The notes under the pieces were generated by a model, which was not told where the DNA came from, did not search any database, and saw nothing but the letters and a program-made list of their open reading frames with translations. From Chloroflexi bacterium GWB2_49_20 (GTDB lineage Bacteria; Chloroflexota; Anaerolineae; Anaerolineales; Villigracilaceae), in assembly GCA_001796335.1 (NCBI GenBank), contig MGMF01000017.1, positions 1 to 64,000 on the forward strand: a DNA stretch of 64,000 bases. Reading direction: 5' to 3'. Position numbers and translations under genes: made by a program. Below, piece by piece: positions 1 to 64,000 of this stretch. Positions within the stretch are counted from its first letter, which is position 1. The number at the start of each line of letters is the position of its first letter.

Positions 1-74
1 AAGGGCAGAATTTCGCCATCCGTGAAGGCGGTCTGACCGTCGGCGCCGGTGTGGTCACCAAGATATTAGAATAG
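1..74 (+). CDS. tuf: Elongation factor Tu, C-terminal end (partial)
   Basis: The reading frame open from the left edge ends in the residues FAIREGGLTVGAGVVTKILE and a TAG stop. This is the conserved C-terminal beta-barrel tail of EF-Tu, the GTPase that delivers aminoacyl-tRNA to the ribosome. The reading frame enters at base 3. Only the last 23 residues are inside the window. Its place immediately before rpsJ (8 bases) is the usual str-S10 junction, so it is probably cotranscribed with the ribosomal protein genes. Confidence 0.95.
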   Translation, partial: GQNFAIREGGLTVGAGVVTKILE

Positions 75-82
75 GTGTTTGA

Positions 83-391
83 ATGACCAAGCAAAAGATT
101 CGCATCCGACTTAAAGCATACGATCATCGTGTGCTTGACCAATCCGTAAAACGGATTGTTGATACCGCCGAGCGCAGTGGCGCACAAGTTGTAGGCCCTG
201 TACCCTTGCCAACCAAGAAGGAACGGTTTACAATTCGACGTTCGACATTCATTGATAAAGACTCACATGAGCACTTTGAAATTCGTACTCACAATCGTCT
301 TATAGATGTGATTGATCCCGACTCAAAGACGATTGATATGCTGATGCGTCTCAATTTGCCCGCAGGCGTGGATATCGAAATTAAAATATAA
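83..391 (+). CDS. rpsJ: Small ribosomal subunit protein S10
   Basis: A 102-residue protein with the S10 signature, including [19 protein letters not shown] at the N-terminus and [15 protein letters not shown] in the middle. S10 sits in the 30S head and in E. coli also works as NusE in antitermination. Length is normal for the family. It opens the S10 cluster directly after tuf. Unlike most S10 operons it is separated from rplC by about 200 bases, and that gap is annotated separately as a possible regulatory leader. Confidence 0.98.
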
Positions 392-501
392 CTGGTTTGA
401 TACTATATTGGTTAACTGGAATTTCCTGTTGACCATTACAGTTGAAAGAAGGCAACTCAAGAACGGTACTGTACGTGGGCCTAAAATAAAATGAGCCGCG
501 G

Positions 502-581
502 CAGACTGATTGACTGGGTTGCAACTGAGATGATGCAGTCTGGCCCAGACTGACAGTCTCGTAAAATATTTGAAGGAGACA
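502..581 (+). promoter_or_regulatory. Candidate translational-control leader of rplC
   Basis: The rpsJ-rplC gap has four mutually complementary six-base segments: AGACTG (504-509), CAGTCT (537-542), AGACTG (548-553) and CAGTCT (555-560). The middle two form a tight hairpin (CAGTCTGG/CCAGACTG, 537-553), but each segment can also pair with another copy. GTCTC at 557-561 is complementary to GAGAC at 577-581, which overlaps the rplC Shine-Dalgarno AAGGAGA. Alternative folds could therefore expose or hide the ribosome binding site. Ribosomal protein leaders of this type are known in S10 operons; this one is not one I recognise. Confidence 0.4.
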
Positions 582-588
582 ACTGATT

Positions 589-1218
589 ATGTTGAAAGGG
601 CTGATTGGCAAGAAAATCGGTATGACCCAGATTTTCGATGAAGCAGGTGTTGCTTATCCTGTAACCATCATCGAAGCTGGGCCTTGTTATGTTACACAGG
701 TTCGCCTTCCGGAAAAAGAAGGCTATGCCGCTGTACAACTCGGATTTAATGAGGCCAATCCCAAACGCCTGACAGGCGGACAATTGGGTCACCTGAAGAA
801 AAACGAGTTACCCCCTCTTCGCTATTTACGCGAGTTTCAAATAAAATCATCTGATATCAAGGTTGGAGATAAGTTCCTGGTGGATATCTTTGGCCTTGGA
901 GAACGTGTGGATGTCGTTGGAACCAGTAAAGGCAAGGGTTTCGCAGGTGCTGTAAAACGCTACCATTTTAAGGGCGGCCCGAAGACACATGGTCAATCTG
1001 ATCGTCATCGTGCGCCTGGTTCAAGCGGTGCAGGTACTACTCCCGGACGTGTGTACAAGGGTTCTCGTGGACCAGGCCATATGGGTTCTGAGCGCGTAAC
1101 ATCACAGGGATTAAAAATTGTGCTTGTAGATGCCGAGCGGAATTTGCTCGGTGTAAGTGGCGCTGTTCCCGGTCCCCGTGGCGGCCTGGTATTGATCAAA
1201 GATGCGCGCAAGCAATAG
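589..1218 (+). CDS. rplC: Large ribosomal subunit protein L3
   Basis: A 209-residue L3, one of the early-assembling 50S proteins whose long loop reaches toward the peptidyl transferase centre. The N-terminus reads MLKGLIGKKIGMTQIF, and the conserved central loop contains GGPKTHGQSDRHRAPGS followed by TPGRVYKG. Length is normal. A strong AAGGAGA site lies 8 bases before the ATG. It is followed after a short gap by rplD. Confidence 0.98.
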   Translation: MLKGLIGKKIGMTQIFDEAGVAYPVTIIEAGPCYVTQVRLPEKEGYAAVQLGFNEANPKRLTGGQLGHLKKNELPPLRYLREFQIKSSDIKVGDKFLVDIFGLGERVDVVGTSKGKGFAGAVKRYHFKGGPKTHGQSDRHRAPGSSGAGTTPGRVYKGSRGPGHMGSERVTSQGLKIVLVDAERNLLGVSGAVPGPRGGLVLIKDARKQ

Positions 1219-1247
1219 CTGCGTTGTCTGATGGGAGCATACACACT

Positions 1248-1877
1248 ATGAAGGTAGATGTTTTCAACATGATGGGCGAGAAGGTCAGTTCGGTGGAATT
1301 ACCCGCCGAGATCTTTGAAACCCAGATTAATAAAGACTTGATGCACCAGGCTTTTCTCATGCAAATGGCAAATGCACGCTTGGGAACACACAAGACAAAA
1401 ACCCGCAGTGAAGTTTCAGGCGGTGGGCGTAAACCCTGGAAGCAAAAGGGTACCGGCCGTGCCAGACAGGGTTCCACGCGCTCGGCCCAGTGGGTAGGTG
1501 GCGGCAAAATTCATACACCGCGGCCGCGCAAGTACACCATGCACATGCCGCGCCAAATGCGCAGAAATGCCCTGCGCTCTGCACTATCATCCAAAGCTTC
1601 TGAAGCTGGTGTGGTAGTGGTGGACGAATTAACTCTTCCGGAACCAAAAACACGCTTAATGGCTCAAGCACTTAATCGCCTGGTCGGTGACGCAAGCGCA
1701 CTCATCCTGGTTCCCGAAAAAGACACAAATTACGATGTTGTGTCCCGTTCAACCAATAATTTACCCGATGCAAAAATTTTGATGGCAAGTTACCTGAACA
1801 TTCGTGATCTTTTCCAATACGACAAACTGGTAATGCCTCTCAAAGCATTGGATGTTCTGAAAACTTATTTGGTGTAG
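1248..1877 (+). CDS. rplD: Large ribosomal subunit protein L4
   Basis: L4 (209 residues from this ATG) carries the extended exit-tunnel loop, seen as RSEVSGGGRKPWKQKGTGRA, and the C-terminal ASYLNIRDLFQYDKLV segment typical of the family. In E. coli L4 represses its own operon. A TTG start 24 bases upstream is in frame, but the ATG at 1248 has a GGGAG motif about 10 bases before it and gives the usual N-terminus MKVDVFNMMGE, so I prefer it. Confidence 0.97.
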   Translation: MKVDVFNMMGEKVSSVELPAEIFETQINKDLMHQAFLMQMANARLGTHKTKTRSEVSGGGRKPWKQKGTGRARQGSTRSAQWVGGGKIHTPRPRKYTMHMPRQMRRNALRSALSSKASEAGVVVVDELTLPEPKTRLMAQALNRLVGDASALILVPEKDTNYDVVSRSTNNLPDAKILMASYLNIRDLFQYDKLVMPLKALDVLKTYLV

Positions 1878-1886
1878 GAGGCCAGC

Positions 1887-2189
1887 ATGATTACCATTTA
1901 TGATGTGCTTCGCCGCCCGTTGATAACCGAAAAGTCGAATTATCAGTCTGGAAAACTACACCAGTATACTTTTGAGGTAGCCACAGCGGCGACCAAGGTG
2001 CTGGTGAAAGATGCGATTGAAACCCTGTTCGACGTCAGCGTGGTACGTGTGAATATATTAAATGCACCTGCAAAACGCAGTCGCCGCGCTCGCAGCCGCC
2101 GTCTGTTGGTGCGTTCCTCCGGCTACAAGAAAGCAATTGTCACCCTGGCCGAAGGTGAAACTCTGGAAATGTTTGAAGGGGTGCAATAA
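1887..2189 (+). CDS. rplW: Large ribosomal subunit protein L23
   Basis: A 100-residue L23, located at the polypeptide exit where SRP and trigger factor dock. It starts [17 protein letters not shown], the family hallmark, and holds the usual [17 protein letters not shown] core. A short GGAGG-containing site precedes the ATG. The stop overlaps the start of rplB by one base, which implies translational coupling. Confidence 0.98.
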
Positions 2190-3025
2190 TGACAGTAAAA
2201 AAATACAAACCCATTACCCCTGGGCAACGCGGAATGACCGGTTATAGTTTTGAAGAAATAACCAAATCCAAGCCCGAACGCAGCCTGACGGTTCTCCGCA
2301 AGAGTTTTGGCGGTCGTAATGTTTATGGTCGCGTCACGGTTCGTCACCGTGGTGGTGGCGTCCGCCGCTTCATCCGCATCGTGGATTTCAAGCGCAATAA
2401 ACGAGATATCCCTGCCCGCGTTGAGGCGATTGAGTATGATCCCAATCGCACAGCCCGACTGGCCCTGATCTTCTACGCAGATGGTGTTAAGAATTACATC
2501 CTGGCTCCAATTGGAATAAAAGTGGGTGACACGGTGGTTTCAAGCACACAAGCCGAGATCCGCCCGGGGAACTGCCTGCCCCTGTCCAGTATTCCAGTGG
2601 GTACCACCATCCATAACCTTGAACTAAAGGAAGGTAAAGGTGGCCAGCTGGTTCGCTCGGCCGGTGGATCAGCCCAGTTATTGGCCAAGGAAGGCGAATA
2701 CGCCCAAATTCGTATGCCTTCTGGCGAAGTTCGCCTGGTGCGACAGACTTGTTATGCCACCATTGGACAAGTTGGCAACCTGGAACACAGTAATATCAAA
2801 TTGGGTAAAGCAGGCCGCAAGCGCCACATGGGCATCCGCCCGACAGTTCGTGGTACAGCAATGTCACCACGTGACCACCCGCATGGTGGCGGTGAAGGCC
2901 GCCAGCCAGCTGGTATGCCGGGTCCGAAGAGCCCGTGGGGCCGTCCTACACGTGGTTACAAGACGCGCCGGAACAAAGCGACTACTAAATACATTGTGCG
3001 CCGCCGCAGCAAGTCCAAGCGCTAA
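2189..3025 (+). CDS. rplB: Large ribosomal subunit protein L2
   Basis: A 278-residue L2, a 50S core protein close to the peptidyl transferase centre. The functionally important C-terminal stretch is intact: [18 protein letters not shown], which includes the histidine implicated in peptidyl transfer, then [13 protein letters not shown]. The N-terminus [17 protein letters not shown] is typical. The start is fused to the rplW stop (shared base). Confidence 0.99.
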
Positions 3026-3059
3026 GATGATGAGAGTTGGATAAGCGAGGAACGAAAAA

Positions 3060-3335
3060 ATGTCACGATCGTTGAAAAAAGGGCCATTTATTGACCCGAA
3101 ACTCTTGAAGAAAATTGAAGCGATGAACCAGCATGGAGACAAGAAAGTCGTCCGCACCTGGAGCAGGGCAAGTGTAATCTTCCCGCAAATGGTGGGCCAT
3201 ACCATCGCAGTTCATGATGGTCGTCGCCATGTGCCGATCTATGTTACTGAAAATATGGTTGGCCATCGCCTTGGCGAGTTTGCTCCTACACGTACTTTCC
3301 GTGGTCATATGACTGCGGACAAGTCAACGAAATAA
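3060..3335 (+). CDS. rpsS: Small ribosomal subunit protein S19
   Basis: A 91-residue S19 of the 30S head. It begins [19 protein letters not shown] and contains the signature [20 protein letters not shown] and the [12 protein letters not shown] end. A GAGGAA motif precedes the ATG. Length and order (L2-S19-L22) match the canonical cluster. Confidence 0.98.
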
Positions 3336-3351
3336 GGAAAGGAGTTGAAGA

Positions 3352-3699
3352 ATGGCTCATGATATTAAAGCACACCTGCGTTTTCTTCCCCTTTCTGCTC
3401 AGAAAGTACGCCTGGTTGTAGATGTTGTTCGCGGCAAGGATGCTGTAAAAGCAATTGATATTTTGCGCTTCATGCCTCAGCGTGCAGCCAAACCTGTTAT
3501 GAAATTGCTTAATTCCGCTGTTGCCAATGCTGAAGAAAACTTCGGTATCAGTCGCGATGACCTGTTTGTTGCCACAATATTCGCTGATGAAGCTCCAACT
3601 CGTCGTTGGCGACGGTTTGCCGCACGCGGTCGTTTTAAGGCGATTTTACGCCGGACATCCCACGTAACCGTTGTCCTTCGGGAACGGGAAGCCGCGTAA
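3352..3699 (+). CDS. rplV: Large ribosomal subunit protein L22
   Basis: A 115-residue L22, whose beta-hairpin lines the nascent peptide tunnel. The protein starts MAHDIKAHLRFLPLSAQKVR, and the hairpin region is seen as DEAPTRRWRRFAARGRFKAI near the C-terminus. Spacing to rpsS is 16 bases with an AAAGGAG site. Nothing unusual is visible. Confidence 0.97.
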   Translation: MAHDIKAHLRFLPLSAQKVRLVVDVVRGKDAVKAIDILRFMPQRAAKPVMKLLNSAVANAEENFGISRDDLFVATIFADEAPTRRWRRFAARGRFKAILRRTSHVTVVLREREAA

Positions 3700-3722
3700 C
3701 CGGCAGAAAGAAGGAGAAATTT

Positions 3723-4400
3723 ATGGGTCGCAAAGTACATCCGATTGGTTTCCGCCTGAATGTTACTCGCGCTTGGCGTGGTCGCTGGTTCGCTGAAGGC
3801 GCCCAATATCGTGAACAACTTAATCAGGATTTTGCCATACAAAAACTGATTCAGGGAGCAGCTCCCCGGGCTGGTGTTTCCAATGTTGAAGTGGAGCGTT
3901 ACCCCGGAAAGATAAAAGTCTCTGTTTACACTGCCAAGCCTGGCATTTTGATCGGCCGAAAAGGCGAAGGCGTAAAAAAGATCCGCCAAAGCCTGGAAGA
4001 GCTGGCTGGCAAGAAGATGGACCTGGATATCAAGGAGATCAAAGCTCCCGATACTGATGCCTATCTGGTTGCCCGCAATATTGCCGACCAGATGGAAAGG
4101 CGGATCAGTTATCGCCGTGCCATGAAGCGTGCCATTCAGCAGGCCATGCGCCAGGGCGCAGAAGGCATCAAGATTGAAGTTGCAGGACGATTAAGTGGTG
4201 CTGAAATGGCGCGTACGGTCTGGCTGCGTGATGGTCGAGTCCCTCTGCAAACCCTGCGAGCAGACATCGATTTTTCGAGAGCAGAAGCGTTGACCACATT
4301 TGGACGCATTGGTGTTAAAGTTTGGGTTTTTAAAGGCCTTTTCAAACCCGAATTGGAAGAAAAGATCGAGACGACCGAAGGCGTATACGTTAGCGAATAA
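3723..4400 (+). CDS. rpsC: Small ribosomal subunit protein S3
   Basis: A 225-residue S3, which forms part of the mRNA entry pore. The N-terminus MGRKVHPIGFRLNVTRAW is diagnostic. The KH type-2 domain shows its GxxG loop in GILIGRKGEGVKKI. The C-terminal domain carries AEMARTVWLRDGRVPLQTLR and IGVKVWVFKG. AAGGAG precedes the start. Confidence 0.98.
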   Translation: MGRKVHPIGFRLNVTRAWRGRWFAEGAQYREQLNQDFAIQKLIQGAAPRAGVSNVEVERYPGKIKVSVYTAKPGILIGRKGEGVKKIRQSLEELAGKKMDLDIKEIKAPDTDAYLVARNIADQMERRISYRRAMKRAIQQAMRQGAEGIKIEVAGRLSGAEMARTVWLRDGRVPLQTLRADIDFSRAEALTTFGRIGVKVWVFKGLFKPELEEKIETTEGVYVSE

Positions 4401-4435
4401 CGTGCCCAAGTGTCCTTTGAAGAGAGGTTATTGCT

Positions 4436-4867
4436 ATGTTAATGCCTAAACGTGTTAAATGGCGCAAGCAGATGCGCGGCCGTATGAAAGGCAAAGAACT
4501 GCGCGGTGCACAGATCAGCTTTGGCGAGTTTGGCCTGCAGGCTCTTGAGCCTGGTTGGGTCACTGCCCGTCAGCTTGAAGCCGCCCGCCGAACTATCGTT
4601 CGAACCATGAAGCGTCGTGGAAAAGTATGGATCCGCATCTTTCCGGATAAACCTTATACCCAAAAACCACCCGAAACCCGTATGGGTAAAGGAAAAGGCA
4701 ATGTTGAGTACTGGGTGTCTGTGGTAAAACCCGGACGTGTCATGTTTGAGGTTGCCGGATTACCTGAGGATATTGCCCGCGAGGCGCTTAATTTGGCTCG
4801 CTACAAATTCTCAATCAAGACCAAAGTCATTGCTCGCCATGATCTTGGTGGAGGAGAACAGGCATGA
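4436..4867 (+). CDS. rplP: Large ribosomal subunit protein L16
   Basis: A 143-residue L16, needed for A-site tRNA positioning on the 50S. It begins [19 protein letters not shown], matching the family MLxPKRxKxRK start, so the first ATG is used rather than the internal one two codons later. The signature GRGKGxxxYW appears here as [17 protein letters not shown]. The stop overlaps rpmC by four bases (ATGA). Confidence 0.98.
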
Positions 4868-5076
4868 AAACGAGTGAAATGCGAGCCTTATCAGCCGAAG
4901 AATTAAAAACCAAAATGACAGATGCCCGTGAAGAGTTGATGAAATTGCGTTTTCAAGTAGTTTCAGGACAGTTGACCGATACCAGCCGCCTGCCAGTAGT
5001 TCGTAAAGAAATTGCTCGCATACAGACGATCATCAACGAACGTGTTGGGACGACTGTTCAGGAAGGTGAGAAATGA
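4864..5076 (+). CDS. rpmC: Large ribosomal subunit protein L29
   Basis: A 70-residue, two-helix L29 located near the nascent chain exit. The protein reads [18 protein letters not shown] and later [19 protein letters not shown], both typical. It overlaps the ends of rplP and rpsQ by four bases each, so the three genes are translationally coupled. Confidence 0.97.
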
Positions 5077-5351
5077 ATAAACGTCGTCGCATGACTGGTG
5101 TTGTAACCAGCAATAAAATGACAAAGACCGTAGTGGTTGAAGTGACCCGGACTTACCAGCATCCACTTTACCGGAAGGTTGTTCACTCAAGCATGCGTGT
5201 GAAGGCACACGATGAGTTGAATTGCCAGGTTGGAGATCGAGTCATGATCGTTGAAAGCCGCCCGATCTCGAAAGATAAGAACTGGGTGGTGGAGTCGATC
5301 GTCAAGCACGAGATCCGCAGCGAGGATACTGGCGTGGAGGCGCAACTATGA
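5073..5351 (+). CDS. rpsQ: Small ribosomal subunit protein S17
   Basis: A 92-residue S17, an OB-fold primary 16S rRNA binder. It shows [20 protein letters not shown], then [19 protein letters not shown] and [19 protein letters not shown], the three standard blocks. Start overlaps rpmC and stop overlaps rplN by four bases each. Confidence 0.98.
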
Positions 5352-5719
5352 TTCAACAAGAATCGCGTATGAAGGTTGCAGACAATACCGGAGCGCGTGA
5401 GTTGTTGGTCATCCAGGTATTGGGTGGCACCAAGCGCCGTTATGGTAGTGTTGGCGATATCGTTGTAGCAACCATCAAATCCGCTGCGCCGCAGGGCTCA
5501 GTTAAAAAGAGCGATATTGTCAAGGCAGTCATCGTTCGCACTGCCAAGGAATATCGGCGTGAGGATGGTTCTTATATTCGTTTTGATGATAATGCAGCAG
5601 TAATTCTGGATACTGACGGACAGAATCCAAAAGGCAGCCGTATCTTTGGACCCGTGGCACGCGAATTGCGTGAAAAAGGGTTCATGAAGATCGTTTCTCT
5701 GGCTCCGGAAGTTCTTTAG
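5348..5719 (+). CDS. rplN: Large ribosomal subunit protein L14
   Basis: A 123-residue L14, a beta-barrel protein at the subunit interface. The N-terminal [19 protein letters not shown] and the C-terminal [25 protein letters not shown] (here abbreviated to its ends IFGPVAREL and SLAPEVL) are highly conserved. Length is standard. It is coupled to rpsQ through a four-base overlap. Confidence 0.98.
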
Positions 5720-5740
5720 GTCAGGGAGTAGGAGCATACG

Positions 5741-6070
5741 ATGATATCTAAAATTCGTAAAGGTGATACCGTCGAGGTTATCAGTGGAAGCCTCGATGAT
5801 ATGGGCAAGCGCGGTGAAGTGATCAAAGTATTTGTTGAAAAAAGCCGTGTAACTGTTCAAGGAGTAAACATTTGTGTAAAGCACCAGCGCCAGGTCCAAA
5901 AACAAGGCCGCACAATCAATCCTGGCCGTATCAAATTTGAAGGACCTGTACACATTTCCAATGTAATGCTGGTTTGCCCCAAATGTAGCGAACCTACACG
6001 TGTAGGAGTTCAGCGGGACGAAGCCGGCGCCCATCGCATCTGCAAACACTGCAAGGCGTTGATAGATTAA
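5741..6070 (+). CDS. rplX: Large ribosomal subunit protein L24, zinc-ribbon form
   Basis: A 109-residue L24 with the N-terminal KOW domain (IRKGDTVEVISGSLDDMGKR) and the GVNICVKHQ segment. The C-terminus has four cysteines in two CxxC pairs (VCPKCSEP and RICKHCKALID), which look like a zinc ribbon. Such a C-terminal ribbon occurs in several phyla but not in E. coli L24. L24 nucleates 50S assembly. Confidence 0.97.
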   Translation: MISKIRKGDTVEVISGSLDDMGKRGEVIKVFVEKSRVTVQGVNICVKHQRQVQKQGRTINPGRIKFEGPVHISNVMLVCPKCSEPTRVGVQRDEAGAHRICKHCKALID

Positions 6071-6094
6071 GTCAGCCGGGTTGGAGCATCAACA

Positions 6095-6640
6095 ATGAAT
6101 AAAATGAAAGAAAAATATCAGAAAGAAATCGTTCCTGCCTTGACCAAGACCTTCGAGTATAAGAATAACATGGAGGTACCGCGTATAGCCAAGGTTGTAG
6201 TCAATATTGGCATGGGCTCTGAAATGGAAAATGCGAAAGCCATTGAAGCTGCCGTAGCTGACTTGGCAAAGATCACAGGCCAGAAACCGATCGTGACCAA
6301 GGCACGCAAAAGCATTGCGGCTTTCAAATTACGTGAAGGACGCATCATTGGAACCAAGGTTACCTTGCGTGGTGAGCGAATGTGGTCATTCCTTGACCGG
6401 TTAATAAACGTCGCTTTACCTCGTGTGCGGGACTTCCGGGGTGTTTCTCCGGATGCCTTTGATGGTCGGGGTAACTACACCCTTGGTTTGAAGGACCAGT
6501 TGGTTTTTCCGGAGATCGAATACGATAAGATTGATAAGCTGAGAGGCATGGAAATCACTATCGTTACAACAGCCAGATCTGATGATCATGGACGTCTGTT
6601 GATCCAGTTGTTTGGCATGCCGTTCAGGAAGGAAGCGTAA
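6095..6640 (+). CDS. rplE: Large ribosomal subunit protein L5
   Basis: A 181-residue L5, the 5S rRNA-binding protein of the central protuberance. The sequence shows [33 protein letters not shown], and [20 protein letters not shown], the family signatures. Length is standard. GGTTGGAG lies upstream of the ATG. rpsN follows three bases after the stop. Confidence 0.98.
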
Positions 6641-6643
6641 CTT

Positions 6644-6826
6644 ATGGCAAAAACTTGTATGCAATTTCGTGAAACACGGCGGAAGTATCCCAATCGTATA
6701 CGCCATCGTTGTTCGCGCTGTGGCCGCCCTCGCGGTTACATACGCCGTTTTGGACTGTGCCGGATTTGCTTCCGAGAATATGCCTTGGAAGGCAAAATTC
6801 CCGGTGTTATCAAGGCTTCTTGGTAA
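6644..6826 (+). CDS. rpsN: Small ribosomal subunit protein S14, zinc-binding short form
   Basis: A 60-residue type Z S14. Cys23, Cys26, Cys39 and Cys42 form the C-x2-C-x12-C-x2-C zinc motif (CSRCG and CRICF). This short zinc form replaces the roughly 100-residue form of many proteobacteria. The end [12 protein letters not shown] is conserved. GGAAGGAAG before the ATG serves as ribosome binding site. Confidence 0.97.
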
Positions 6827-6844
6827 CCGGGTGGAGGTGAAAGC

Positions 6845-7258
6845 ATGAGCTTTTCTGATCCTATTGCTGATATGCTGACTCGCATCCGGAATGCGGTTAT
6901 GAGCGGTCAATCCTTGACAGCGATGCCTCACTCAAAGGTTAAGGCTGAAATAGCCAAGATCTTAAAAGAGGAAGGCTATATTGATGCTTATGATGTAGTA
7001 GATGGAGAACGACCCGGCCAATTGGTTCTACGTATTCGCATCAAATATATCGGTGAGCGTCGAGAGCGCCACGCTGTCATTACAAACCTGGAACGAATTA
7101 GTCGACCAGGAAGGCGTGTTTACACCAAGAAACAGGATATCCCATGGGTACTTTCCGGTTTGGGTGTAGCTATCCTATCAACTCCCAAGGGAATTATGAC
7201 CGGCCAGCATGCCCGTCAGATGAACCTTGGCGGTGAATTACTCTGTAAAGTTTGGTGA
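6845..7258 (+). CDS. rpsH: Small ribosomal subunit protein S8
   Basis: A 137-residue S8, an early 16S rRNA binder that in E. coli is the translational repressor of the spc operon. The N-terminus SFSDPIADMLTRIRNAVMSG and the C-terminal STPKGIMTGQHARQMNLGGE are typical. GGTGGAGG precedes the start. It ends 16 bases before the GTG start of rplF. Confidence 0.98.
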   Translation: MSFSDPIADMLTRIRNAVMSGQSLTAMPHSKVKAEIAKILKEEGYIDAYDVVDGERPGQLVLRIRIKYIGERRERHAVITNLERISRPGRRVYTKKQDIPWVLSGLGVAILSTPKGIMTGQHARQMNLGGELLCKVW

Positions 7259-7274
7259 GACAGGAGGTCGCACA

Positions 7275-7820
7275 GTGTCTCGAATTGGTCGCATGCCCGT
7301 GGATGTCCCGAATGGCGTGCAGGTAGATATCAAGGGATCGCTGGTCAGTGTGAATGGCCCCAAAGGGAAGCTTGAACGCATGTTCTCGCCAACCATCTCC
7401 ATTGTTTTGGAGAACGGCCAGATCCTGATAACGCGATCTTCGGATGCACCTGCGGAACGTGCCTTGCATGGAACAACCCGCGCGGTTTTAAATAATATGA
7501 TTAGTGGCGTTAGCGCCGGTTTTCAAAAAGTGTTGGAATACGAAGGTGTTGGTTACCGGGCAGAGATGAACGCTGAAAAACTGGTTTTACACCTGGGCTA
7601 TTCACACCCGATTGAAGTTGATCCACCACTTGGTATTTCCTTTGCTGTGGATGCAAAAACACGCCAGGTGTTTGTCCGTGGTTTCAACAAGGAAGAGGTA
7701 GGTCAAACTGCTGCGAATATTCGTGAACTTCGCCCGCCCGAGCCATATCATGGTAAAGGTATGCACTACTTGGGCGAGAAGATCCGTCGTAAACCCGGAA
7801 AGTCTGGAAAGGCGAAGTAG
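7275..7820 (+). CDS. rplF: Large ribosomal subunit protein L6
   Basis: L6 (181 residues) at the base of the 50S stalk. The open frame extends upstream into rpsH, but a GTG at 7275 preceded by AGGAGG with a seven-base spacer gives the correct N-terminus, beginning V(M)[11 protein letters not shown]. The C-terminal signature [20 protein letters not shown] is intact. Length is normal with this start. Confidence 0.96.
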
Positions 7821-7824
7821 TAAT

Positions 7825-8190
7825 ATGGCTAATAAAACTCGTTTTGCAGCCCGTACACGGCGACATGCCCGTGTACGTAAACATGTTGATGGTACCGCAC
7901 TGCGACCCCGCCTGTGCGTATATCGCAGCCTGTCAGAGATCTATGCCCAGGTGATTGACGATTCAAACGGGCATACCCTTACTTCAGCATCAAGCATTGA
8001 TCCTGAATTGCGTGAAAAAATGCAAGGATTGGATAAATCCAAGCAGGCGCAATTAGTTGGCAAAGCCATTGCCGAACGCGCTAAAGGTAAGGGAGTTAAT
8101 TCTGTTGTATTTGACCGGGGCGGTTTCCGCTATATGGGTCGTGTAAAAGCCCTGGCAGAAGGTGCGCGCGAAGGTGGCCTGGAATTCTAA
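7825..8190 (+). CDS. rplR: Large ribosomal subunit protein L18
   Basis: A 121-residue L18, a 5S rRNA-binding protein. The chosen ATG lies just four bases after the L6 stop and yields [20 protein letters not shown]; upstream in-frame ATGs lie inside rplF and encode sequence unlike L18. The conserved end is [20 protein letters not shown]. No clear Shine-Dalgarno is seen, so it may be translated by coupling to rplF. Confidence 0.96.
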
Positions 8191-8208
8191 GGCCATGTGG
8201 AGAGTAAT

Positions 8209-8757
8209 ATGACAAATTACCAGGTATCAGAATTTGAACAGCATCAAGAAGAACAACCGCTCGATGAGCGTGTCATTGAGATCGCCCGCGTGGCTAAAGT
8301 TGTAAAAGGCGGTCGGCGTTTCCAATTTCGAGTAACAATAGTAATTGGAGACAACAACGGCAAGGTTGGGATGGGTGTCGGCAAAGCCAATGCTGTTCCC
8401 GATGCCATGCGCAAGGCGACTGAACGTGCCCACAAGCATTTTCACAAAGTAACCCTGGCCAGAACAACCGTGCCACATGAAACCATTGGACATGTTGGTG
8501 GAGCCAGGGTCCTTCTCAAACCCGCATCTCCTGGTACAGGCGTTATCGCAGCCGGTGGTGTTCGTGCTGTACTGGAAGCCGCTGGCGTGCGTGACATCCT
8601 TACCAAATCGATGGGCAGCGCCAATGTTCTTAACGTTGTTCAGGCTACATTCCAGGCTCTCGATAATATGAAATCACCACAGGAGGAAGCAGCAAGACGT
8701 GGTAAACCTGTGAGTGAGCTCCTTCCATTTTGGGAGAGGAGAAAGAGCAATGGCTAA
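8209..8757 (+). CDS. rpsE: Small ribosomal subunit protein S5
   Basis: A 182-residue S5 involved in decoding fidelity. An acidic N-terminal extension ([19 protein letters not shown]) precedes the S5 dsRBD-like domain ([18 protein letters not shown]) and the [17 protein letters not shown] motif. GGAGAG sits just before the ATG at 8209; the in-frame GTG 12 bases upstream lacks a site. Its last bases overlap the start of rpmD. Confidence 0.97.
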
Positions 8758-8947
8758 GGCAAAAACAGCTCCTAAAAAAATTAAAGTTACACTTGTACGC
8801 AGCGCAATTGGTTTTCCAAAAAACCAGAAAAACACCGTTCTGGCTTTGGGTCTGCACCGCATACATCAGACAGTGGAACACAACGACAACCCGGCTTTGC
8901 GGGGTATGTTGAACAAAGTGATTCACCTGTTAAAAGTTGAAGAATAG
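8750..8947 (+). CDS. rpmD: Large ribosomal subunit protein L30
   Basis: A 65-residue L30. The start ATG overlaps the rpsE stop by eight bases and follows GAGAGGAGAAAG, a strong ribosome binding site within the rpsE end. The body shows [17 protein letters not shown] and [20 protein letters not shown], typical of bacterial L30, with a short lysine/alanine N-terminal lead. Confidence 0.95.
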
Positions 8948-8955
8948 GGACGAAC

Positions 8956-9408
8956 ATGAAACTGAACGATCTGCAACCTAATCCGGGGTCGAAGAAAAAA
9001 CGTAAGCGTGTTGGCCGCGGCACATCCGCTGGCCAAGGCAAGACTGCTGGTCGCGGCACCAAAGGACAAAGTTCACGTGCTGGGTCTGGCGGTCACCTGT
9101 ATCGCCAGGGCGGCAACCTGCCTTTCTTCCGCCGTTTACCCTTCCTGCGTGGTTATGGGTTTACTCCCCCAAACCAGGTGGAATATTTTGAGGTCAATCT
9201 TGAGCAACTTGCTGATTTTGCTGCAAATGCCGAGATCACGCCCGAATCTCTTATGGATGCCCGGCTGGTCCGAAATTTACGCATGCCCATTGCAATTCTT
9301 GGGAGAGGTGAGATCAAGAATCCTCTCAAGGTACACGTCCATCGCATTACCAAGGGCGCTCGGGAAAAAATCGAAGCTGCTGGCGGAAGTGTGGAGATAA
9401 TTGCCTAA
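8956..9408 (+). CDS. rplO: Large ribosomal subunit protein L15
   Basis: A 150-residue L15. The N-terminal half is the glycine- and basic-rich extension that threads into 23S rRNA (GRGTSAGQGKTAGRGTKGQ), preceded by MKLNDLQPNPGSKKKRKR. The C-terminal half ends with KGAREKIEAAGGSVEIIA, typical of the family. It lies between rpmD and secY as in most bacteria. Confidence 0.98.
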   Translation: MKLNDLQPNPGSKKKRKRVGRGTSAGQGKTAGRGTKGQSSRAGSGGHLYRQGGNLPFFRRLPFLRGYGFTPPNQVEYFEVNLEQLADFAANAEITPESLMDARLVRNLRMPIAILGRGEIKNPLKVHVHRITKGAREKIEAAGGSVEIIA

Positions 9409-9429
9409 GCTGTCAGTACTAGGAGAGAT

Positions 9430-10785
9430 ATGAAATCCACATTTTCTGCGTGGCGTTATCTTTGGAAATCGCAAGATATCCGGAAAAAACTGCTGGTCAC
9501 TTTGGGACTGCTGGTCATTTATCGTCTGGCAGCCAATGTCCCTGTACCGGGAATTAATACCGTGGCACTGTCCAACCTGCGTGCAAACTTAGGAGCATCC
9601 GGTACTTTCTTCGATTTCCTTGATCTGCTCTCAGGTGGAACGGTTTCCAGTTTTTCATTACTGGCCATGGGTGTTTACCCATATATTACCGCCCAGATCA
9701 TCCTGCAGTTGTTGGTACCGATCATACCTGCTCTGCAACGCCGCATGGAAGATGATCCCCGTGAAGGCCGCAAGTGGATGGAAAAATGGACCTACTATCT
9801 GGCTGTACCCATGGCAGCTCTATCAGCCATTGGCCAGATCAATATTTTCAATTCCATCTCCATCCGAGGCGGCGGCGTTCCTATCTTGAACTTTGGTTTT
9901 ACTCAAGGCTTGATTTTGCCTTCCATCGCTATGTTGTTAAGTATGATTGCCGGCACGATGTTTGCGATCTGGCTGGGAGAATTAATATCCGAATATGGCA
10001 TCCGAGGCCAGGGGCTGTCGTTGATCATTTTTGCTGGCATTGTCGCAAAAATGCCCAGCAACTTTAGATCCATATTGCTTGACGAACAGACTCGCTGGTT
10101 CATGCTGTTCTTTACGATCGTCCTGATCATTTTGACAATCTTCGCAATTGTATATGTACAGCAAGGTCGTCGAAACGTTCCGGTTATGTACCCAGGCCGA
10201 CGGATGGGGAATCGCATGTCCATGCCGGTGAAAGGTACTTTGCCCTTGATGGTAAATATGGCTGGAATGATCCCGCTTATTTTTTCAAGTGCCTTCCTGC
10301 AATTCCCCGCGATTATCGCCAGTTATTTTGCCAGCTCTAAGATTGAGTGGGTGGCAGCCCTTTCCGTCAAAACTAGTGAGATCTTCGGTGGAAGTTCTTG
10401 GGTTTATTGGTTGTTGTATTTCCTGATGGTGGTTGGTTTCACATTCTTCTACACCGATGTCCTTTTTGCCCAGCAAAACTATGGCGATAACTTGAAGAAA
10501 ATGGGTGCACAAATCCCAGGTGTAAATCGAGGCGCACCCACCCAAAAATATCTTACCAAGGTCCAGCGCCGAATCACCCTTCCCGGGGCTTTGTTCCTGG
10601 GCTTGGTGGCGATCCTGCCCTTCCTGGTGCAGCTTGTCCTGCCGGTAGGGAACCGCACATCCGGTCTATTCTTGGTCTCATCTGCTGGTTTGTTGATCGT
10701 AGTCGGCGTGGTACGTGATACGTTCCTTAACATCGATGCTGAACTGAAATTGCACGGTTACGAAGATTCACTATTGGTGCGATAG
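9430..10785 (+). CDS. secY: Protein translocase subunit SecY
   Basis: A 451-residue SecY, the channel of the Sec translocon in the cytoplasmic membrane. About ten hydrophobic helices are visible. Recognisable segments are RLAANVPVPGIN, the second-helix region FSLLAMGVYPYITAQIILQ, the cytosolic loop YVQQGRRNVPVMYPGRRMG, and FFYTDVLFAQQNYGDNLKKM. Length is normal. It is followed by adk as in many spc operons. An AGGAGAG site precedes the ATG. Confidence 0.98.
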   Translation: MKSTFSAWRYLWKSQDIRKKLLVTLGLLVIYRLAANVPVPGINTVALSNLRANLGASGTFFDFLDLLSGGTVSSFSLLAMGVYPYITAQIILQLLVPIIPALQRRMEDDPREGRKWMEKWTYYLAVPMAALSAIGQINIFNSISIRGGGVPILNFGFTQGLILPSIAMLLSMIAGTMFAIWLGELISEYGIRGQGLSLIIFAGIVAKMPSNFRSILLDEQTRWFMLFFTIVLIILTIFAIVYVQQGRRNVPVMYPGRRMGNRMSMPVKGTLPLMVNMAGMIPLIFSSAFLQFPAIIASYFASSKIEWVAALSVKTSEIFGGSSWVYWLLYFLMVVGFTFFYTDVLFAQQNYGDNLKKMGAQIPGVNRGAPTQKYLTKVQRRITLPGALFLGLVAILPFLVQLVLPVGNRTSGLFLVSSAGLLIVVGVVRDTFLNIDAELKLHGYEDSLLVR

Positions 10786-10795
10786 CAGGTATAAA

Positions 10796-11455
10796 TTGCC
10801 AACCTACATTGTTTTGATCGGTCCTCCTGGTGTTGGAAAAGGTACGCAAGCAAAGATCATTGCGGAGAATACAGGTTTGCCGCACATATCTTCAGGAGAC
10901 CTCTTCCGTGAGAACATCAAGAACCAGACCGAGATGGGAATGTTGGCACAATCATTTATTAATAAAGGTGAGCTGGTTCCGGATAGTGTTACGATTTCCA
11001 TGATCCAAAACCGATTGAACGCACCTGATTGTGCCAATGGCGCTTTGCTGGATGGTTTTCCCCGCACGCCCACCCAGGCAAAAGTACTCGATGAGATGCT
11101 GGTCCAGTTGAATGGAAAAGTGACCTATGTACCTTATATTTCAGCACCCAGCGATACTTTGATCGAACGATTAAGCGGACGACTTACCTGCCGCGCACAA
11201 GGACACATTTTTCATGGCAAGTACAATCCGCCGAAAGTTGCGGGTGTATGTGATCTTGATGGTTCTGAACTTTTTTTGCGAGATGATGATAAAGTTGAAA
11301 CAGTCAGGCACCGGATCCAGGTGTATACCAATCAAACTGCCCCGCTGATTGAGTACTATCGTCAGCGCGATCTCCTGGTGGAGATCAATGGAGCCAGGCC
11401 GATCGAAGAAGTAACATCAGATCTTTTGAAGGTATTAGGAACCAAGCAGGAATGA
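10796..11455 (+). CDS. adk: Adenylate kinase
   Basis: A 219-residue adenylate kinase (ATP + AMP to 2 ADP). The P-loop is GPPGVGKGTQAK near residue 9, followed by HISSGDLFRENI (AMP site) and LLDGFPRTPTQAK. The LID region has only two cysteines, not the four of zinc-LID enzymes. The start is TTG with a weak AGCAGG motif; no better in-frame start gives the full P-loop. The stop overlaps map by four bases. Confidence 0.96.
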   Translation: MPTYIVLIGPPGVGKGTQAKIIAENTGLPHISSGDLFRENIKNQTEMGMLAQSFINKGELVPDSVTISMIQNRLNAPDCANGALLDGFPRTPTQAKVLDEMLVQLNGKVTYVPYISAPSDTLIERLSGRLTCRAQGHIFHGKYNPPKVAGVCDLDGSELFLRDDDKVETVRHRIQVYTNQTAPLIEYYRQRDLLVEINGARPIEEVTSDLLKVLGTKQE

Positions 11456-12219
11456 ACTGGGCTGGCCAGGTAAATATTAAAAGCACAGCCGAGATCCTGC
11501 TGATGCGTGAAGCCGGGCGAATAAATGCAAGCGCACTGGCTGCAGTAAAGGAACTTTTACAACCTGGTGTTACTACCGCAGACCTCAACGCGGCTGCTGA
11601 GGAAACCTTGCGGAAACACGGTGCTTATTCACCTTTCAAGGATTACGGTCATCCGCCTTATCCGGCTTCCATCACCGTAAGTATTAACGAACAACTGGTG
11701 CATGGGATACCGGGGAAGAGGAAATTGAAAGAAGGTGAGATTGTCTCTGTGGATTGCGGAGCCGTCTTTGAAGGTTATGTCGGTGACTCTGCATTCACAG
11801 CTGGAGTTGGTGAAATTTCAGCCAGTGCTTTAGCACTCCTGGAGACAACAGAAAAAGCGCTTTATATTGGTATCGATCAGATGCGCACCGGAAAGCACAC
11901 GGGAGATATCTCTGCTGCCATCCAGAAATTTGTGGAAGGCAAAGGGTACCAGGTAACCCGTGAATATACCGGACATGGTGTAGGCAGGCAGATGCATGAA
12001 GGCCCTCAGGTTCCAAATTATGGAATCCCGGGTACCGGTATTCTCCTGCGGCCAGGAATGACCATAGCCTTGGAACCGATGGTGCTGGTAGGAACTCACA
12101 GGACGCGTGTCCTGTCTGACCAGTGGACAGTAGTATCAGCGGACGGATCATTGACGGCCCATTTCGAACATTCGGTCGCCGTCACCGAAGGAGAGCCTCT
12201 AATCCTGACAGTCCTTTGA
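11452..12219 (+). CDS. map: Methionine aminopeptidase, type I
   Basis: A 255-residue M24A metallopeptidase that removes the initiator methionine. The metal ligands lie in VSVDCGAVFEGYVGDSAF (two Asp), GHGVGRQMHEGP (His), ALEPMVLVG (Glu) and the C-terminal HFEHSVAVTEGEPLILT (Glu). It overlaps adk by four bases, as in many spc operons. No N-terminal zinc-finger domain is present. Confidence 0.97.
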   Translation: MNWAGQVNIKSTAEILLMREAGRINASALAAVKELLQPGVTTADLNAAAEETLRKHGAYSPFKDYGHPPYPASITVSINEQLVHGIPGKRKLKEGEIVSVDCGAVFEGYVGDSAFTAGVGEISASALALLETTEKALYIGIDQMRTGKHTGDISAAIQKFVEGKGYQVTREYTGHGVGRQMHEGPQVPNYGIPGTGILLRPGMTIALEPMVLVGTHRTRVLSDQWTVVSADGSLTAHFEHSVAVTEGEPLILTVL

Positions 12220-12242
12220 TCCGGACTTGAGAATCTGAAATC

Positions 12243-12271
12243 TGGACGGAAGCTGGAAAAGAAAGTATAAT
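12243..12271 (+). promoter_or_regulatory. Probable internal sigma-70 promoter before rpmJ
   Basis: TGGACG (12243-12248), a 17-base spacer and a perfect TATAAT (12266-12271) lie between map and rpmJ. Transcription would begin near 12278, about 44 bases before the rpmJ ATG. It would allow the rpmJ-rpsM-rpsK-rpsD-rpoA-rplQ part to be transcribed independently. The -35 box is a four-of-six match. Confidence 0.6.
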
Positions 12272-12321
12272 CTAACCTTTGGCTGTGAAGCCATGTGATT
12301 TGGTTAAGGAGCAGTGCAATT

Positions 12322-12435
12322 ATGAAAGTGTCACCATCTATACGTAAGCGTTGCGCAAAATGCAAGGTCGTTAAGCGCAAGGGCAGACTGTTTATCATCT
12401 GCGAAAATCCTAAGCATAAACAACGACAAGGATAA
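12322..12435 (+). CDS. rpmJ: Large ribosomal subunit protein L36, zinc-binding form
   Basis: A 37-codon gene reading [20 protein letters not shown] and ending [10 protein letters not shown]. Cys11, Cys14, Cys27 and His32 form the C+ zinc motif of L36. AAGGAG lies about 10 bases before the ATG. Position before rpsM is canonical, and the length equals the family norm. infA, usually just upstream, is missing. Confidence 0.97.
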
Positions 12436-12443
12436 GTTAAACT

Positions 12444-12827
12444 ATGGCGAGAATTGAAGGTATTGATCTTCCGCGTAATAAGCGGGTCGAAGTCGGGCTG
12501 ACCTATATTTTTGGTGTTGGCCCCACACGAGCCAGGGAGTTGCTTGCAGCCACCTCGGTAAATCCGGATACCCGTATCAAGGATTTAACCGAAACTGAAG
12601 TATCCTCCATTCGTGAATACATTTCCAAAAACTGGAAAGTAGAAGGCGATTTGCGCCGCTCGGAGCAGTTGAATATCAAGCGTTTAATTGAAATCGGCTG
12701 TTATCGCGGCTTACGACATCGTCGTGGTTTGCCAGTCAGGGGGCAGCGCACCCGCACGAACGCGCGCACCCGCAAGGGAACTAAAAAGACGGTTGCTGGT
12801 CGCGGCCGGCGTCGTGGCGGCAAGTAA
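12444..12827 (+). CDS. rpsM: Small ribosomal subunit protein S13
   Basis: A 127-residue S13 of the 30S head that contacts the P-site tRNA and 50S. Blocks seen are [20 protein letters not shown], the helix-hairpin-like [10 protein letters not shown], and [20 protein letters not shown] followed by a basic tail [16 protein letters not shown]. Length is normal. Confidence 0.98.
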
Positions 12828-12865
12828 AAAGCCTGCCTGGATTTCAATAGTTTTAGAGAGGTATT

Positions 12866-13267
12866 ATGGCTCAAAATGTTCGTTCTATGCGTCGTAGTGG
12901 TGCAAAGAAGGTGAAGCGTTCTCTGTCTGCAGGACAGGTGCACATATTTGCTTCATTCAACAATACCATTGTCACCATTTCGGATACCGAAGGTAATACC
13001 CTGACCTGGGGAAGTGGTGGATCGGCTGGATTCAAGGGCTCTCGAAAGAGCACCCCATTTGCCGGTCGTCTGGCTGCAGAACAGGCCATCAAGGCTGCAC
13101 AGGCCATGGGTATTCAAGAAATAGACCTGTTTGTAAAGGGACCTGGTCCGGGTCGTGAGTCAGCCATCCGGGCAGTTCAGGCTATGGGCATTAAAGTGCG
13201 CTCCATATCAGACCTGACTCCTGTTCCCCATAACGGCTGTCGGCCTCCGAAGAAACGCCGCGTTTAG
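12866..13267 (+). CDS. rpsK: Small ribosomal subunit protein S11
   Basis: A 133-residue S11 on the 30S platform. The conserved segments [45 protein letters not shown] and the C-terminal [16 protein letters not shown] are all present. AGAGAGG precedes the ATG. The spacer of 38 bases from rpsM has no other element. Confidence 0.98.
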
Positions 13268-13292
13268 TCTGGTTGAGAGAGGTTAGAACAAT

Positions 13293-13952
13293 ATGGCAAG
13301 ATATATTGGTCCGGTTTGTAAATTATGCCGGCGTGAAGGTGAAAAATTATTTCTAAAGGGAGAACGTTGTTTTTCTCCAAAATGTGCTTTTGATAAACGT
13401 CCCTATGCACCCGGAGCGCATGGAAAATCCGTGCAAGGTGGGGGTGGGAAGCGCCGAGGTGGCACCGGTCGTGAATCGGATTATGCCCGTCAATTGCGCG
13501 CCAAGCAGAAAGCCCGACGTGTTTATGGCGTTCTGGAGCGACAATTCCGCCGCTATTATGGCATCGCTTTACGGCAGCGTGGTTTGACAGGCTTGGGACT
13601 GTTGCAGACTCTTGAGTCTCGTATGGATAATGTGATCTACCGGATGGGTTTCGCAAGCAGCCGTGCCCAGGCTCGTTTATTGGTCACGCATGGTCATTTC
13701 ACAGTGAATGGTCGTCGTACGGATGTACCATCCATGTTGATTGGAACTGGCGACCTGATCGCTGTTCGTGAAGGGTCACGCGATACAACATTCTTCAAAG
13801 AACTTCCGGCATTTGCTGAGGCTCGCAATACCCCCATGTGGGTGAGCCGCGACTTGAAGAATCTTACCGGCAGCGTTTTACGTTTACCAGAACGCGCTGA
13901 AATCGATGCAAACCTGGATGAACAGTTGATCGTTGAGTACTACTCACGATAA
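13293..13952 (+). CDS. rpsD: Small ribosomal subunit protein S4, zinc-finger form
   Basis: A 219-residue S4, a primary 16S rRNA binder and often autoregulator of the alpha operon. Near the N-terminus Cys9, Cys12, Cys26 and Cys31 (CKLCRREG and RCFSPKC) suit the zinc-finger type of S4. The S4 RNA-binding domain is seen as [20 protein letters not shown], with [12 protein letters not shown]. Slightly longer than E. coli S4 because of a glycine/arginine-rich insertion around residues 44-60. Confidence 0.97.
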
Positions 13953-14013
13953 CCGGGATATTGGTTAATTAGCGTAGAAAGGTGTGCAAGAACGCACCAG
14001 GGAGAGGTGAACC

Positions 14014-14985
14014 GTGACGGGTTTAAGTAACATGGTCATGCCAAAAATTGAGCGCGAAGCCGAAGCTCGAAATTACGGTAAGTTTGTGATCAGCCCGCTG
14101 GAACAGGGTTATGGAATGACCCTCGGGAATGCGATGCGCCGGGTATTGCTGTCATCATTGGAAGGTTTTGCAGTTACTTCCATTCGCATATCTGACGTAC
14201 TGCATGAGTTTAGTGACATCCCAGGCGTACGGGAAGATGTGTTGCTGGTAATGCTGCAAATCAAACAATTACGCCTGGTCTTGCATGATGTGGATACCAC
14301 ACGCATGCACCTTGAAGTGCGCGGTGAAGGTATCGTGACGGCGGCAGACATTATCACGCCACCCGAGGTTGACATCATCAACCCCGATTTGTACCTGTTC
14401 TCAGCGGATAATGCCAAGACTCGCCTCGATATTGAGTTTACAGTTGAGCGCGGGCGCGGTTATTCCCCCGCCAACGAACGTGGCGGGCACCTGCCGATTG
14501 GTGAACTCCCGGTGGATGCCATCTTTGGACCGATCAAACGGGTCAATTGGGAATTGCAGTCAGCGCGTGTAGGTCAGAGCACCAACTTTGACAAACTCAT
14601 CCTCGAGATCTGGACAGATGGCACCATCTCTCCTGAAAAAGCGATGAGCTCAAGTGCCAAGATCTTGATCGAGCACTTGCGGTTTATTGCTGGAGTAAGT
14701 GAAGAAACCCTGGCAATTGCCATTGAAAAGGAAGTTTCCAGTTCAGGGCTAACCAGTGAAGTGGCTGAAACACCTGTCGAATCTTTGGATCTTTCGGTGA
14801 GGGTCTTCAATTCGCTCAAACGCACTGGGATCACGACAGTAGGCGATGTGCTTGACCTGCTTGAAAAAGGTGACCAGGCCGTTATGTCTATTCGTAATTT
14901 TGGAGAGAAGAGCCTGGATGAGCTTCGCCAGAGAATGATCGAAAAAGGCTATATGAAAGATGAAACTCAGAAAGAGTTGGAGTAG
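14014..14985 (+). CDS. rpoA: RNA polymerase alpha subunit
   Basis: A 323-residue alpha subunit. The N-terminal assembly domain includes the typical block GYGMTLGNAMRRVLLSSLEG; the C-terminal domain that contacts UP elements and activators ends with SIRNFGEKSLDELRQRM. The GTG start follows a GGGAGAGGTGA ribosome binding site. Length and position (after rpsD, before rplQ) are canonical. Confidence 0.98.
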   Translation: MTGLSNMVMPKIEREAEARNYGKFVISPLEQGYGMTLGNAMRRVLLSSLEGFAVTSIRISDVLHEFSDIPGVREDVLLVMLQIKQLRLVLHDVDTTRMHLEVRGEGIVTAADIITPPEVDIINPDLYLFSADNAKTRLDIEFTVERGRGYSPANERGGHLPIGELPVDAIFGPIKRVNWELQSARVGQSTNFDKLILEIWTDGTISPEKAMSSSAKILIEHLRFIAGVSEETLAIAIEKEVSSSGLTSEVAETPVESLDLSVRVFNSLKRTGITTVGDVLDLLEKGDQAVMSIRNFGEKSLDELRQRMIEKGYMKDETQKELE

Positions 14986-14991
14986 TTAGAA

Positions 14992-15369
14992 ATGCGACAC
15001 CAAGTAGCAGGAAAAAAACTCAATCGTAGCAAGGGTGCGCGTAATGCCTTGCGCCGTACTTTGATCAAACAATTATTTACTCATGAACGCATCCAGACGA
15101 CTGAAGCCAAAGCCGCTGCGATCCGTGCTGAGGCAGAAAAAATGATCACAACGGCACGCAATTCCATTGAAAGCAGCGAATCAGAGAAAGTGGCTGCCCG
15201 CCGACTGATTGCTGCCAAGTTAAGCGATCATGCCATTGTCAACAAACTCTTCGATGAAATTGCTCCTCGTTTTGTCGGACGCCCGGGTGGTTATACCCGT
15301 GTTCTAAAGTTGGGACCACGTCTGGGTGATGCAGCCAACATGGTGCTGCTTGAGCTTGTGGAAGAATAG
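14992..15369 (+). CDS. rplQ: Large ribosomal subunit protein L17
   Basis: A 125-residue L17 near the exit tunnel. The protein begins MRHQVAGKKLNRSKGARNAL, then TLIKQLFTHERIQTTEAKA, and ends PRLGDAANMVLLELVEE, all typical. It follows rpoA by six bases. The segment after the stop carries two hairpins before truA. Confidence 0.98.
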   Translation: MRHQVAGKKLNRSKGARNALRRTLIKQLFTHERIQTTEAKAAAIRAEAEKMITTARNSIESSESEKVAARRLIAAKLSDHAIVNKLFDEIAPRFVGRPGGYTRVLKLGPRLGDAANMVLLELVEE

Positions 15370-15378
15370 TTGCAAGTC

Positions 15379-15416
15379 ACGACCATTGGGTCGTATGAAA
15401 GACGGTGAAAGCCGTC
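15379..15416 (+). other. Two tandem hairpins between rplQ and truA
   Basis: ACGACC-attg-GGTCGT (15379-15394) is a perfect 6-bp stem with a 4-base loop, and GACGG-tgaaag-CCGTC (15401-15416) is a 5-bp stem with a 6-base loop. Neither is followed by a U-tract, so simple intrinsic termination is unlikely. They end 7 bases before the truA ATG and could affect translation of truA or RNA processing. Function is unknown. Confidence 0.5.
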
Positions 15417-15423
15417 AGTGCAA

Positions 15424-16161
15424 ATGGCACGTTACCAGATTATTCTAACTTACGATGGCACAGAGTTCGTTGGCAGCCAGCGGCAGTTGAAATCCCGGAC
15501 AGTTCAAAGCGAGCTTGAAAAAGCGCTTGGAAAATTGAAATGGGATGGAAAATCCGCCCTGATGGCTGGACGCACGGATACCGGTGTACATGCCAGCGGG
15601 CAGGTGGCCGCATTTGACCTGGATTGGAAGCATTCGCTTGAAGATTTGGGAAATGCCCTGAATGCCTCCCTTCCCCTGGATATGGCGATCAGCCAGGTTG
15701 GCATTGCCCGTGAGGATTTTCATCCGCGTTTTGATGCAACCTGCCGCCGTTACAGCTACCGGCTGTTCTGCCAGCCGAATCGGGACCCTTTGCGGGAACG
15801 ATTTGCCTGGAGGGTTTGGCCTTCTGTAAGTGATTTGCACTCACTTGCTGAAATTTGGCCCGGGACGCATGATTTTGCTGCTTTCGGTACCCCACCCCGG
15901 CCGGGAAACAGTACCGAGCGTACTGTGCTCGATGCAAAATGGCAACTGGTTGACGATGAATGGCAATTTGAAATTCGGGCCAATGCCTTTCTTTACCACA
16001 TGGTACGGAAGATTGTCCATGCCCAGGTGGCTGTAGGCCAGGGCAGGATCACAATTGAAGATCTAACCCGGGCGCTTGAACATCAGGCTGCATTGCCATC
16101 CAGATTGGCTCCGGCTCACGGGTTGACCCTTGTTGAAGTAAGTTATGAAGTTCTGGAATGA
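15424..16161 (+). CDS. truA: tRNA pseudouridine(38-40) synthase TruA
   Basis: A 245-residue pseudouridine synthase that modifies the anticodon stem-loop of many tRNAs. The catalytic aspartate is in GRTDTGVHASGQVAAFDL. Other motifs are ILTYDGTEFVGSQRQ at the N-terminus, RRYSYRLF and NAFLYHMVRKIV. The ATG at 15424 gives the expected MARYQIILTYDGTEF start; an in-frame GTG two codons earlier is less likely. Placement between L17 and L13 genes is common. Confidence 0.96.
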   Translation: MARYQIILTYDGTEFVGSQRQLKSRTVQSELEKALGKLKWDGKSALMAGRTDTGVHASGQVAAFDLDWKHSLEDLGNALNASLPLDMAISQVGIAREDFHPRFDATCRRYSYRLFCQPNRDPLRERFAWRVWPSVSDLHSLAEIWPGTHDFAAFGTPPRPGNSTERTVLDAKWQLVDDEWQFEIRANAFLYHMVRKIVHAQVAVGQGRITIEDLTRALEHQAALPSRLAPAHGLTLVEVSYEVLE

Positions 16162-16185
16162 TTAGTCTGAAATTGGAGAGACACT

Positions 16186-16614
16186 GTGTATAAATCGTAT
16201 TATCCAAAGGCTGCTGAAATAGATCGTGAATGGGTATTGGTGGATGCCAAAGGCCACAATTTGGGACGCCTGGCAACCCAAATCGCTTCGATCTTACTTG
16301 GCAAGCATAAGCCAACATTTACCCCGGGTGTGGAAATGGGCGATTTCGTGGTAGTGATCAATGCTGCTGAAATTACTGTTACCGGCACTAAATTGGACGA
16401 AAAGATGTACCACCATCACTCAGGATACCCGGGCGGTCTAAAATCGATCACCTTGCGTGATCAATTGAAGAAGCATCCGGATAGAGTGATCAGCTCGGCT
16501 GTGTGGGGAATGCTCCCGCACAATAAAATGGGCAAACATCTTCTCAAGAAACTTAAAATCTATGGCGGTGCCGAGCACCCACATGGCACGCAAAACCTTA
16601 AACAGGTTATTTAG
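16186..16614 (+). CDS. rplM: Large ribosomal subunit protein L13
   Basis: A 142-residue L13, an early 50S assembly protein. The sequence shows REWVLVDAKGHNLGRLATQI, GKHKPTFTPGVEMGDFVVVI, the histidine-rich YHHHSGYPGG, and AVWGMLPHNKMGKHLLKKLK. The start is GTG after a GGAGAG site. It pairs with rpsI downstream, as nearly always. Confidence 0.98.
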   Translation: MYKSYYPKAAEIDREWVLVDAKGHNLGRLATQIASILLGKHKPTFTPGVEMGDFVVVINAAEITVTGTKLDEKMYHHHSGYPGGLKSITLRDQLKKHPDRVISSAVWGMLPHNKMGKHLLKKLKIYGGAEHPHGTQNLKQVI

Positions 16615-16639
16615 CAGGTAATGGAGCAGGAAGGAACTT

Positions 16640-17035
16640 ATGACTGTTCAATATTTTGAAGGCGTTGGACGCCGAAAAGAAAGCGTAGCCCGTGTTCGTT
16701 TGATGAGCGGATCGGGAAACTTTGTTGTCAATGACAAAGCCGCCCAGGAATTTTTTACCAGACTGGGTGATTATGAAGCCATCTTGGCTCCTCTTACGGC
16801 TGCTGGTGAAGACTTAAAATCATATGATATTTCCGTCAAGATCAATGGCGGGGGTGTCACAGGCATGACCGATGCAGTTGTTCTGGGCCTGGCACGCGCT
16901 TTGACCAAGGCCAACCCGGATTGGAAAATGGCCATGCGTAAGGGTGGTTTCCTTACCCGCGACGCACGTGTCAAGGAACGCAAGAAACCAGGCCTGAAGA
17001 AAGCCCGCAAGGCTCCTACGTACACCAAACGTTAA
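16640..17035 (+). CDS. rpsI: Small ribosomal subunit protein S9
   Basis: A 131-residue S9, whose C-terminal tail reaches the P-site tRNA anticodon. Features are YFEGVGRRKESVARVRL, INGGGVTGMTDAVVLGLARA, DARVKERKKPGLKKARKAP and the terminal YTKR (family usually YSKR). AGGAAGGAAC precedes the ATG. It closes the ribosomal protein run. Confidence 0.98.
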   Translation: MTVQYFEGVGRRKESVARVRLMSGSGNFVVNDKAAQEFFTRLGDYEAILAPLTAAGEDLKSYDISVKINGGGVTGMTDAVVLGLARALTKANPDWKMAMRKGGFLTRDARVKERKKPGLKKARKAPTYTKR

Positions 17036-17074
17036 TATTTCATTCATGGGCAGAACATGCCCTGCAAAACTTCA

Positions 17075-17138
17075 ACCGCGGAGAGCGCGGAGTATACGGA
17101 AAAAGGATCCTTCCTTCGTACTCTGTGTGCTCTGCGGT
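17075..17138. repeat. Imperfect palindromic repeat (GCGGAGAGCGCGGAG type)
   Basis: The left arm ACCGCGGAGAGCGCGGAGTA and the right arm TACTCTGTGTGCTCTGCGGT are near reverse complements, separated by about 24 AT/GA-rich bases. This resembles the dispersed CGCAGAGAACGCAGAG palindromic sequences found in many environmental genomes. Because it is in an open frame it creates a false N-terminal extension of the following gene. It could form a hairpin between rpsI and yabN. Confidence 0.65.
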
Positions 17139-17155
17139 GCGTTTATGGAGAAAGT

Positions 17156-18616
17156 ATGCCTGGCATTACGATCCTCGGTCTCGGACCTGGTAATCCGTCC
17201 CAATTAACGCGAGAAGCTTGGGAGGTAATCAACACGGCGGAAGAGCTCTGGTTGCGCACCAGGCAACATCCAACCTTTGCAGCTTTCCCGGCATCTCTTC
17301 GTCTCGAATCTTTTGATGAATTGTATGAAACTGGAGAGTCGTTTGAAGCTGTGTATGCCAGTATTGTTGAAAAAATTCTGCACCTGGGGCAGCGTGAGCA
17401 GGGGGTTATCTATGCGGTCCCGGGTGATCCATTTATCGCTGAAACAACTGGTCCGGAGATTGCCAGACAGGCGCGCCTGGCAGGCTTATCCTTGCGCATA
17501 GTCAACGGATTGTCGTTTATTGAACCTGCCTTCTCGGCCCTGGGTTTGGATCCTTTTCCACAAATAACATTGGTGGATGCGCTTGAGCTGAGTCAGCGGC
17601 ATGTGCCTTCGTTTCCGGTGGATACACCAGTATTGGTAGCCCAAATATATTCCCGCCTGGTGGCGGCCGAAGTCAAGACAACCCTCAACAGCATATATCC
17701 GGATGACCACCAGGTCACATTGGTGCATGCAGCCGGGACTGAGGCTGAATGCATTGAAAATATACCTTTGTATGAGATCGATCGAAGTACACATATTGGT
17801 CTGCTCACACTTCTTTATGTTCCTGCACTGGGGCAGGGTTCTTCATTTGAGGCATTCCAGGAGGTGGTTGCCCGCCTGCGAGCGCCGGACGGTTGTCCGT
17901 GGGACCAGGAACAGACACACCAATCCCTGCGCCCACACCTGCTTGAAGAAGCTTATGAGACCCTGGCTGCTCTGGATTCAGAGGACCCGCAGCAAATGGC
18001 TGAAGAATTCGGCGACCTGTTACTCCAGATCGTTTTGAACGCACAGATTGGCAGTGAAGAGGGTGGATTTTCCATGCTGGATGTTCTCAAAGGCATCCAT
18101 GACAAGATCGTCCGCCGCCATCCGCATGTGTTTGGGAATGAACAAATAGGGGATGTAAAGAAGGTGCTTCAAAATTGGGAAAAACTAAAAGCCGATGAAC
18201 GCAAAATCAATGGTGAATCCCACAAAGGTTCGATGGATGGGGTACCCCTGGCTTTACCTGCCCTTGTTCAAGCCCAGGAATACCAGGATCGAGCTGCCCG
18301 GGTTGGGTTTGACTGGCCATACATTGCTGGAGTGCTGGAGAAGATTGTTGAAGAGATTGGTGAAATTCAACGTGCCACCAATTCCACTGAGCTGGCAGAT
18401 GAGATCGGCGACCTTTTTTTTGCGCTGGTAAACCTGGCACGCTGGAAGCAGGTGGATGCTGAATCGGCTTTGCGTAGTACTAACATGAAGTTTAAACAGC
18501 GTTTTGCCCATATTGAGCAGGTTGCTCAAAAGCAAGGTAGAAAGATCTCCGAGCTATCGCTGGACGAAATGGAAGCGGCCTGGCAGGAAGCAAAAACCCC
18601 CGGGCATCTTCCATAA
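17156..18616 (+). CDS. yabN: YabN-type fusion: tetrapyrrole methylase-like domain plus MazG NTP pyrophosphohydrolase
   Basis: A 486-residue two-domain protein. Residues 1 to about 220 resemble a SAM-dependent tetrapyrrole (corrin/porphyrin) methylase, starting MPGITILGLGPGNPSQLT with YAVPGDPFIAE further on. The C-terminal half is MazG: HLLEEAYETLAAL with AEEFGDLLLQ supplies the acidic metal-binding motif, and a second degenerate copy follows (EEIGEI, ADEIGDLFFA). MazG hydrolyses nucleoside triphosphates to monophosphate and pyrophosphate, as in house-cleaning. Length matches B. subtilis YabN. The start is chosen at 17156 after TGGAGAAAG; 33 upstream codons lie in the palindromic repeat and are unlikely to be translated. 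The methylase domain's substrate is not known. Confidence 0.93.
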   Translation: MPGITILGLGPGNPSQLTREAWEVINTAEELWLRTRQHPTFAAFPASLRLESFDELYETGESFEAVYASIVEKILHLGQREQGVIYAVPGDPFIAETTGPEIARQARLAGLSLRIVNGLSFIEPAFSALGLDPFPQITLVDALELSQRHVPSFPVDTPVLVAQIYSRLVAAEVKTTLNSIYPDDHQVTLVHAAGTEAECIENIPLYEIDRSTHIGLLTLLYVPALGQGSSFEAFQEVVARLRAPDGCPWDQEQTHQSLRPHLLEEAYETLAALDSEDPQQMAEEFGDLLLQIVLNAQIGSEEGGFSMLDVLKGIHDKIVRRHPHVFGNEQIGDVKKVLQNWEKLKADERKINGESHKGSMDGVPLALPALVQAQEYQDRAARVGFDWPYIAGVLEKIVEEIGEIQRATNSTELADEIGDLFFALVNLARWKQVDAESALRSTNMKFKQRFAHIEQVAQKQGRKISELSLDEMEAAWQEAKTPGHLP

Positions 18617-18764
18617 TAGGAATGACTTGAGCATTTTCAGGATAGTTAATAAAATCAATCGCTGGATATTTTGAATCGCAAGAAAACGGGTCTGTCCATA
18701 ACGATTTGAAATCCTCATGATCCCTCTAGCATGAACGCGTGCCTGCGCATTAAGCGTTATGGAT

Positions 18765-20843
18765 CTATTTATTATGCATAAATAATCTCCACTCATTTTC
18801 ACTGGAAATTATAGAGTACCCTGGAAAGGATTCGTTTAAGAAATCCGGGCTGACTAGCAGAAAATTTAATTCGCTTTCAAGTGAGTTTAATTTTTCCAAC
18901 GAAGTTACAGGTATGATCTCACGGTCAAATGTATCACCAAAGAAATAGTAATCCGGAACCAATGCAGGGAAAGCCAAAATTCCAATTGAAGAGCCACGAG
19001 ACAAGAATTTGTTAACCATTCTTATGACAGGGGAATATGATTTATTTGCATAAGTTCGAAGGGCAATTTGGTCCAACGACCATGAATCATTATCATGCCT
19101 GGCTAGCGGAGATAATTTATAACCAATTTTTTGCACCAATATTGAATTATTCCTACCCCAGATTTGCATGTCTGTAAACATTTTATTGCTAATTAGAGGA
19201 CGAGAATCATTGTTTAAAACGCAATAGACCATGGATAATAAACTGAAAAGACAAACAGAATATATAAATAACTTGATCAGTTTATTTCTTGTACCAAACA
19301 ATAATGATACGAAAGGTATGATCAAAGCCGTTGAGAATATTAGATATCTACCAACATAAGGGTCCCAACCCGGTTTAAATGAGGTGGAAATAATAAAGAA
19401 AACAAAACCAGCGGAAAAAATAATCAGGTTTTCTGTTTTCTTGTTTTTTATTGAATAAATCAATCCCAATAGAATTGATGGCAGGATAATAAGCCAACCA
19501 TGCAAACCATACCAGGATGATTCTTCATTTAATGAATACAATTTGTCCAATTTAAAGAGTTCGTCCGGTTCCAAAAGGAAGTTGGGAGTTTCTACATTAA
19601 TAAGGTTCGAATTCAGAATGGGTCGAAAAAATGCAGTTTTTGTCCTGGTACAGGCAATTTCCGCCTGTGGGGGTATGCCTTCGCAACTGAGAAATTGATA
19701 GGATGCACGCACAGAATTGATCACCACTTTATCCAAGAGAGAACCTTGAGCCCCACTATTTTCCTGTTGAAAAAGTTCCACTTTTCCAACAGGTGTGCCG
19801 AAACTTATCCAATTTTGTAAATATGCAAAAGCGCCAAAGAATAATGTGAATATGAAGGTGCAGCAAATGCTGAGAAATACCATTGATTTCCAATGGTATT
19901 TGTTTTTTATTATTGAGAATAAATAAAGAGATACATACCCGGGCAGAGCGAATAGCGCATTTTGTTTTGTGCCGATCGCCAATGAGTAAGAGAGTATTGA
20001 AAAGATCAGAAAATATTTATTTCCCGTGTGCAGATTTCTTAATAAAAAGTAAAAAGCGACCATTAAGAAACTGGCTACCAGGATATCGTTTTGGGCGGTA
20101 ATCGATTCAAAAATTATTATTGGGAAAGTTAGTGTAAGTAAGGCTGCGAACGCATTTCCCTTCTTTGAAAAACCCAATTCATTCCCGGTCAAATAAATTG
20201 ATAAGGCAAGGATAAATGTAGCAATATATTGAACCAATCCTACAAGTTTATCTGACCTTAGGAAAACCACAGACCATAACATTAATAAGCTGTTGTTGTA
20301 AGGGTATGTTGTTCCATAATTGCTGAAACCAAAATAAGTCTTTAAAGAGCCTTGCTGTAACCAATAACCAATCTTGGATAAATGGTTATATAAACTATCA
20401 GTAGTATTTTGCGGAAAACGAATTTCAATGTAAAGAAGGAAAAGATAAACGATAAAAATAAAGCTCGCATAAAAAAATATCCCCAAATTATTCTTGATAT
20501 TGGTTTTGGTAGTTTTATATAAGTCTCTAAATTCGTCAATTTTGAAACGCATGTATTGATGACCCAATACTTGATTAATGATGAATACAAAGCAACAAAT
20601 AAAAAATTGAATGGAAAGAATGATAAAGGGAGTATTTATTGAATTTAGCAATCCCGCCAATTCAAAAATAAAAACAAGATAGGCCGATGTAGCCAGGAAT
20701 AAAGCAAGTACTCTTTCGAGGTTGTTTAAAGAGGAAAAATAAATAAATATTTCGTATATAAAGAGAGCCAAAAGCACAATGGAAATTATAAAAAATAGCA
20801 TGTGCATTTCTCCGAATGCCTTTCCAAGTAAATCTAAGTACAT
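18765..20843 (-). CDS. Multi-spanning membrane protein, putative GT-C family glycosyltransferase
   Basis: A 692-residue protein with about twelve hydrophobic helices in the first 530 residues, followed by a soluble C-terminal part of about 130 residues. A loop after helix 4 contains FPQNTTDSLYNHLSKIGYW, which resembles the first extracytoplasmic acidic loop of GT39/ArnT-like GT-C transferases that use polyprenyl-phosphate sugars. That assignment is inference from topology. DNA is clearly AT-rich compared with neighbours (19 G/C in the 60 bases from 19201, against 31 in the 60 from 17641), suggesting recent acquisition or relaxed selection. An alternative start is the ATG 12 codons in (MHMLFF), which has a GGAGA motif just before it; the first ATG lacks a good site. 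Confidence 0.7.
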   Translation of the reverse strand: MYLDLLGKAFGEMHMLFFIISIVLLALFIYEIFIYFSSLNNLERVLALFLATSAYLVFIFELAGLLNSINTPFIILSIQFFICCFVFIINQVLGHQYMRFKIDEFRDLYKTTKTNIKNNLGIFFYASFIFIVYLFLLYIEIRFPQNTTDSLYNHLSKIGYWLQQGSLKTYFGFSNYGTTYPYNNSLLMLWSVVFLRSDKLVGLVQYIATFILALSIYLTGNELGFSKKGNAFAALLTLTFPIIIFESITAQNDILVASFLMVAFYFLLRNLHTGNKYFLIFSILSYSLAIGTKQNALFALPGYVSLYLFSIIKNKYHWKSMVFLSICCTFIFTLFFGAFAYLQNWISFGTPVGKVELFQQENSGAQGSLLDKVVINSVRASYQFLSCEGIPPQAEIACTRTKTAFFRPILNSNLINVETPNFLLEPDELFKLDKLYSLNEESSWYGLHGWLIILPSILLGLIYSIKNKKTENLIIFSAGFVFFIISTSFKPGWDPYVGRYLIFSTALIIPFVSLLFGTRNKLIKLFIYSVCLFSLLSMVYCVLNNDSRPLISNKMFTDMQIWGRNNSILVQKIGYKLSPLARHDNDSWSLDQIALRTYANKSYSPVIRMVNKFLSRGSSIGILAFPALVPDYYFFGDTFDREIIPVTSLEKLNSLESELNFLLVSPDFLNESFPGYSIISSENEWRLFMHNK

Positions 20844-20919
20844 TCCAACACAGACATGGCCCCAGTAAAGCCAATCATCAATTTCCGGCAGGCTTTAATG
20901 AGTTTCTTATTCAGTTATT

Positions 20920-22983
20920 CTACATCCCAAGCACCTTGATCAGGAAGGCGTAGACATCAGCATATTCCTCGATCCAGATGGAGGTGGGTTTGCCCAGTCC
21001 ATGACCCGCGCGGGTTTGCACCCGGATTAGCGTGGGTGCATCCCCAGCCTGGCAAGCCTGCAAGGTAGCTGTGAACTTAAAGGAATGCCCCGGCACCACG
21101 CGATCATCATGGTCTGCTGTGGTTACCAGGGTGGCAGGGTAATGGGTGCCGGGTTTCAGGTTATGAAGTGGAGAATAAGCAACCAGGGTTTTGAACTGCT
21201 CCGGATCATCGGCTGAGCCGTAATCGCTGACCCAAGCCCATCCAATGGTGAACTTGTGGAAGCGCAGCATGTCCATTACACCCACAGCAGGCAGGGCAGC
21301 TCCAAACAAATCGGGACGCTGTGTCATGCAGGCCCCCACCAATAAACCTCCATTGGATCGCCCCTCAATGGCCAGCCGCGCTGTGCGGGTGATCTTTTCA
21401 TGGATTAGCCACTCGGCACAGGCGATAAAGTCTTCGAAAACATTTTGCTTGGTATGGATCATGCCAGCCTGGTGCCATTCTTCGCCGTATTCGCCGCCAC
21501 CGCGCAGGTTACCAATTGCCAGAACGCCGCCCATCTCCATCCAAACCAGGCGGTGAATGGCGAAAGCCGGTGTCTGTGCCAGGTTAAAACCACCATACCC
21601 GTACAGGATGGTTGGATTGTCACCATTCTTCTGCAAGCCTTTGCGATGGATCAGGAACATGGGCACGCGCGTGCCGTCTTTGCTGGTGACGAGTACCTGG
21701 TTGGTTTCGTAGGAAGACAGGTCAAAATTAATGGGGGGTTGGAAGATCACCTGGCTCTGGCCGCTCTGAAAATCATAGCGGAAGATGGTCAGTGGATGGA
21801 TAAAGGAATGGAAAGCGTAAAACATTTCGCTGTCTTTCCTCTCGCCATGCAGACTGGATTCATAAGCCACCATGACCGAACCGAGCGTGGGCAGGCTGAC
21901 ATCACCGGCTGGGCTGCCATCCAGGTTGAACAACTTGATGATGTCATGGGCATCCTTCATATAAATGATGACCAGTTGATCGTGAATGATCTGGGCAGAT
22001 TGAAGGACAGCCTCATTTTCTGGGATAAGCGTTTTCCTGTTCTCCGGCTTGGGGCAGGATGAATCAATCGTAATCAAATGTCCACGCGGCGCATCCAGGT
22101 TGGTTTGGAAGAAGAACATGGATCCATCATTTCCAATAAAATTGTAGGTGGCTTCAAGATCCGGGATGAGTTCCACGACTGGTGAATTGCTCTTCAGATC
22201 CTTGTAGAAGAAACGGTTGCGGGAATCGGTGCCCTGGGAAACATAGATCAGCAGGTAATGACCATCTTCACTTACCTCGCTACCAAAGCCCCACTCCGGG
22301 CGATCAGGTCGTTCGTAAACCAACTGGTCTTCTGCCTGGGAGGTTCCAATTCGATGGAAGAACAGCTTCTGATTGTAATTAGCTTCCTGGAAGGTTTCAC
22401 CTTCGGCTGGAGCTGGAAAGGGGGCGTAGAAAAATCCGCTGCTGTCTTTGCTCCACGTGGCACCCGAAAACTTGCTCCACTCTAGGGTTTCTGGAAGATC
22501 CTGGCCGCTGTCCACGCTGCGAATATACCAGACTTGCCAGTCTGACCCGCTGGATGAGATGGCATAAGCCAGCCATTTTCCATCCGGGCTGACAGACCAA
22601 CTGTTCAACGCAACCGTTCCATCTTTGGAGAGTGTATTTGGATCTAGAAGAATACGTGGCGTATCAGTTAATAACTCGTAAACGTGCAGTACATCCTGGT
22701 TTTGCAATCCACTATTTCGAAATTGGAAATAGCGCCCGCCTTTCTTGTATGGAGATGAGACTTTCGCATAATCCCATAACTGGGTCAGCCGTTCACGGAT
22801 GGGTGCCCGGGAAGGGATTTTTTCAAGGAAGGTAAAAGTTAACTCATTCTGCTGGCGGATCCATTCCAGGGTTTCTGGTGAATCAACCTCTTCCATCCAG
22901 CGGTACGGATCAGCTATAAGTGTGCCGTGGTAATTATCCATCTGGTCAATGCGGTGAGCAGGGGGGTAAGTTAATTTCGGCAT
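20920..22983 (-). CDS. Prolyl oligopeptidase family serine peptidase (S9A)
   Basis: A 687-residue enzyme with an N-terminal beta-propeller (roughly residues 70-400) and a C-terminal alpha/beta-hydrolase domain. The catalytic triad is visible: Ser543 in EGRSNGGLLVGA, Asp near 626 in ADHDDRVVPGHS, and His661 in RAGHGLGKP. It opens PKLTYPPAHRIDQMDNYHG and DPYRWMEEVDSPET, the classic POP start. Such enzymes cleave short proline-containing peptides. There is no signal peptide, so it is cytoplasmic. The ATG at 22983 is preferred because AGGAG lies seven bases before it; another ATG two codons upstream abuts the site. A minus-strand promoter lies at 23105-23132. Confidence 0.95.
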   Translation of the reverse strand: MPKLTYPPAHRIDQMDNYHGTLIADPYRWMEEVDSPETLEWIRQQNELTFTFLEKIPSRAPIRERLTQLWDYAKVSSPYKKGGRYFQFRNSGLQNQDVLHVYELLTDTPRILLDPNTLSKDGTVALNSWSVSPDGKWLAYAISSSGSDWQVWYIRSVDSGQDLPETLEWSKFSGATWSKDSSGFFYAPFPAPAEGETFQEANYNQKLFFHRIGTSQAEDQLVYERPDRPEWGFGSEVSEDGHYLLIYVSQGTDSRNRFFYKDLKSNSPVVELIPDLEATYNFIGNDGSMFFFQTNLDAPRGHLITIDSSCPKPENRKTLIPENEAVLQSAQIIHDQLVIIYMKDAHDIIKLFNLDGSPAGDVSLPTLGSVMVAYESSLHGERKDSEMFYAFHSFIHPLTIFRYDFQSGQSQVIFQPPINFDLSSYETNQVLVTSKDGTRVPMFLIHRKGLQKNGDNPTILYGYGGFNLAQTPAFAIHRLVWMEMGGVLAIGNLRGGGEYGEEWHQAGMIHTKQNVFEDFIACAEWLIHEKITRTARLAIEGRSNGGLLVGACMTQRPDLFGAALPAVGVMDMLRFHKFTIGWAWVSDYGSADDPEQFKTLVAYSPLHNLKPGTHYPATLVTTADHDDRVVPGHSFKFTATLQACQAGDAPTLIRVQTRAGHGLGKPTSIWIEEYADVYAFLIKVLGM

Positions 22984-23104
22984 GATCATCTCCTGGTGAT
23001 GGAAGAAATTTTATTGGATATTCTCTGGTTTCAAGGTATACTGTTTTGGAGATACCTTGCTATGACTGCAGGGTAAGGTGGATAATTACTTTTGGGTGGC
23101 TATG

Positions 23105-23132
23105 ATTATAGAACCTTATGGGTGTTAGTCAA
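23105..23132 (-). promoter_or_regulatory. Sigma-70 promoter for the prolyl oligopeptidase gene
   Basis: On the minus strand TTGACT (plus positions 23127-23132), a 16-base spacer and TATAAT (23105-23110) form a near-consensus promoter. The predicted 5' untranslated region is about 115 bases. It is back to back with the nrdR promoter at 23215-23243. Confidence 0.6.
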
Positions 23133-23214
23133 GCTCTGTGAAGACCTTGATTATAATAAGAGACCCATTGGCAAAGGTAATCGGATTTTTAAGATAAAAA
23201 CATCTAAATACCTC

Positions 23215-23243
23215 TTGTATTGACTTTGCATATATGTTAGAAT
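23215..23243 (+). promoter_or_regulatory. Probable promoter of the nrdR-nrdJ operon
   Basis: TTGTAT (23215-23220), 17 bases and TAGAAT (23238-23243). Several ATATAT/ACATATGT palindromic bits (around 23229, 23288 and 23302) flank it and could be binding sites of a repressor such as NrdR, but they do not match a pair of NrdR boxes with certainty. The rest of the gap from 22984 to 23329 shows only the divergent promoter. Confidence 0.5.
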
Positions 23244-23329
23244 AGCCAAAGTTGCCCAACATGCAGGGGGAGGTTATTCTGTAACCGACATATATGGCGG
23301 CTACATATGTTCTATAAATGGAGATGCTT

Positions 23330-23779
23330 ATGCGTTGCCCATATTGTCATAATAATAATTCCAAAGTACTGGATACCACACATGACAGTCATGGCGGCAT
23401 TCGCCGTCGCAGGGAGTGCCTGGCTTGTGGGCAGCGTTTTAGCAGCCTGGAGAGATCCATTATGGCAACTCCCCTAATTGTAAAGCTGGATGGGTCCCGT
23501 GAAGAGTTTGACCGGGAGAAACTGGCACGCGGTGTCCGCTTATCATGTGCCAAGCGGCCAGTCTCTGCTGCCGATATCGAACGTCTTATTGGTACTGTGG
23601 AAGCCGACTTGCAAAAAATGGGGAAATCAGAGATTTCTTCACGCGTGGTGGGTGATTTGGTAATGAGTTGTTTGAAGGAACTGGATCAGATTGCATATAT
23701 TCGTTATGCAACCGTGTATCTACGCCTTGACGACTTGCAATCCCTCCGCAGCGAAATCGATCACCTATTGGAATTATAA
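23330..23779 (+). CDS. nrdR: Transcriptional repressor NrdR
   Basis: A 149-residue NrdR, the nucleotide-sensing repressor of ribonucleotide reductase genes. The N-terminal zinc ribbon has four cysteines (MRCPYCHNN and [13 protein letters not shown]), followed by the ATP-cone domain starting [21 protein letters not shown]. The ATG at 23330 has a GGAG six bases upstream and gives the family's MRCP start, so the two earlier in-frame ATGs are rejected. Location directly ahead of nrdJ (13-base gap) suggests it represses its own operon in response to dATP/ATP. Confidence 0.97.
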
Positions 23780-23792
23780 GGGAGATTTATTA

Positions 23793-26411
23793 ATGGTAAC
23801 CAGAATTGCTTCTGTTGAGGAAGACTTGTATTCTACTCCCCCTATGCCGGAGGATTTACCTGCGGTTGATTTAACAGAAAATGCCCGCCAGGTGTTGGTT
23901 CGTCGTTACGTCCGCCGTGGTGATAAAGGCGAACCGGTGGAAACCCCGGAAGAAATGTTCTGGAGGGTTGCCTACCACATTGCAAAGGTGGAAAAAGTGT
24001 GGGGCAATGAAGTGATGTCCCAGGCCAGAAAATTCTACAGTCTTTTAACCGGCAAGAAATTTTTCCCCAATTCACCAACATTCACCGGTGCGGGTACGCC
24101 TTTGGGTCAATTGGCAGCTTGCTTTGTTTTACCAATTTCCGATGACATGGGGCGGGATCAGGCTGGAATCTTTCAGACCTTGCGGGATGCAGCCCTAATT
24201 CAGCAGACTGGTGGGGGCAATGGGTTTTCATTCTCCCGCATACGCCCCAAAGGATCGCATGTAAAATCATCTGCCGGCCAGGCGACCGGTCCGGTTGGTT
24301 TTCTACGTGTGTATGATCATGCTTTTGGGGAAGTAGCCCAGGGAGGGACACGCCGGGGTGCCAACATGGGGGTGCTGCGTGTGGACCATCCGGATGTGGA
24401 TGAATTCATAACCTGTAAAACTGACGAAAATGCCATCACTAATTTTAACATTTCCATTGGAATTACCGATGCTTTTATGCAGGCAGTTAAGGCAGACACC
24501 GATTGGGAGCTGCGCTTTCCGGATGTAGGGTCGCCTAAATATCGGGGATTCAGTGGAACACCTGAGCAAGCTGAAAAAAATGGCCTCCCATTGAAAACCT
24601 ATAAAAAAGTGCGGGCGCGCGATCTGTTTGACAAAATAGTTCAGCAGGCGCATTTCAATGGTGAGCCAGGTGTTCTTTTTCTGGATGCTGCCAATCGCTC
24701 AAACCCCGTCCCTCATTTATATCCACTGGAAGCAACCAATCCATGCGGTGAACAATGGTTGGGAGCGTATGAAAATTGCTGCCTGGGGTCTATAAACCTG
24801 GCGGAGCATTGCGCTTCGAACGGATTGGTGGATTGGGAAAGTTTGCGCCAGAGTGTTGAGCTTTCGGTTCGCTTCCTCGATAATGTTGTCGAGGCAAATG
24901 CTTATGTACCGGCAGTTCCACAGCTTAAAGAAGCTGCTCATCGTGCCCGCAGGATCGGATTGGGAATTATGGGTCTGGCCGATCTCATGTACCATACCGG
25001 AGTACGCTATGGCTCCGAAGTTGGACAGGAGTTTGGCAGCCAGGTGATGGAATTTGTCCGTTATCATGCCATGAAAACCAGCATCGAACTGGCTGAAGTG
25101 CGTGGACCATTCCCTGCCATTCAAGGCAGTATATATGACCCGGATAATTTAACCTGGCAACCGCCTCAGGCCATGATCCCCAGCACAAAAGATTGGGGAC
25201 GTCCGCAAATGGATTGGGATGCAATCACCAGGGAAATTAAGAAACATGGTATTCGCAATGCAGCCCAGACCACGGTGGCACCCACCGGTACGATTGCCAC
25301 GGTGGCTGGTTGTGAAGGTTATGGCTGCGAACCGGTTTTTGCCTTGGCATATATTCGCCATGTCAATGACAATGGTAAAGACCTGCAATTGACTTACGCC
25401 AGCCCACGCTTTGAGCAAGCTCTTTCGAAAGCTGGTATAGATTCTGAAACCAGCCAGGTGATCATTGAAGAAGTAATGCAACATGGAACCTGCCAGGATA
25501 TTTCGAAAGTGCCCGAAGAAATACGTAATACGTTTGTGGTCTCCGCAGATATCACTGCTGAGGAGCATGTGCACATGCAGGCTGCCCTGCAAGCCTTTGT
25601 GGATAATTCCTTGTCCAAAACAGTAAACTTTAATGAGAATGCTTCGGTTGAAGATGTTGCCAAAGTATATATGCTGGCATGGGAATTGGGTTGTAAGGGG
25701 ATCACGGTTTACGTAACCGGTTCCCGCGAAAAGGTGGTCTTGGAAACCAGGGCAACCGCCCAAAAGAAGGAAAATGTACCATTTGTGCAAAATTTCCATC
25801 CTGAGCCTGGCGCCGAAACAGTCCATGATATTTCCAGGGATGAAATTGCAACCCAGTTGGCAGGTTGGCATGAAACCAAGAAACCACGTCCACGTGCCCT
25901 GATCGGGCGAACCTACAGCGTGGAAACCCCCCTGGGCAAGGCCTTCATCACAGTTAATCAAAATGGTGGCGATCATCCATTTGAGGTTTTCATAAATACC
26001 GCCAAAGCCGGATCGGAGACAGCAGCTGTTTCAGAAGCGATTGGGCGCCTGATCTCCTACATCCTGCGCCTGGCCTCTCCAATACCCCCGCGTGACCGCC
26101 TGGCAGAGATTGTCAACCAGTTGGGTGGGATTGGCGGAGGCCGCTCGTTAGGATTTGGCCCACACAGGGTTCGTTCCTTGCCGGACGGTGTTGGGCAGGT
26201 ATTGAATGAATATTTGAAGGGTGAAACCGACCCTGAGATCATGGAGAAGAAAATATCAGGAAATGGGCATTTTGGGGAAGAGCAGGCCAAACAAGATTTG
26301 GATCTTTCCCCTCCAAAAATGGGTGACTTATGCCCGGATTGTGGTGAGGCCACCATGGTCAGCGAAGAGGGTTGCCGCAAGTGCTATACCTGCGGCTTCA
26401 GTGAGTGTTAG
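23793..26411 (+). CDS. nrdJ: Ribonucleotide reductase class II, adenosylcobalamin-dependent
   Basis: An 872-residue enzyme that makes deoxyribonucleotides independent of oxygen, using coenzyme B12. Key residues are Cys110 in [10 protein letters not shown] (redox pair) and the radical cysteine Cys318 with Asn316 and Glu320 in ATNPCGEQW. The loop segment [18 protein letters not shown] and [19 protein letters not shown] are also conserved. The last 26 residues form a zinc-ribbon tail ([21 protein letters not shown]) typical of NrdJ that receives electrons from thioredoxin. It lacks its own ATP-cone. The start follows GGGAGA; upstream in-frame codons overlap nrdR. A terminator follows at 26435. 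Confidence 0.97.
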
Positions 26412-26434
26412 TGATTTTCATACGATCTATGCAG

Positions 26435-26466
26435 CGGTTGGTGTTTTTAGCCAACCGTTGTTTTAT
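26435..26466 (+). terminator. Rho-independent terminator after nrdJ
   Basis: CGGTTGG (26435-26441) and CCAACCG (26451-26457) form a perfect 7-bp stem with a 9-base loop, followed by TTGTTTTATT. It ends the nrdR-nrdJ transcript. Confidence 0.8.
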
Positions 26467-26551
26467 TGTCAGACTTCTTTCAAAATTCAACTTGAACGCA
26501 TGAGGAAATAATTCTTTCCATTTCGCAACAAAAGACATTTCACATATTCAT

Positions 26552-26592
26552 GATATTAAAAAAGGCTTGGAACTTAAAGTTTGCCAAGCCTT
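26552..26592 (-). terminator. Rho-independent terminator of the minus-strand orphan gene
   Basis: On the minus strand AAGGCTTGG and CCAAGCCTT form a 9-bp stem with a 13-base loop, directly followed by five T and an AT-rich tail. It lies 31 bases beyond the stop of the gene ending at 26623. Confidence 0.85.
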
Positions 26593-26622
26593 CTGTTGAT
26601 ACCTGGAGGGTCGAAATTAGTT

Positions 26623-27120
26623 TTACAACTTTCCGAAAGCCACACCTTTGTACGACCAACCACAGGCTGCCAGTGCTTCCTGGATCGGTTTCTTAAGTTC
26701 ATTGGTATTGAATTTGTATTTATAAACCTGCCCGGGCGCCAGGGTTTCGGTGAAGGCATAAGCACTGCCAAACTCAATGGATGTCGATTGCCCTTTGAAA
26801 GAGCTTACTGCCAGTGTCAGGTCGGGAACACCTGCTCTCCAGGAAACACTATATTCATGGTCCTGGGTACGCAACTCGTGTTTTTCCTCATCCAGCTTCA
26901 TATGGATGCGAAATACTTTGCTGAGGCTGGCTTTGGAAAATACTTCATACCATGTGGCATCAACGATTTTCCACTCTGCTATCAGATCCACCTTTTCTTG
27001 TGTTCCCGGGATGATCTGATAGGGGGCGCTGGGTCGATTGAGTCCCATTAACTTGTCTGTAACCTCCTGGGAGGAAAGAGCTGGTTTTTGTGAGGCTGGT
27101 TTTTTGCTAAAGAATCCCAT
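26623..27120 (-). CDS. Conserved-looking cytoplasmic protein of unknown function
   Basis: A 165-residue protein that I do not recognise. It starts MGFFSKKPASQKPALSSQEV, a basic and flexible lead, and then reads as a mixed alpha/beta soluble domain with regular Trp and Tyr residues (VDLIAEWKIVDATWYEVF, YSVSWRAGVPDLTL, ACGWSYKGVAFGKL). No signal peptide, membrane helix or known catalytic motif is visible. It has its own GGAG ribosome binding site and a strong terminator, so it is a real single-gene unit. Codon and base usage resemble the neighbours. Confidence 0.8.
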   Translation of the reverse strand: MGFFSKKPASQKPALSSQEVTDKLMGLNRPSAPYQIIPGTQEKVDLIAEWKIVDATWYEVFSKASLSKVFRIHMKLDEEKHELRTQDHEYSVSWRAGVPDLTLAVSSFKGQSTSIEFGSAYAFTETLAPGQVYKYKFNTNELKKPIQEALAACGWSYKGVAFGKL

Positions 27121-27528
27121 TTTGAAATCTCCTTTTTTAAAATATACACCTCTCAGATAAGAAGTGCATTAAATATAAATCTCCAAATAATTTACTATTT
27201 CGATCTGGATCCCCGAAGTGTTAATATTCCTGGCTGTGTCTCATAGCATGTGGCTCCTTCTTTTAATTAAGAAAATCTATGGGATGCCAATGGCAATTAT
27301 CCAAATATCCCTGCTTTATGTTGACAGTTAAGAGGTGAACCAACTTGGGTACAATCTACTATGCTAGGCTTGTGGTGATTATATAAGCAAAATCTCTTTA
27401 GAGAATTGTCATCCTGTTTATGCACTAATCCCCCAAGGAAAATATTAAAACTCTTAACCAAATCTCTTTATGGATTCAATTTCCATACTTCGGGTAAAAT
27501 TAGTTATTCGCATTTGAACGGAGGCATG
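27121..27528. other. Intergenic spacer with a short direct repeat, no gene seen
   Basis: No convincing coding frame or RNA gene. AAATCTCTTTA occurs at 27390-27400 and again at 27460-27470, exactly 70 bases apart. TTGACA at 27321-27326 and TACAAT at 27350-27355 are 23 bases apart, too far for a standard promoter. The plus-strand kinase frame is open from 27406, but its upstream 40 codons do not resemble the family. Confidence 0.5.
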
Positions 27529-28176
27529 ATGAGTAAAAGATTAGTCGTAGTGGCAGGCAACATCGGGGTGGGGAAAACCTCCCTGACTGAACGCATAGGA
27601 GCGCGCCTGGGGTGGTGGACCGGTTATGAGTCGGTGGCGGATAATCCTTACTTGCCGGATTTCTACGCAGATATGCGCTCCTGGTCATTTCACCTGCAGA
27701 TTTTCTTCCTGGGACATCGGGCAGAACAGTACCTGGGTGCAGCCAATGACCCCCGTTCGGCCATCCTTGATCGCAGCATCTATGAGGATGCATACATATT
27801 TGCGCGTGCATTGCACCACATGGGCAATTTATCTGAGCGCGATTACCTGGCTTACCGGCGCCTTTTCGACCTGGTGGTGGGCAGCCTGCCGCCACCCAAC
27901 TTGCTGATCTATTTGAAATGCCCGGCCGAAGTTTTGATGGCGCGCATCCGTCGCCGTGCCCGTAATATGGAAACCGGTATTACTGCAGAATATTTATCCT
28001 TGTTGGATACTTTTTATGATGAGTGGTTAAATGCCTTTGATTTATGCCCGGTATTAACCATCCGAACAGATGACCTGGATTACGTACACCAACCCCAGGC
28101 TCTTGAAATTGTAGTTGAACGCATCAAGGAGAAATTAGGTGGAAAGGAAGAGTTGGATCTTCGATCTCCCCGTTAA
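27529..28176 (+). CDS. Deoxynucleoside kinase (dNK/dGK-dAK family)
   Basis: A 215-residue salvage kinase that phosphorylates deoxynucleosides. The P-loop is VVAGNIGVGKTSLTERIG; FLGHRAEQY and the DRS motif in AILDRSIYEDAYIFARAL match the deoxyadenosine/deoxyguanosine kinase family, and LLIYLKCPAEVLMARIRRRA gives the LID arginines. GGAGG lies just before two adjacent ATGs; the second is chosen because spacing to the first is only one base. Its proximity to nrdJ fits a dNTP supply theme, although the two are separate units. Substrate preference cannot be told from sequence. Confidence 0.93.
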   Translation: MSKRLVVVAGNIGVGKTSLTERIGARLGWWTGYESVADNPYLPDFYADMRSWSFHLQIFFLGHRAEQYLGAANDPRSAILDRSIYEDAYIFARALHHMGNLSERDYLAYRRLFDLVVGSLPPPNLLIYLKCPAEVLMARIRRRARNMETGITAEYLSLLDTFYDEWLNAFDLCPVLTIRTDDLDYVHQPQALEIVVERIKEKLGGKEELDLRSPR

Positions 28177-28209
28177 GTATTAAGGATATACGCAACTATT
28201 AATCGATTC

Positions 28210-28238
28210 TTGACTTAGAGTCACCGTTATGCTAGAAT
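28210..28238 (+). promoter_or_regulatory. Sigma-70 promoter of the yceD-rpoD operon
   Basis: TTGACT (28210-28215), a 17-base spacer and TAGAAT (28233-28238). The start of transcription would be near 28245, 29 bases before the GTG of the downstream gene. No operator-like repeat is obvious. Confidence 0.7.
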
Positions 28239-28273
28239 GAAATCGTTATTATTACCAATCCATTCTACCAATC

Positions 28274-28795
28274 GTGAATACACCTCATCGTTCCCTGCGG
28301 ATCAATATCGGTTTTTTAATCGGTCAACCGATTGGAACAAGCCGGGATTTTAATTTTGAATATCCCAGCGTGCAACTTGGGGAAGATTTAAACCTGCATG
28401 ATTTCATCGGGGTTGCAGTATTTAATCGTACCCCACAAGGGCTCTTTCTTCAGGCGGATTTCCTGGGCAGCCTGGCGTTGGAATGTGTCCGTTGCCTGGA
28501 TTTATCCGATCACCGGCTGAAAATGGAATTCAGCGAACTGTATGCATTTGACTACCGGTCCATCTCTGAATCTGGGTTACTTGTACCCGAGAGTGGCTAT
28601 ATCGATCTTGAGCCATTACTTCGGGAATACACATTGTTGGAGATCCCCATCAGCCCTATCTGCAAAACGGATTGCAAAGGATTGTGTCGTGAATGCGGGC
28701 AGAATTTGAATGAGAAAGATTGCAGGCATAACCAGACGGATTCTGACTCACCTTTTTCATCTTTAAAATCCTTTAATAAGGATCAATCTGGGTGA
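28274..28795 (+). CDS. YceD family protein (DUF177)
   Basis: A 173-residue member of the YceD/DUF177 family, which in many bacteria is encoded next to rpmF and is linked to 23S rRNA maturation. The conserved signature is LALECVRCLDLSDHRLKMEF and the C-terminal cysteine cluster in CKTDCKGLCRECGQNLNEKD. The start codon is GTG. Unusually rpmF does not follow; instead a sigma factor gene lies 20 bases downstream, so the two are probably cotranscribed from the promoter at 28210. Confidence 0.9.
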   Translation: MNTPHRSLRINIGFLIGQPIGTSRDFNFEYPSVQLGEDLNLHDFIGVAVFNRTPQGLFLQADFLGSLALECVRCLDLSDHRLKMEFSELYAFDYRSISESGLLVPESGYIDLEPLLREYTLLEIPISPICKTDCKGLCRECGQNLNEKDCRHNQTDSDSPFSSLKSFNKDQSG

Positions 28796-28815
28796 AACCA
28801 TATGGAGGCTGACCA

Positions 28816-29994
28816 GTGACGTATCCAAAACGGCGCAGACGCGGCACAGAAGTACTGAATATGCTGCTGGAAAAAGCTTCCATACAAGGTTATTTGACCA
28901 CCGACGATCTGGTTGAAATCTACCCGGATGTGGGTCAGGATTCAGAACGCTTAAGTGTAATCATGTTGGCTTTGCGCAACCAGGGGGTTGAAATACTGGA
29001 TGCAGAATCCGAAGAACAAGCCTATTCAGATGATATTCAAGATAATGGGCGGAGTGGTTGGTTGGAGCCTGATATTCGTTCAGTCTCCACGGATGATACG
29101 ATCGGCCTTTATCTTAAAGAGATGTCGCGCGTTCCTCTTCTCAAGTTGGAAGAGGAGCTCGATCTGGCTCTACGGATCGAAGCTGGCAGGGCTGCCAAAA
29201 AAGAACTCGGTTGCCTGAATGGGCGCAAGCACTCATTTGAGCGTGCCAGGCTTGAAGCTCTTGTACAGGATGGGTTACTGGCTCGAGATCACATCATAAA
29301 AGCCAACACCCGTTTGGTGGTTAGCATCGCCAAACGATATATGGGACACGCAATCCCGTTTCTGGATCTTATTCAGGAGGGCAACCTGGGGTTGATGAAG
29401 GCAGTTGAGAAGTTTGATGTTCATCGCGGTTTTCGGTTCTCAACTTATGCCACCTGGTGGATTAGGCAATCCATCACGCGTTCCATTGCGGATCAGGCGC
29501 GTACCATCCGGGTACCCGTCCACATGACTGATCGCATCCGCCAGATATATAAGACCACCCATGAACTTGAACAGGTTCTGGGGCGCGTTCCAGATCCGGA
29601 AGAACTGGCAGAAAAGTTAGGACTGGATGTTAAAAAAGTAAATTGGATCCTTAAAGTCTCCTGGTTACCTTTATCCCTGGACAGCCCGGTGGGAGATGAT
29701 GAAGATTCAGACTTGGGAATGTTCATTGAAGATGAATTTAGCCCAACACCCATGCAATCTGCTTACCAATCCCTATTGAAGGAAAAAATTGAAGAAGTGT
29801 TGGGCACCTTATCACCGCGTGAGGCTCGTGTTCTGCGTTTGCGATTTGGTTTGAATAATGATAAAGCCTACACGCTGGAAGAAGTAGGCGAAAAATTTGG
29901 ACTTACCAGGGAACGTATTCGTCAGATCGAAGGAAAAGCCTTACGCAGGCTGAGACACCCGCGCCGCGCACGGCAGCTAAAGGAATATTTATAA
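28816..29994 (+). CDS. rpoD: RNA polymerase primary sigma factor (sigma-70/SigA group)
   Basis: A 392-residue sigma factor. An N-terminal region 1.1-like domain (LLEKASIQGYLTTDDLVEIYPD) is followed by region 1.2 (DDTIGLYLKEMSRVPLLKLE), region 2 (FLDLIQEGNLGLMKAVEKFD, STYATWWIRQSITRSIADQA), region 3 and region 4 with the helix-turn-helix (TLEEVGEKFGLTRERIRQIE). The end RRARQLKEYL is typical of SigA. The start is GTG. No other sigma gene is in the window, so I treat it as the housekeeping factor, though several paralogues are common in Chloroflexota. Confidence 0.93.
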   Translation: MTYPKRRRRGTEVLNMLLEKASIQGYLTTDDLVEIYPDVGQDSERLSVIMLALRNQGVEILDAESEEQAYSDDIQDNGRSGWLEPDIRSVSTDDTIGLYLKEMSRVPLLKLEEELDLALRIEAGRAAKKELGCLNGRKHSFERARLEALVQDGLLARDHIIKANTRLVVSIAKRYMGHAIPFLDLIQEGNLGLMKAVEKFDVHRGFRFSTYATWWIRQSITRSIADQARTIRVPVHMTDRIRQIYKTTHELEQVLGRVPDPEELAEKLGLDVKKVNWILKVSWLPLSLDSPVGDDEDSDLGMFIEDEFSPTPMQSAYQSLLKEKIEEVLGTLSPREARVLRLRFGLNNDKAYTLEEVGEKFGLTRERIRQIEGKALRRLRHPRRARQLKEYL

Positions 29995-30001
29995 TCCACA
30001 G

Positions 30002-30030
30002 TTGACATTAACCCCAGCCTGGCTTAAACT
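30002..30030 (+). promoter_or_regulatory. Candidate promoter of the metG leader
   Basis: A perfect TTGACA (30002-30007) lies 17 bases before TAAACT (30025-30030, four of six matches). Transcription would start near 30037, just upstream of the attenuator-like structure. The gap from 29995 to 30293 therefore seems to be a leader rather than empty spacer. Confidence 0.45.
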
Positions 30031-30042
30031 TCTGCCCTGCCC

Positions 30043-30124
30043 ATGGACAGCTGTTCCTGTGCTTGGACCAGAAATTCCCGACCACCCATGTGAGCTGTCC
30101 AGTAATTTGGACAGTCTTTTTTTT
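30043..30124 (+). terminator. Attenuator-like element: terminator with competing upstream pairing and possible leader peptide
   Basis: CTGTCCA (30095-30101) and TGGACAG (30108-30114) form a 7-bp stem with a 6-base loop, followed by a run of T (30115-30124, with one C): a good intrinsic terminator. An alternative partner, TGGACAGCT at 30044-30052, pairs perfectly over 9 bases with AGCTGTCCA at 30093-30101, which would block the terminator. A 16-codon frame (30043-30093, MDSCSCAWTRNSRPPM) ends with a Met codon and TGA just before the terminator stem. It may simply end the rpoD transcript, but the arrangement is also that of a conditional attenuator ahead of metG. Confidence 0.55.
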
Positions 30125-30169
30125 AATTTATGATATTATTTGTACCATCTCAATAAACCGGGAAGCGGG

Positions 30170-30223
30170 GGTGTGCGGACGATCGCGAAGCATACCCGAT
30201 GGGTGCGATGTCGTCCGCACACC
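30170..30223 (+). other. Long hairpin in the metG 5' region
   Basis: GGTGTGCGGACGA (30170-30182) is the perfect reverse complement of TCGTCCGCACACC (30211-30223). The 28-base interior has further pairing: TCGC with GCGA, and an inner ATACCC-gat-GGGT stem. It is followed by TCCATCCTTCCTCTTTT, which is only weakly U-rich. It matches no T-box or SAM riboswitch consensus I know. Confidence 0.6.
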
Positions 30224-30293
30224 TCCATCCTTCCTCTTTTAAATGAGTAGAACCTATTGTTTGAGAAAATACTTGCTTATAAAGAGAGAACTC

Positions 30294-32072
30294 ATGCCTG
30301 AAAATATTTTGATCGCAATCGCCTGGCCATACGCAAATGCCGAGATCCATGTTGGAAACCTGACCGGTTCCCACTTACCCGGGGACATCGTGGCACGCTA
30401 CCATCGCCTGAAAGGGAATCATGTTCTCATGGTTTCAGGTACAGATTCACATGGAACGCCGGTCAGCTTGCGTGCGGATGCAGAAGGAAAACCTGTGGAA
30501 TCAATCTACAAGAAATTCCACGAATCCTTTTTGCAAGTGTTTAGAAGTTACGGCATCACCTATGATCTCTTCACTTCAACGCATACTGAGAATCATTTCA
30601 AAGTCTCCCAATCCATTTTTCTTGCTCTCAAAGAAAATGGCTTCATGTTCAAGCAAAAATCCATGCAATGGTATTCACCGGACGCCAGGAAATTCCTTCC
30701 AGACCGGTATGTGGAAGGTACCTGCTATATCTGTGGTGATACCAATGCCCGCTCAGACCAGTGTGATAAATGCGGAAATGTTTTGGAACCAGAAAAAATA
30801 TTGAACCCGCGTGCCAAAACCGGGGATGGTGCCCTCGAATTGCGCGAGACAGAACATTATTACATGGATCTCTCCAAACTTGAGCCGAAAGTTAAAGAAT
30901 TCCTGCGTGAGCGTGCATCCCATATGCGCGATACAGTGTTGGGTGAATCCCTGGGTAAAATTGAAGCAGAAGGGTTACTACCCAGACCGATCACACGGGA
31001 CCTGGATTGGGGCATACCGGTTCCAGTTGAAGGTTGGGATGACAAATGCCTGTATGTCTGGTTTGAAGCTGTAATTGGTTACCTTTCTGCAGCCATAGAG
31101 TGGAGCCGGCTGGGTGATGACAAAGAATCCTGGCGTGAGTGGTGGCTGAACCCTGATGCCCGCCAGTTCTATTTCATCGGCAAGGATAACATTTTTTTCC
31201 ACACATCCCTTTGGCCGGCTCAATTAATGGGCGCAGGCGGGCAATTCCTTAAGATCTTTGCAGAAGAGGAAAAGGCACTTGCACTGCCTTATGATATTCC
31301 TGCCAACCAGTTTATGAACCTGGAAGGCCAGAAGATCAGCGGCTCACGCAATTGGGCCATCTGGTGCCTGGATGCCATCACCCGTTACGATGCGGATGCT
31401 TTGCGCTATTATCTGACGGTGAACATGCCTGAGAATAAAGACAGCGATTGGGATTGGGCTGAGTTTGTGGCGCGCAATAACAATGAGCTGGTTGCCAATT
31501 GGGGTAACTTGGCCAATCGTGTACTTTCATTTATATATAAACACTGGGAGGGCGTGTTGCCAGATCCAGGTGAGTTGCGAGCGGTGGATACGGCCTTACT
31601 GAATGCGGTTGAGGCAGGGTTTGAAAGTGTCGGCCGCGAACTGGATGCTGTGCATTTACGCGCCGCGTTGCAGGAGACCCTGCGCCTATCCAGTGAGGTT
31701 AACAAATACCTGGATGTGTGCGCACCCTGGTTTGAGATCAAGACGGACAAAAACCTGGCTGCAAAGTCAGTGTTTACCTCTTTGAAGGCCATCGATGCCC
31801 TCAAAATCATGTTCGCACCGTTCCTGCCTTTCAGCTCAGAGAAGCTTCACACTTACTTGGGTTATTCGAAACCATTGTTTGGAGAGCAATACCAGGAGAT
31901 GGTGGCAGACAGCCTTGGTGAGCACGCAGTTTTAAAATACCGCGGGGTTGAGGGGTTGCAATGGAAACCGGGAGATTTACGCCCTGGCACCCTGTTGCGC
32001 CAGCCGGCAGCCCTGTTCAAAAAACTGGATGAAAAGTTGGTGGATGAGGAAAGAAGCCGCCTGGGGAAATAA
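30294..32072 (+). CDS. metG: Methionyl-tRNA synthetase
   Basis: A 592-residue class I synthetase that charges tRNA-Met. The HIGH-type motif is in PYANAEIHVGNLTGSHLPGD. Two CxxC pairs (CYICGDTN and CDKCGNVL) form the zinc knuckle in the connective peptide. The second signature, normally KMSKS, reads KISGS in EGQKISGSRNWAIW. No C-terminal tRNA-binding (EMAP-like) domain is present. An earlier in-frame ATG lies 17 codons upstream, but the ATG at 30294 gives the usual MPENILIAIAWPYANA start and follows AAAGAGAGAA. It stands alone behind the leader described at 30002-30223. Confidence 0.96.
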   Translation: MPENILIAIAWPYANAEIHVGNLTGSHLPGDIVARYHRLKGNHVLMVSGTDSHGTPVSLRADAEGKPVESIYKKFHESFLQVFRSYGITYDLFTSTHTENHFKVSQSIFLALKENGFMFKQKSMQWYSPDARKFLPDRYVEGTCYICGDTNARSDQCDKCGNVLEPEKILNPRAKTGDGALELRETEHYYMDLSKLEPKVKEFLRERASHMRDTVLGESLGKIEAEGLLPRPITRDLDWGIPVPVEGWDDKCLYVWFEAVIGYLSAAIEWSRLGDDKESWREWWLNPDARQFYFIGKDNIFFHTSLWPAQLMGAGGQFLKIFAEEEKALALPYDIPANQFMNLEGQKISGSRNWAIWCLDAITRYDADALRYYLTVNMPENKDSDWDWAEFVARNNNELVANWGNLANRVLSFIYKHWEGVLPDPGELRAVDTALLNAVEAGFESVGRELDAVHLRAALQETLRLSSEVNKYLDVCAPWFEIKTDKNLAAKSVFTSLKAIDALKIMFAPFLPFSSEKLHTYLGYSKPLFGEQYQEMVADSLGEHAVLKYRGVEGLQWKPGDLRPGTLLRQPAALFKKLDEKLVDEERSRLGK

Positions 32073-32173
32073 ACCAACCGGCATTGACGATCTCTGGGGC
32101 AGGTCCGTTATCAGGTCAATACGATGAGTAATTTTGTTGTTCTTTTGTAAGTTAGTATACTCATTTAGCAAAG

Positions 32174-32179
32174 TATAAT
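32174..32179 (+). promoter_or_regulatory. -10 box very close to the start codon
   Basis: A perfect TATAAT is only six bases before the ATG at 32186, so transcription would begin at or next to the start codon, giving a leaderless mRNA. No clear -35 box is seen at 16-18 bases. Confidence 0.4.
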
Positions 32180-32185
32180 TTGCAC

Positions 32186-32845
32186 ATGTCAAAGAAATAT
32201 ACTCAAATCCTGTTTGTTATTCTTATCATTGCCCTGGTCTGGTTTGTCTTAAAATCTGTCAACCAGAGCATCTCGAACGCCATTAATCCCCTGCAACAAG
32301 CCAACAATGCTGTCGCCACCCAGATCGCAGAATTACTGCATCCCACACCAACCATTATCCCGGATCCGGTCACGATCATCCATGAAGTGCGCTCGCTGGC
32401 GCGGCTGGAGACGATCCAATATACTGTCGAAAAAGTCATCACTGCTGAAATCGGACAGGGACCCTTTGCCTTCCTTTTCGAAGATCGGCTCCTGTTGGTG
32501 GCGCATGGCATGGTCATAGCTGGTATTGATCTGGAGAAATTGACGCCGCAGGATATGTGGCTGGATGGCAGTGTACTCACTGTCCGCCTGCCAGATGCGG
32601 AGGTGTTCATTGCCACGCTGAATAATGAAAAAACATACGTGTATGAACGCGACACTGGTATCTTGCGCAAAACCAATCAAGACCTTGAAACGCTGGCTCG
32701 CCAGTCTGCCGAGAAAGAAATCCGAGATGCGGCTATTAAAGACGGTATCCTGGACATGGCACGTCAAAATGGCGAAGCCTACCTCTCGCGTTTCTTTCGT
32801 GCCCTGGGATATGCGGATGTCATTTTCGTACAGCAAATGCCATGA
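32186..32845 (+). CDS. Membrane-anchored protein resembling DUF4230
   Basis: A 219-residue protein with one N-terminal membrane helix (ILFVILIIALVWFVLKSV) and a Pro-rich neck (HPTPTIIPDPVTI), then a soluble domain. The domain resembles DUF4230: VRSLARLETIQYTVEKVI, ILVAHGMVIAGIDLEKL-like region, and a C-terminal REIRDAAIKD-type helix (here KEIRDAAIKDGILDMARQNG). Function is unknown; the bulk is predicted outside the membrane. A TTG start two codons upstream is possible, but the ATG is preferred. Confidence 0.8.
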   Translation: MSKKYTQILFVILIIALVWFVLKSVNQSISNAINPLQQANNAVATQIAELLHPTPTIIPDPVTIIHEVRSLARLETIQYTVEKVITAEIGQGPFAFLFEDRLLLVAHGMVIAGIDLEKLTPQDMWLDGSVLTVRLPDAEVFIATLNNEKTYVYERDTGILRKTNQDLETLARQSAEKEIRDAAIKDGILDMARQNGEAYLSRFFRALGYADVIFVQQMP

Positions 32846-32912
32846 CAAAGCCAGGGCTTTTACAATAAATACCTTATGTTTGGAAAGATAATATTACCTT
32901 GCCTGTATCTAC

Positions 32913-32949
32913 AAATAACTACCGCTGCCTTTGGCGGCGGTAGTTATTT
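32913..32949. terminator. Long perfect hairpin, probable terminator
   Basis: AAATAACTACCGCTGCC (32913-32929) pairs with GGCGGCGGTAGTTATTT (32933-32949) over 17 positions with a single G-U pair and a three-base loop. The ends are AT-rich, so the 3' arm supplies U residues on either strand. It probably ends the transcript of the preceding gene. Confidence 0.7.
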
Positions 32950-32959
32950 GTCTTATAAT
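32931..32959 (+). promoter_or_regulatory. Promoter of the pgl-gnd-zwf operon
   Basis: TTGGCG (32931-32936), a 17-base spacer and a perfect TATAAT (32954-32959). The -35 box lies inside the loop and right arm of the hairpin at 32913-32949. Transcription would start about 54 bases before the pgl ATG. Confidence 0.6.
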
Positions 32960-33019
32960 GTCTATGATTTCACCCTGATTGTAATAATCCTGAAAGGGAA
33001 GTATTCTTAGCAAACCACG

Positions 33020-33766
33020 ATGACACCATCACAAACCCTGATTTTCCCTGATTACGAATCGCTCAGCCGGGCAGCTGCTCTATATTTTGCACAGGCAGCC
33101 AAGGAAGCCATCAGTGCGCGTGGGCGTTTCCTGGTGGCATTGTGCGGAGGTGAAACCCCATTGCGCCTGTATGAAACCCTGGGGTTGTCTCCCTACCGTG
33201 ATTACCTGCCCTGGGAACACATCCATTTCTTCTGGGGAGACGAGCGCTGTGTGCTGGTAAATGACCTGGAAAGCAACTTCGGACAAGCTTGGCAGCACTG
33301 GTTGAAACATATCGCCATCCCGGCTTCCAATTTACACCGTATCCAGGGCGAACTGGTCCCTGAGCAAGCTTCCGAAGCTTACCAACAGGAATTGAAAGGA
33401 TTTGCCGAAGCAGAACAGGATTGGCCCAGGTTGGATTGGGTCCTTTTGGGTTTGGGCACGGATGGTCATACCGCCTCGCTTTTCCCCGGATCCGCGCCAG
33501 ACCCGGGTCCCAATCTGGCTGTTCTGGCAGTACAAAATCAATCCCAGAACAGGCTGGCCAATCGGGTCACCCTGACACCCATGCTTTTCAATCTTGCCCG
33601 TCAGGTGGTCTTCCTTGTTAGCGGTTCTGGCAAAGCTGCAGCTCTGGCTGCCACCCGCACGGGCAAAACAGACCCATTATGCTGGCCTGCCCAACGCATC
33701 CACCCACAGGACGGCCTGCTGGTCTGGATGTTGGATGAAGCGGCTGCACTCGAAGCGTTAACTTAG
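33020..33766 (+). CDS. pgl: 6-phosphogluconolactonase
   Basis: A 248-residue enzyme of the glucosamine-6-phosphate isomerase/6PGL superfamily that hydrolyses 6-phosphogluconolactone. Signatures are ALCGGETPLRLYETL, HFFWGDERCV and the highly conserved LLGLGTDGHTASLFPGS. It lies 17 bases before gnd and zwf, the other oxidative pentose phosphate genes, which supports the assignment and indicates one operon for NADPH and pentose supply. Confidence 0.95.
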   Translation: MTPSQTLIFPDYESLSRAAALYFAQAAKEAISARGRFLVALCGGETPLRLYETLGLSPYRDYLPWEHIHFFWGDERCVLVNDLESNFGQAWQHWLKHIAIPASNLHRIQGELVPEQASEAYQQELKGFAEAEQDWPRLDWVLLGLGTDGHTASLFPGSAPDPGPNLAVLAVQNQSQNRLANRVTLTPMLFNLARQVVFLVSGSGKAAALAATRTGKTDPLCWPAQRIHPQDGLLVWMLDEAAALEALT

Positions 33767-33783
33767 AATAAAGGAGATGATCC

Positions 33784-34692
33784 ATGCAAATCGCCATGAT
33801 AGGACTTGGAAAAATGGGAGGGTTTATGGCGCAGCGTCTGCTGATGTCTGGACACCGCGTGGTGGGATTTAACCGCTCTCCCGAAGTTACCCAGCGTTTG
33901 GCCGCAGAGTTTGGGTTGGAAGCCACTTTTTCACTGCCCGAAGTCAAAGCCAAATTAAGCGCGCCTCGTTGTGTATGGGTTATGGTGCCTTCTGGCGAGG
34001 CGACTGAAGAAGTGATTGGTCAACTATCAACCTTGCTTGAGCCAGGTGATACCATTATTGATGGCGGTAACACTTATTACAAAGATGACATCCGCCGGTC
34101 TGTGGCTTTAAAGGAAAAGAAGTTGAATTATATAGATGCAGGCACCAGTGGGGGAGTCTGGGGTCTGAAGGAAGGCTACAGCCTGATGATTGGTGGAGAG
34201 AAGCAGGTTGTCGAAAATCTGCGGCCAGTGTTCGAAAGCCTGGCACCGGCTCCTGATAAGGGTTGGGGGCACGTTGGTCCGGTGGGGGCGGGGCATTTTG
34301 TAAAAATGGTGCATAATGGCATTGAATATGGCATGATGCAGGCGTATGCAGAGGGTTTTGAGATCATGCACGCCAAGCAGGATTTCAACCTGAACCTCGA
34401 ACAGGTGGCTAAAATCTGGCAGTATGGCAGTGTGATACGCTCCTGGTTGTTGGATCTGACTGCCAATGCTCTTGAAGCCGACCAAAACCTGGAGCATATC
34501 AAAGGCTGGGTGGCAGACAGCGGTGAGGGGCGCTGGACTGTCTTTGAAGCCATCGATCTGAATGTACCCGCGCCGATCATCACCTTGGCCTTGCAAGCCC
34601 GCTTTGTCAGCCGGCAGGATGAAAGCTATGCCGCGAAATTGCTGGCTGCCATGCGTAACCAATTTGGTGGGCATGCCGTAAAAACGGAATGA
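33784..34692 (+). CDS. gnd: 6-phosphogluconate dehydrogenase, decarboxylating (short form)
   Basis: A 302-residue dehydrogenase that converts 6-phosphogluconate to ribulose 5-phosphate and CO2. The dinucleotide-binding N-terminus is IAMIGLGKMGGFMAQRLL. IDAGTSGGVWGLKEGYSLMIGG is split here as DAGTSGGVWGLKEG and SLMIGG; the catalytic-lysine helix is GHFVKMVHNGIEYGMMQAYA. The roughly 300-residue length is that of the short, often NAD-preferring form rather than the 470-residue NADP enzyme. GGAGATGATCC precedes the ATG; zwf follows after 3 bases. Confidence 0.95.
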   Translation: MQIAMIGLGKMGGFMAQRLLMSGHRVVGFNRSPEVTQRLAAEFGLEATFSLPEVKAKLSAPRCVWVMVPSGEATEEVIGQLSTLLEPGDTIIDGGNTYYKDDIRRSVALKEKKLNYIDAGTSGGVWGLKEGYSLMIGGEKQVVENLRPVFESLAPAPDKGWGHVGPVGAGHFVKMVHNGIEYGMMQAYAEGFEIMHAKQDFNLNLEQVAKIWQYGSVIRSWLLDLTANALEADQNLEHIKGWVADSGEGRWTVFEAIDLNVPAPIITLALQARFVSRQDESYAAKLLAAMRNQFGGHAVKTE

Positions 34693-34695
34693 ACC

Positions 34696-36150
34696 ATGAC
34701 TGAACAGAAGCAAGCCATTACGATCGTTATCTTTGGTGCCAGTGGCGACCTCACCTGGCGTAAACTGGTGCCGGCTCTTTATAATAATTTCAAAAAAGGA
34801 CGCCTGGATGAGTGTGCCCATGTGGTTGGGTTTGCGCGCCGACCCATGTCGGATGAAGAATTTCGTACGCATCTAAAAGAAGGAGTGACCACCTTCAGCC
34901 CGGAGACCTTCACGGAAGCTGTCTGGGCAGCTTTTTCTGAAAAGCTGAGCTATTTTAAAGGCAACCTGGAAACGCCTGCAGATTATGTCAGCCTTGGTGA
35001 AACACTAAAAAGCCTGGAGAACAACCCGGCTAACCGCCTGTATTATCTGGCTACAGCCCCGGAATATTATTTGGGCGCAGTGGAAAATCTGGGTACGGCC
35101 GGGCTGGCAGATCAGTCAACAGGCTGGCGCCGTGTCGTGATCGAGAAACCTTTTGGTACAGACCTGATTTCCGCACAGTTATTGAATACCGGCGTGCATA
35201 AGATATTTAATGAAGCCCAGGTGTACCGCATTGACCATTTCCTGGGGAAAGAAACCGCTCAAAATATCCTTTTCTTCCGCTTTGCAAATACCATCTTTGA
35301 ACCGGTCTGGAATCGCCGCTATGTGGATAATATCCAGATAACCGTTGCAGAAAGTGTGGATGTGGGTCATCGGGCCGGTTATTACGATAAAGCCGGTGTA
35401 TTGAGGGATATGTTCCAAAATCATCTGCTGCAGTTGTTGGCTTTGGTTGCCATGGAACCACCTTCTTCCTTTAATGCGGATGCTCTTCGCAATGAGAAAG
35501 TAAAGGTTTTTGAAAGCATTCGTCCCATTACCAGCCAGGATACAGTGCGAGGTCAATATGAGGCTTACCGTCACACCGAGGGAGTTCCTCCTGATTCACA
35601 AACCCCCACTTATGCGGCGCTCAAGCTTTATATTGATAATTGGCGTTGGAAAGGTGTGCCTTTTTATTTACGATCCGGGAAGAGCATGCAGTCAAAAACA
35701 ACGGAGATCATTATCGAATTTCAACGCCCTCCCCATTTGATGTTTGCTTACACAGATGCCGGAAAGTTTATGCCCAATGTTCTTTCACTTTGTATTCAGC
35801 CGGATGAAGGTATTCACTTGCAATTTGAAGCCAAGCTGCCTGACTCTGACCAGGAGATGCTCCCGGTGGATATGGACTTTCATTACCGCGATTCGTTTCA
35901 CGACAACTTGCCAGACGCCTACGAGCGCCTGCTACTGGAAGCTCTGGAAGGAGATGCCTCTCTTTTCACACGCAGTGATATGATCGAAGCTGCCTGGCGT
36001 CTGATCGACCCGGTCGTCTCAGCTTGGGGAAGTGAAAACCCGCCAAAACCATCTTTCTATCCTTCCGGAAGTTGGGGACCGGCAGATGCGGATGCGCTTC
36101 TTGAGCGTGATGGACGCTGCTGGCGCTTGGGCTGCAGTTTTGAAATATGA
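34696..36150 (+). CDS. zwf: Glucose-6-phosphate 1-dehydrogenase
   Basis: A 484-residue enzyme catalysing the first oxidative pentose phosphate step. The coenzyme site is [19 protein letters not shown], and the catalytic signature is [36 protein letters not shown] and [14 protein letters not shown] are also present. Length is normal. It closes the pgl-gnd-zwf operon; no terminator with a U-tract is directly visible, although a long hairpin lies at 36323. Confidence 0.97.
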
Positions 36151-36434
36151 AAATTGCGTAACGATTTTTGGGCGGTAGAATCTTTAGGGCAAATTTACGC
36201 GCCTAAGTCAGCCTGGTGTTTATATTACCCGTGTTGTTAACCTTTTCCTCCACCTTTTAATTTAGTACTTGAGTGGGAAGAATGGCAGGAAATAACTCCA
36301 CCCATTGCCATTTAAGTTGGGGCTATCAACATGGCCAGCATGCAACATGCCATGTTGATAGATTACATCTCCATGATGATCGATATACTTTTATTCAGCT
36401 TCCCTTTGTTTCAGGTAATCTATCTGCATTGAGA
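36151..36434. other. Intergenic spacer with two hairpins
   Basis: AATGGCA (36281-36287) and TGCCATT (36306-36312) form a 7-bp stem. CTATCAACATGGC (36323-36335) and GCCATGTTGATAG (36349-36361) form a perfect 13-bp stem with a 13-base loop. No U-tract follows either. They may end the zwf transcript or be binding sites for regulation of the cytochrome operon downstream. No gene is seen. Confidence 0.55.
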
Positions 36435-36463
36435 TTGTAATATCTCGTTTTAATGTGTATAAT
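36435..36463 (+). promoter_or_regulatory. Promoter of the multiheme cytochrome operon
   Basis: TTGTAA (36435-36440), 17 bases and TATAAT (36458-36463). The start would be near 36470, leaving an untranslated leader of about 280 bases before the first cytochrome. A 70-codon open frame in that leader has no family resemblance and is probably not a gene. Confidence 0.6.
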
Positions 36464-36752
36464 AGTGCGCGTTATCACATGGTATAAAAATTGGGATCGT
36501 ATCAATGAAGACAGGTGTAATCCTGATGGATTATTTCCTGCTGCCAAATGGAATTGTCTTCCGGTTGCACAAGACTTTATATTCCCTGGAATAAGAGTTG
36601 TCGATTTCTATAAAGCGGATTTGATGGAGAGATCATCAAGTTCCAGTTTTATTAAGCAGATTTAATAGACCTGGTGCGAATGCTGGAAGATGTCAGCGGT
36701 AGTTTTCCAGAAGTCCTTGCAACAATTTGATCATAGAAGAGTAGAGAAGAAC

Positions 36753-38009
36753 ATGACAAAACCAACACTGAATCATGCAAGAAATACTTTAGTTTTGTTC
36801 GCAACCGGTTTATTTATTTTATTGCTGGGCGCAACCTCTATTCGCACCTATGCCAAAAGCATGAACGTGGATCCCACACCCACCCCGGAGATAACGCAAT
36901 CATCCGCTCCAGCTACTACATTGCAGACCAACCCGCATGAGGACGGCGAGTGTTTGGATTGTCATGGAAATCCGGCTTTGACAGGTTTAACCATGGATGG
37001 CGAAACCATTTCCCTGTATATCCAGCCTGCCGCGCATCAAGAATCCTTCCATAGCCGGGAAGGTGGCGGATGCAATAAGTTTTGTCATCAAGCCCAGGCT
37101 ACCTATCCCCACGAAACTTCAACTGCGGAATCTTGCGCTGTATGCCATTGGCAGGTTTCAGGACAGGCACCTGTGGATGGCAAGCTTGTTTTTAAACTAC
37201 CTTATGTGGATGCACGTGCCATTACGTTGGAAGTGAACACTTCCTGCAAGAAATGTCATGTGGAAATTTTTGAATCCACAACCGATAGCGCTCATACCCG
37301 CATCATGCTGGAGGGCAATCGTTATGCCCCGCTTTGTTCGGATTGCCACAGCGGACATGATATCAGCCTGGTCACCCGCCAGGGTGTTTCGGATGTATGT
37401 AAAAAATGCCACCTGGCAGAATACACCACCTACAAAGGCAGTGTACATGGGGCAGCCCTGGAGGCTGACTCCAACCCAGATGTACCCACCTGTGCCGGCT
37501 GCCATGGATCGCATTTGGTCAGCGGTCCTGGTACTACGGATTTCCGTACAGCCACTGTTAAGATATGCGGTGATTGCCATTCCGATAAGACCATTATGGA
37601 CAAATACGGCATCTCCACCGATGTTTTGAGCACTTACATGGATGATGCCCACGGATTGACCGATTTTTTTAGGAAAACCAACCTGGAAAACATTACTCGT
37701 GCTACCTGCTTTGATTGCCATGGAAAGCATAACATCCTGAGCCCGGATAACCCGAGTTCGAAGGTATATCCCGAAAACCTGCAATCCACCTGCCAGCAGT
37801 GCCACGATGATGCCAATATTCGCTTCCCGCAATCCTGGCTGAGCCACAAGAAGATTGATTCTGGCGCGAATCCGGGTTTGAGTTGGACCAACCAGATTTC
37901 GTTGTTTATCGTGGTCGCTGCCGCTGTGATTATCCTGGCTTTGATTATTCTGGATGCCCGCCGCCGGATTGCCCTCAAAGTTAAAGCTGGGCGGAACAAT
38001 GGAAAATAA
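36753..38009 (+). CDS. Membrane-anchored multiheme c-type cytochrome with ten heme motifs
   Basis: A 418-residue protein with an N-terminal signal anchor (residues 12-28) and a C-terminal helix (LFIVVAAAVIILALIIL, 384-400). Nine CxxCH sites start at residues 67, 128, 165, 195, 216, 247, 272, 319 and 347. A tenth, CNKFCH (107-112), has three residues between cysteines and may also bind heme. The bulk faces the outside of the cytoplasmic membrane. The ATG at 36753 follows AGAGAAGA. Eleven bases overlap with the cytochrome b gene, so the two proteins are probably partners in one membrane complex, passing electrons from the quinone pool to extracytoplasmic carriers. No enzymatic site is recognisable. 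The family resembles the cytochrome parts of Geobacter Cbc-type complexes, by analogy only. Confidence 0.93.
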   Translation: MTKPTLNHARNTLVLFATGLFILLLGATSIRTYAKSMNVDPTPTPEITQSSAPATTLQTNPHEDGECLDCHGNPALTGLTMDGETISLYIQPAAHQESFHSREGGGCNKFCHQAQATYPHETSTAESCAVCHWQVSGQAPVDGKLVFKLPYVDARAITLEVNTSCKKCHVEIFESTTDSAHTRIMLEGNRYAPLCSDCHSGHDISLVTRQGVSDVCKKCHLAEYTTYKGSVHGAALEADSNPDVPTCAGCHGSHLVSGPGTTDFRTATVKICGDCHSDKTIMDKYGISTDVLSTYMDDAHGLTDFFRKTNLENITRATCFDCHGKHNILSPDNPSSKVYPENLQSTCQQCHDDANIRFPQSWLSHKKIDSGANPGLSWTNQISLFIVVAAAVIILALIILDARRRIALKVKAGRNNGK

Positions 38010-38928
38010 TCCCGTCCAGGAATCTGCAGCCATGCCTGAAACTGTCGAACCTGTTAATGAGACAACATCCCGGATGCCAACCATCACGCGCTATGTGAAT
38101 GAGCGTGATGCCAATGCAGCCTTGCAAAATATGAAAACTTCAAAAGATGGCAGCGCTTATGTGGTGCGTTTCACCTTGCTGGTGCGCCTGCTTCACCTTT
38201 TGTTGTTGGTTGCGGTCACCGGATTGGCTTTCACCGGGTTGGCCCAGATCTTTTATGCAAATGCCCTCGGACGTATCATGCTGAGCCTGCTGGGTGGGTT
38301 GGAAAAAACCCAAAATATTCACCATGCCTTTGCCATCCTTCTGGCTGCTCTGGCGATTTTCCATATTCTGGACAGCCTGGAAAGCCTTTTTGTGCGACAG
38401 CAGAGACCTCCCATGCTTCTGCGTTGGATTGATTTTCAAAACTTCTTCCAGATGCAGGTGTTCAATTTGGGTCTGACCAGGAAACAACCTCGTTTTGACC
38501 GGTATTCCTACGAAGAAAAAGCAGTTTATTGGCTGGTGACCCTGGGAATTCTCGTGTTGGGACTGACCGGTATCGTGCAGTGGTTCCCCATCCAGGTGAC
38601 CGAGTTTCTGCCGGGAATTGTGATCCCTTACGCAGGCATCATCCACCGCTGGGAAGCCATCCTGGTCATTCTGGTGGTGTTTGTCTACCATCTATACCAG
38701 GTGCTATTTCGTAAACCGGATGGCAGTATTTTTTCTGGAAAGAAAACCCGGGCAGATATGCAGATGGAACACCCGCTCGAGCTTGAATATCTGGAGAAAG
38801 CCGCTGCAGCAGCAGGCAGCCCGGATTGGCCGGTCAGGATTGAACTTAACCTGTCAGACGATACGGGTGAAGAAATCAAAGAAACAGAATCAGCCTCTCG
38901 AGACACATCTGCTCCAGAAGGATCATAA
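37999..38928 (+). CDS. Cytochrome b-type membrane subunit (FdnI/cytochrome b561-like)
   Basis: A 309-residue protein with four main transmembrane helices at about residues 57-85, 106-128, 176-197 and 217-238. Histidines at 66 (RLLHLLLL), 108-109 (NIHHAF), 122 (IFHIL), 216 (IIHRWE) and 231 (VYHLY) are placed to hold two b-type hemes across the membrane, as in formate dehydrogenase gamma subunits. Soluble polar ends lie on both sides. It overlaps the upstream cytochrome gene and is 38 bases from the next one. Likely role: quinol oxidation or quinone reduction, exchanging electrons with the multiheme partner. The direction cannot be read from sequence. Confidence 0.9.
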   Translation: MENNPVQESAAMPETVEPVNETTSRMPTITRYVNERDANAALQNMKTSKDGSAYVVRFTLLVRLLHLLLLVAVTGLAFTGLAQIFYANALGRIMLSLLGGLEKTQNIHHAFAILLAALAIFHILDSLESLFVRQQRPPMLLRWIDFQNFFQMQVFNLGLTRKQPRFDRYSYEEKAVYWLVTLGILVLGLTGIVQWFPIQVTEFLPGIVIPYAGIIHRWEAILVILVVFVYHLYQVLFRKPDGSIFSGKKTRADMQMEHPLELEYLEKAAAAAGSPDWPVRIELNLSDDTGEEIKETESASRDTSAPEGS

Positions 38929-38966
38929 AATTAGCACTAAAATATTATTTCAACAAGGATTGCTGG

Positions 38967-40481
38967 ATGTCATTCTTTAGAAAATTACGCGCAAAACGCC
39001 ATTGGCCGAAAGTCACTATTGACCTTTCAAAACCAGTCCACCGTCTGAAACTCACGCTGGCCTTGGTAACTGTGCTGATCGTGGCGATTGGAGTATTGGT
39101 TGGCGGTATCAAGGGATATGACTACACCGAAAGCTCGGAGTTTTGTGGTACCACCTGTCACGTCATGGATCCACAGTATATTCGCTATGAACAATCCCCT
39201 CATGCCAATGTGGATTGCGCCCAGTGTCATATCGGACCGGGTGCCTCGTTCTTTGTGCGTTCCAAGATCGATGGATTGCGCCAGGTATATGCCACCATCT
39301 TTGACACCTACAGCCGTCCGATCAAGAGCCCGGTTCAGAACTTGCGCCCGGCACGCGAGACCTGTGAAACCTGTCATTCACCCACTAACTTCAAGGACAA
39401 TATCGTCAAGACCATCCAACACTATGATGATGATGCTGCCAATACTCCCATTCAGACCACGCTGATCTTGAAAATGGGGGGCTCGCAGGAAAGCACCGGC
39501 CTCATCCAGGGCATTCACTGGCATGTCTCCAGTGAGGTTTACTACATAGCCGCTGATGAACAGCGCCAGTCCATGTTATGGGTGGGTGTGCGCCAGGCAG
39601 ATGGAACCCTGAAAGAATTCTTCTCGCGTGACTTGATCGGTATGAACCAGACTGATTTTTTGGAGCAAGCCCAAGTGGATGGCAAGGTGCGCCTGATGGA
39701 TTGTATAGATTGCCACAACCGTACTGCACATAACATCCCTTACCCTGGGCAGGCTGTGGACCAGGCTATTGCAAATGGCCTCATCTCCCGCAATATCCCA
39801 AATATCCGTGCCCGTGCCGTGACGCTGCTGGGTGCTTCCTATGGCAGCCTGGATGAAGCTAATTCAGCATTCGATGCCCTGGCGGAAGAATATTCCACCA
39901 ATTTTTCCGGCAAAGTGGCTTCCAATCCGGCTTTAAGCCTGGTAAATGCCCAGTTGGTGGCCGAGGCCATTGAAACTCTCAAGCAGTTGTATGTCGAAGA
40001 TACTTTCCCCGAAATGAGAACTGACTGGGTCACCAATCCCAATAATGAGAAACACACTCCCTCCCTGGGTTGTTTCCGTTGTCATAATGACTCATTTGTT
40101 TCGATCAATTCCTCGGATAACCAAAGGGATACCATCAGTGCCGACTGCAACCTTTGCCATACCGTTCCGATCACCGGACGCGGTAGTGAATTATTGATTG
40201 AAGCCCCTGTCATCGTGGGTGCCGCTCCCGCATCGCATGATAATTATAGTTGGACCATCACCCACCGCTCCACCACCGAAGCCCAGAAACAGAATTGCAA
40301 CCAGTGTCACGGGCAGAACTTCTGCAACAATGGTGTCTGTCACAATCTCTCGCATCCACCCGACATGCTATTCACACACGCTGAGGAATACAAAAAGACC
40401 GGTGAACAGGTGTGTTATACCTGTCATCAGAACATCACCTGTGTTCGCTGCCATCCCAGCGGAGTGATTAAAAATCCTTAA
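38967..40481 (+). CDS. NapC/NirT-type multiheme cytochrome c with ten heme motifs
   Basis: A 504-residue protein with one N-terminal helix (about residues 29-50) and a large extracytoplasmic part. The NapC-like start is EFCGTTCHVMDPQYIRYEQ then VDCAQCHIGPGASFF, and the block NLRPARETCETCH matches the large NapC/NirT family. Eight CxxCH sites start at 84, 133, 246, 369, 394, 444, 483 and 492; CGTTCH (60-65, three spacer residues) and CNNGVCH (453-459, four) are variant sites. NapC-type proteins oxidise membrane quinol. It is far longer than the four-heme NapC, with an extra heme-binding C-terminal half. The stop shares one base with the next start, implying coupling. Confidence 0.93.
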   Translation: MSFFRKLRAKRHWPKVTIDLSKPVHRLKLTLALVTVLIVAIGVLVGGIKGYDYTESSEFCGTTCHVMDPQYIRYEQSPHANVDCAQCHIGPGASFFVRSKIDGLRQVYATIFDTYSRPIKSPVQNLRPARETCETCHSPTNFKDNIVKTIQHYDDDAANTPIQTTLILKMGGSQESTGLIQGIHWHVSSEVYYIAADEQRQSMLWVGVRQADGTLKEFFSRDLIGMNQTDFLEQAQVDGKVRLMDCIDCHNRTAHNIPYPGQAVDQAIANGLISRNIPNIRARAVTLLGASYGSLDEANSAFDALAEEYSTNFSGKVASNPALSLVNAQLVAEAIETLKQLYVEDTFPEMRTDWVTNPNNEKHTPSLGCFRCHNDSFVSINSSDNQRDTISADCNLCHTVPITGRGSELLIEAPVIVGAAPASHDNYSWTITHRSTTEAQKQNCNQCHGQNFCNNGVCHNLSHPPDMLFTHAEEYKKTGEQVCYTCHQNITCVRCHPSGVIKNP

Positions 40482-41455
40482 TGGTTGAGATGTACGCAAA
40501 GGTCAGGTCTTTTATAAATACGATTGTCGAGCGATTTTTTTCTACCGACAAACAGGTTGAACGTACCATCCTGTTTGCGGGACTTGCCTTGGTGTTGGTG
40601 GCAGGTAGCTTTGCAAGTTATTACAATTTTGACCGATATTACTCTAATCAGCAACCTGTCTCTCAAAGAACTGTGGATGCAGCCGAACAAGCAGTCAAGG
40701 ATGATCCAACTGACCTGGATACCCGCCTGGATTTGGCAGAAACCTATTTGCATTTCGAACGATATGACGACGCCCTGGCACAGGCCAGCCAGGTGTTTAT
40801 TGCCGATCCAACCAGGCAACGCGCCTGGCTGGTGATTGGTTTAGCCAATGCCCTTAACGGCAAACCCGCTGGCGCCATCAATTATTTGACGAATTATGTC
40901 AATGCCTTCGAGAATGAAGAGATGCCAGGGCTGGATAAAGAACTTCAGGAGGCTGCTTATTTCCTTGGCACCAGCTACCTGCAACTCGGTCAGCCCGGGA
41001 AGGCAATCTTCCCCCTGGAACAGGCGGTGGGGTGGAACCAGATGGATGCAGATGCCATTTACCAACTGGGTCTGGCTTACGCTGGTGTTGGTCGGTATGA
41101 AGATGCGGTTAACATGTTCGCCTCCGCAGTTAATTTTGTACCTAATTTTACCGAAGCCTACCAATCCATGGCAGAGGTTTACGATGCTGGTAACAAGCCC
41201 GAACTGGGCGATTATGCGCGTGGCATGCTGGCTTACTCGCAGAAGGATTATTCATCTGCCCGGGAACTGCTCTTAAATGCAAAAGAGGTTTATCCAAACT
41301 TCGCACCCATCTTTGTTGGTCTTGGTTTAACGTATGAAGCCGGGAACGACCTGAAGAATGCCAAAGCCTCGTTTGATACAGCGATTTCGATCGACCCGAA
41401 CAACTACACGGCTGTGCGTGGTGTTGAACGCCTGGCAGCACTCTTGAACCAATAG
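40481..41455 (+). CDS. Membrane-anchored TPR-repeat protein
   Basis: A 324-residue protein with one N-terminal helix (TILFAGLALVLVAGSFASYY) and about six tetratricopeptide repeats, such as LDTRLDLAETYLHFERYDDA, AAYFLGTSYLQLGQPGKAI, AIYQLGLAYAGVGRYEDAV and PIFVGLGLTYEAGNDLKNA. TPRs mediate protein-protein contacts. It has no heme motif and sits between a cytochrome and a beta-propeller gene, with a one-base overlap with the former. It may scaffold the cytochrome complex or help its maturation outside the membrane; both are inference. Confidence 0.9.
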   Translation: MVEMYAKVRSFINTIVERFFSTDKQVERTILFAGLALVLVAGSFASYYNFDRYYSNQQPVSQRTVDAAEQAVKDDPTDLDTRLDLAETYLHFERYDDALAQASQVFIADPTRQRAWLVIGLANALNGKPAGAINYLTNYVNAFENEEMPGLDKELQEAAYFLGTSYLQLGQPGKAIFPLEQAVGWNQMDADAIYQLGLAYAGVGRYEDAVNMFASAVNFVPNFTEAYQSMAEVYDAGNKPELGDYARGMLAYSQKDYSSARELLLNAKEVYPNFAPIFVGLGLTYEAGNDLKNAKASFDTAISIDPNNYTAVRGVERLAALLNQ

Positions 41456-41465
41456 GTTAAGCATA

Positions 41466-42662
41466 ATGTCCAATCCAGAAATTGATTCCCAATCTTCAAC
41501 TCCATCCGGTATAAAAGGAGAACGCAAACGTCGCACCTTGCTGGTTGTGTTGTTAATGTTGTTCCTTCTATTATGCGCGGTTGGCTGTTTGTTCCTGCGT
41601 TATTTGCTCAAACCCGAACCGATCAGTGAAATCGTACCGCTCCTTCAGGTATCCAAACAGGCTCCGCCCACTTATGTGAAAATGATTGAAGGTGTTGACG
41701 GGCCGGTCGGAGTGACGGTTTCTCCAGATGGGCAGAGAATTTATGTCAGCGAAAGTAAGGGAGAACGCTTGATCAAGATTTTTGATAGGGAAGGAAAATT
41801 GATCCAGAGTTTTTCCCCTCCTGGTACCGAAAATACCAACCGGATCCCAGTCTACCTGGCAGCCTCACTGGATGGACGGGTATTCGTCAGCGATCGTTAC
41901 AACGCTGTCATTGATATATTCGATGCCGACGGTAAATTTATCGATGCCATCATTGCCCGGGATATGACTCTGAGCAAATATGTAAAGACTCAAGCAGGTG
42001 GAATCCTGCCTCCCGCTACAATGTTCTATTACGACAACCTTAATGGCGTGGTGGTCTTCCAAAAACCGGGTGGAGAAGTTGAGACTCTGGTTGGACCGGA
42101 TAGAGCCGACTGGAATCCTCTGGGAGTGCGTTTTGATGCGGAAGGAAATTTGCTGGTTACAAATCTGGTCGCTGGCCAACATCAAGTCCTGATCTTTCCG
42201 GCGGAAACGCTGGCGGATGATTTGGTGAATTTTGCACCAGCCGTTAAAGAATTCGGAGCGGAGGGTAACCAGGACGGGCAATTTTCTTTTCCAAACAGTG
42301 TGGTGAAAGATAGCCAGGGCAATTTTTATGTATCCGATGGCAACAACGGACGTATTTCATCCTGGTCTTTGGACATGAGCTATAAGAGTTTCTTTGGTTT
42401 TGGCTCATCAGAGCAATCGCTGAACTTACCGCGTGGCCTCTGGATGGATGCCAAGGACCGCCTTTATATTGCCGATGCGGTTGGTCAGACCATCCGTGTA
42501 TACAATGTATCCGGCGCTGACCCGCAATTCCTTTTCAATATTGGCGGGTTTGGCATCACAGAAGGAAATTTCAATTTCCCAACGGACCTGGCCATGGATT
42601 CAACCGGAAGGTTGTATGTGGCGGATAGCGAAAACAACCGCATTGACATATGGTCTTACTAG
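41466..42662 (+). CDS. Membrane-anchored NHL-repeat beta-propeller protein
   Basis: A 398-residue protein with a basic N-terminus, one helix (LLVVLLMLFLLLCAVGCLFL) and an NHL/six-bladed propeller domain from about residue 70. Repeats include PVGVTVSPDGQRIYVSESKG, GRVFVSDRYNAVIDIFDADG, FPNSVVKDSQGNFYVSDGNN, LPRGLWMDAKDRLYIADAVG and FPTDLAMDSTGRLYVADSEN. Propellers of this type bind proteins or ligands, and NHL genes beside multiheme cytochromes are known in other metal-respiring bacteria. It has no heme motif. It follows the TPR gene by 10 bases, so it is in the same operon. Confidence 0.92.
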   Translation: MSNPEIDSQSSTPSGIKGERKRRTLLVVLLMLFLLLCAVGCLFLRYLLKPEPISEIVPLLQVSKQAPPTYVKMIEGVDGPVGVTVSPDGQRIYVSESKGERLIKIFDREGKLIQSFSPPGTENTNRIPVYLAASLDGRVFVSDRYNAVIDIFDADGKFIDAIIARDMTLSKYVKTQAGGILPPATMFYYDNLNGVVVFQKPGGEVETLVGPDRADWNPLGVRFDAEGNLLVTNLVAGQHQVLIFPAETLADDLVNFAPAVKEFGAEGNQDGQFSFPNSVVKDSQGNFYVSDGNNGRISSWSLDMSYKSFFGFGSSEQSLNLPRGLWMDAKDRLYIADAVGQTIRVYNVSGADPQFLFNIGGFGITEGNFNFPTDLAMDSTGRLYVADSENNRIDIWSY

Positions 42663-42809
42663 CAGGGTCTTACGCATGGCTGATTTTAAACCCGGGGACT
42701 GCTGGTTTGGATGGATATCCTGAACCATGGCTAGCAGGTTGGGTTGGTAGAAAAGCAACAAAAAAAGGACACTGAACACGAACTTGCCTTACTACTTATA
42801 TTAAAGAGA

Positions 42810-44255
42810 ATGATGAATATGAAAAAATATCTAATTGCTCTGGTCCTTGGCTTGGTGTCGATCTTGGTCCTGGTTCCTACAATTGTTCAAGCTGATAATG
42901 GCCCGCATGGTGGTTTTTCCGCCAATACGGACACCTGCGCTGTTTGTCACCGCCTTCACTCTTCTAAAGGTGGCACCAATGACCTGATTTTTTCCGATCC
43001 CCAGGCTTTGTGCCTGGCTTGCCATAGTGGCAGCGGTGCCAATACGAACGTTGTGGATGGTGTATTCATGGGAACGGGATCGGAGCTGGATGTGGAAGGT
43101 GCTGCACTCGGTAGCCTGTTGGGGGGGGGGTTCACGAATGCCTTGATGGCTACAACGTGGAGCGGCAAGGCAGCATTTGATCCAGGATTCAATGCCACCT
43201 CCAGTGTAACCACATCCATGCATGATATGGGGGCGGATCAAAAGGTTTGGGGCGCGGGTACAAACAATGCTGCCGATGCAACCATCACGCTCGAATGTAT
43301 TTCCTGTCATGACCCGCATGGGAACGCAGGCTGGGATGTGACCACAACTCCGGGAACTGCTACGCGTGTGGCTTCCTATCGTTTGCTGCGCTGGCAGCCC
43401 TCAGGTTCTGACGGCTTCACTCCACCTGTCACAAGGGTGAATTGGACTGGCGGCGCATACCACGGCAACCTTCAAACGGATGGCAAAACCGGCTGGTTGG
43501 TGCCGGATAATTATTCTGGTAAAGAATGGTACACCATAGGTACCAAGGGTCGCTCTGCATTGGGCGACTACACTATTGGTAATATCACCGCCAACTACCA
43601 GCCTGCAGGCTTTAATTACGTCCCGGCTGCCGCAAATATGGCATATTTCTGTGCCCAATGCCATGACCGCTATTTCAATAACAACAAATTATTCAGGGAG
43701 GATGATGAAAGCCTGTACTGTGGCACACCGGGTGATCCCAGGAGAGTCGGCTCAGCAGTAATTCCAACTGTACCGGTAAATGCTAGGGGTCTGAACTCCC
43801 AAGATCCAATTAATTGTCTCCCTGTTTACAATAGCTCTGGTGAATTAACAGGTTGGGCGGATGACAGGCCGAGTGGTGACCCCACTTACATGTACCGCCA
43901 CGATTCGGGCGATGTAATCCGTAATTCCAACGATGGTACTTTCGAAGGCTCGCACACTGTCACCACTTCAGTCGGTCGTAGCTGCGTGGCATGCCATGTT
44001 GCCCATGGCACCTCCGCAAATCCTGATGCTGATACAACGGATGCCATTATTACGGGTTCTAAACCTGGTAGTGGTTCCCTGGCAGGTGGTTCCGTGCTGT
44101 TGCGCATGGATGGTCGCACAATTTGCCTGAGCTGCCACCTCGGGGATGTTGACTTTACAGTGGGTCCATTGGCGGAAAAATCTCATAATGACTTTTCCGT
44201 GCTAACCGGTAGCCAATGTGCCAAATGCCATAGTATTCACTCTGCCCGGCAGTGA
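42810..44255 (+). CDS. Secreted seven-heme c-type cytochrome
   Basis: A 481-residue protein with a signal peptide (YLIALVLGLVSILVLV, cleavage after VQA near residue 28) and no C-terminal helix. Seven CxxCH sites start at residues 43, 68, 163, 281, 392, 439 and 470; several are of the doubled-CxxCH type (CAVCHRLHSS, CAKCHSIHSA). Long heme-poor stretches between sites may form binding domains. Three ATGs lie close together (42810, 42813, 42819) and any could be used; the upstream in-frame TTG at 42744 is unlikely. A run of ten G (43121-43130) lies inside the gene at residues 104-107. It ends the operon. Confidence 0.92.
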   Translation: MMNMKKYLIALVLGLVSILVLVPTIVQADNGPHGGFSANTDTCAVCHRLHSSKGGTNDLIFSDPQALCLACHSGSGANTNVVDGVFMGTGSELDVEGAALGSLLGGGFTNALMATTWSGKAAFDPGFNATSSVTTSMHDMGADQKVWGAGTNNAADATITLECISCHDPHGNAGWDVTTTPGTATRVASYRLLRWQPSGSDGFTPPVTRVNWTGGAYHGNLQTDGKTGWLVPDNYSGKEWYTIGTKGRSALGDYTIGNITANYQPAGFNYVPAAANMAYFCAQCHDRYFNNNKLFREDDESLYCGTPGDPRRVGSAVIPTVPVNARGLNSQDPINCLPVYNSSGELTGWADDRPSGDPTYMYRHDSGDVIRNSNDGTFEGSHTVTTSVGRSCVACHVAHGTSANPDADTTDAIITGSKPGSGSLAGGSVLLRMDGRTICLSCHLGDVDFTVGPLAEKSHNDFSVLTGSQCAKCHSIHSARQ

Positions 44256-44320
44256 CGATATAACAGATGGATTAATAAGTTCGTAATTCGTAGGACGGCT
44301 TTCTTGGCCGCCAATTGGTT

Positions 44321-44348
44321 AGGGCAGGTTTCTTACTTGCCCTATTTA
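44321..44348 (+). terminator. Probable terminator of the cytochrome operon
   Basis: AGGGCAGGT (44321-44329) pairs with ACTTGCCCT (44335-44343) over nine positions with one G-U pair and a five-base loop, followed by ATTTAT. A similar hairpin (GGACGGC-tttctt-GGCCGCC, starting at 44293) lies just upstream. The U-tract is weak, so the call is moderate. Nothing else is seen in the 44256-44582 gap apart from the minus-strand terminator. Confidence 0.5.
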
Positions 44349-44518
44349 TGACTCGAGTAATGACCTGGCATTCTTTAATACAGCCCCCTTCTGAAAATTG
44401 AAGACTCGCTGACAATTTTATCGGTCTAAACATAAATTTTACCCTTGGATCGTATCCACCTTATGATTATTCTCCTCACCAAAGTCTTGAAAAGTTGGGC
44501 TTTATTGAACACAAATGG

Positions 44519-44553
44519 ATAATAAAACGGGACTGAGCAGGCTCAGTCCCGTT
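44519..44553 (-). terminator. Rho-independent terminator of the collagen-stalk cytochrome gene
   Basis: AACGGGACTGAG (44526-44537) and CTCAGTCCCGTT (44542-44553) form a perfect 12-bp stem with a four-base loop. On the minus strand it is followed by TTTTATTATCC. It lies 30 bases beyond the stop at 44583. Confidence 0.88.
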
Positions 44554-44582
44554 AAGGTTACTTTATTTAGCTGATTCCTGGT

Positions 44583-45656
44583 TTAGGGGAGAGCCGCCAG
44601 GGTTGCATCCAACAAGGCTTTGGTGTAGGCTGAATTATGGACGCCATTACTCAAATCATAGACAACCATTTTGTAGTTCCACATCGCGTTTCCGATCTCT
44701 TCGGTAACTACCAAAGGAGCATCTGCAGAGGGATTACTCCACTTACCTGTCGCTGCGTCATAAATACCCCATAGACCAGTGTCCGGATTCAAAAGTTTCA
44801 TATCGACGAGTTTGGTATGGAGCACTTCAAGCTTCTCCTCAACTTCGGTCTGCACACCGTTGATGTCGAAGTCTGTTGCATCGGCATGGCAGGCTACACA
44901 GGCGGACACCTGAGGCGTGAAGGTATGATTGGTGCCTTCGCCCAGATGACAGGTCACACAGGTGTTCTCTACCATTGAGTAGTGTGCGCTGGGTTTGCCT
45001 TCTAGGCCGGCACCGCCGGTACCCAGCAAGATTGAAGACATTGGACCATAATGTGGGCCATAGCGTGAGCTGGTGATCTTAACATTCCCGTCTGTTGCTG
45101 GAGTGAATACACTCCGTACCTGATGGCAATTGGCGCATAGGTTACCCATGCCGCCGTCAAAGGTTGCCTTGGTTGTGTCAGCAGCGGCGAAGAATGCAAC
45201 CGGGGCAACGGTCTCAAGCGCCCAGTCTGCTGAGGTGTAGGTGGTGTGAATCTGGTGGCATGCACGGCAATCCTGGGGGGTTGCGTTCGTATGCACAACT
45301 TCAACTTTATTCGGGGCCAGACCGGCAGCAACACTTTCACTGAAGGCACTGCCATCATGGCAGAATGAGCACTGTGCTCTTCCTGCTTCTTCTACATAGA
45401 CCAGGCTGCTGCCATGCAAAGATGCAGCCCACATGGCAGTCTTGCTGGTGAGTTCCGTACCATCATTGTGGCATTCGGTGCAGGTCAGGTCGGTGGCTGC
45501 CGGTGAAACGCCGGCAGCTCCGGCAGGGCCGGTAGCACCGGAAGGACCAGCAGGGCCGGCAGGTCCTTCAGCGCCAGCGGGGCCGGCGCAGGCTGTCAAA
45601 ATGAATGCAGCGGCGATCAGCACGCCAACGAGCAAAAGTACTTTTTTATTAGACAT
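44583..45656 (-). CDS. Six-heme cytochrome c lipoprotein with collagen-like stalk
   Basis: A 357-residue protein. The signal peptide ends in a lipobox, LTAC (20-23), so Cys23 should be lipidated. It is followed at 25-49 by about eight Gly-X-Y triplets (GPAGAEGPAGPAGPSG and more), a collagen-like stalk. Six CxxCH motifs then begin at residues 59, 96, 130, 174, 223 and 243, and the last 110 residues are heme-free (LWGIYDAATGKWSNPS, MWNYKMVVYDLSNGVHNSAY). It would be tethered to the outer face of the membrane with its heme domain held away from it. AAGGAGA precedes the ATG, and its own promoter lies at 45769-45797. It converges on the cytochrome operon, with a terminator of its own. A surface electron carrier is inferred. 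Confidence 0.92.
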   Translation of the reverse strand: MSNKKVLLLVGVLIAAAFILTACAGPAGAEGPAGPAGPSGATGPAGAAGVSPAATDLTCTECHNDGTELTSKTAMWAASLHGSSLVYVEEAGRAQCSFCHDGSAFSESVAAGLAPNKVEVVHTNATPQDCRACHQIHTTYTSADWALETVAPVAFFAAADTTKATFDGGMGNLCANCHQVRSVFTPATDGNVKITSSRYGPHYGPMSSILLGTGGAGLEGKPSAHYSMVENTCVTCHLGEGTNHTFTPQVSACVACHADATDFDINGVQTEVEEKLEVLHTKLVDMKLLNPDTGLWGIYDAATGKWSNPSADAPLVVTEEIGNAMWNYKMVVYDLSNGVHNSAYTKALLDATLAALP

Positions 45657-45768
45657 TCTTCATTCTCCTTAAGTAACATAGATTGGGTGAAAAAGACGTT
45701 TAATACGGTATATTTTGTTTGATAGACACCTCCAAGGCATTGTGATATTTTGCCCAAGCAATTGGGTT

Positions 45769-45797
45769 ATTATACATAAGGTTACATTACCAGTCAA
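45769..45797 (-). promoter_or_regulatory. Promoter of the collagen-stalk cytochrome gene
   Basis: On the minus strand TTGACT (45792-45797), exactly 17 bases and a perfect TATAAT (45769-45774). The untranslated leader is about 105 bases and contains a small CCCAA-ttgc-TTGGG hairpin right after the start. The rest of the 45657-46016 gap shows nothing clear. Confidence 0.75.
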
Positions 45798-46016
45798 GAT
45801 TAAAACTGGATTAATAAGGCATATTGTAATGTGATTTATGTCATCCAAATATAAGTGATGGTTGTAAATATAAAATTTGAATTTCCTGGTAGGCATCCCC
45901 CAAATAGGTTTAATATTCGTAGTTTGGAATGCATCACTCTAATTGAGCATAGATAATTTTACCTGGGTTTTTGCTGAAAACCACTGCTGGCAAATCGATT
46001 TGTTCTATAGACGGTT

Positions 46017-46520
46017 TTATTTTAAGGGGATATCCAGATCTCTCCCACCCCGCAGGTAGTCCATTACTAGCTGCAGGACAGCCTGCGCCGAGGAGGCCTT
46101 GTTCTCCATTCGGTTCCCTTGCCAGCAAAATCCACGCGCCCACTCTCCGTCGGATGTTGACAGGCCGATCCAGGTCGTACCGACCGGTTTGTCAACGGTT
46201 TCACCCCCCGGGCCGGCGATGCCGCTGACAGATATTGCCAGGTCGGTATCCAGCACCTGGCGGGCGCCACGCGCCATCTCCAGCACCACCTGCCGGCTGA
46301 CAGCACCATAGGCTGTCAGTGTTTCCCAACTGACGCCCAGCAACTTTACTTTGGCATCGTAGGCATACGCCACGATTCCGCCCATGAAATATTCCGAAGA
46401 GCCGGGAATATTGGTGATGCGGTCACTGATCAGCCCGCCTGTGCAGGATTCAGCCACCGCCAGTTTTAATTTTTTCTGGCGGAGCAAATCGCCAATGATT
46501 ATTTCCAGGGCTTCTGTCAT
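46017..46520 (-). CDS. pncC: Nicotinamide-nucleotide amidase PncC (CinA C-terminal domain)
   Basis: A 167-residue stand-alone CinA C-terminal domain enzyme, which deamidates NMN to nicotinic acid mononucleotide in NAD recycling. The signature [29 protein letters not shown] is represented by AVAESCTGG and [16 protein letters not shown]; also [19 protein letters not shown] (ligand-binding loop). No N-terminal molybdopterin-like domain is present, so it is PncC rather than full CinA. No strong ribosome binding site is seen. Confidence 0.95.
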
Positions 46521-47185
46521 GGCAGGATCGGTAACCTTTTAGTAGTGAATCTAGCGTCGAGCCGTGGCTAAATGAACACAAAGATTGGAAGTAATTCGAG
46601 AAACGGTGTCTATTATACAGGAAAGGCATGTCTTTCACGAAGCAGTTTGAAAAATCAATTATTCACCCTTATAACGTATCTACTCACCATATCAGATTTT
46701 GTCACTGCGAGCGCAGCGTGGCAGTCTCCTCTCCGGCAAGGGGATTGCCACGTCGCTGGGAGGATGCTCCTCGCAAAGACAGAAGATAGAGCTTTTTTGC
46801 ATTGAACAGCAGCGTTCTGCCACTGTGGAATTAATCGCAATTATGGACGTGAGTAGATACATATACTTGGTAACGACTCAGGCTTGTCATGCGGAGCAGA
46901 GCGTTCTTCCCCGGCACTTGCATGCCTGGGCAAGTGTGCGGAGCGAAGCATCTCATGATCAGTTTCAAATTGTCTTTCATCGTCCATTGTCAATGGTCAA
47001 CCGTCCATTCCAATGCATGGACACAGGACTCCCTGATGTTCGTTCCTCCGGGCTGCAAGTCCCGATATTTTTTGGAAAGACTTTTTTGCAGGTCGCAGGC
47101 TCCCGAAGGGGATTCGTTCCTCGGTTATTAGAGAAGCCCACTGACAATTGGCAACCGGCAACCGTCCCGTGATAAAATTGCCTTC
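46521..47185. repeat. Repeat-rich intergenic region with palindromic elements
   Basis: This 665-base spacer has no supported gene. It contains at 46700-46781 an imperfect palindrome (GTCACTGCGAGCGCAGCG with ATTGCCACGTCGCTGGGAGG and CTCCTCGCAAAGAC) resembling dispersed GTCATTGCGAG elements of environmental genomes. At 46886-46964 is a second pair (GTCATGCGGAGCAGAGCG, TGCGGAGCGAAGCATCTCAT) flanking a CACTTG/CAAGTG stem. Next come CCATTGTCAATGG and GTCCAT/ATGGAC palindromes (46982-47024), and TTCGTTCCTC occurs twice (near 47040 and 47124). These look like old repeat insertions stacked in one safe site before uvrC. Confidence 0.65.
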
Positions 47186-49051
47186 ATGGAAATTTCAGAC
47201 CACCTCAAAGGGATCCTTTCCACCCTGCCGGACAAACCCGGTTGTTATATCATGAAAAATACCGACGGGAAAATAATATACGTTGGTAAAGCCATTAATT
47301 TAAAGAACAGGGTGCGTTCCTATTTCCACAATGATACCGGGTATGACCATAAAACCCGCCGTCTTGTAAAGGATATTAGTGACCTGGAATGGATCCTGGT
47401 CGGATCAGAGCTGGAAGCCTTGATCCTGGAAATGAACCTGATCAAGCGCCATCGTCCGCATTACAACATCCGCATGAAGGACGACAAGCGCTACCCGTAC
47501 ATCAAGGTGCATTGGGCGCAGGATTTTCCAAAGGTGACCGTCACCCGGCAAATGCAGGAGGATGGAGCGCGCTACTTCGGTCCATATACCTCGGCCTGGG
47601 CGGTTCACCAGACCCTGGATGTCCTGCGGCGTATCTTTCCGTACCTGACCTGTGACCGGGAGATCACGGGAAAGGATGCACGCGCCTGTTTGTACCATGA
47701 TATCAAATTATGTACGGCACCCTGCATCGGAGCCATCGACCGGGAAGGTTACCGCCAGGTGATCAGTGATCTGCAGGATTTCCTGAATGGGCACTCAGAA
47801 GGTGTATTGGCACGCCTGCATGAGAAAATGGAGCTGGCCTCACAGTCGATGCAATTTGAGCGTGCCGCGGTCCTGCGAGATCAATTGAAAGCGCTTGGGA
47901 ATATCATCGAACGCCAAAAGGTGGTCTTTGCATCCGATTATGTTGATTCAGATGTAATTGCCATGGCGCGTGCCAACAATGAAGCCTGTGTACAGGTATT
48001 TTTCATTCGCGGCGGAAAGCTGATCGGCCGGGAATATTTCATACTGGAAGGCACTGAGGATACCCGGGACCCCGAAGTGATTGCGGAATTTATTAAACAA
48101 TTTTACACCGAGGCGGCTTTTATTCCCGGGCAGGTACTGCTTCCACAGGAAATTGAAGAAGCCCAGATTATTCAGCAATGGCTGCGCGGGCGTTCGGGTG
48201 GGCACAAGGTGGAAATGGTGGTGCCTCACCAGGGACAGCCGCATGAGCTGGTTAAAATGGCAGCTGAAAATGCCGCTGAAACCCTGCATGCCCTGCGCGT
48301 TCAATGGCAGGCGGATACACACCGGCAGGAACAGTCCCTGGCAGATCTGCAAAAGGCATTAAAACTTGCACAACCTCCCAACCGTATCGAGTGTTATGAT
48401 ATCTCCAATACCCAGGGCACTGCCTCGGTGGGCAGCATGGTGGTCTTCTCACAGGGGGTACCCGACAAAAAATTGTACCGGCGCTTCAATATTGAGACGG
48501 TCAGCGGGCCGGATGATTTCGCCAGCATGGAGGAAGTGCTCACCCGGCGTTTTCGCCGTTGGCAGGCAGCCCAGGGAAAGGAATTGGATCCAGGCAGCAA
48601 ACCCGATACGGCCTTCTCCATTTTGCCGGATGTTTTGATCGTGGATGGCGGCAAAGGGCAGCTTGGCCGGGCGGTCCGTGTTTTGGACAAATATACTCTG
48701 TTGGATAAAGTAACGGTGGTTGGGCTGGCCAAACAGGAAGAGGAACTATTCTTTCCCAACCGCTCCAAAACCTTGGTGTTGCCGCGTCAATCCCAGGGCT
48801 TATATCTCATCCAGCGCATCCGGGACGAGGCTCATCGCTTTGCGATCACCGCACATCGCAAAAAGCGCACCAGGCAGGGACTGGCTTCGGCATTGGATAC
48901 CATCCCCGGTATCGGGCCGGCACGTCGAAAAGCCCTCTTGAAATATTTTGGATCGGTTGATATGATTAAGGCAGCTACACCAGATGAACTGATCAGTGTA
49001 CCGGGCATCACGCTGGTACTGGCTGAAAGTATCAAAGCTCATCTTGAGTGA
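47186..49051 (+). CDS. uvrC: Excinuclease ABC subunit C
   Basis: A 621-residue UvrC, the dual-incision nuclease of nucleotide excision repair. The N-terminal GIY-YIG domain is LPDKPGCYIMKNTDGKIIYV with VRSYFHNDTGYDHKT. The UVR domain is near residue 200 (ARLHEKMELASQSMQFERAA). The RNase H-like C-terminal nuclease is marked by RIECYDISNTQGTASVGSMV and DVLIVDGGKGQL. Two helix-hairpin-helix motifs end it (IPGIGPARRKALLKYFGS). Length is normal. Confidence 0.97.
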   Translation: MEISDHLKGILSTLPDKPGCYIMKNTDGKIIYVGKAINLKNRVRSYFHNDTGYDHKTRRLVKDISDLEWILVGSELEALILEMNLIKRHRPHYNIRMKDDKRYPYIKVHWAQDFPKVTVTRQMQEDGARYFGPYTSAWAVHQTLDVLRRIFPYLTCDREITGKDARACLYHDIKLCTAPCIGAIDREGYRQVISDLQDFLNGHSEGVLARLHEKMELASQSMQFERAAVLRDQLKALGNIIERQKVVFASDYVDSDVIAMARANNEACVQVFFIRGGKLIGREYFILEGTEDTRDPEVIAEFIKQFYTEAAFIPGQVLLPQEIEEAQIIQQWLRGRSGGHKVEMVVPHQGQPHELVKMAAENAAETLHALRVQWQADTHRQEQSLADLQKALKLAQPPNRIECYDISNTQGTASVGSMVVFSQGVPDKKLYRRFNIETVSGPDDFASMEEVLTRRFRRWQAAQGKELDPGSKPDTAFSILPDVLIVDGGKGQLGRAVRVLDKYTLLDKVTVVGLAKQEEELFFPNRSKTLVLPRQSQGLYLIQRIRDEAHRFAITAHRKKRTRQGLASALDTIPGIGPARRKALLKYFGSVDMIKAATPDELISVPGITLVLAESIKAHLE

Positions 49052-49080
49052 TACTAAAAAAGGAAACGAGGTAATTAGGT

Positions 49081-49236
49081 ATGGCAAGCAAGAGCTCCAA
49101 GAGCAACAAAAGTAAAGTATCTGTAAAACCAAAAATGGACCGGGAAAAACAGCGTGCACGCACCATGAGTTATATATTTTTGGGTATTTCTGTGATCTTG
49201 ATTCTCTCCATGGTTCTTTCTGCAATATCACGGTAG
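49081..49236 (+). CDS. Small membrane protein, 51 residues
   Basis: A short frame starting MASKSSKSNKSKVSVKPKMD, basic and serine/lysine-rich, followed by MSYIFLGISVILILSMVLSA and ISR: a single C-terminal membrane helix. The ATG is preceded by a GAGG-containing stretch 7-10 bases upstream, and the stop is followed by a GC-rich hairpin, so it looks like a real gene of the uvrC transcript. Function is unknown. I see no known family. Confidence 0.65.
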   Translation: MASKSSKSNKSKVSVKPKMDREKQRARTMSYIFLGISVILILSMVLSAISR

Positions 49237-49261
49237 CAAATTACCAAGTGGTATAATCAGT

Positions 49262-49287
49262 TAGCGCGGCAGCTTGCCGCGCTATTT
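49262..49287 (+). terminator. Rho-independent terminator after the small membrane protein
   Basis: TAGCGCGGCA (49262-49271) and TGCCGCGCTA (49275-49284) form a perfect 10-bp GC-rich stem with a three-base loop, followed by TTTG. It separates the uvrC unit from prfA. Confidence 0.75.
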
Positions 49288-49393
49288 GTCGCCAATTAAC
49301 CTGGTTGCCACTGTTTTGGCAATTGAGATCATGTAGGAGTATCTTCCCAAAAAACTCCCCATCTTTATTGAGAGGATACCTGTAGGATAAGAT

Positions 49394-50476
49394 ATGCTGG
49401 ATAAACTTGCAGGGATTGAAGAACGTTATGAAGAGCTAAACCGCTTGTTGATGGAAGTGGGGGATGATTATCAACGCGCGGCTGAATTGAATAAGGAACG
49501 CATTGACCTGGAACCGATCGCCGCCAATGCCCGCAAATATCGCAAGAACCTGTCTGAACTGGAAGAGGCACGCGCCGTCCTGGCAGAAGATTCAGATCCC
49601 GACCTGGTTGAATTGGCACAGGCAGAGGTGAGTGAACTGCTGACACGCATCGAATCACTCGAGAAAGAAATCAAGCGTATGCTGGTTCCCAAAGACCCGC
49701 GCGATGATAAGAATGTGATCATGGAGATCCGGGCAGGAACGGGCGGTGACGAAGCTGCCCTGTTTGCCGCAGATCTGTTTCGCATGTACAGCCGGTATGC
49801 CGAGCGGGAGGGTTGGAAGATCGAAGTAATGTCGCAGCATGATATTGGTATCGGTGGTTTCAAAGAGATCACTTTTCTGATCAAAGGCTTTGGGGCATAC
49901 TCCAAATTGAAGTTCGAGTCAGGTGTTCACCGTGTCCAGCGTATTCCCTCCACAGAGTCCTCCGGGCGCATCCATACCTCCACTGCCACAGTGGCAGTAC
50001 TGGCTGAAGTGGAGGAGGTGGATATTGACATTCCGTCGTCTGATGTGCGTATTGATGTGTATATCTCTGCGGGAGCGGGAGGACAAAATGTGCAAAAGAA
50101 CTCCACTGCCATCCGCATCACCCATATCCCGACCGGCATGGTGGTAGCGTGCCAGGATGAGCGCTCCCAACTGCAAAACAAACTGAGAGCCATGTCCATT
50201 TTGCGAGCCAGGCTGTATGCGATTGAAGAAGAAAAGTTGCGTTCAGAACAGGATGAATCCAGGCGGTTACAGGTCGGCACCGGGGAACGTTCTGAGAAAA
50301 TCCGCACCTATAACTACCCCCAATCACGGGTTACAGACCACCGCATTGGACTGTCTTCGTACAACCTGCCGGCAGTGATGGAAGGTAATATTGATGAGTT
50401 CATTGTGGAACTGGCTTCCACTGATGAAGCAGATCGCTTGGCGGTTGCAGGCGATTATAGCCAGGACGAAGATTAA
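49394..50476 (+). CDS. prfA: Peptide chain release factor 1
   Basis: A 360-residue RF1 that recognises UAA and UAG. The GGQ catalytic motif is in SAGAGGQNVQKNSTAIRITH. The domain 2 recognition region contains QRIPSTESSGRIHTSTATVA. Other signatures are EIRAGTGGDEAALFAADLFR and YNYPQSRVTDHRIG. Its methylase PrmC is encoded 2.5 kb downstream. A strong terminator follows the stop. Confidence 0.97.
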   Translation: MLDKLAGIEERYEELNRLLMEVGDDYQRAAELNKERIDLEPIAANARKYRKNLSELEEARAVLAEDSDPDLVELAQAEVSELLTRIESLEKEIKRMLVPKDPRDDKNVIMEIRAGTGGDEAALFAADLFRMYSRYAEREGWKIEVMSQHDIGIGGFKEITFLIKGFGAYSKLKFESGVHRVQRIPSTESSGRIHTSTATVAVLAEVEEVDIDIPSSDVRIDVYISAGAGGQNVQKNSTAIRITHIPTGMVVACQDERSQLQNKLRAMSILRARLYAIEEEKLRSEQDESRRLQVGTGERSEKIRTYNYPQSRVTDHRIGLSSYNLPAVMEGNIDEFIVELASTDEADRLAVAGDYSQDED

Positions 50477-50479
50477 TGA

Positions 50480-50521
50480 CACTATCGGGAGCAGGTATTG
50501 AAGCTCCCGATAGTGTTTTTT
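50480..50521 (+). terminator. Rho-independent terminator of prfA
   Basis: CACTATCGGGAGC (50480-50492) and GCTCCCGATAGTG (50503-50515) form a perfect 13-bp stem with a 10-base loop, followed by six T. Confidence 0.95.
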
Positions 50522-50545
50522 GGGATGTTTTTGGTTTTTGGTAAG

Positions 50546-52900
50546 TTACTTATTTGGGGATGAAAGTAATGAGCGCCGCAAGCACAGCAGCATGCCGAAT
50601 GGCAGGAATGCCAATAAACCTGATGCACAAGGGAGATTGCTGGTTGGTGTGGAGGTTGTCCCATCGCCAGGAATGATTGATGTTCCAGTTTTCGGTGTGA
50701 GTGTGGGTGGAATCTGGACGGGTTGGCTGGTTTCATTGCTATCCACCACCTCGTAGGCAATTCCATCGGACAAGACGATCACGCGGGAACCGAGGGCAAA
50801 AGCCGCGGCAAGCTCAGGGCGGGCAGCGCTGAGCGCAAAGTAATCATCCGAGAGGAAAGACACCCGGATCGTCTGCATTTTCTCAGGGTCAAAAGATGTA
50901 TCCATCCAGATACCATTGCTGTTTACAAATGTCCGCGCTCCCACAATTTTTACAACATCAGCGATATTCTCTGAAGGTGCGATCGCAGAGTCGGCTCCAG
51001 CCATTTGGCCCTGCTCGGCAGCTTTATCAACTGCAGGGGCTCCATATGCTGGCTCAGCCGGTGCGGTGGCCATTGTTGAATACTGATCATTTGCGATCCG
51101 TTGTTGTTCAGCGGCTCCCAGGGGCATGTCTTCGGTTACCAGGTAGGAAGTGTACGGAGTAACGATCCCGTAGCGAATGCTTAGCCTGACTATCTGATCA
51201 ATGTTTTCCTGGTTTGGACCTTTCAGGCGGATCTGGTTGAGCAAATGACCGATCTTGCGGGTAGCCCACAGTCGCGGCAGGGCTGAATTAAAGGCATCAC
51301 TTGAACTTTCAGGAAAGACCTGCTCTGAAAATTTAAAGGTCTGGGTTTGACCATTCACCTGCCCTTTGAGAGTGATATGGGTTGTACCGGAGTGGCGGTA
51401 TCTTCCAGTGACTACGATCTGTGAGCCAGCAAAAAGATCTGGGAGGGGAGACGGGTAGATATCATAAGTATTCAGGTTGCCGAAATCCAGGGACAGGTTG
51501 GTCAAAACCGGCGTGCTGATCTTGGCATAAAACCCTGACAATATCTCATCCAACCGGTCTCCGGGCAGGACGTATGTGCTGGTGCCATGATGTTCCTGGG
51601 TTAGTGAATCGAGCAGGAAGGTATCCACATCATAGCCTACACCAAAGGCAAACAGGCGCAGTTCTTCTGGAGCGCTGCGGGCAAAATTATCAATGATCTT
51701 CTGACTATCGGTTTCACCTTTGGTTGGCAGGCCGTCCGTCAGGAAGATGACATAGGTCGGATGTTCGCCATCGCTCATGGCAGCTGCTTCGAGCAATGCC
51801 CGGTTGATATCTGTGCTGCCTATGGCACTCTGTCTGCTGATCCATTCGACAGCATCTGTGGCTTCCTGGGCTGGGCGTAAATTTCTGGCATAGGTTTCGA
51901 CAGAAGTGCTGAAATTGACAATATTAAACCGATCTTCCGGGTTCAGGTGCCCCAGGATGTATTTCAGGGCATCCTGGGCTTGCTGAAATTTCTCACCTTC
52001 CATACTTCCGGAATGATCCAGGACCAGGATGATATCTTTTGCCATGCGCTCTGCAGCAGCGTCTGGTCGGGGAGCAAGCAGCAGCATGAAGAAACCATCC
52101 GGATCCGTAAGGTCTGAGGCATCGCGGTAGGTAAGAAGATGGAAAGCCTCACTTTCACCGATCGAATAAAATAGCGTAAAATCTGCATTTGGGGTCAGGT
52201 TGCTGGCTTCATAACCGGCGATAACATGCCCAGTGTCGAGTATTTCAGTGTCGATATTATGGGTGGGAGAATAGACCGCCCGGATTGATTCGTTACTGGA
52301 ACGAATATCCACATTAATAGTTACATTTTCAAGCGGCCAGACGGAGAATTTTTCTGTATTTAATGGGTAGGAGTATTTAACCAGTCCATTATCTGCCCTC
52401 AGGACCTGTGTATATTCCAGTTCGATGCGTCTTTCACCCTGTGGGGGGATGGGGAAGATACGGGCCTGTACAGCACCTCGATCCGCATATTCCAGCAGGG
52501 CAGGATCGCGCAGGCTGTTGATGATTTCTTCGTATTTCTGACGGGCCTGGGTGGCATCCAATACCTGCCCTTCGACTGGTTTACCATCGATCCACAGGAT
52601 GAAATTACTCACCACAGCATCCTGGGGGATCGGGAAGATGTAAGTACCTTCGATCTGCCAGTCATTGGGATTGTAAAAGACCTGGTCCACGTGGGTAACA
52701 GCCACCTGATCCTGGATGGTTACAGTGACATGATGGTAACGAATGGCTAATTGTTCCAGGGGAGGCAGGTCTGGTGAACAACCGGGCGGAAGACAGATAG
52801 GCGGATCTGGAATGATGATGCCATCTGCACGGGCGGAGCTGGGCAATAGAGTAATTGCAAAAATAAGTAATACTGACAAAGCCAACAAACGGTGCTTCAT
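50546..52900 (-). CDS. Secreted VIT and von Willebrand A domain protein
   Basis: A 784-residue exported protein. A signal peptide (LLALSVLLIFAITLLPSSARA) is followed by a VIT domain (about residues 50-190: VTVTIQDQVAVTHVDQVFYN, EGTYIFPIPQDAVVSNF) and a vWA domain with the MIDAS motif DHSGSM at 295-300 and ILVLD before it. A long linker region ends in a Thr/Pro-rich stretch and a C-terminal hydrophobic segment with arginines (CASGLLAFLPFGMLLCLRRS), probably a membrane anchor. This architecture matches inter-alpha-trypsin inhibitor heavy-chain-like bacterial proteins, probably adhesive or matrix-binding; the ligand is unknown. GAGGAGGAAGAT is a strong ribosome binding site. Confidence 0.93.
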   Translation of the reverse strand: MKHRLLALSVLLIFAITLLPSSARADGIIIPDPPICLPPGCSPDLPPLEQLAIRYHHVTVTIQDQVAVTHVDQVFYNPNDWQIEGTYIFPIPQDAVVSNFILWIDGKPVEGQVLDATQARQKYEEIINSLRDPALLEYADRGAVQARIFPIPPQGERRIELEYTQVLRADNGLVKYSYPLNTEKFSVWPLENVTINVDIRSSNESIRAVYSPTHNIDTEILDTGHVIAGYEASNLTPNADFTLFYSIGESEAFHLLTYRDASDLTDPDGFFMLLLAPRPDAAAERMAKDIILVLDHSGSMEGEKFQQAQDALKYILGHLNPEDRFNIVNFSTSVETYARNLRPAQEATDAVEWISRQSAIGSTDINRALLEAAAMSDGEHPTYVIFLTDGLPTKGETDSQKIIDNFARSAPEELRLFAFGVGYDVDTFLLDSLTQEHHGTSTYVLPGDRLDEILSGFYAKISTPVLTNLSLDFGNLNTYDIYPSPLPDLFAGSQIVVTGRYRHSGTTHITLKGQVNGQTQTFKFSEQVFPESSSDAFNSALPRLWATRKIGHLLNQIRLKGPNQENIDQIVRLSIRYGIVTPYTSYLVTEDMPLGAAEQQRIANDQYSTMATAPAEPAYGAPAVDKAAEQGQMAGADSAIAPSENIADVVKIVGARTFVNSNGIWMDTSFDPEKMQTIRVSFLSDDYFALSAARPELAAAFALGSRVIVLSDGIAYEVVDSNETSQPVQIPPTLTPKTGTSIIPGDGTTSTPTSNLPCASGLLAFLPFGMLLCLRRSLLSSPNK

Positions 52901-52957
52901 ATCTTCCTCCTCGAATTAACCACGAACTGGTAATCGGCGTTAATAAGTGGACGATAA

Positions 52958-52985
52958 TTGTTTTCGAAAAGTTCCATTGTATAAT
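52958..52985 (+). promoter_or_regulatory. Probable promoter of prmC-tsaC
   Basis: TTGTTT (52958-52963), 16 bases and a perfect TATAAT (52980-52985). The start of transcription is near 52992, 23 bases before the prmC ATG. It lies between prmC and the divergent VIT/vWA gene. Confidence 0.55.
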
Positions 52986-53014
52986 CATCCTCACACAGGA
53001 AACTCATATCTCAG

Positions 53015-53896
53015 ATGATTAATATATTAAATGAAATAACTTTGCAGTTGAGCGATCTTGCAGAAACGCCCGGTCTTGACGCCCAGGTTCTCCTGGCGTA
53101 CATCACCGGTCAAAACCGCTCCTGGGTGCTGGCACATCCAGAAATGGAATTGACTCCCGGGCAGCAGGCAAAACTTACCGAGTCGCTTTCACGGATGAGT
53201 TCTGGCGTCCCGCTGCCGTATATTATCGGCTATTGGGAATTTTATGGATTGGAGATGATCGTCACGCAGGATGTGCTAATCCCGCGGCCAGAGACAGAAT
53301 TGCTGGTTGAAACAGCCCTGGATTGGCTGCGGGAGAATCCGGAGCGTCGCAAAGTCATTGACACTGGAACAGGCTCGGGCTGTATTTCTGTGGCGATGGC
53401 ACACCAAATCCCAGACCTGCAGGTGATCGCTAGCGATATCTCGGAGGCTGCCCTCAGGGTGGCTAGAAAAAACGCCCGTAAATTCAATGTATCAGACCGG
53501 ATCGAATTTGTGTGCTGTCATTTATTTCCAGCAAAGAAGGTGGGTGTAAGATCCAGGTTCCCTGCTCAAACTAACCTGCCATCTTCAGGTGCAGATCTGA
53601 TTGTAGCCAACCTTCCTTATATTCCCACATCCATTTTGCGAGGATTAAAGGTGTATGGGCGGGAACCAAATATCGCTCTGGATGGAGGTGAGGATGGACT
53701 GGACGTGATCCGGAAGTTTTTTGAGCTTGTACCTGCATATTTGGAGCCCGGAGGAATGATCTTGATGGAAATCGAAGCCTCACAGGGTTTATCAGTCCTT
53801 TCGCTGGCTTATGACTATTTTTCAAGAACGATCATCCACCTGCACCAGGACTTATCGGGAAGAGATCGATTATTGGAGATAAACCTGCAACCATGA
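53015..53896 (+). CDS. prmC: Release factor glutamine methyltransferase PrmC (HemK)
   Basis: A 293-residue SAM-dependent enzyme that methylates the glutamine of the GGQ motif in release factors such as the nearby prfA product. The SAM-binding motif is VIDTGTGSGCISVAMAH, and LIPRPETELLVE precedes it. The catalytic NPPY motif is here NLPY in LIVANLPYIPTS (near residue 196), a variant found in some other bacteria. It overlaps tsaC by four bases, so the two are translationally coupled. Confidence 0.96.
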   Translation: MINILNEITLQLSDLAETPGLDAQVLLAYITGQNRSWVLAHPEMELTPGQQAKLTESLSRMSSGVPLPYIIGYWEFYGLEMIVTQDVLIPRPETELLVETALDWLRENPERRKVIDTGTGSGCISVAMAHQIPDLQVIASDISEAALRVARKNARKFNVSDRIEFVCCHLFPAKKVGVRSRFPAQTNLPSSGADLIVANLPYIPTSILRGLKVYGREPNIALDGGEDGLDVIRKFFELVPAYLEPGGMILMEIEASQGLSVLSLAYDYFSRTIIHLHQDLSGRDRLLEINLQP

Positions 53897-54513
53897 AAAC
53901 AATTGTAATGTCTGCTTTTGACCAGGATACTTTACCGCGAGCACTTGTAATTCTTAATTCGGGTGGTCTGGTTGCACTACCCACGGATACGGTGTATGGG
54001 CTAGGGGCGCTGGTATTTGACGAGAAGGCTGTAAAGAGTATTTATACTGCCAAGGGCCGCTCCAGTGAAAAGGCAATTCCGATATTGGTGGGAGACCCGG
54101 TTGATCTGGAAAAAGTGAGTTTGAATGTACCTCAAATGGCAAAGACCCTGGCAGACCATTTTTGGCCTGGTCCGCTGACCCTGGTGATCCCTAAAAACCC
54201 ATTAATTCCGGATGGGGTATCAATCCTACCCAGCGTGGGTGTACGTATTCCTGATCATCCTGTAACCAGGAGAATCTTGCAGGCAGCCGGACCAATGGCA
54301 GTCACCTCGGCCAATCTTTCTGGACGGGAAAACCCCGCCACTGCACAGGATGTTCTGGCTCAGTTGGACGGCCGCATAGACTTGATTATTGATGCCGGTC
54401 CGGTAGGGGAGGGTTGGGCTTCCACAGTAGTAAATTGCCTGGGACCGGAGCCGGTTATCCTGCGGGAAGGGCCGATAACTTTGGAGCAAATCAAAAAAGC
54501 ACTTGGAATCTAA
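53893..54513 (+). CDS. tsaC: L-threonylcarbamoyladenylate synthase
   Basis: A 206-residue YrdC/Sua5-type enzyme that makes threonylcarbamoyl-AMP for tRNA t6A modification. The signatures VALPTDTVYGLGALV, IYTAKGRSSEKAIPIL, FWPGPLTLVIPKN and TSANLSGRENPATA cover the ligand pocket. It has the YrdC domain only, without the extra C-terminal Sua5 domain. Its partner TsaD lies immediately downstream on the other strand. Confidence 0.95.
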   Translation: MKTIVMSAFDQDTLPRALVILNSGGLVALPTDTVYGLGALVFDEKAVKSIYTAKGRSSEKAIPILVGDPVDLEKVSLNVPQMAKTLADHFWPGPLTLVIPKNPLIPDGVSILPSVGVRIPDHPVTRRILQAAGPMAVTSANLSGRENPATAQDVLAQLDGRIDLIIDAGPVGEGWASTVVNCLGPEPVILREGPITLEQIKKALGI

Positions 54514-54598
54514 ACAAGTAGTAGAAAAAAACTTCTCAAAAAGCGGAATCTTTTCCAACTGCTTAACTTCTAAACTTAATGGTTGTCTCTCTAGGGGA

Positions 54599-55645
54599 TT
54601 AGGACAAAGGCCAGGTAGGTAAAATATCAATTGATAATGGATCGACATGACCATGTACAAAGCGGTAGTACCCGGCTGATGCGATCATGGCAGCATTGTC
54701 GGTGCAAAGAGAAAGGGGAGGAATATTAACAGGAAATTCTGCCTGATCTAAAAATGCTTGACGTAAAACCTGGTTGGCGGATACACCCCCTGCCAGCAGG
54801 ATCTGTTTTGCTCCATATTCACGCGCTGCAGACATCGTCTTGGTGAAGAGAACATCCGCTACCGCAGCTTGAAAACTGGCAGCTAGGTCATTCACGGGTA
54901 GGGAGAATTCCTCAGCAGGGGAATTCCCAGATGCACTTTCAAGCTCGCGAACTTGCCGTAAAACGGATGTTTTCAGACCACTGAATGAAAAATTCCAGGT
55001 ATTTTCCAACCAGGCACGCGGAAACTTGTATGCCATTGGGTTACCCTGTTCAGCAGCTTTTTGTATGGAGGGACCTCCAGGATAACTCAGACTCAACAAG
55101 CGGGCAACTTTGTCAAAAGCCTCACCTGCAGCGTCATCCAATGTTGCCCCCAACCGAATGTAATTGAGATGGTCGCTCATCAGGATGAGCTCGGTGTGCC
55201 CACCGGATACCAGCAGTGCCATCAGGGGAAATTGTGGTTCCTCGTTGGTTTCATCTCCAGGTTGCGTAACCCAGGCCGAATACAGGTGCCCCTCGAGGTG
55301 ATTGACCCCCACCAGGGGTAAATTAGCTCCCAGTGCCAAGCCTTTGGCCATATTCAGGCCCACAAGCAAGGATCCAGCCAGTCCTGGGCCACGTGTGGTT
55401 GCAATTGCATCCAGGTCTGCCAATGTCAGGTGTGCCTGGGCAAGAGCTTTTTCAACAACTGGAACCACTGAAAGAATGTGCTGGCGTGAGGCTACTTCAG
55501 GAAAGACACCCCCATAGCGGGCATGTATTTCCATTTGGGATGCAACTGCTGCACCCAACACGGTACGACCATTTTCGAGAACAGCAGCAGCTGTTTCATC
55601 GCAGGAACTTTCAATAGCCAGGATGCGCGCAGACGGCAGACTCAT
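54599..55645 (-). CDS. tsaD: tRNA N6-adenosine threonylcarbamoyltransferase TsaD
   Basis: A 348-residue Kae1/YgjD enzyme that transfers the threonylcarbamoyl group to A37 of ANN-decoding tRNAs. The metal-binding HxxxH is in GVNHLEGHLYSAW; other signatures are ILAIESSCDETAAAVLENG and ATTRGPGLAGSLLVGLNMAK. It follows the M24 peptidase gene by seven bases and converges on tsaC. Its neighbours TsaB and TsaE are not in the window. Confidence 0.96.
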   Translation of the reverse strand: MSLPSARILAIESSCDETAAAVLENGRTVLGAAVASQMEIHARYGGVFPEVASRQHILSVVPVVEKALAQAHLTLADLDAIATTRGPGLAGSLLVGLNMAKGLALGANLPLVGVNHLEGHLYSAWVTQPGDETNEEPQFPLMALLVSGGHTELILMSDHLNYIRLGATLDDAAGEAFDKVARLLSLSYPGGPSIQKAAEQGNPMAYKFPRAWLENTWNFSFSGLKTSVLRQVRELESASGNSPAEEFSLPVNDLAASFQAAVADVLFTKTMSAAREYGAKQILLAGGVSANQVLRQAFLDQAEFPVNIPPLSLCTDNAAMIASAGYYRFVHGHVDPLSIDILPTWPLS

Positions 55646-55652
55646 GCTTAAC

Positions 55653-56903
55653 CTATTTCTTCCACTTTTTCATCGGTAAAACAAGATCAAGGGGATATTC
55701 AGCCAGGATTTCAAATTTCCCATCAGGGCGGACCCAAAGAGTGTCTTCCAGCCTGACCCCGAGATTCTCATCCGGGTAATACAAACCAGGCTCTATGGTT
55801 GCCACCACGCCAACAGCCAGGCGATTATCATCATCCGCTGTTAATCCGGACCATGGACGTTCATGGATGTTCAATCCGACGCCATGTCCCAGGCTGTGTA
55901 CATAACCTTCAATAGGAGCTTTGTGACTCATTGGGGTTGGGTGCCCGTTGACCTCATACATTTCACAGGTAAGGCGCTGATAATCCTTATAAGGTGCGTT
56001 CAAGTCGAGATTTTCCATAACTTTTTGATAAACGGCATATACCTGTTGGTAGAGGTTAAGTGCCGCGGGTGGGGCATATCCCAGGCACCAGGTACGGGTA
56101 AAATCATAGTGGTATCCCCCTCCCGCTTCACATGGGAAGATATCAAATACGATGGTTTGTCCAAGTTTGACCAGGTCATTGGGTTTTCCCGTGGAATGGG
56201 GCACGCCTGCATCATGACCGATGGAAAAGATGGTACCATGTGGATTCTCAACTCCAGATTCTGCCAGCCACAAGGTGATCTTGCCTTTGACATCTCCAAT
56301 GGTTAACTGGGAACCATCTTCCTGTAAAAGGATCTCATCCTTATCCACTTCGCAATCAGTTAGAAAATTGGCGACCTGCCCGACTACTTTGGTGGTGATC
56401 CTGCCCATCTGGCGGATGCGGGCAACTTCGCTTTCGTCTTTCGTTTCCATAGCCTTCATAAACAAAGAAGTATCCCGGGGTTCACCTATGAAACTTAACT
56501 CGGGCATGATTTTTTGCAACAAGCTGAATACGGCAAAGGAGGATCCGAATTCGGTTTGACCATAAAGACTTACCGTGCCATGCACCAACCCGAGGTCGGT
56601 GAACATATTTTTTAAGCGCATTGCTCCAGCCAGGATTGGATCATCATTGGCTTCTTTGAGCAGGTCATCGTAAGGAAATTCACCGAAGCAGCGTACCTTC
56701 AAACCTGAGCGGGCAGCTTCTTCACGTTCCATATCGTTACAGAACAGAACCGGTTCCTGACCATATTGTTTCACCAGGATGGCATTATTAACATGTCCGC
56801 CACCTGTCAGATAAAACATGGGCGGATTGTGCTGTGCATCCCCGATAACTACCAAGGCGTCAAAATTCTTGGCATGCATGAGGGCATCGATATCTGATTT
56901 CAT
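55653..56903 (-). CDS. M24 family metallopeptidase, Xaa-Pro aminopeptidase type
   Basis: A 416-residue creatinase/aminopeptidase-fold enzyme. Metal ligands are seen in IVFDIFPCEAGGGYHYDFTR (two Asp), HSLGHGVGLNIHERPW (His) and ATIEPGLYYPDENLGVRLED (Glu, Glu). The N-terminal creatinase-like domain covers about the first 150 residues (MFYLTGGGHVNNAILVKQYG). The ATG at 56903 is used; the longer frame needs a TTG start. It lies between selA and tsaD in one minus-strand operon. Substrate specificity is not readable. Confidence 0.93.
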   Translation of the reverse strand: MKSDIDALMHAKNFDALVVIGDAQHNPPMFYLTGGGHVNNAILVKQYGQEPVLFCNDMEREEAARSGLKVRCFGEFPYDDLLKEANDDPILAGAMRLKNMFTDLGLVHGTVSLYGQTEFGSSFAVFSLLQKIMPELSFIGEPRDTSLFMKAMETKDESEVARIRQMGRITTKVVGQVANFLTDCEVDKDEILLQEDGSQLTIGDVKGKITLWLAESGVENPHGTIFSIGHDAGVPHSTGKPNDLVKLGQTIVFDIFPCEAGGGYHYDFTRTWCLGYAPPAALNLYQQVYAVYQKVMENLDLNAPYKDYQRLTCEMYEVNGHPTPMSHKAPIEGYVHSLGHGVGLNIHERPWSGLTADDDNRLAVGVVATIEPGLYYPDENLGVRLEDTLWVRPDGKFEILAEYPLDLVLPMKKWKK

Positions 56904-56955
56904 CGTAACTGAGTCTCCAAGATAAGGGATTTCGTTTGTAATCAATCCAAGATGA

Positions 56956-58317
56956 TTATTTCTTCCTTAGCGCACACTGTAATCCAACCAGGAAAGCACC
57001 TTCATTTTCGGGAAGTACCGTGCGTGGATCGAGCAGGATCCTGTCGTTTTCGGTGCGGGCTATAATGGGTGGATTCACGGCTCGCAATTTAGCCAGGAAT
57101 TTGTCCGCATTTCCCACATCCAGAGCCAACAGCCAGGTTGGCAGGGATTCTCCCGGCAGGCTCCCGCCGCCGATGGTGGATAACCCTGTGATGACCTCTC
57201 CATTCCCGATTTCGCTGGCCCAATTCCTGGCTCTTGCCTTGATCTGCCCCAGGGGTGTGGAGATCATCCGCCAAATGGGGATCTCGTTTTCTGCTTCATC
57301 TTTGAGATAATGCAGTAATGTGGCACTTAATGCGGCAAGGCAAATCTTGTCAGCACGAACAGCACGAGCCAGGGGATGTTTCTTGATCTTCTGTATCAGG
57401 TCAGCCTTTCCCACAATGATACCTGCCTGGGGTCCACCCACCAGCTTATCCCCTGAAAAACAAACCAGGTCTGCCCCTGCAGTCAGAGATTCCTGGACAG
57501 TGGGTTCATGAGCCAGGCCGAAACGTTCTGTCATTAACAATGCGCCTGAACCGAGATCGTCCAGGAGAGGCAAGCCAGCTAGGTGCGCCACCTGTGCGAT
57601 CTCCTGCAAATCTGGTTCACTTGTAAAGCCGATAAGTTTGAAATTGGAGCGGTGCACTCGCATGACCAACGCGGTGGGTTCCTGCAAAGCCAGTTCATAG
57701 TCTGCCAGGTGCACCCGGTTGGTGGTCCCAATTTCGACCAGTTTGGCACCCGATTGTTTCATCACGTCTGGAACACGAAAGCCACCCCCAATTTCAACCA
57801 GTTGCGTACGTGAGATGATCACCCGTTTTCGACGGGCCAAGGCTGAGATTGCCAGTAGAACTGCAGAAGCATTGTTATTGACGATCAATGCCGCTTCAGT
57901 CCCAAGTAACAACTGCAGCATTTTTTCCGCATGGATCAAGCGGGATCCACGTTTACCGCTTGAAAGATCAAATTCAAGGTTTGAATATCCACACGCCACT
58001 GTCTCCATGGCCTGGATTGCAGCCTGGCTGAGAGGAGCACGCCCCAGGTTGGTGTGCAACACTACTCCGGTGGCATTAATAACAGGCAACAGGGTGGGTT
58101 GAGTGTAAGACTCCGCCTTATGTTTTACCTGTTCCAGTATGGTAGTTCGTTCTGGAATGGTCTTTTCAGCTTGAGGAGCATAGTTAATGCGAATTCCACC
58201 CAATGTCTCTCTAATTGCATGGAGTATCAGAGGCCGCCCATATTTGGTGATCAATTGTGCAACCTGCTTTGTTTGTAGAAGTTTTTCAACCGAAGGGAGT
58301 GAGCGCAATTCGGTCAT
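56956..58317 (-). CDS. selA: L-seryl-tRNA(Sec) selenium transferase
   Basis: A 453-residue PLP enzyme that converts seryl-tRNA(Sec) to selenocysteinyl-tRNA. The PLP lysine is in CFSGDKLVGGPQAGII, and LHTNLGRAPLSQAAIQAM and GYSNLEFDLSSGKRGSR are typical. The N-terminal tRNA-binding helical part is present. The ATG at 58317 is preferred over one 12 codons upstream. SelB, SelD and tRNA-Sec genes are not in the window, so the rest of the selenocysteine machinery must lie elsewhere if present. It overlaps closely with an upstream four-helix membrane protein. Confidence 0.95.
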   Translation of the reverse strand: MTELRSLPSVEKLLQTKQVAQLITKYGRPLILHAIRETLGGIRINYAPQAEKTIPERTTILEQVKHKAESYTQPTLLPVINATGVVLHTNLGRAPLSQAAIQAMETVACGYSNLEFDLSSGKRGSRLIHAEKMLQLLLGTEAALIVNNNASAVLLAISALARRKRVIISRTQLVEIGGGFRVPDVMKQSGAKLVEIGTTNRVHLADYELALQEPTALVMRVHRSNFKLIGFTSEPDLQEIAQVAHLAGLPLLDDLGSGALLMTERFGLAHEPTVQESLTAGADLVCFSGDKLVGGPQAGIIVGKADLIQKIKKHPLARAVRADKICLAALSATLLHYLKDEAENEIPIWRMISTPLGQIKARARNWASEIGNGEVITGLSTIGGGSLPGESLPTWLLALDVGNADKFLAKLRAVNPPIIARTENDRILLDPRTVLPENEGAFLVGLQCALRKK

Positions 58318-58321
58318 TGGA

Positions 58322-58753
58322 TCACCCCTCAGGTTGTAAAGGGGTAACCTCATCTATAGTTGGTGGCTGCCAGCGAGCCCGTTCGCGTAAGCGAATGAGA
58401 TACTCAATTGTTATCAGGCCAAGTCCCAACCCTAAAATCGTCCACATATCGACGATGCCGCCCAATTGCAACCAAGCCAGGGTACTTATGTAAACCCCCA
58501 ACCAGATTGCCTGTCGCAGGATGATGGTTTGGGTGGCACGCGGTTTACTGGGGAAGCGTAAATTTAAATAGTAGGTGAATGGCAAGGCAGTACCGGTTAA
58601 TGCAACGGTTAATAATAGGAAAAATCCCCAGCGTTGCCAAACAGATGGGAGGGTGGAAAACACCAACCAACCCACACCTCCCCAGCCTGCAATAAACAAG
58701 AACAGGCAAGACGGTATGTAGGGTTTGAATGATGAGCCAGATTGATTTTCCAT
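58322..58753 (-). CDS. Four-helix membrane protein of unknown function
   Basis: A 143-residue protein with about four membrane helices (YIPSCLFLFIAGWGGVGWLV, GFFLLLTVALTGTALPFTYY, AIWLGVYISTLAWLQLGGIV, MWTILGLGLGLITIEYLIRL) and a short charged tail ending TIDEVTPLQPEG. No family recognised. Its stop is four bases before the selA start, so it heads the minus-strand operon selA-M24 peptidase-tsaD. Confidence 0.8.
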   Translation of the reverse strand: MENQSGSSFKPYIPSCLFLFIAGWGGVGWLVFSTLPSVWQRWGFFLLLTVALTGTALPFTYYLNLRFPSKPRATQTIILRQAIWLGVYISTLAWLQLGGIVDMWTILGLGLGLITIEYLIRLRERARWQPPTIDEVTPLQPEG

Positions 58754-58906
58754 ATTTCTTATTATATCCTATCTGTGAAACTTCTCCTGTATAATCCACG
58801 GGTACCTTTAGCGGATATTGCATTCATCCCCTGATAAAAGAAGAAGTCTTTTTCAGGTAAATCATCCGATGAGGAATATTATCCTTATAGATCCGGCATT
58901 AACTCC

Positions 58907-59041
58907 GCTCTTTCAACCCACCGGTGTGAAGGTGGTGAGAGCTTCAAGCCAGCCTTAAAAATAAGGTATGGTGCTTCCCGGAATCTGGTTAATTGCGGGT
59001 CTTCAGCTCTGGTAGGATGTCAGGGCCAAATTATGACCTGA
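58907..59041. ncRNA. Candidate structured RNA or leader, unidentified
   Basis: Several short stems stand in series on the plus strand: GCTCT/AGAGC (58907-58911, 58938-58942) enclosing CCACC/GGTGG (58918-58922, 58931-58935); AAGC/GCTT (58946, 58973) enclosing CCTTA/TAAGG (58953, 58962); CCCG/CGGG (58977, 58996); TCAGG/CCTGA (59020, 59037). A TATAAT at 58790-58795 could start a plus-strand transcript. It resembles no riboswitch or small RNA I know, including the c-di-GMP types that might be expected before a GGDEF-EAL gene. The strand is uncertain. Confidence 0.35.
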
Positions 59042-59091
59042 TCAATATCGAGCTTATTTCAAAATTTATACAGAAACCTTAATAGTCATTT

Positions 59092-59122
59092 ATGACCACT
59101 TTATTAGAGATAAAGTAGTCAT
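59092..59122. repeat. Inverted repeat upstream of the GGDEF-EAL gene
   Basis: ATGACCACTTTAT (59092-59104) and ATAAAGTAGTCAT (59110-59122) match as reverse complements except at one position, with a five-base loop. Lying about 55 bases upstream of a TATAAT (59177-59182) that sits nine bases before the gene start, it could be an operator for regulation of that gene. Confidence 0.45.
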
Positions 59123-59190
59123 ATTTAGCGCGATATAAACCTATGTTTTGGTGTTTCCCCGGCTGAAATAAGAACATATAATCATTTTTG

Positions 59191-61623
59191 ATGATGGGAA
59201 AACGGATGATTTCAGTTTTGAAAAATACAGCCCTGATCATAGGTTTTTGCCTGTTGATTGGCATGATCTTTCAGGTCGGATTTAATAATAAAAGTATTGT
59301 ACCAGGTCTGGTTGCCTATGTTTCCTGTGGATTATTTGTGGTTATTACTTCACGGTATTCAGCCAAACAAATCAACGATATGAATCAGAATATAAAAGAA
59401 AAAGCCTTTGATTTGATAAATAGTCCGATCTTTGTATTGGATGTTGAAGATAATGTCATCGACATTAACCCTGCAGCTCAAAAGATAATTAATATCTCCA
59501 AAGCAAAATTACTTGGGCTTCCATTGCAAAAACTCCTGACAAATCTATCAGAAGATCTGTTGGATTTTAAATTTGAAAAAACTCAAACATTTGAGTTGAT
59601 GGCCAATGGTAGGTGGTATGTATGCAGTTGCCTTAAAATTCGAAACCAGGGCGAATCATTTGATACAAAAATATTGGTATTGGATGAAGTTACAGAACAA
59701 AAATTGACTGATAAAACCATCAAATTGCTTGAATCTGAATCGAGGAAGTTAAACGAAGAGAAAAGTATTTTCATGGAATCAATCTCAATGTTTTCAGATA
59801 TGAATAAACCGGAATTGATCTTTAATGCGTTGGCGGAGAAAATAATTGCCCTTCTTGATATTACCAGTATATTTATCTTTTATCCTGACCATGCGAATCC
59901 CCAATACAACAAGTTGGTGGCTGATGCTTATAGAGACGACGTCGGTGTTCATGAAAAAGGATCAAATACCAGCTTTTTGAGGCTACATCAGGGAGTTTTC
60001 CAAGAAATCTTCGATGAAGTGAAGGATTACAAAATTCTACATACGGATGATTTAGATTTGACTGAAAGCCAAAGACAAGTATTTAAAGAAAGTTCATGTA
60101 AATCCGTGCTCTTGCTTACTGTGAAAAGCAGGGGTCAATCTGATATATATATTGAAGTACACGAAAGTCGAAAATTCAGAGATTACAACATAGATGAAAT
60201 CTCCCTCTGTCAGAGTTTGACCATGTTGGCAGGGATCGCTAACGATAATCTCGGTCTCTTGAATAAATTGGGCTTAGCCATAGAAGAACGGACCCTGGTG
60301 GAAGAGCGCTCTCAGTATGATACATATCATGACAAGGTAACCGGTTTACCCAATCGTGCTCTTTTAATAGATCGATTGAGCCAGGCGCTGGGGCGTTATA
60401 AACGAGAAGAAAAGAATGCCTATGCAGTTCTACTATTGGACCTGGATAAATTTAAAATCATCAATGATAGTTTGGGACATCGGGCCGGGGATCAGCTTCT
60501 CGCTTCGGTTGGACAACGGATTTTGGAAAGTGTACGCGATGTAGATACTGTTGCCCGAATCGGTGGAGATGAATATGTAGTTTTATTGGTGGACATTAAG
60601 GATATTGGGGATGCAATTTTCACGGCTGATAGGATCCAACAAAGTTTGTCGAAAGGCTTTTTGATTGGATCACATGAGGTCTTCACTTCTGCCAGTATTG
60701 GCATTACCATGGGTAGAGTATCTTATGACAATACCGCTGATATTCTCAGAGATGCCGATGCATCCATGTACTGTGCCAAAGATATTGGGGGTGCATGTTA
60801 CGCGATATACGATGAAGATATGTTGTATCAAGCCAGACAATTGTTGGATACATTGAATGATCTTAGAAGAGCAATTAAGAACAAAGAATTTGAAGTTTTT
60901 TACCAGCCGATCATTTCATTTTCCTCCAATCGTCCCATTTGCTTTGAAGCACTCGTCCGTTGGCATCACCCGGAGCGAGGTTTGATCAACCCGAATGATT
61001 TTATCCCTATCGCTGAAGAACATGGATTGATTGGAGCGATTGGCGAATTAGTCTTAAAGGCTGCCTGCAAACAGCTTAAAATCTGGCAGGATAAATTTCC
61101 GCAGGAGCCTCCTCTCTCTGTAAGTGTGAATATATCAGCAAAACAGTTGGAAGATGCCAGATTGATAGAAGTTGTAAGAAATATCATTGAAGAGAATAAT
61201 CCAGCTCCCGGTTCATTGATACTGGAAATAACCGAATCATCTCTCATTCGCGAAACCGAATCAGCTCTATTTATCCTCACTGAACTTAAATCGCTGGGCG
61301 TAAAGATCTACCTGGATGATTTCGGGGTGGGTTATTCATCCTTGAATATCTTGCATAAATTCCCAATAGATAACATTAAGCTCGATCGCCTGTTCGTTGC
61401 CCGGATGGCGGAGGATCAAAAGGACATTGAAATTGTTCGAACGATTGTAGAACTTGGCATTCAATTGGATAAAGTTGTTGTGGCAGAAGGGATTGAATCT
61501 CAGGGACAACGTCGCTTATTGCAAGAACTTAATTGCAACTTTGGTCAGGGCTTCTATTTTTCTATGCCCGTGAAATCATATAAGATCAACCGTATGCTCA
61601 CCAAAGCTACATGCTTTGTGTAA
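59191..61623 (+). CDS. Membrane PAS-GAF-GGDEF-EAL protein (cyclic di-GMP turnover)
   Basis: An 810-residue signalling protein. Two N-terminal membrane helices (ALIIGFCLLIGMIFQVGF, GLVAYVSCGLFVVITS) are followed by a PAS domain (FVLDVEDNVIDINPAAQKII), a GAF domain (about residues 200-345), a GGDEF domain with intact GGDEY (near 456-460, ARIGGDEYVVLL) and an EAL domain with EALVRWHHP (near 584) and DDFGVGYSSLNILHKF. Both cyclase and phosphodiesterase active sites look intact. A GGDEF-proximal inhibitory RxxD was not identified. The ATG is preceded by a TATAAT, so the mRNA may be leaderless; an alternative ATG is at 59206. The first part of the gene is AT-rich. Confidence 0.95.
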   Translation: MMGKRMISVLKNTALIIGFCLLIGMIFQVGFNNKSIVPGLVAYVSCGLFVVITSRYSAKQINDMNQNIKEKAFDLINSPIFVLDVEDNVIDINPAAQKIINISKAKLLGLPLQKLLTNLSEDLLDFKFEKTQTFELMANGRWYVCSCLKIRNQGESFDTKILVLDEVTEQKLTDKTIKLLESESRKLNEEKSIFMESISMFSDMNKPELIFNALAEKIIALLDITSIFIFYPDHANPQYNKLVADAYRDDVGVHEKGSNTSFLRLHQGVFQEIFDEVKDYKILHTDDLDLTESQRQVFKESSCKSVLLLTVKSRGQSDIYIEVHESRKFRDYNIDEISLCQSLTMLAGIANDNLGLLNKLGLAIEERTLVEERSQYDTYHDKVTGLPNRALLIDRLSQALGRYKREEKNAYAVLLLDLDKFKIINDSLGHRAGDQLLASVGQRILESVRDVDTVARIGGDEYVVLLVDIKDIGDAIFTADRIQQSLSKGFLIGSHEVFTSASIGITMGRVSYDNTADILRDADASMYCAKDIGGACYAIYDEDMLYQARQLLDTLNDLRRAIKNKEFEVFYQPIISFSSNRPICFEALVRWHHPERGLINPNDFIPIAEEHGLIGAIGELVLKAACKQLKIWQDKFPQEPPLSVSVNISAKQLEDARLIEVVRNIIEENNPAPGSLILEITESSLIRETESALFILTELKSLGVKIYLDDFGVGYSSLNILHKFPIDNIKLDRLFVARMAEDQKDIEIVRTIVELGIQLDKVVVAEGIESQGQRRLLQELNCNFGQGFYFSMPVKSYKINRMLTKATCFV

Positions 61624-61718
61624 CTCTGAATGATAATGTGAACTAATGTATAATTTGAAAGCAATCCTTACTCAAATCTCAATAAATATATCCACGGATC
61701 AAGGATTTTGGGTGTGAT

Positions 61719-63221
61719 ATGAAACTCGTAATTGATATCAGTTACTATAATAGACTAAGTTCAGGTCAATGGGATTTGCTAGCCACGGTGTTGGACGGAG
61801 TAATAATCCGGTTAAGCTATGGCCTTTCGCAAGATACCATGGCTCAGAAGCATATTAATAATGCCAAACGCGTAGGCTTACCTTTCGCAGGTTATCACTG
61901 GGTGGACCCTACCAGGGACCTGAATAGCCAGGTTGGTCTTTACAAAACCACTGTGGAGAAATACAGACCTGCTTCTATGTTCAATGATTATGAACAATAT
62001 TGGACAGATTGGGCTGCTTATATGCGACAGGATCTGGCAACCGCTTATGCCTCCCGTTTCTCCTCGACGCAATTAAATAGCTATTTTACCAAATTCCACA
62101 ATGCATCAAAGAGTAAGTTAAATATCCCGATTGGTAGTTATTCAGCTGACTGGTTCATAAGAAAATATTCTCCAGCATTGGGCAGTTGGATGACAAAGTC
62201 AAATTATTGGGAAGCCCGCTACTTGCGCTATTATAATGCTGCCTGGTGGACAGCCAAACAAAAAGAACTTGGCAAGGATTTTGATATAAAAAAAATAAAA
62301 GAGATTGCTAAGCAAGCCCAAATAGTGAATGGGATCGGTCGCCAATTTGAAAGCTATATTCAGGTGAAAGGACTGAGTGAGAATATCGGCTATCACCTTG
62401 ACTGGAATGTTTTTACTGACGAAGGCTTTTATCAGATGTTTGGGGTTGATCCAAAGGATGAGGAAGAACCAACCCCCGTTGAACCTGATGTTTATGTGGT
62501 TGTATCCGAGAAGGTTGGCAGCCAGGCATTAAGGTTGCGGGCACAGCCCAACACTATGGCAGCTGTATTGGCCGGTGAGGTTGCAGGAACGAAATTAAAG
62601 ATTATGGAAGATACCCAACTTGCCAAGCCAAAAATCGGGGTGATTGGCCAATGGCTGGATGTTATGGATCCGCAAAGCCAGCAGGGTTTTGTGGCAGCCT
62701 GGTTTGTGGATTTGGTGCCCTCGGAAGTTCCACAACCGCCCCCGTCTTCTCCACCTGCTGAATTATTTGTGGCTGTTACCCCTGAAGTTGGTACCTTGGG
62801 TTTGCGTTTACGTTCCCAACCAAATACAACCTCGGCCACACTGGCTGGTGAAGCTGTGGGAACCAAGCTAAAAGTACTTGAACCAATCGATAAGGCAGCT
62901 ACAAAGATCGGTATAGATGGACAGTGGCTAAATGTTTCTGATCCTAAAGGGATGGTGGGATACGTGGCAGCCAGATATGTGGCGAAAGTTGATCAACCTG
63001 AGCCAGTTATAGAACCCCCTCCTGAAGCAGTATCACCCCCAGGATTGATTGAACAGAAATACAAGGTCGTTGCCTCAGCTATTTGGATACGCGATAAACC
63101 AGATGGTAACAAAATTGGTTACTTATGGAAAAATGAGATCATCACTGTAACCGAAATTGCCGATAAGTGGGCGTATTTTGGCAAAGGTTGGGTGCCTATG
63201 ACTTATCTTGTTCCGGTATAA
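61719..63221 (+). CDS. GH25-type lysozyme-like protein with C-terminal SH3-type domains
   Basis: A 500-residue protein. Residues 1 to about 245 form a GH25 (Chalaropsis lysozyme-like) domain: MKLVIDISYYNRLSSGQW with Asp6, and the DxE pair in FNDYEQYW (Asp90, Glu92), the presumed catalytic acid region. Proline-rich linkers (EEEPTPVEPD, VPQPPPSSPPAE, EPPPEA) separate three SH3b-like repeats near residues 255-335, 350-430 and 445-500 (SQALRLRAQPNTMAAVLAGE, TLGLRLRSQPNTTSATLAGE). No signal peptide is seen, so export is unclear. Cell-wall muramidase activity and binding are inferred. Its end overlaps the convergent downstream gene by 19 bases. Confidence 0.9.
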   Translation: MKLVIDISYYNRLSSGQWDLLATVLDGVIIRLSYGLSQDTMAQKHINNAKRVGLPFAGYHWVDPTRDLNSQVGLYKTTVEKYRPASMFNDYEQYWTDWAAYMRQDLATAYASRFSSTQLNSYFTKFHNASKSKLNIPIGSYSADWFIRKYSPALGSWMTKSNYWEARYLRYYNAAWWTAKQKELGKDFDIKKIKEIAKQAQIVNGIGRQFESYIQVKGLSENIGYHLDWNVFTDEGFYQMFGVDPKDEEEPTPVEPDVYVVVSEKVGSQALRLRAQPNTMAAVLAGEVAGTKLKIMEDTQLAKPKIGVIGQWLDVMDPQSQQGFVAAWFVDLVPSEVPQPPPSSPPAELFVAVTPEVGTLGLRLRSQPNTTSATLAGEAVGTKLKVLEPIDKAATKIGIDGQWLNVSDPKGMVGYVAARYVAKVDQPEPVIEPPPEAVSPPGLIEQKYKVVASAIWIRDKPDGNKIGYLWKNEIITVTEIADKWAYFGKGWVPMTYLVPV

Positions 63222-64000
63222 GCAGATGCAAAAAGCGCCGGTTGCCCTCCTGTGTGCCAAAATAACACACGGTCAGATTTTCTGAAGTAACCTTTGTTTA
63301 CCAGGTCTAATAAACCACCAGCCGCGCGCCCGGTGTAGACCGGGTCCAGCAATAGTCCTTCATATTCTGCGAACAATTTTATGGCATTCTTTTCCAGGTC
63401 AGTGAATATTCCGTAACCTGCCTTGCAATAGTCCGCGTTGACTAGAATATCATCCGGCAGAAAATTGTGGGGCTTATTTTCCAATTCCGAGATAGCTGAT
63501 GCCAATTGTGCTACAGAAGCCTGGAGTTTTTCCCTGGGTTCGTCAATGCTGATACCCAGAATTTTTCCTTTGTAACCAAACAGGTGCGCTCCACTGGCAA
63601 GCCCTGCCTGGGTTCCTCCGGACGAGGAAGCAAAAATGATCCAATCCACTGGTACATTCTGTGAAATGAACTCCTGCATGGCATATGCATAACCCATTGA
63701 CCCAATCGGGCTTGAGCCGCCATAAGGAACAAGGTAAGGTGCCTTACCCGAGGCCGCGAGATGATCGAAAGTTTGTTGCAATACGCGCTCACGATAAGAC
63801 CTATCATCCACCCATATGATTTTAGCGCCAAAGAGCTCATCCAATAGAAGGTTAGCGCTGGGGAAGGCAGGTTTCTTACCGGTCAGGACCAGGACGCAAG
63901 CCATCCCAAAGCGCGCAGCTGCAGCCGCTGTTTGACGGCAATGGTTGGATTGTACCGCGCCAGCTGTAAGGAGGGTTTTTGCATCTCTGGAGAGAGCATC
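63203..64000 (-). CDS. PLP-dependent D-cysteine desulfhydrase/ACC deaminase family enzyme (5' end missing)
   Basis: The frame runs out of the window; 265 codons are present. The first residues read DALSRDAKTLLTAGAVQSNH with CRQTAAAAARFGM next, the fold-II PLP enzyme motif GAVQSNHCRQTAAAAA. FYYGGSSPIGSMGYAYAMQE-like segment is here YGGSSPIGSMGYAYAMQEF, and FASSSGGTQAGLASGAHLFG binds the cofactor phosphate. This family includes D-cysteine desulfhydrase and 1-aminocyclopropane-1-carboxylate deaminase; specificity cannot be told here. The PLP lysine lies upstream of the window. An internal ATG at 63904 is not the start. Confidence 0.9.
   Translation of the reverse strand, partial: DALSRDAKTLLTAGAVQSNHCRQTAAAAARFGMACVLVLTGKKPAFPSANLLLDELFGAKIIWVDDRSYRERVLQQTFDHLAASGKAPYLVPYGGSSPIGSMGYAYAMQEFISQNVPVDWIIFASSSGGTQAGLASGAHLFGYKGKILGISIDEPREKLQASVAQLASAISELENKPHNFLPDDILVNADYCKAGYGIFTDLEKNAIKLFAEYEGLLLDPVYTGRAAGGLLDLVNKGYFRKSDRVLFWHTGGQPALFASAYTGTR

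Follow-up and report, generated by a model that had tools for sequence, protein, structure and literature searches.

Bacterial cytochrome nanowires are known mainly from Geobacter, where charging and secretion have two membranes to pass and the electron path is hidden among many redundant cytochromes. Sediments, aquifers, and digesters commonly harbour Anaerolineae, in which multiheme cytochromes have already been described without a clear route (PMC7399161). The role of OmcS as an electron conduit in Geobacter is itself contested (PMC11077965). Proteins of the ImcH family are described as having an N-terminal transmembrane segment (three segments in most members, one in that of Anaerolinea thermophila) and an atypical CX3CH motif beside the membrane segment, together with five to nine CX2CH motifs (PMC6295460).

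The locus described here is located on contig MGMF01000017.1 of Chloroflexi bacterium GWB2_49_20. Its parts belong to known families, and a description of the whole set was not found in the literature searched, in agreement with the original prediction, which had called the set unfamiliar. On balance, the locus is read as a module by which a monoderm would export electrons from quinol to the outside, its last member being a cytochrome of OmcS type that may form filaments.

Gene content and host envelope

The window is the whole stretch of DNA that was analysed, 64,000 nucleotides in length. Within it, six co-directional genes (36753-44255) and one convergent gene (44583-45656) encode four cytochromes, a b-type cytochrome, an anchored TPR protein, and an anchored NHL protein, all seven at the place given by the original prediction. 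The features are as follows.

36753..38009, + strand: cytA, exported membrane-anchored decaheme cytochrome c (9 CX2CH and a CX3CH, C-terminal helix)
37954..38928, + strand: cytb, HydC/FdnI-type b-type membrane cytochrome (PF01292, E 1.8e-15; conserved His)
38967..40481, + strand: ImcH-family quinol oxidase candidate (NapC/NrfH-type N-terminal domain; heme-motif register; criteria of PMC6295460)
40481..41455, + strand: TPR protein with one N-terminal membrane anchor (strong TPR matches; kept beside ImcH)
41466..42662, + strand: NHL beta-propeller with one N-terminal membrane anchor (PF01436, E 6.9e-27; linkage)
42819..44255, + strand: cytS, putative secreted OmcS-type cytochrome with seven hemes (motif and His pattern, profile comparison)
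44526..44553, no strand: 12-pair terminator-like hairpin separating the operon from the convergent lipoprotein gene
44583..45656, - strand: hexaheme lipoprotein with collagen-like stalk (lipobox LTAC; ImcH linkage in relatives)

The likely start of cytA is the ATG at 36753, the mechanical ORF start being an overextension, and that of cytS is the ATG at 42819, which opens the signal peptide MKKYLIAL and leaves the TTG at 42744 as an upstream over-extension. The reading frame of cytb overlaps that of cytA. The lipoprotein gene was assigned to a separate transcript because it is convergent on the opposite strand with the hairpin in between.

The 33 heme motifs expected in the four cytochromes were all present (cytA 10, ImcH-like protein 10, cytS 7, lipoprotein 6), and shuffling each protein yielded on average only 0.01-0.04 motifs. 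At the DNA level, 36 occurrences of the CX2CH pattern were counted over the whole window, where 6.1 would be expected; this number was reached in 0 of 100 shuffles, and nearly all of the excess was within the four cytochrome genes. The operon is flanked by housekeeping genes (pgl-gnd-zwf upstream, cinA-uvrC downstream), and no reductase gene was found in or beside it, these flanks included, as had been predicted.

In the 99% complete genome, the outer-membrane marker Omp85 was not detected, nor were two common terminal-reductase families, COX1 (heme-copper oxidase) and NrfA, in searches run with positive controls. The host thus appears to be monoderm, without an outer membrane, which had also been foreseen. 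CcmF is present in the genome. A porin-cytochrome conduit of the Mtr/Pcc type was rejected, as there is no beta-barrel gene in the locus and no Omp85 in the genome.

Quinol-linked entry modules and the stalked lipoprotein

The two quinol-linked entry types that had been predicted to stand side by side were recovered as the cytA-cytb pair and the ImcH-family protein. All ten heme motifs of cytA (nine CX2CH and one CX3CH) are kept across 11 aligned sequences, the window copy counted, and cytA is the likely partner of the b-type subunit. The latter matched PF01292, with a TIGR01583 match below the cut-off of that model, and carries six conserved His (81, 123, 137, 231, 246, and 273). A multiheme c subunit combined with a HydC/FdnI-type b-type membrane subunit recalls CbcL/CbcBA in a comparison of domain arrangement; the window pair differs in consisting of two separate genes and in the ten motifs of its c subunit. 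A second cytA-cytb pair is located elsewhere in the genome, near ccm genes.

In the NapC-like protein, the NapC/NrfH-type N-terminal domain is accompanied by eight CX2CH motifs, one CX3CH (Cys60), and one CX4CH (Cys453), the CX3CH (CGTTCH at 60) coming first and CX2CH following. Hydropathy indicated one N-terminal helix (23-52), as in other Chloroflexota members, whereas Geobacter and Acidobacteria members mostly have three. The heme motifs are in register with those of Geobacter, Geothrix, and other homologs at about 35-42% identity. Relative to ImcH of Geobacter sulfurreducens, the N-terminal anchor, the leading CX3CH, and the register of the CX2CH motifs are shared, but the window form has a single helix in place of three, and its C-terminus carries four additional heme sites. 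With a membrane segment in its one-helix form and a CX3CH plus eight CX2CH, the protein is assigned by the published description to the ImcH family, so that family membership takes the place of the "general analogy" first proposed. It is a candidate quinol oxidase that may support extracellular respiration.

The lipoprotein has a lipobox (LTAC), six heme motifs, and a collagen-like Gly-Pro-Ala stalk. That it is an unrelated neighbour, being convergent and absent from syntenic relatives, was considered and rejected, since in relatives that carry both genes on the same contig, no more than 10 kb separates it from an ImcH gene in 14 of 15 cases. This linkage supports the predicted place of the lipoprotein as a real partner of the ImcH system, although on a transcript of its own. 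In three large-cytochrome ImcH loci of other Chloroflexota, the cytA-cytb-ImcH triad is likewise present and the hexaheme lipoprotein family is linked to the ImcH clade that they share with the window, but 22-heme and 26- to 34-heme cytochromes replace the TPR, NHL, and OmcS-type proteins.

The OmcS-type cytochrome and its companions

The most informative part of the locus is cytS, described in the original prediction as a secreted seven-heme carrier. The seven heme motifs were confirmed, and the protein, which has a signal peptide, is now classified from its sequence pattern as an OmcS-type (nanowire-type) cytochrome in which six OmcS-pattern hemes are followed by a seventh, C-terminal one. 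Six CX2CH motifs and six further His in OmcS order were found in 45 of 45 cytS-family sequences, window included, and the same order is shared by OmcS and 16 Geobacteraceae relatives. The equivalent of OmcS His16, the inter-subunit ligand in OmcS, is present in all 45 cytS sequences and in 12 of the 17 comprising OmcS and its Geobacteraceae relatives, being absent in five. Among the 5- to 8-heme proteins compared, the +3 His vector 101010 was restricted to cytS and OmcS homologs, and the lipoprotein family pattern differs from the OmcS-type pattern of six motifs and six His.

The cytS family profile scored 54.8 bits against OmcS, while 1000 motif-preserving shuffles gave a mean of 1.3 and a maximum of 25.5. 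Against the PDB, the profile matched OmcS at E 5.5e-6 over positions 39-297 of 314, with local nitrite reductase matches around CHDPHG scoring higher; a single-sequence phmmer search of cytS against the PDB returned nothing relevant, and only the family profile reached OmcS. The window protein differs from OmcS in its low identity (only about 20-27% to Geobacteraceae OmcS-family proteins), in its seventh heme, in large insertions, and in sharing an operon with a quinol oxidase candidate. Its AlphaFold model was weak (pLDDT 37) and that of a hexaheme relative middling (pLDDT 61, pTM 0.69); Foldseek and VIA gave no match with the low-confidence model of the relative.

The order imcH-TPR-NHL-cytS recurs in Chloroflexota MAGs, and TPR-NHL-cytS also occurs outside the class of the host. 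In a search started from cytS, 20 of 23 other genomes had an NHL gene as the immediate upstream neighbour, and in most of the other three the view was cut off by a contig end or a short flank; across Chloroflexota the NHL gene adjoins the OmcS-type gene on this side. The TPR gene is kept next to ImcH in relatives; its product has repeats predicted to lie outside and a conserved Y-Y-x-x-D-R-Y after the anchor. By this linkage, the TPR and NHL proteins are classed as conserved genetic companions of cytS.

The osc (OmcS companion) clusters, examined in Geobacteraceae relatives, likewise contain NHL propellers and a Sel1/TPR-like protein near omcS, a likeness that need not be orthology because NHL and TPR repeats are common. 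Their large (about 650-775 aa) non-heme protein, PPIase, and 26-/16-heme cytochromes are without counterpart in the window operon. Since the full companion set, present in five Geobacteraceae loci, is absent from the operon, the latter was not filed as an osc cluster.

Proposed electron route and alternatives

Under the preferred reading, two unlike entry modules would oxidise quinol on the outward side of the cytoplasmic membrane: the decaheme protein of the ImcH family and, independently of it, the decaheme-c/cytochrome-b pair, working like CbcL/CbcBA. Electrons would pass to secreted cytS and also to the collagen-stalked lipoprotein that extends into the wall; these would then hand them on to an extracellular acceptor such as a mineral, a humic, an electrode, or a partner cell. 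Holding, folding, or docking cytS at the membrane surface may be the role of the two anchored proteins, the NHL propeller and the TPR protein. Electron export, as in the original prediction, is quite probable from the genes present. Whether cytS may also polymerise is close to an even call (as in OmcS, heme 5 of each following subunit would then be bound by the His located three residues past heme motif 1), leaning slightly against, and the seventh heme and insertions of the window protein could block it.

It is somewhat doubtful that cytS is a monomeric or wall-bound carrier, with the export route unchanged and filaments belonging only to OmcS proper. The low identity to OmcS, the extra heme and insertions, the frames of 760-920 aa in which several OmcS-pattern proteins of other Chloroflexota sit, and the fact that most Geobacter OmcS homologs are without a demonstrated filament would all fit a monomer, but the His16 equivalent, invariant in cytS although lost in some Geobacteraceae family members, and the conserved NHL/TPR companions speak against one. 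An enzyme of the octaheme or pentaheme nitrite reductase kind is extremely improbable: an octaheme nitrite reductase was the top PDB profile match by E-value (3.6e-10), but the match spans only the middle of the profile (positions 137-272 of 314). Every cytS heme motif is CX2CH and the hexaheme family has one conserved extra His per heme, and therefore no open substrate-binding heme; with neither CX2CK nor an unpaired heme, the catalytic reading was rejected.

The operon could also be a generic quinol-to-cytochrome relay that delivers electrons to a dedicated soluble-acceptor reductase encoded elsewhere. A molybdopterin-FeS-NrfD-cytochrome cluster and the second cytA-cytb pair are found elsewhere in the genome, and a bd oxidase provides another electron sink; this relay is nevertheless unlikely given the lack of a reductase in or next to the locus, the lack of NrfA and COX1 in the genome, and an OmcS-type cytochrome and stalked lipoprotein that point outward. 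An inward direction, in which Fe(II), electrodes, or partner cells would supply electrons to quinone, is quite unlikely, for although CbcL-like relatives (MtoC/MtrH) are found in iron oxidisers, quinol oxidation is the only role in which homologs of ImcH have been implicated to date (PMC6295460).

For the preferred, outward reading, a single transcript that joins a candidate quinol oxidase to an OmcS-type subunit and two putative assembly proteins, in a cell without an outer membrane, would reduce the problem to a few genes. It is somewhat less likely than not that ImcH, TPR, NHL, and the OmcS-type subunit form a minimal single-membrane nanowire system, enough to charge, assemble, and extrude a filament without porin or outer-membrane machinery. 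The locus offers a specific route that can be tested, and the pairing of an NHL gene with an adjacent OmcS-pattern hexaheme gene can serve as its marker; if export is true, the cell would have a minimal way to respire extracellular minerals or partners.

Layout of the locus

The seven genes are flanked in the window by pgl-gnd-zwf on one side and cinA-uvrC on the other; six are closely spaced on the forward strand, and the seventh is convergent.

36753 (likely ATG), forward: cytA, decaheme c-type cytochrome
37954 (start of frame, overlapping cytA), forward: cytb, b-type membrane subunit
38967, forward: ImcH-like gene
40481, forward: TPR gene
41466, forward: NHL gene
42819 (likely ATG), forward: cytS, secreted OmcS-type cytochrome
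44526-44553: terminator-like hairpin, separating the lipoprotein gene from the six-gene run
44583-45656, reverse: hexaheme lipoprotein with collagen-like stalk
45797-45769: promoter-like site (11/12, a consensus match only), preceding the lipoprotein gene

Counting CX3CH and CX4CH sites, 33 heme motifs are encoded across the locus, and the whole window contains 36 instances of the heme-coding DNA pattern, against an expectation of 6.1.

Similarity of cytS to OmcS

Most proteins related to cytS have 280-340 aa and six CX2CH motifs (M1-M6), and six further histidines are invariant in 45 aligned sequences: before M1, three residues after M1 (+3), between M2 and M3, +3 of M3 (CHDPHG), between M4 and M5, and +3 of M5. 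The same six places are found in the Geobacter nanowire cytochrome OmcS and 16 Geobacteraceae OmcS-family proteins, where five positions are kept in 17/17 and that of OmcS His16 (after M1) in 12/17. Since there is one extra histidine per heme, bis-His ligation is possible throughout the hexaheme family, whose ligand pattern shows no evident catalytic site. The window protein differs in a seventh, C-terminal heme added to the OmcS-type six.

Bare heme-motif similarity was controlled for with 1000 shuffles of OmcS (the sequence used matches PDB 6ef8 at each of its 407 residues) in which all six motifs were kept fixed; the cytS-family profile gave OmcS 54.8 bits versus a shuffle mean of 1.3 and maximum of 25.5. 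Against the PDB, the profile matched OmcS over most of its length (E 5.5e-6); nitrite reductases scored higher, but over the central CHDPHG region only. Among the other 5-8-heme proteins compared, the +3 histidine pattern 101010 (after M1, M3 and M5) occurred in only one OmcS homolog, outside the size filter, and the hexaheme lipoprotein family has a histidine pattern unlike that of cytS and OmcS.

The +3 histidine after M1 is absent from L120:2617-3924, L121:18244-19551, L122:16800-18086, L124:711-2021 and L110:1501-2862 (Geobacteraceae OmcS-family members), and its loss may mark non-filament paralogs. OmcS-pattern cytochromes also lie in 760-920 aa reading frames of other Chloroflexota (L177, L179, L180, L191, L192), whose length suggests fusions to large non-heme parts.

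Gene neighborhoods of cytS and ImcH

Homologs of ImcH, the Geobacter sulfurreducens inner-membrane quinol oxidase family, were already published from Chloroflexota and are recognized by three N-terminal helices (a single one in Anaerolinea thermophila), an adjoining atypical CX3CH and 5-9 CX2CH (Zhong and Shi, PMC6295460). In the window protein a single helix is accompanied by CX3CH at 60, eight CX2CH and one CX4CH, and its first six motifs are in register with homologs of Geobacteraceae, Geothrix, Ignavibacteria and others. Chloroflexota ImcH form a close clade (~52-64% identity), which carries the window's gene order, and a distant clade (~35-42%), which adjoins 22- to 34-heme cytochromes in some genomes. 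A second locus type in other Chloroflexota (L048, L051, L066) has a 22-heme cytochrome followed by cytA-cytb-ImcH; 26- to 34-heme cytochromes also lie upstream of these three genes in L048 and L051.

The original prediction had proposed searching genome collections for the ordered set cytb-NapC-TPR-NHL. The order imcH-TPR-NHL-cytS recurs in relatives at loci found through ImcH, usually with cytA-cytb upstream (absent from the fetched stretch at six loci) and often with two or three cytS copies. When the search was begun from cytS, the gene was found in 24/298 genomes of the class, and outside the window genome NHL immediately precedes it in 20 of 23 cases, the remainder being mostly restricted by contig ends or short flanks. 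TPR-NHL-cytS was seen again in other Chloroflexota classes (L173, L176, L181).

Geobacteraceae omcS clusters hold NHL propellers, which need not be orthologs of the Chloroflexota NHL, beside omcS and after a 15/16-heme gene, together with a second propeller type and a PPIase. A Sel1/TPR-like protein of the same kind as the TPR companion is present in two omcS loci (Pfam-tested in one). Two papers that cite the osc study (PMC12977616; PMC13194489) associate this companion (osc) block with the maturation and secretion of OmcS.

In many relatives, OmcS-type genes are followed by genes for very long proteins of 890-1200 aa that carry 3-16 heme motifs and may be surface tips or anchors; these are absent in the window (L033:13195-15870, L036:14715-17507, L038:12886-15558, L039:13898-16936, L042:14224-17466, L034:13855-17463). 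Upstream of the module, several relatives encode histidine kinases and response regulators (L034:2430-4857, L033:5107-7341, L039:4530-6987, L029:3652-4299), and two of these kinases each contain two CXXCH-like motifs.

The hexaheme lipoprotein was not seen in the syntenic relatives. In the family sample it occurs in 27 further genomes, mostly at 46-56% identity, and is likely an ImcH partner because it lies within 10 kb of an ImcH gene in 14/15 same-contig cases, often adjacent. The ImcH genes so paired belong to the distant clade, and the lipoprotein is a frequent neighbor of the ImcH clade found in L048, L051 and L066; in the window genome, it has likely been placed beside a close-clade operon.

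Host genome and proposed electron path

The source genome (3.37 Mb, 99.4% complete, with the window as contig C17; same-family genomes include Anaerolineae MAGs) contains one ImcH-like gene (E <= 1e-20), one cytS and a bd oxidase; Omp85, heme-copper oxidase and NrfA were not found in searches with positive controls. On its contig C1, CcmF lies near a second nine-heme and cytochrome-b pair (G000:C1:144850-147180; L165:11351-13680), which has ccm genes and a paired sensor kinase and regulator nearby and carries an extra one-heme domain on its b subunit; a molybdopterin-FeS-NrfD-cytochrome cluster (L166) lies elsewhere on C1. The richness of Anaerolineales in multihemes, without porin-cytochrome complexes, and an actinobacterial OmcS homolog are published (PMC7399161). 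No description of an OmcS-type gene in Chloroflexota, or of the whole gene set, was found among the open-access papers searched; the osc study, which reportedly claims wide distribution, may mention some of these genomes.

In OmcS, His16 serves as a ligand for heme 5 in the next subunit. The equivalent residue is kept without exception in the cytS family, which is compatible with, but not proof of, polymerisation of cytS. An inter-subunit histidine ligand, the residue not named, is described for OmcS in a review (PMC12954529), and the physiological need for OmcS filaments is disputed (PMC11077965). Beyond gene identity, we infer every step of a path in which ImcH and the bc pair would oxidise quinol at the outer face, electrons would pass to cytS, held or assembled by TPR and NHL, and to the stalked lipoprotein, and these would deliver them to an acceptor outside the cell.
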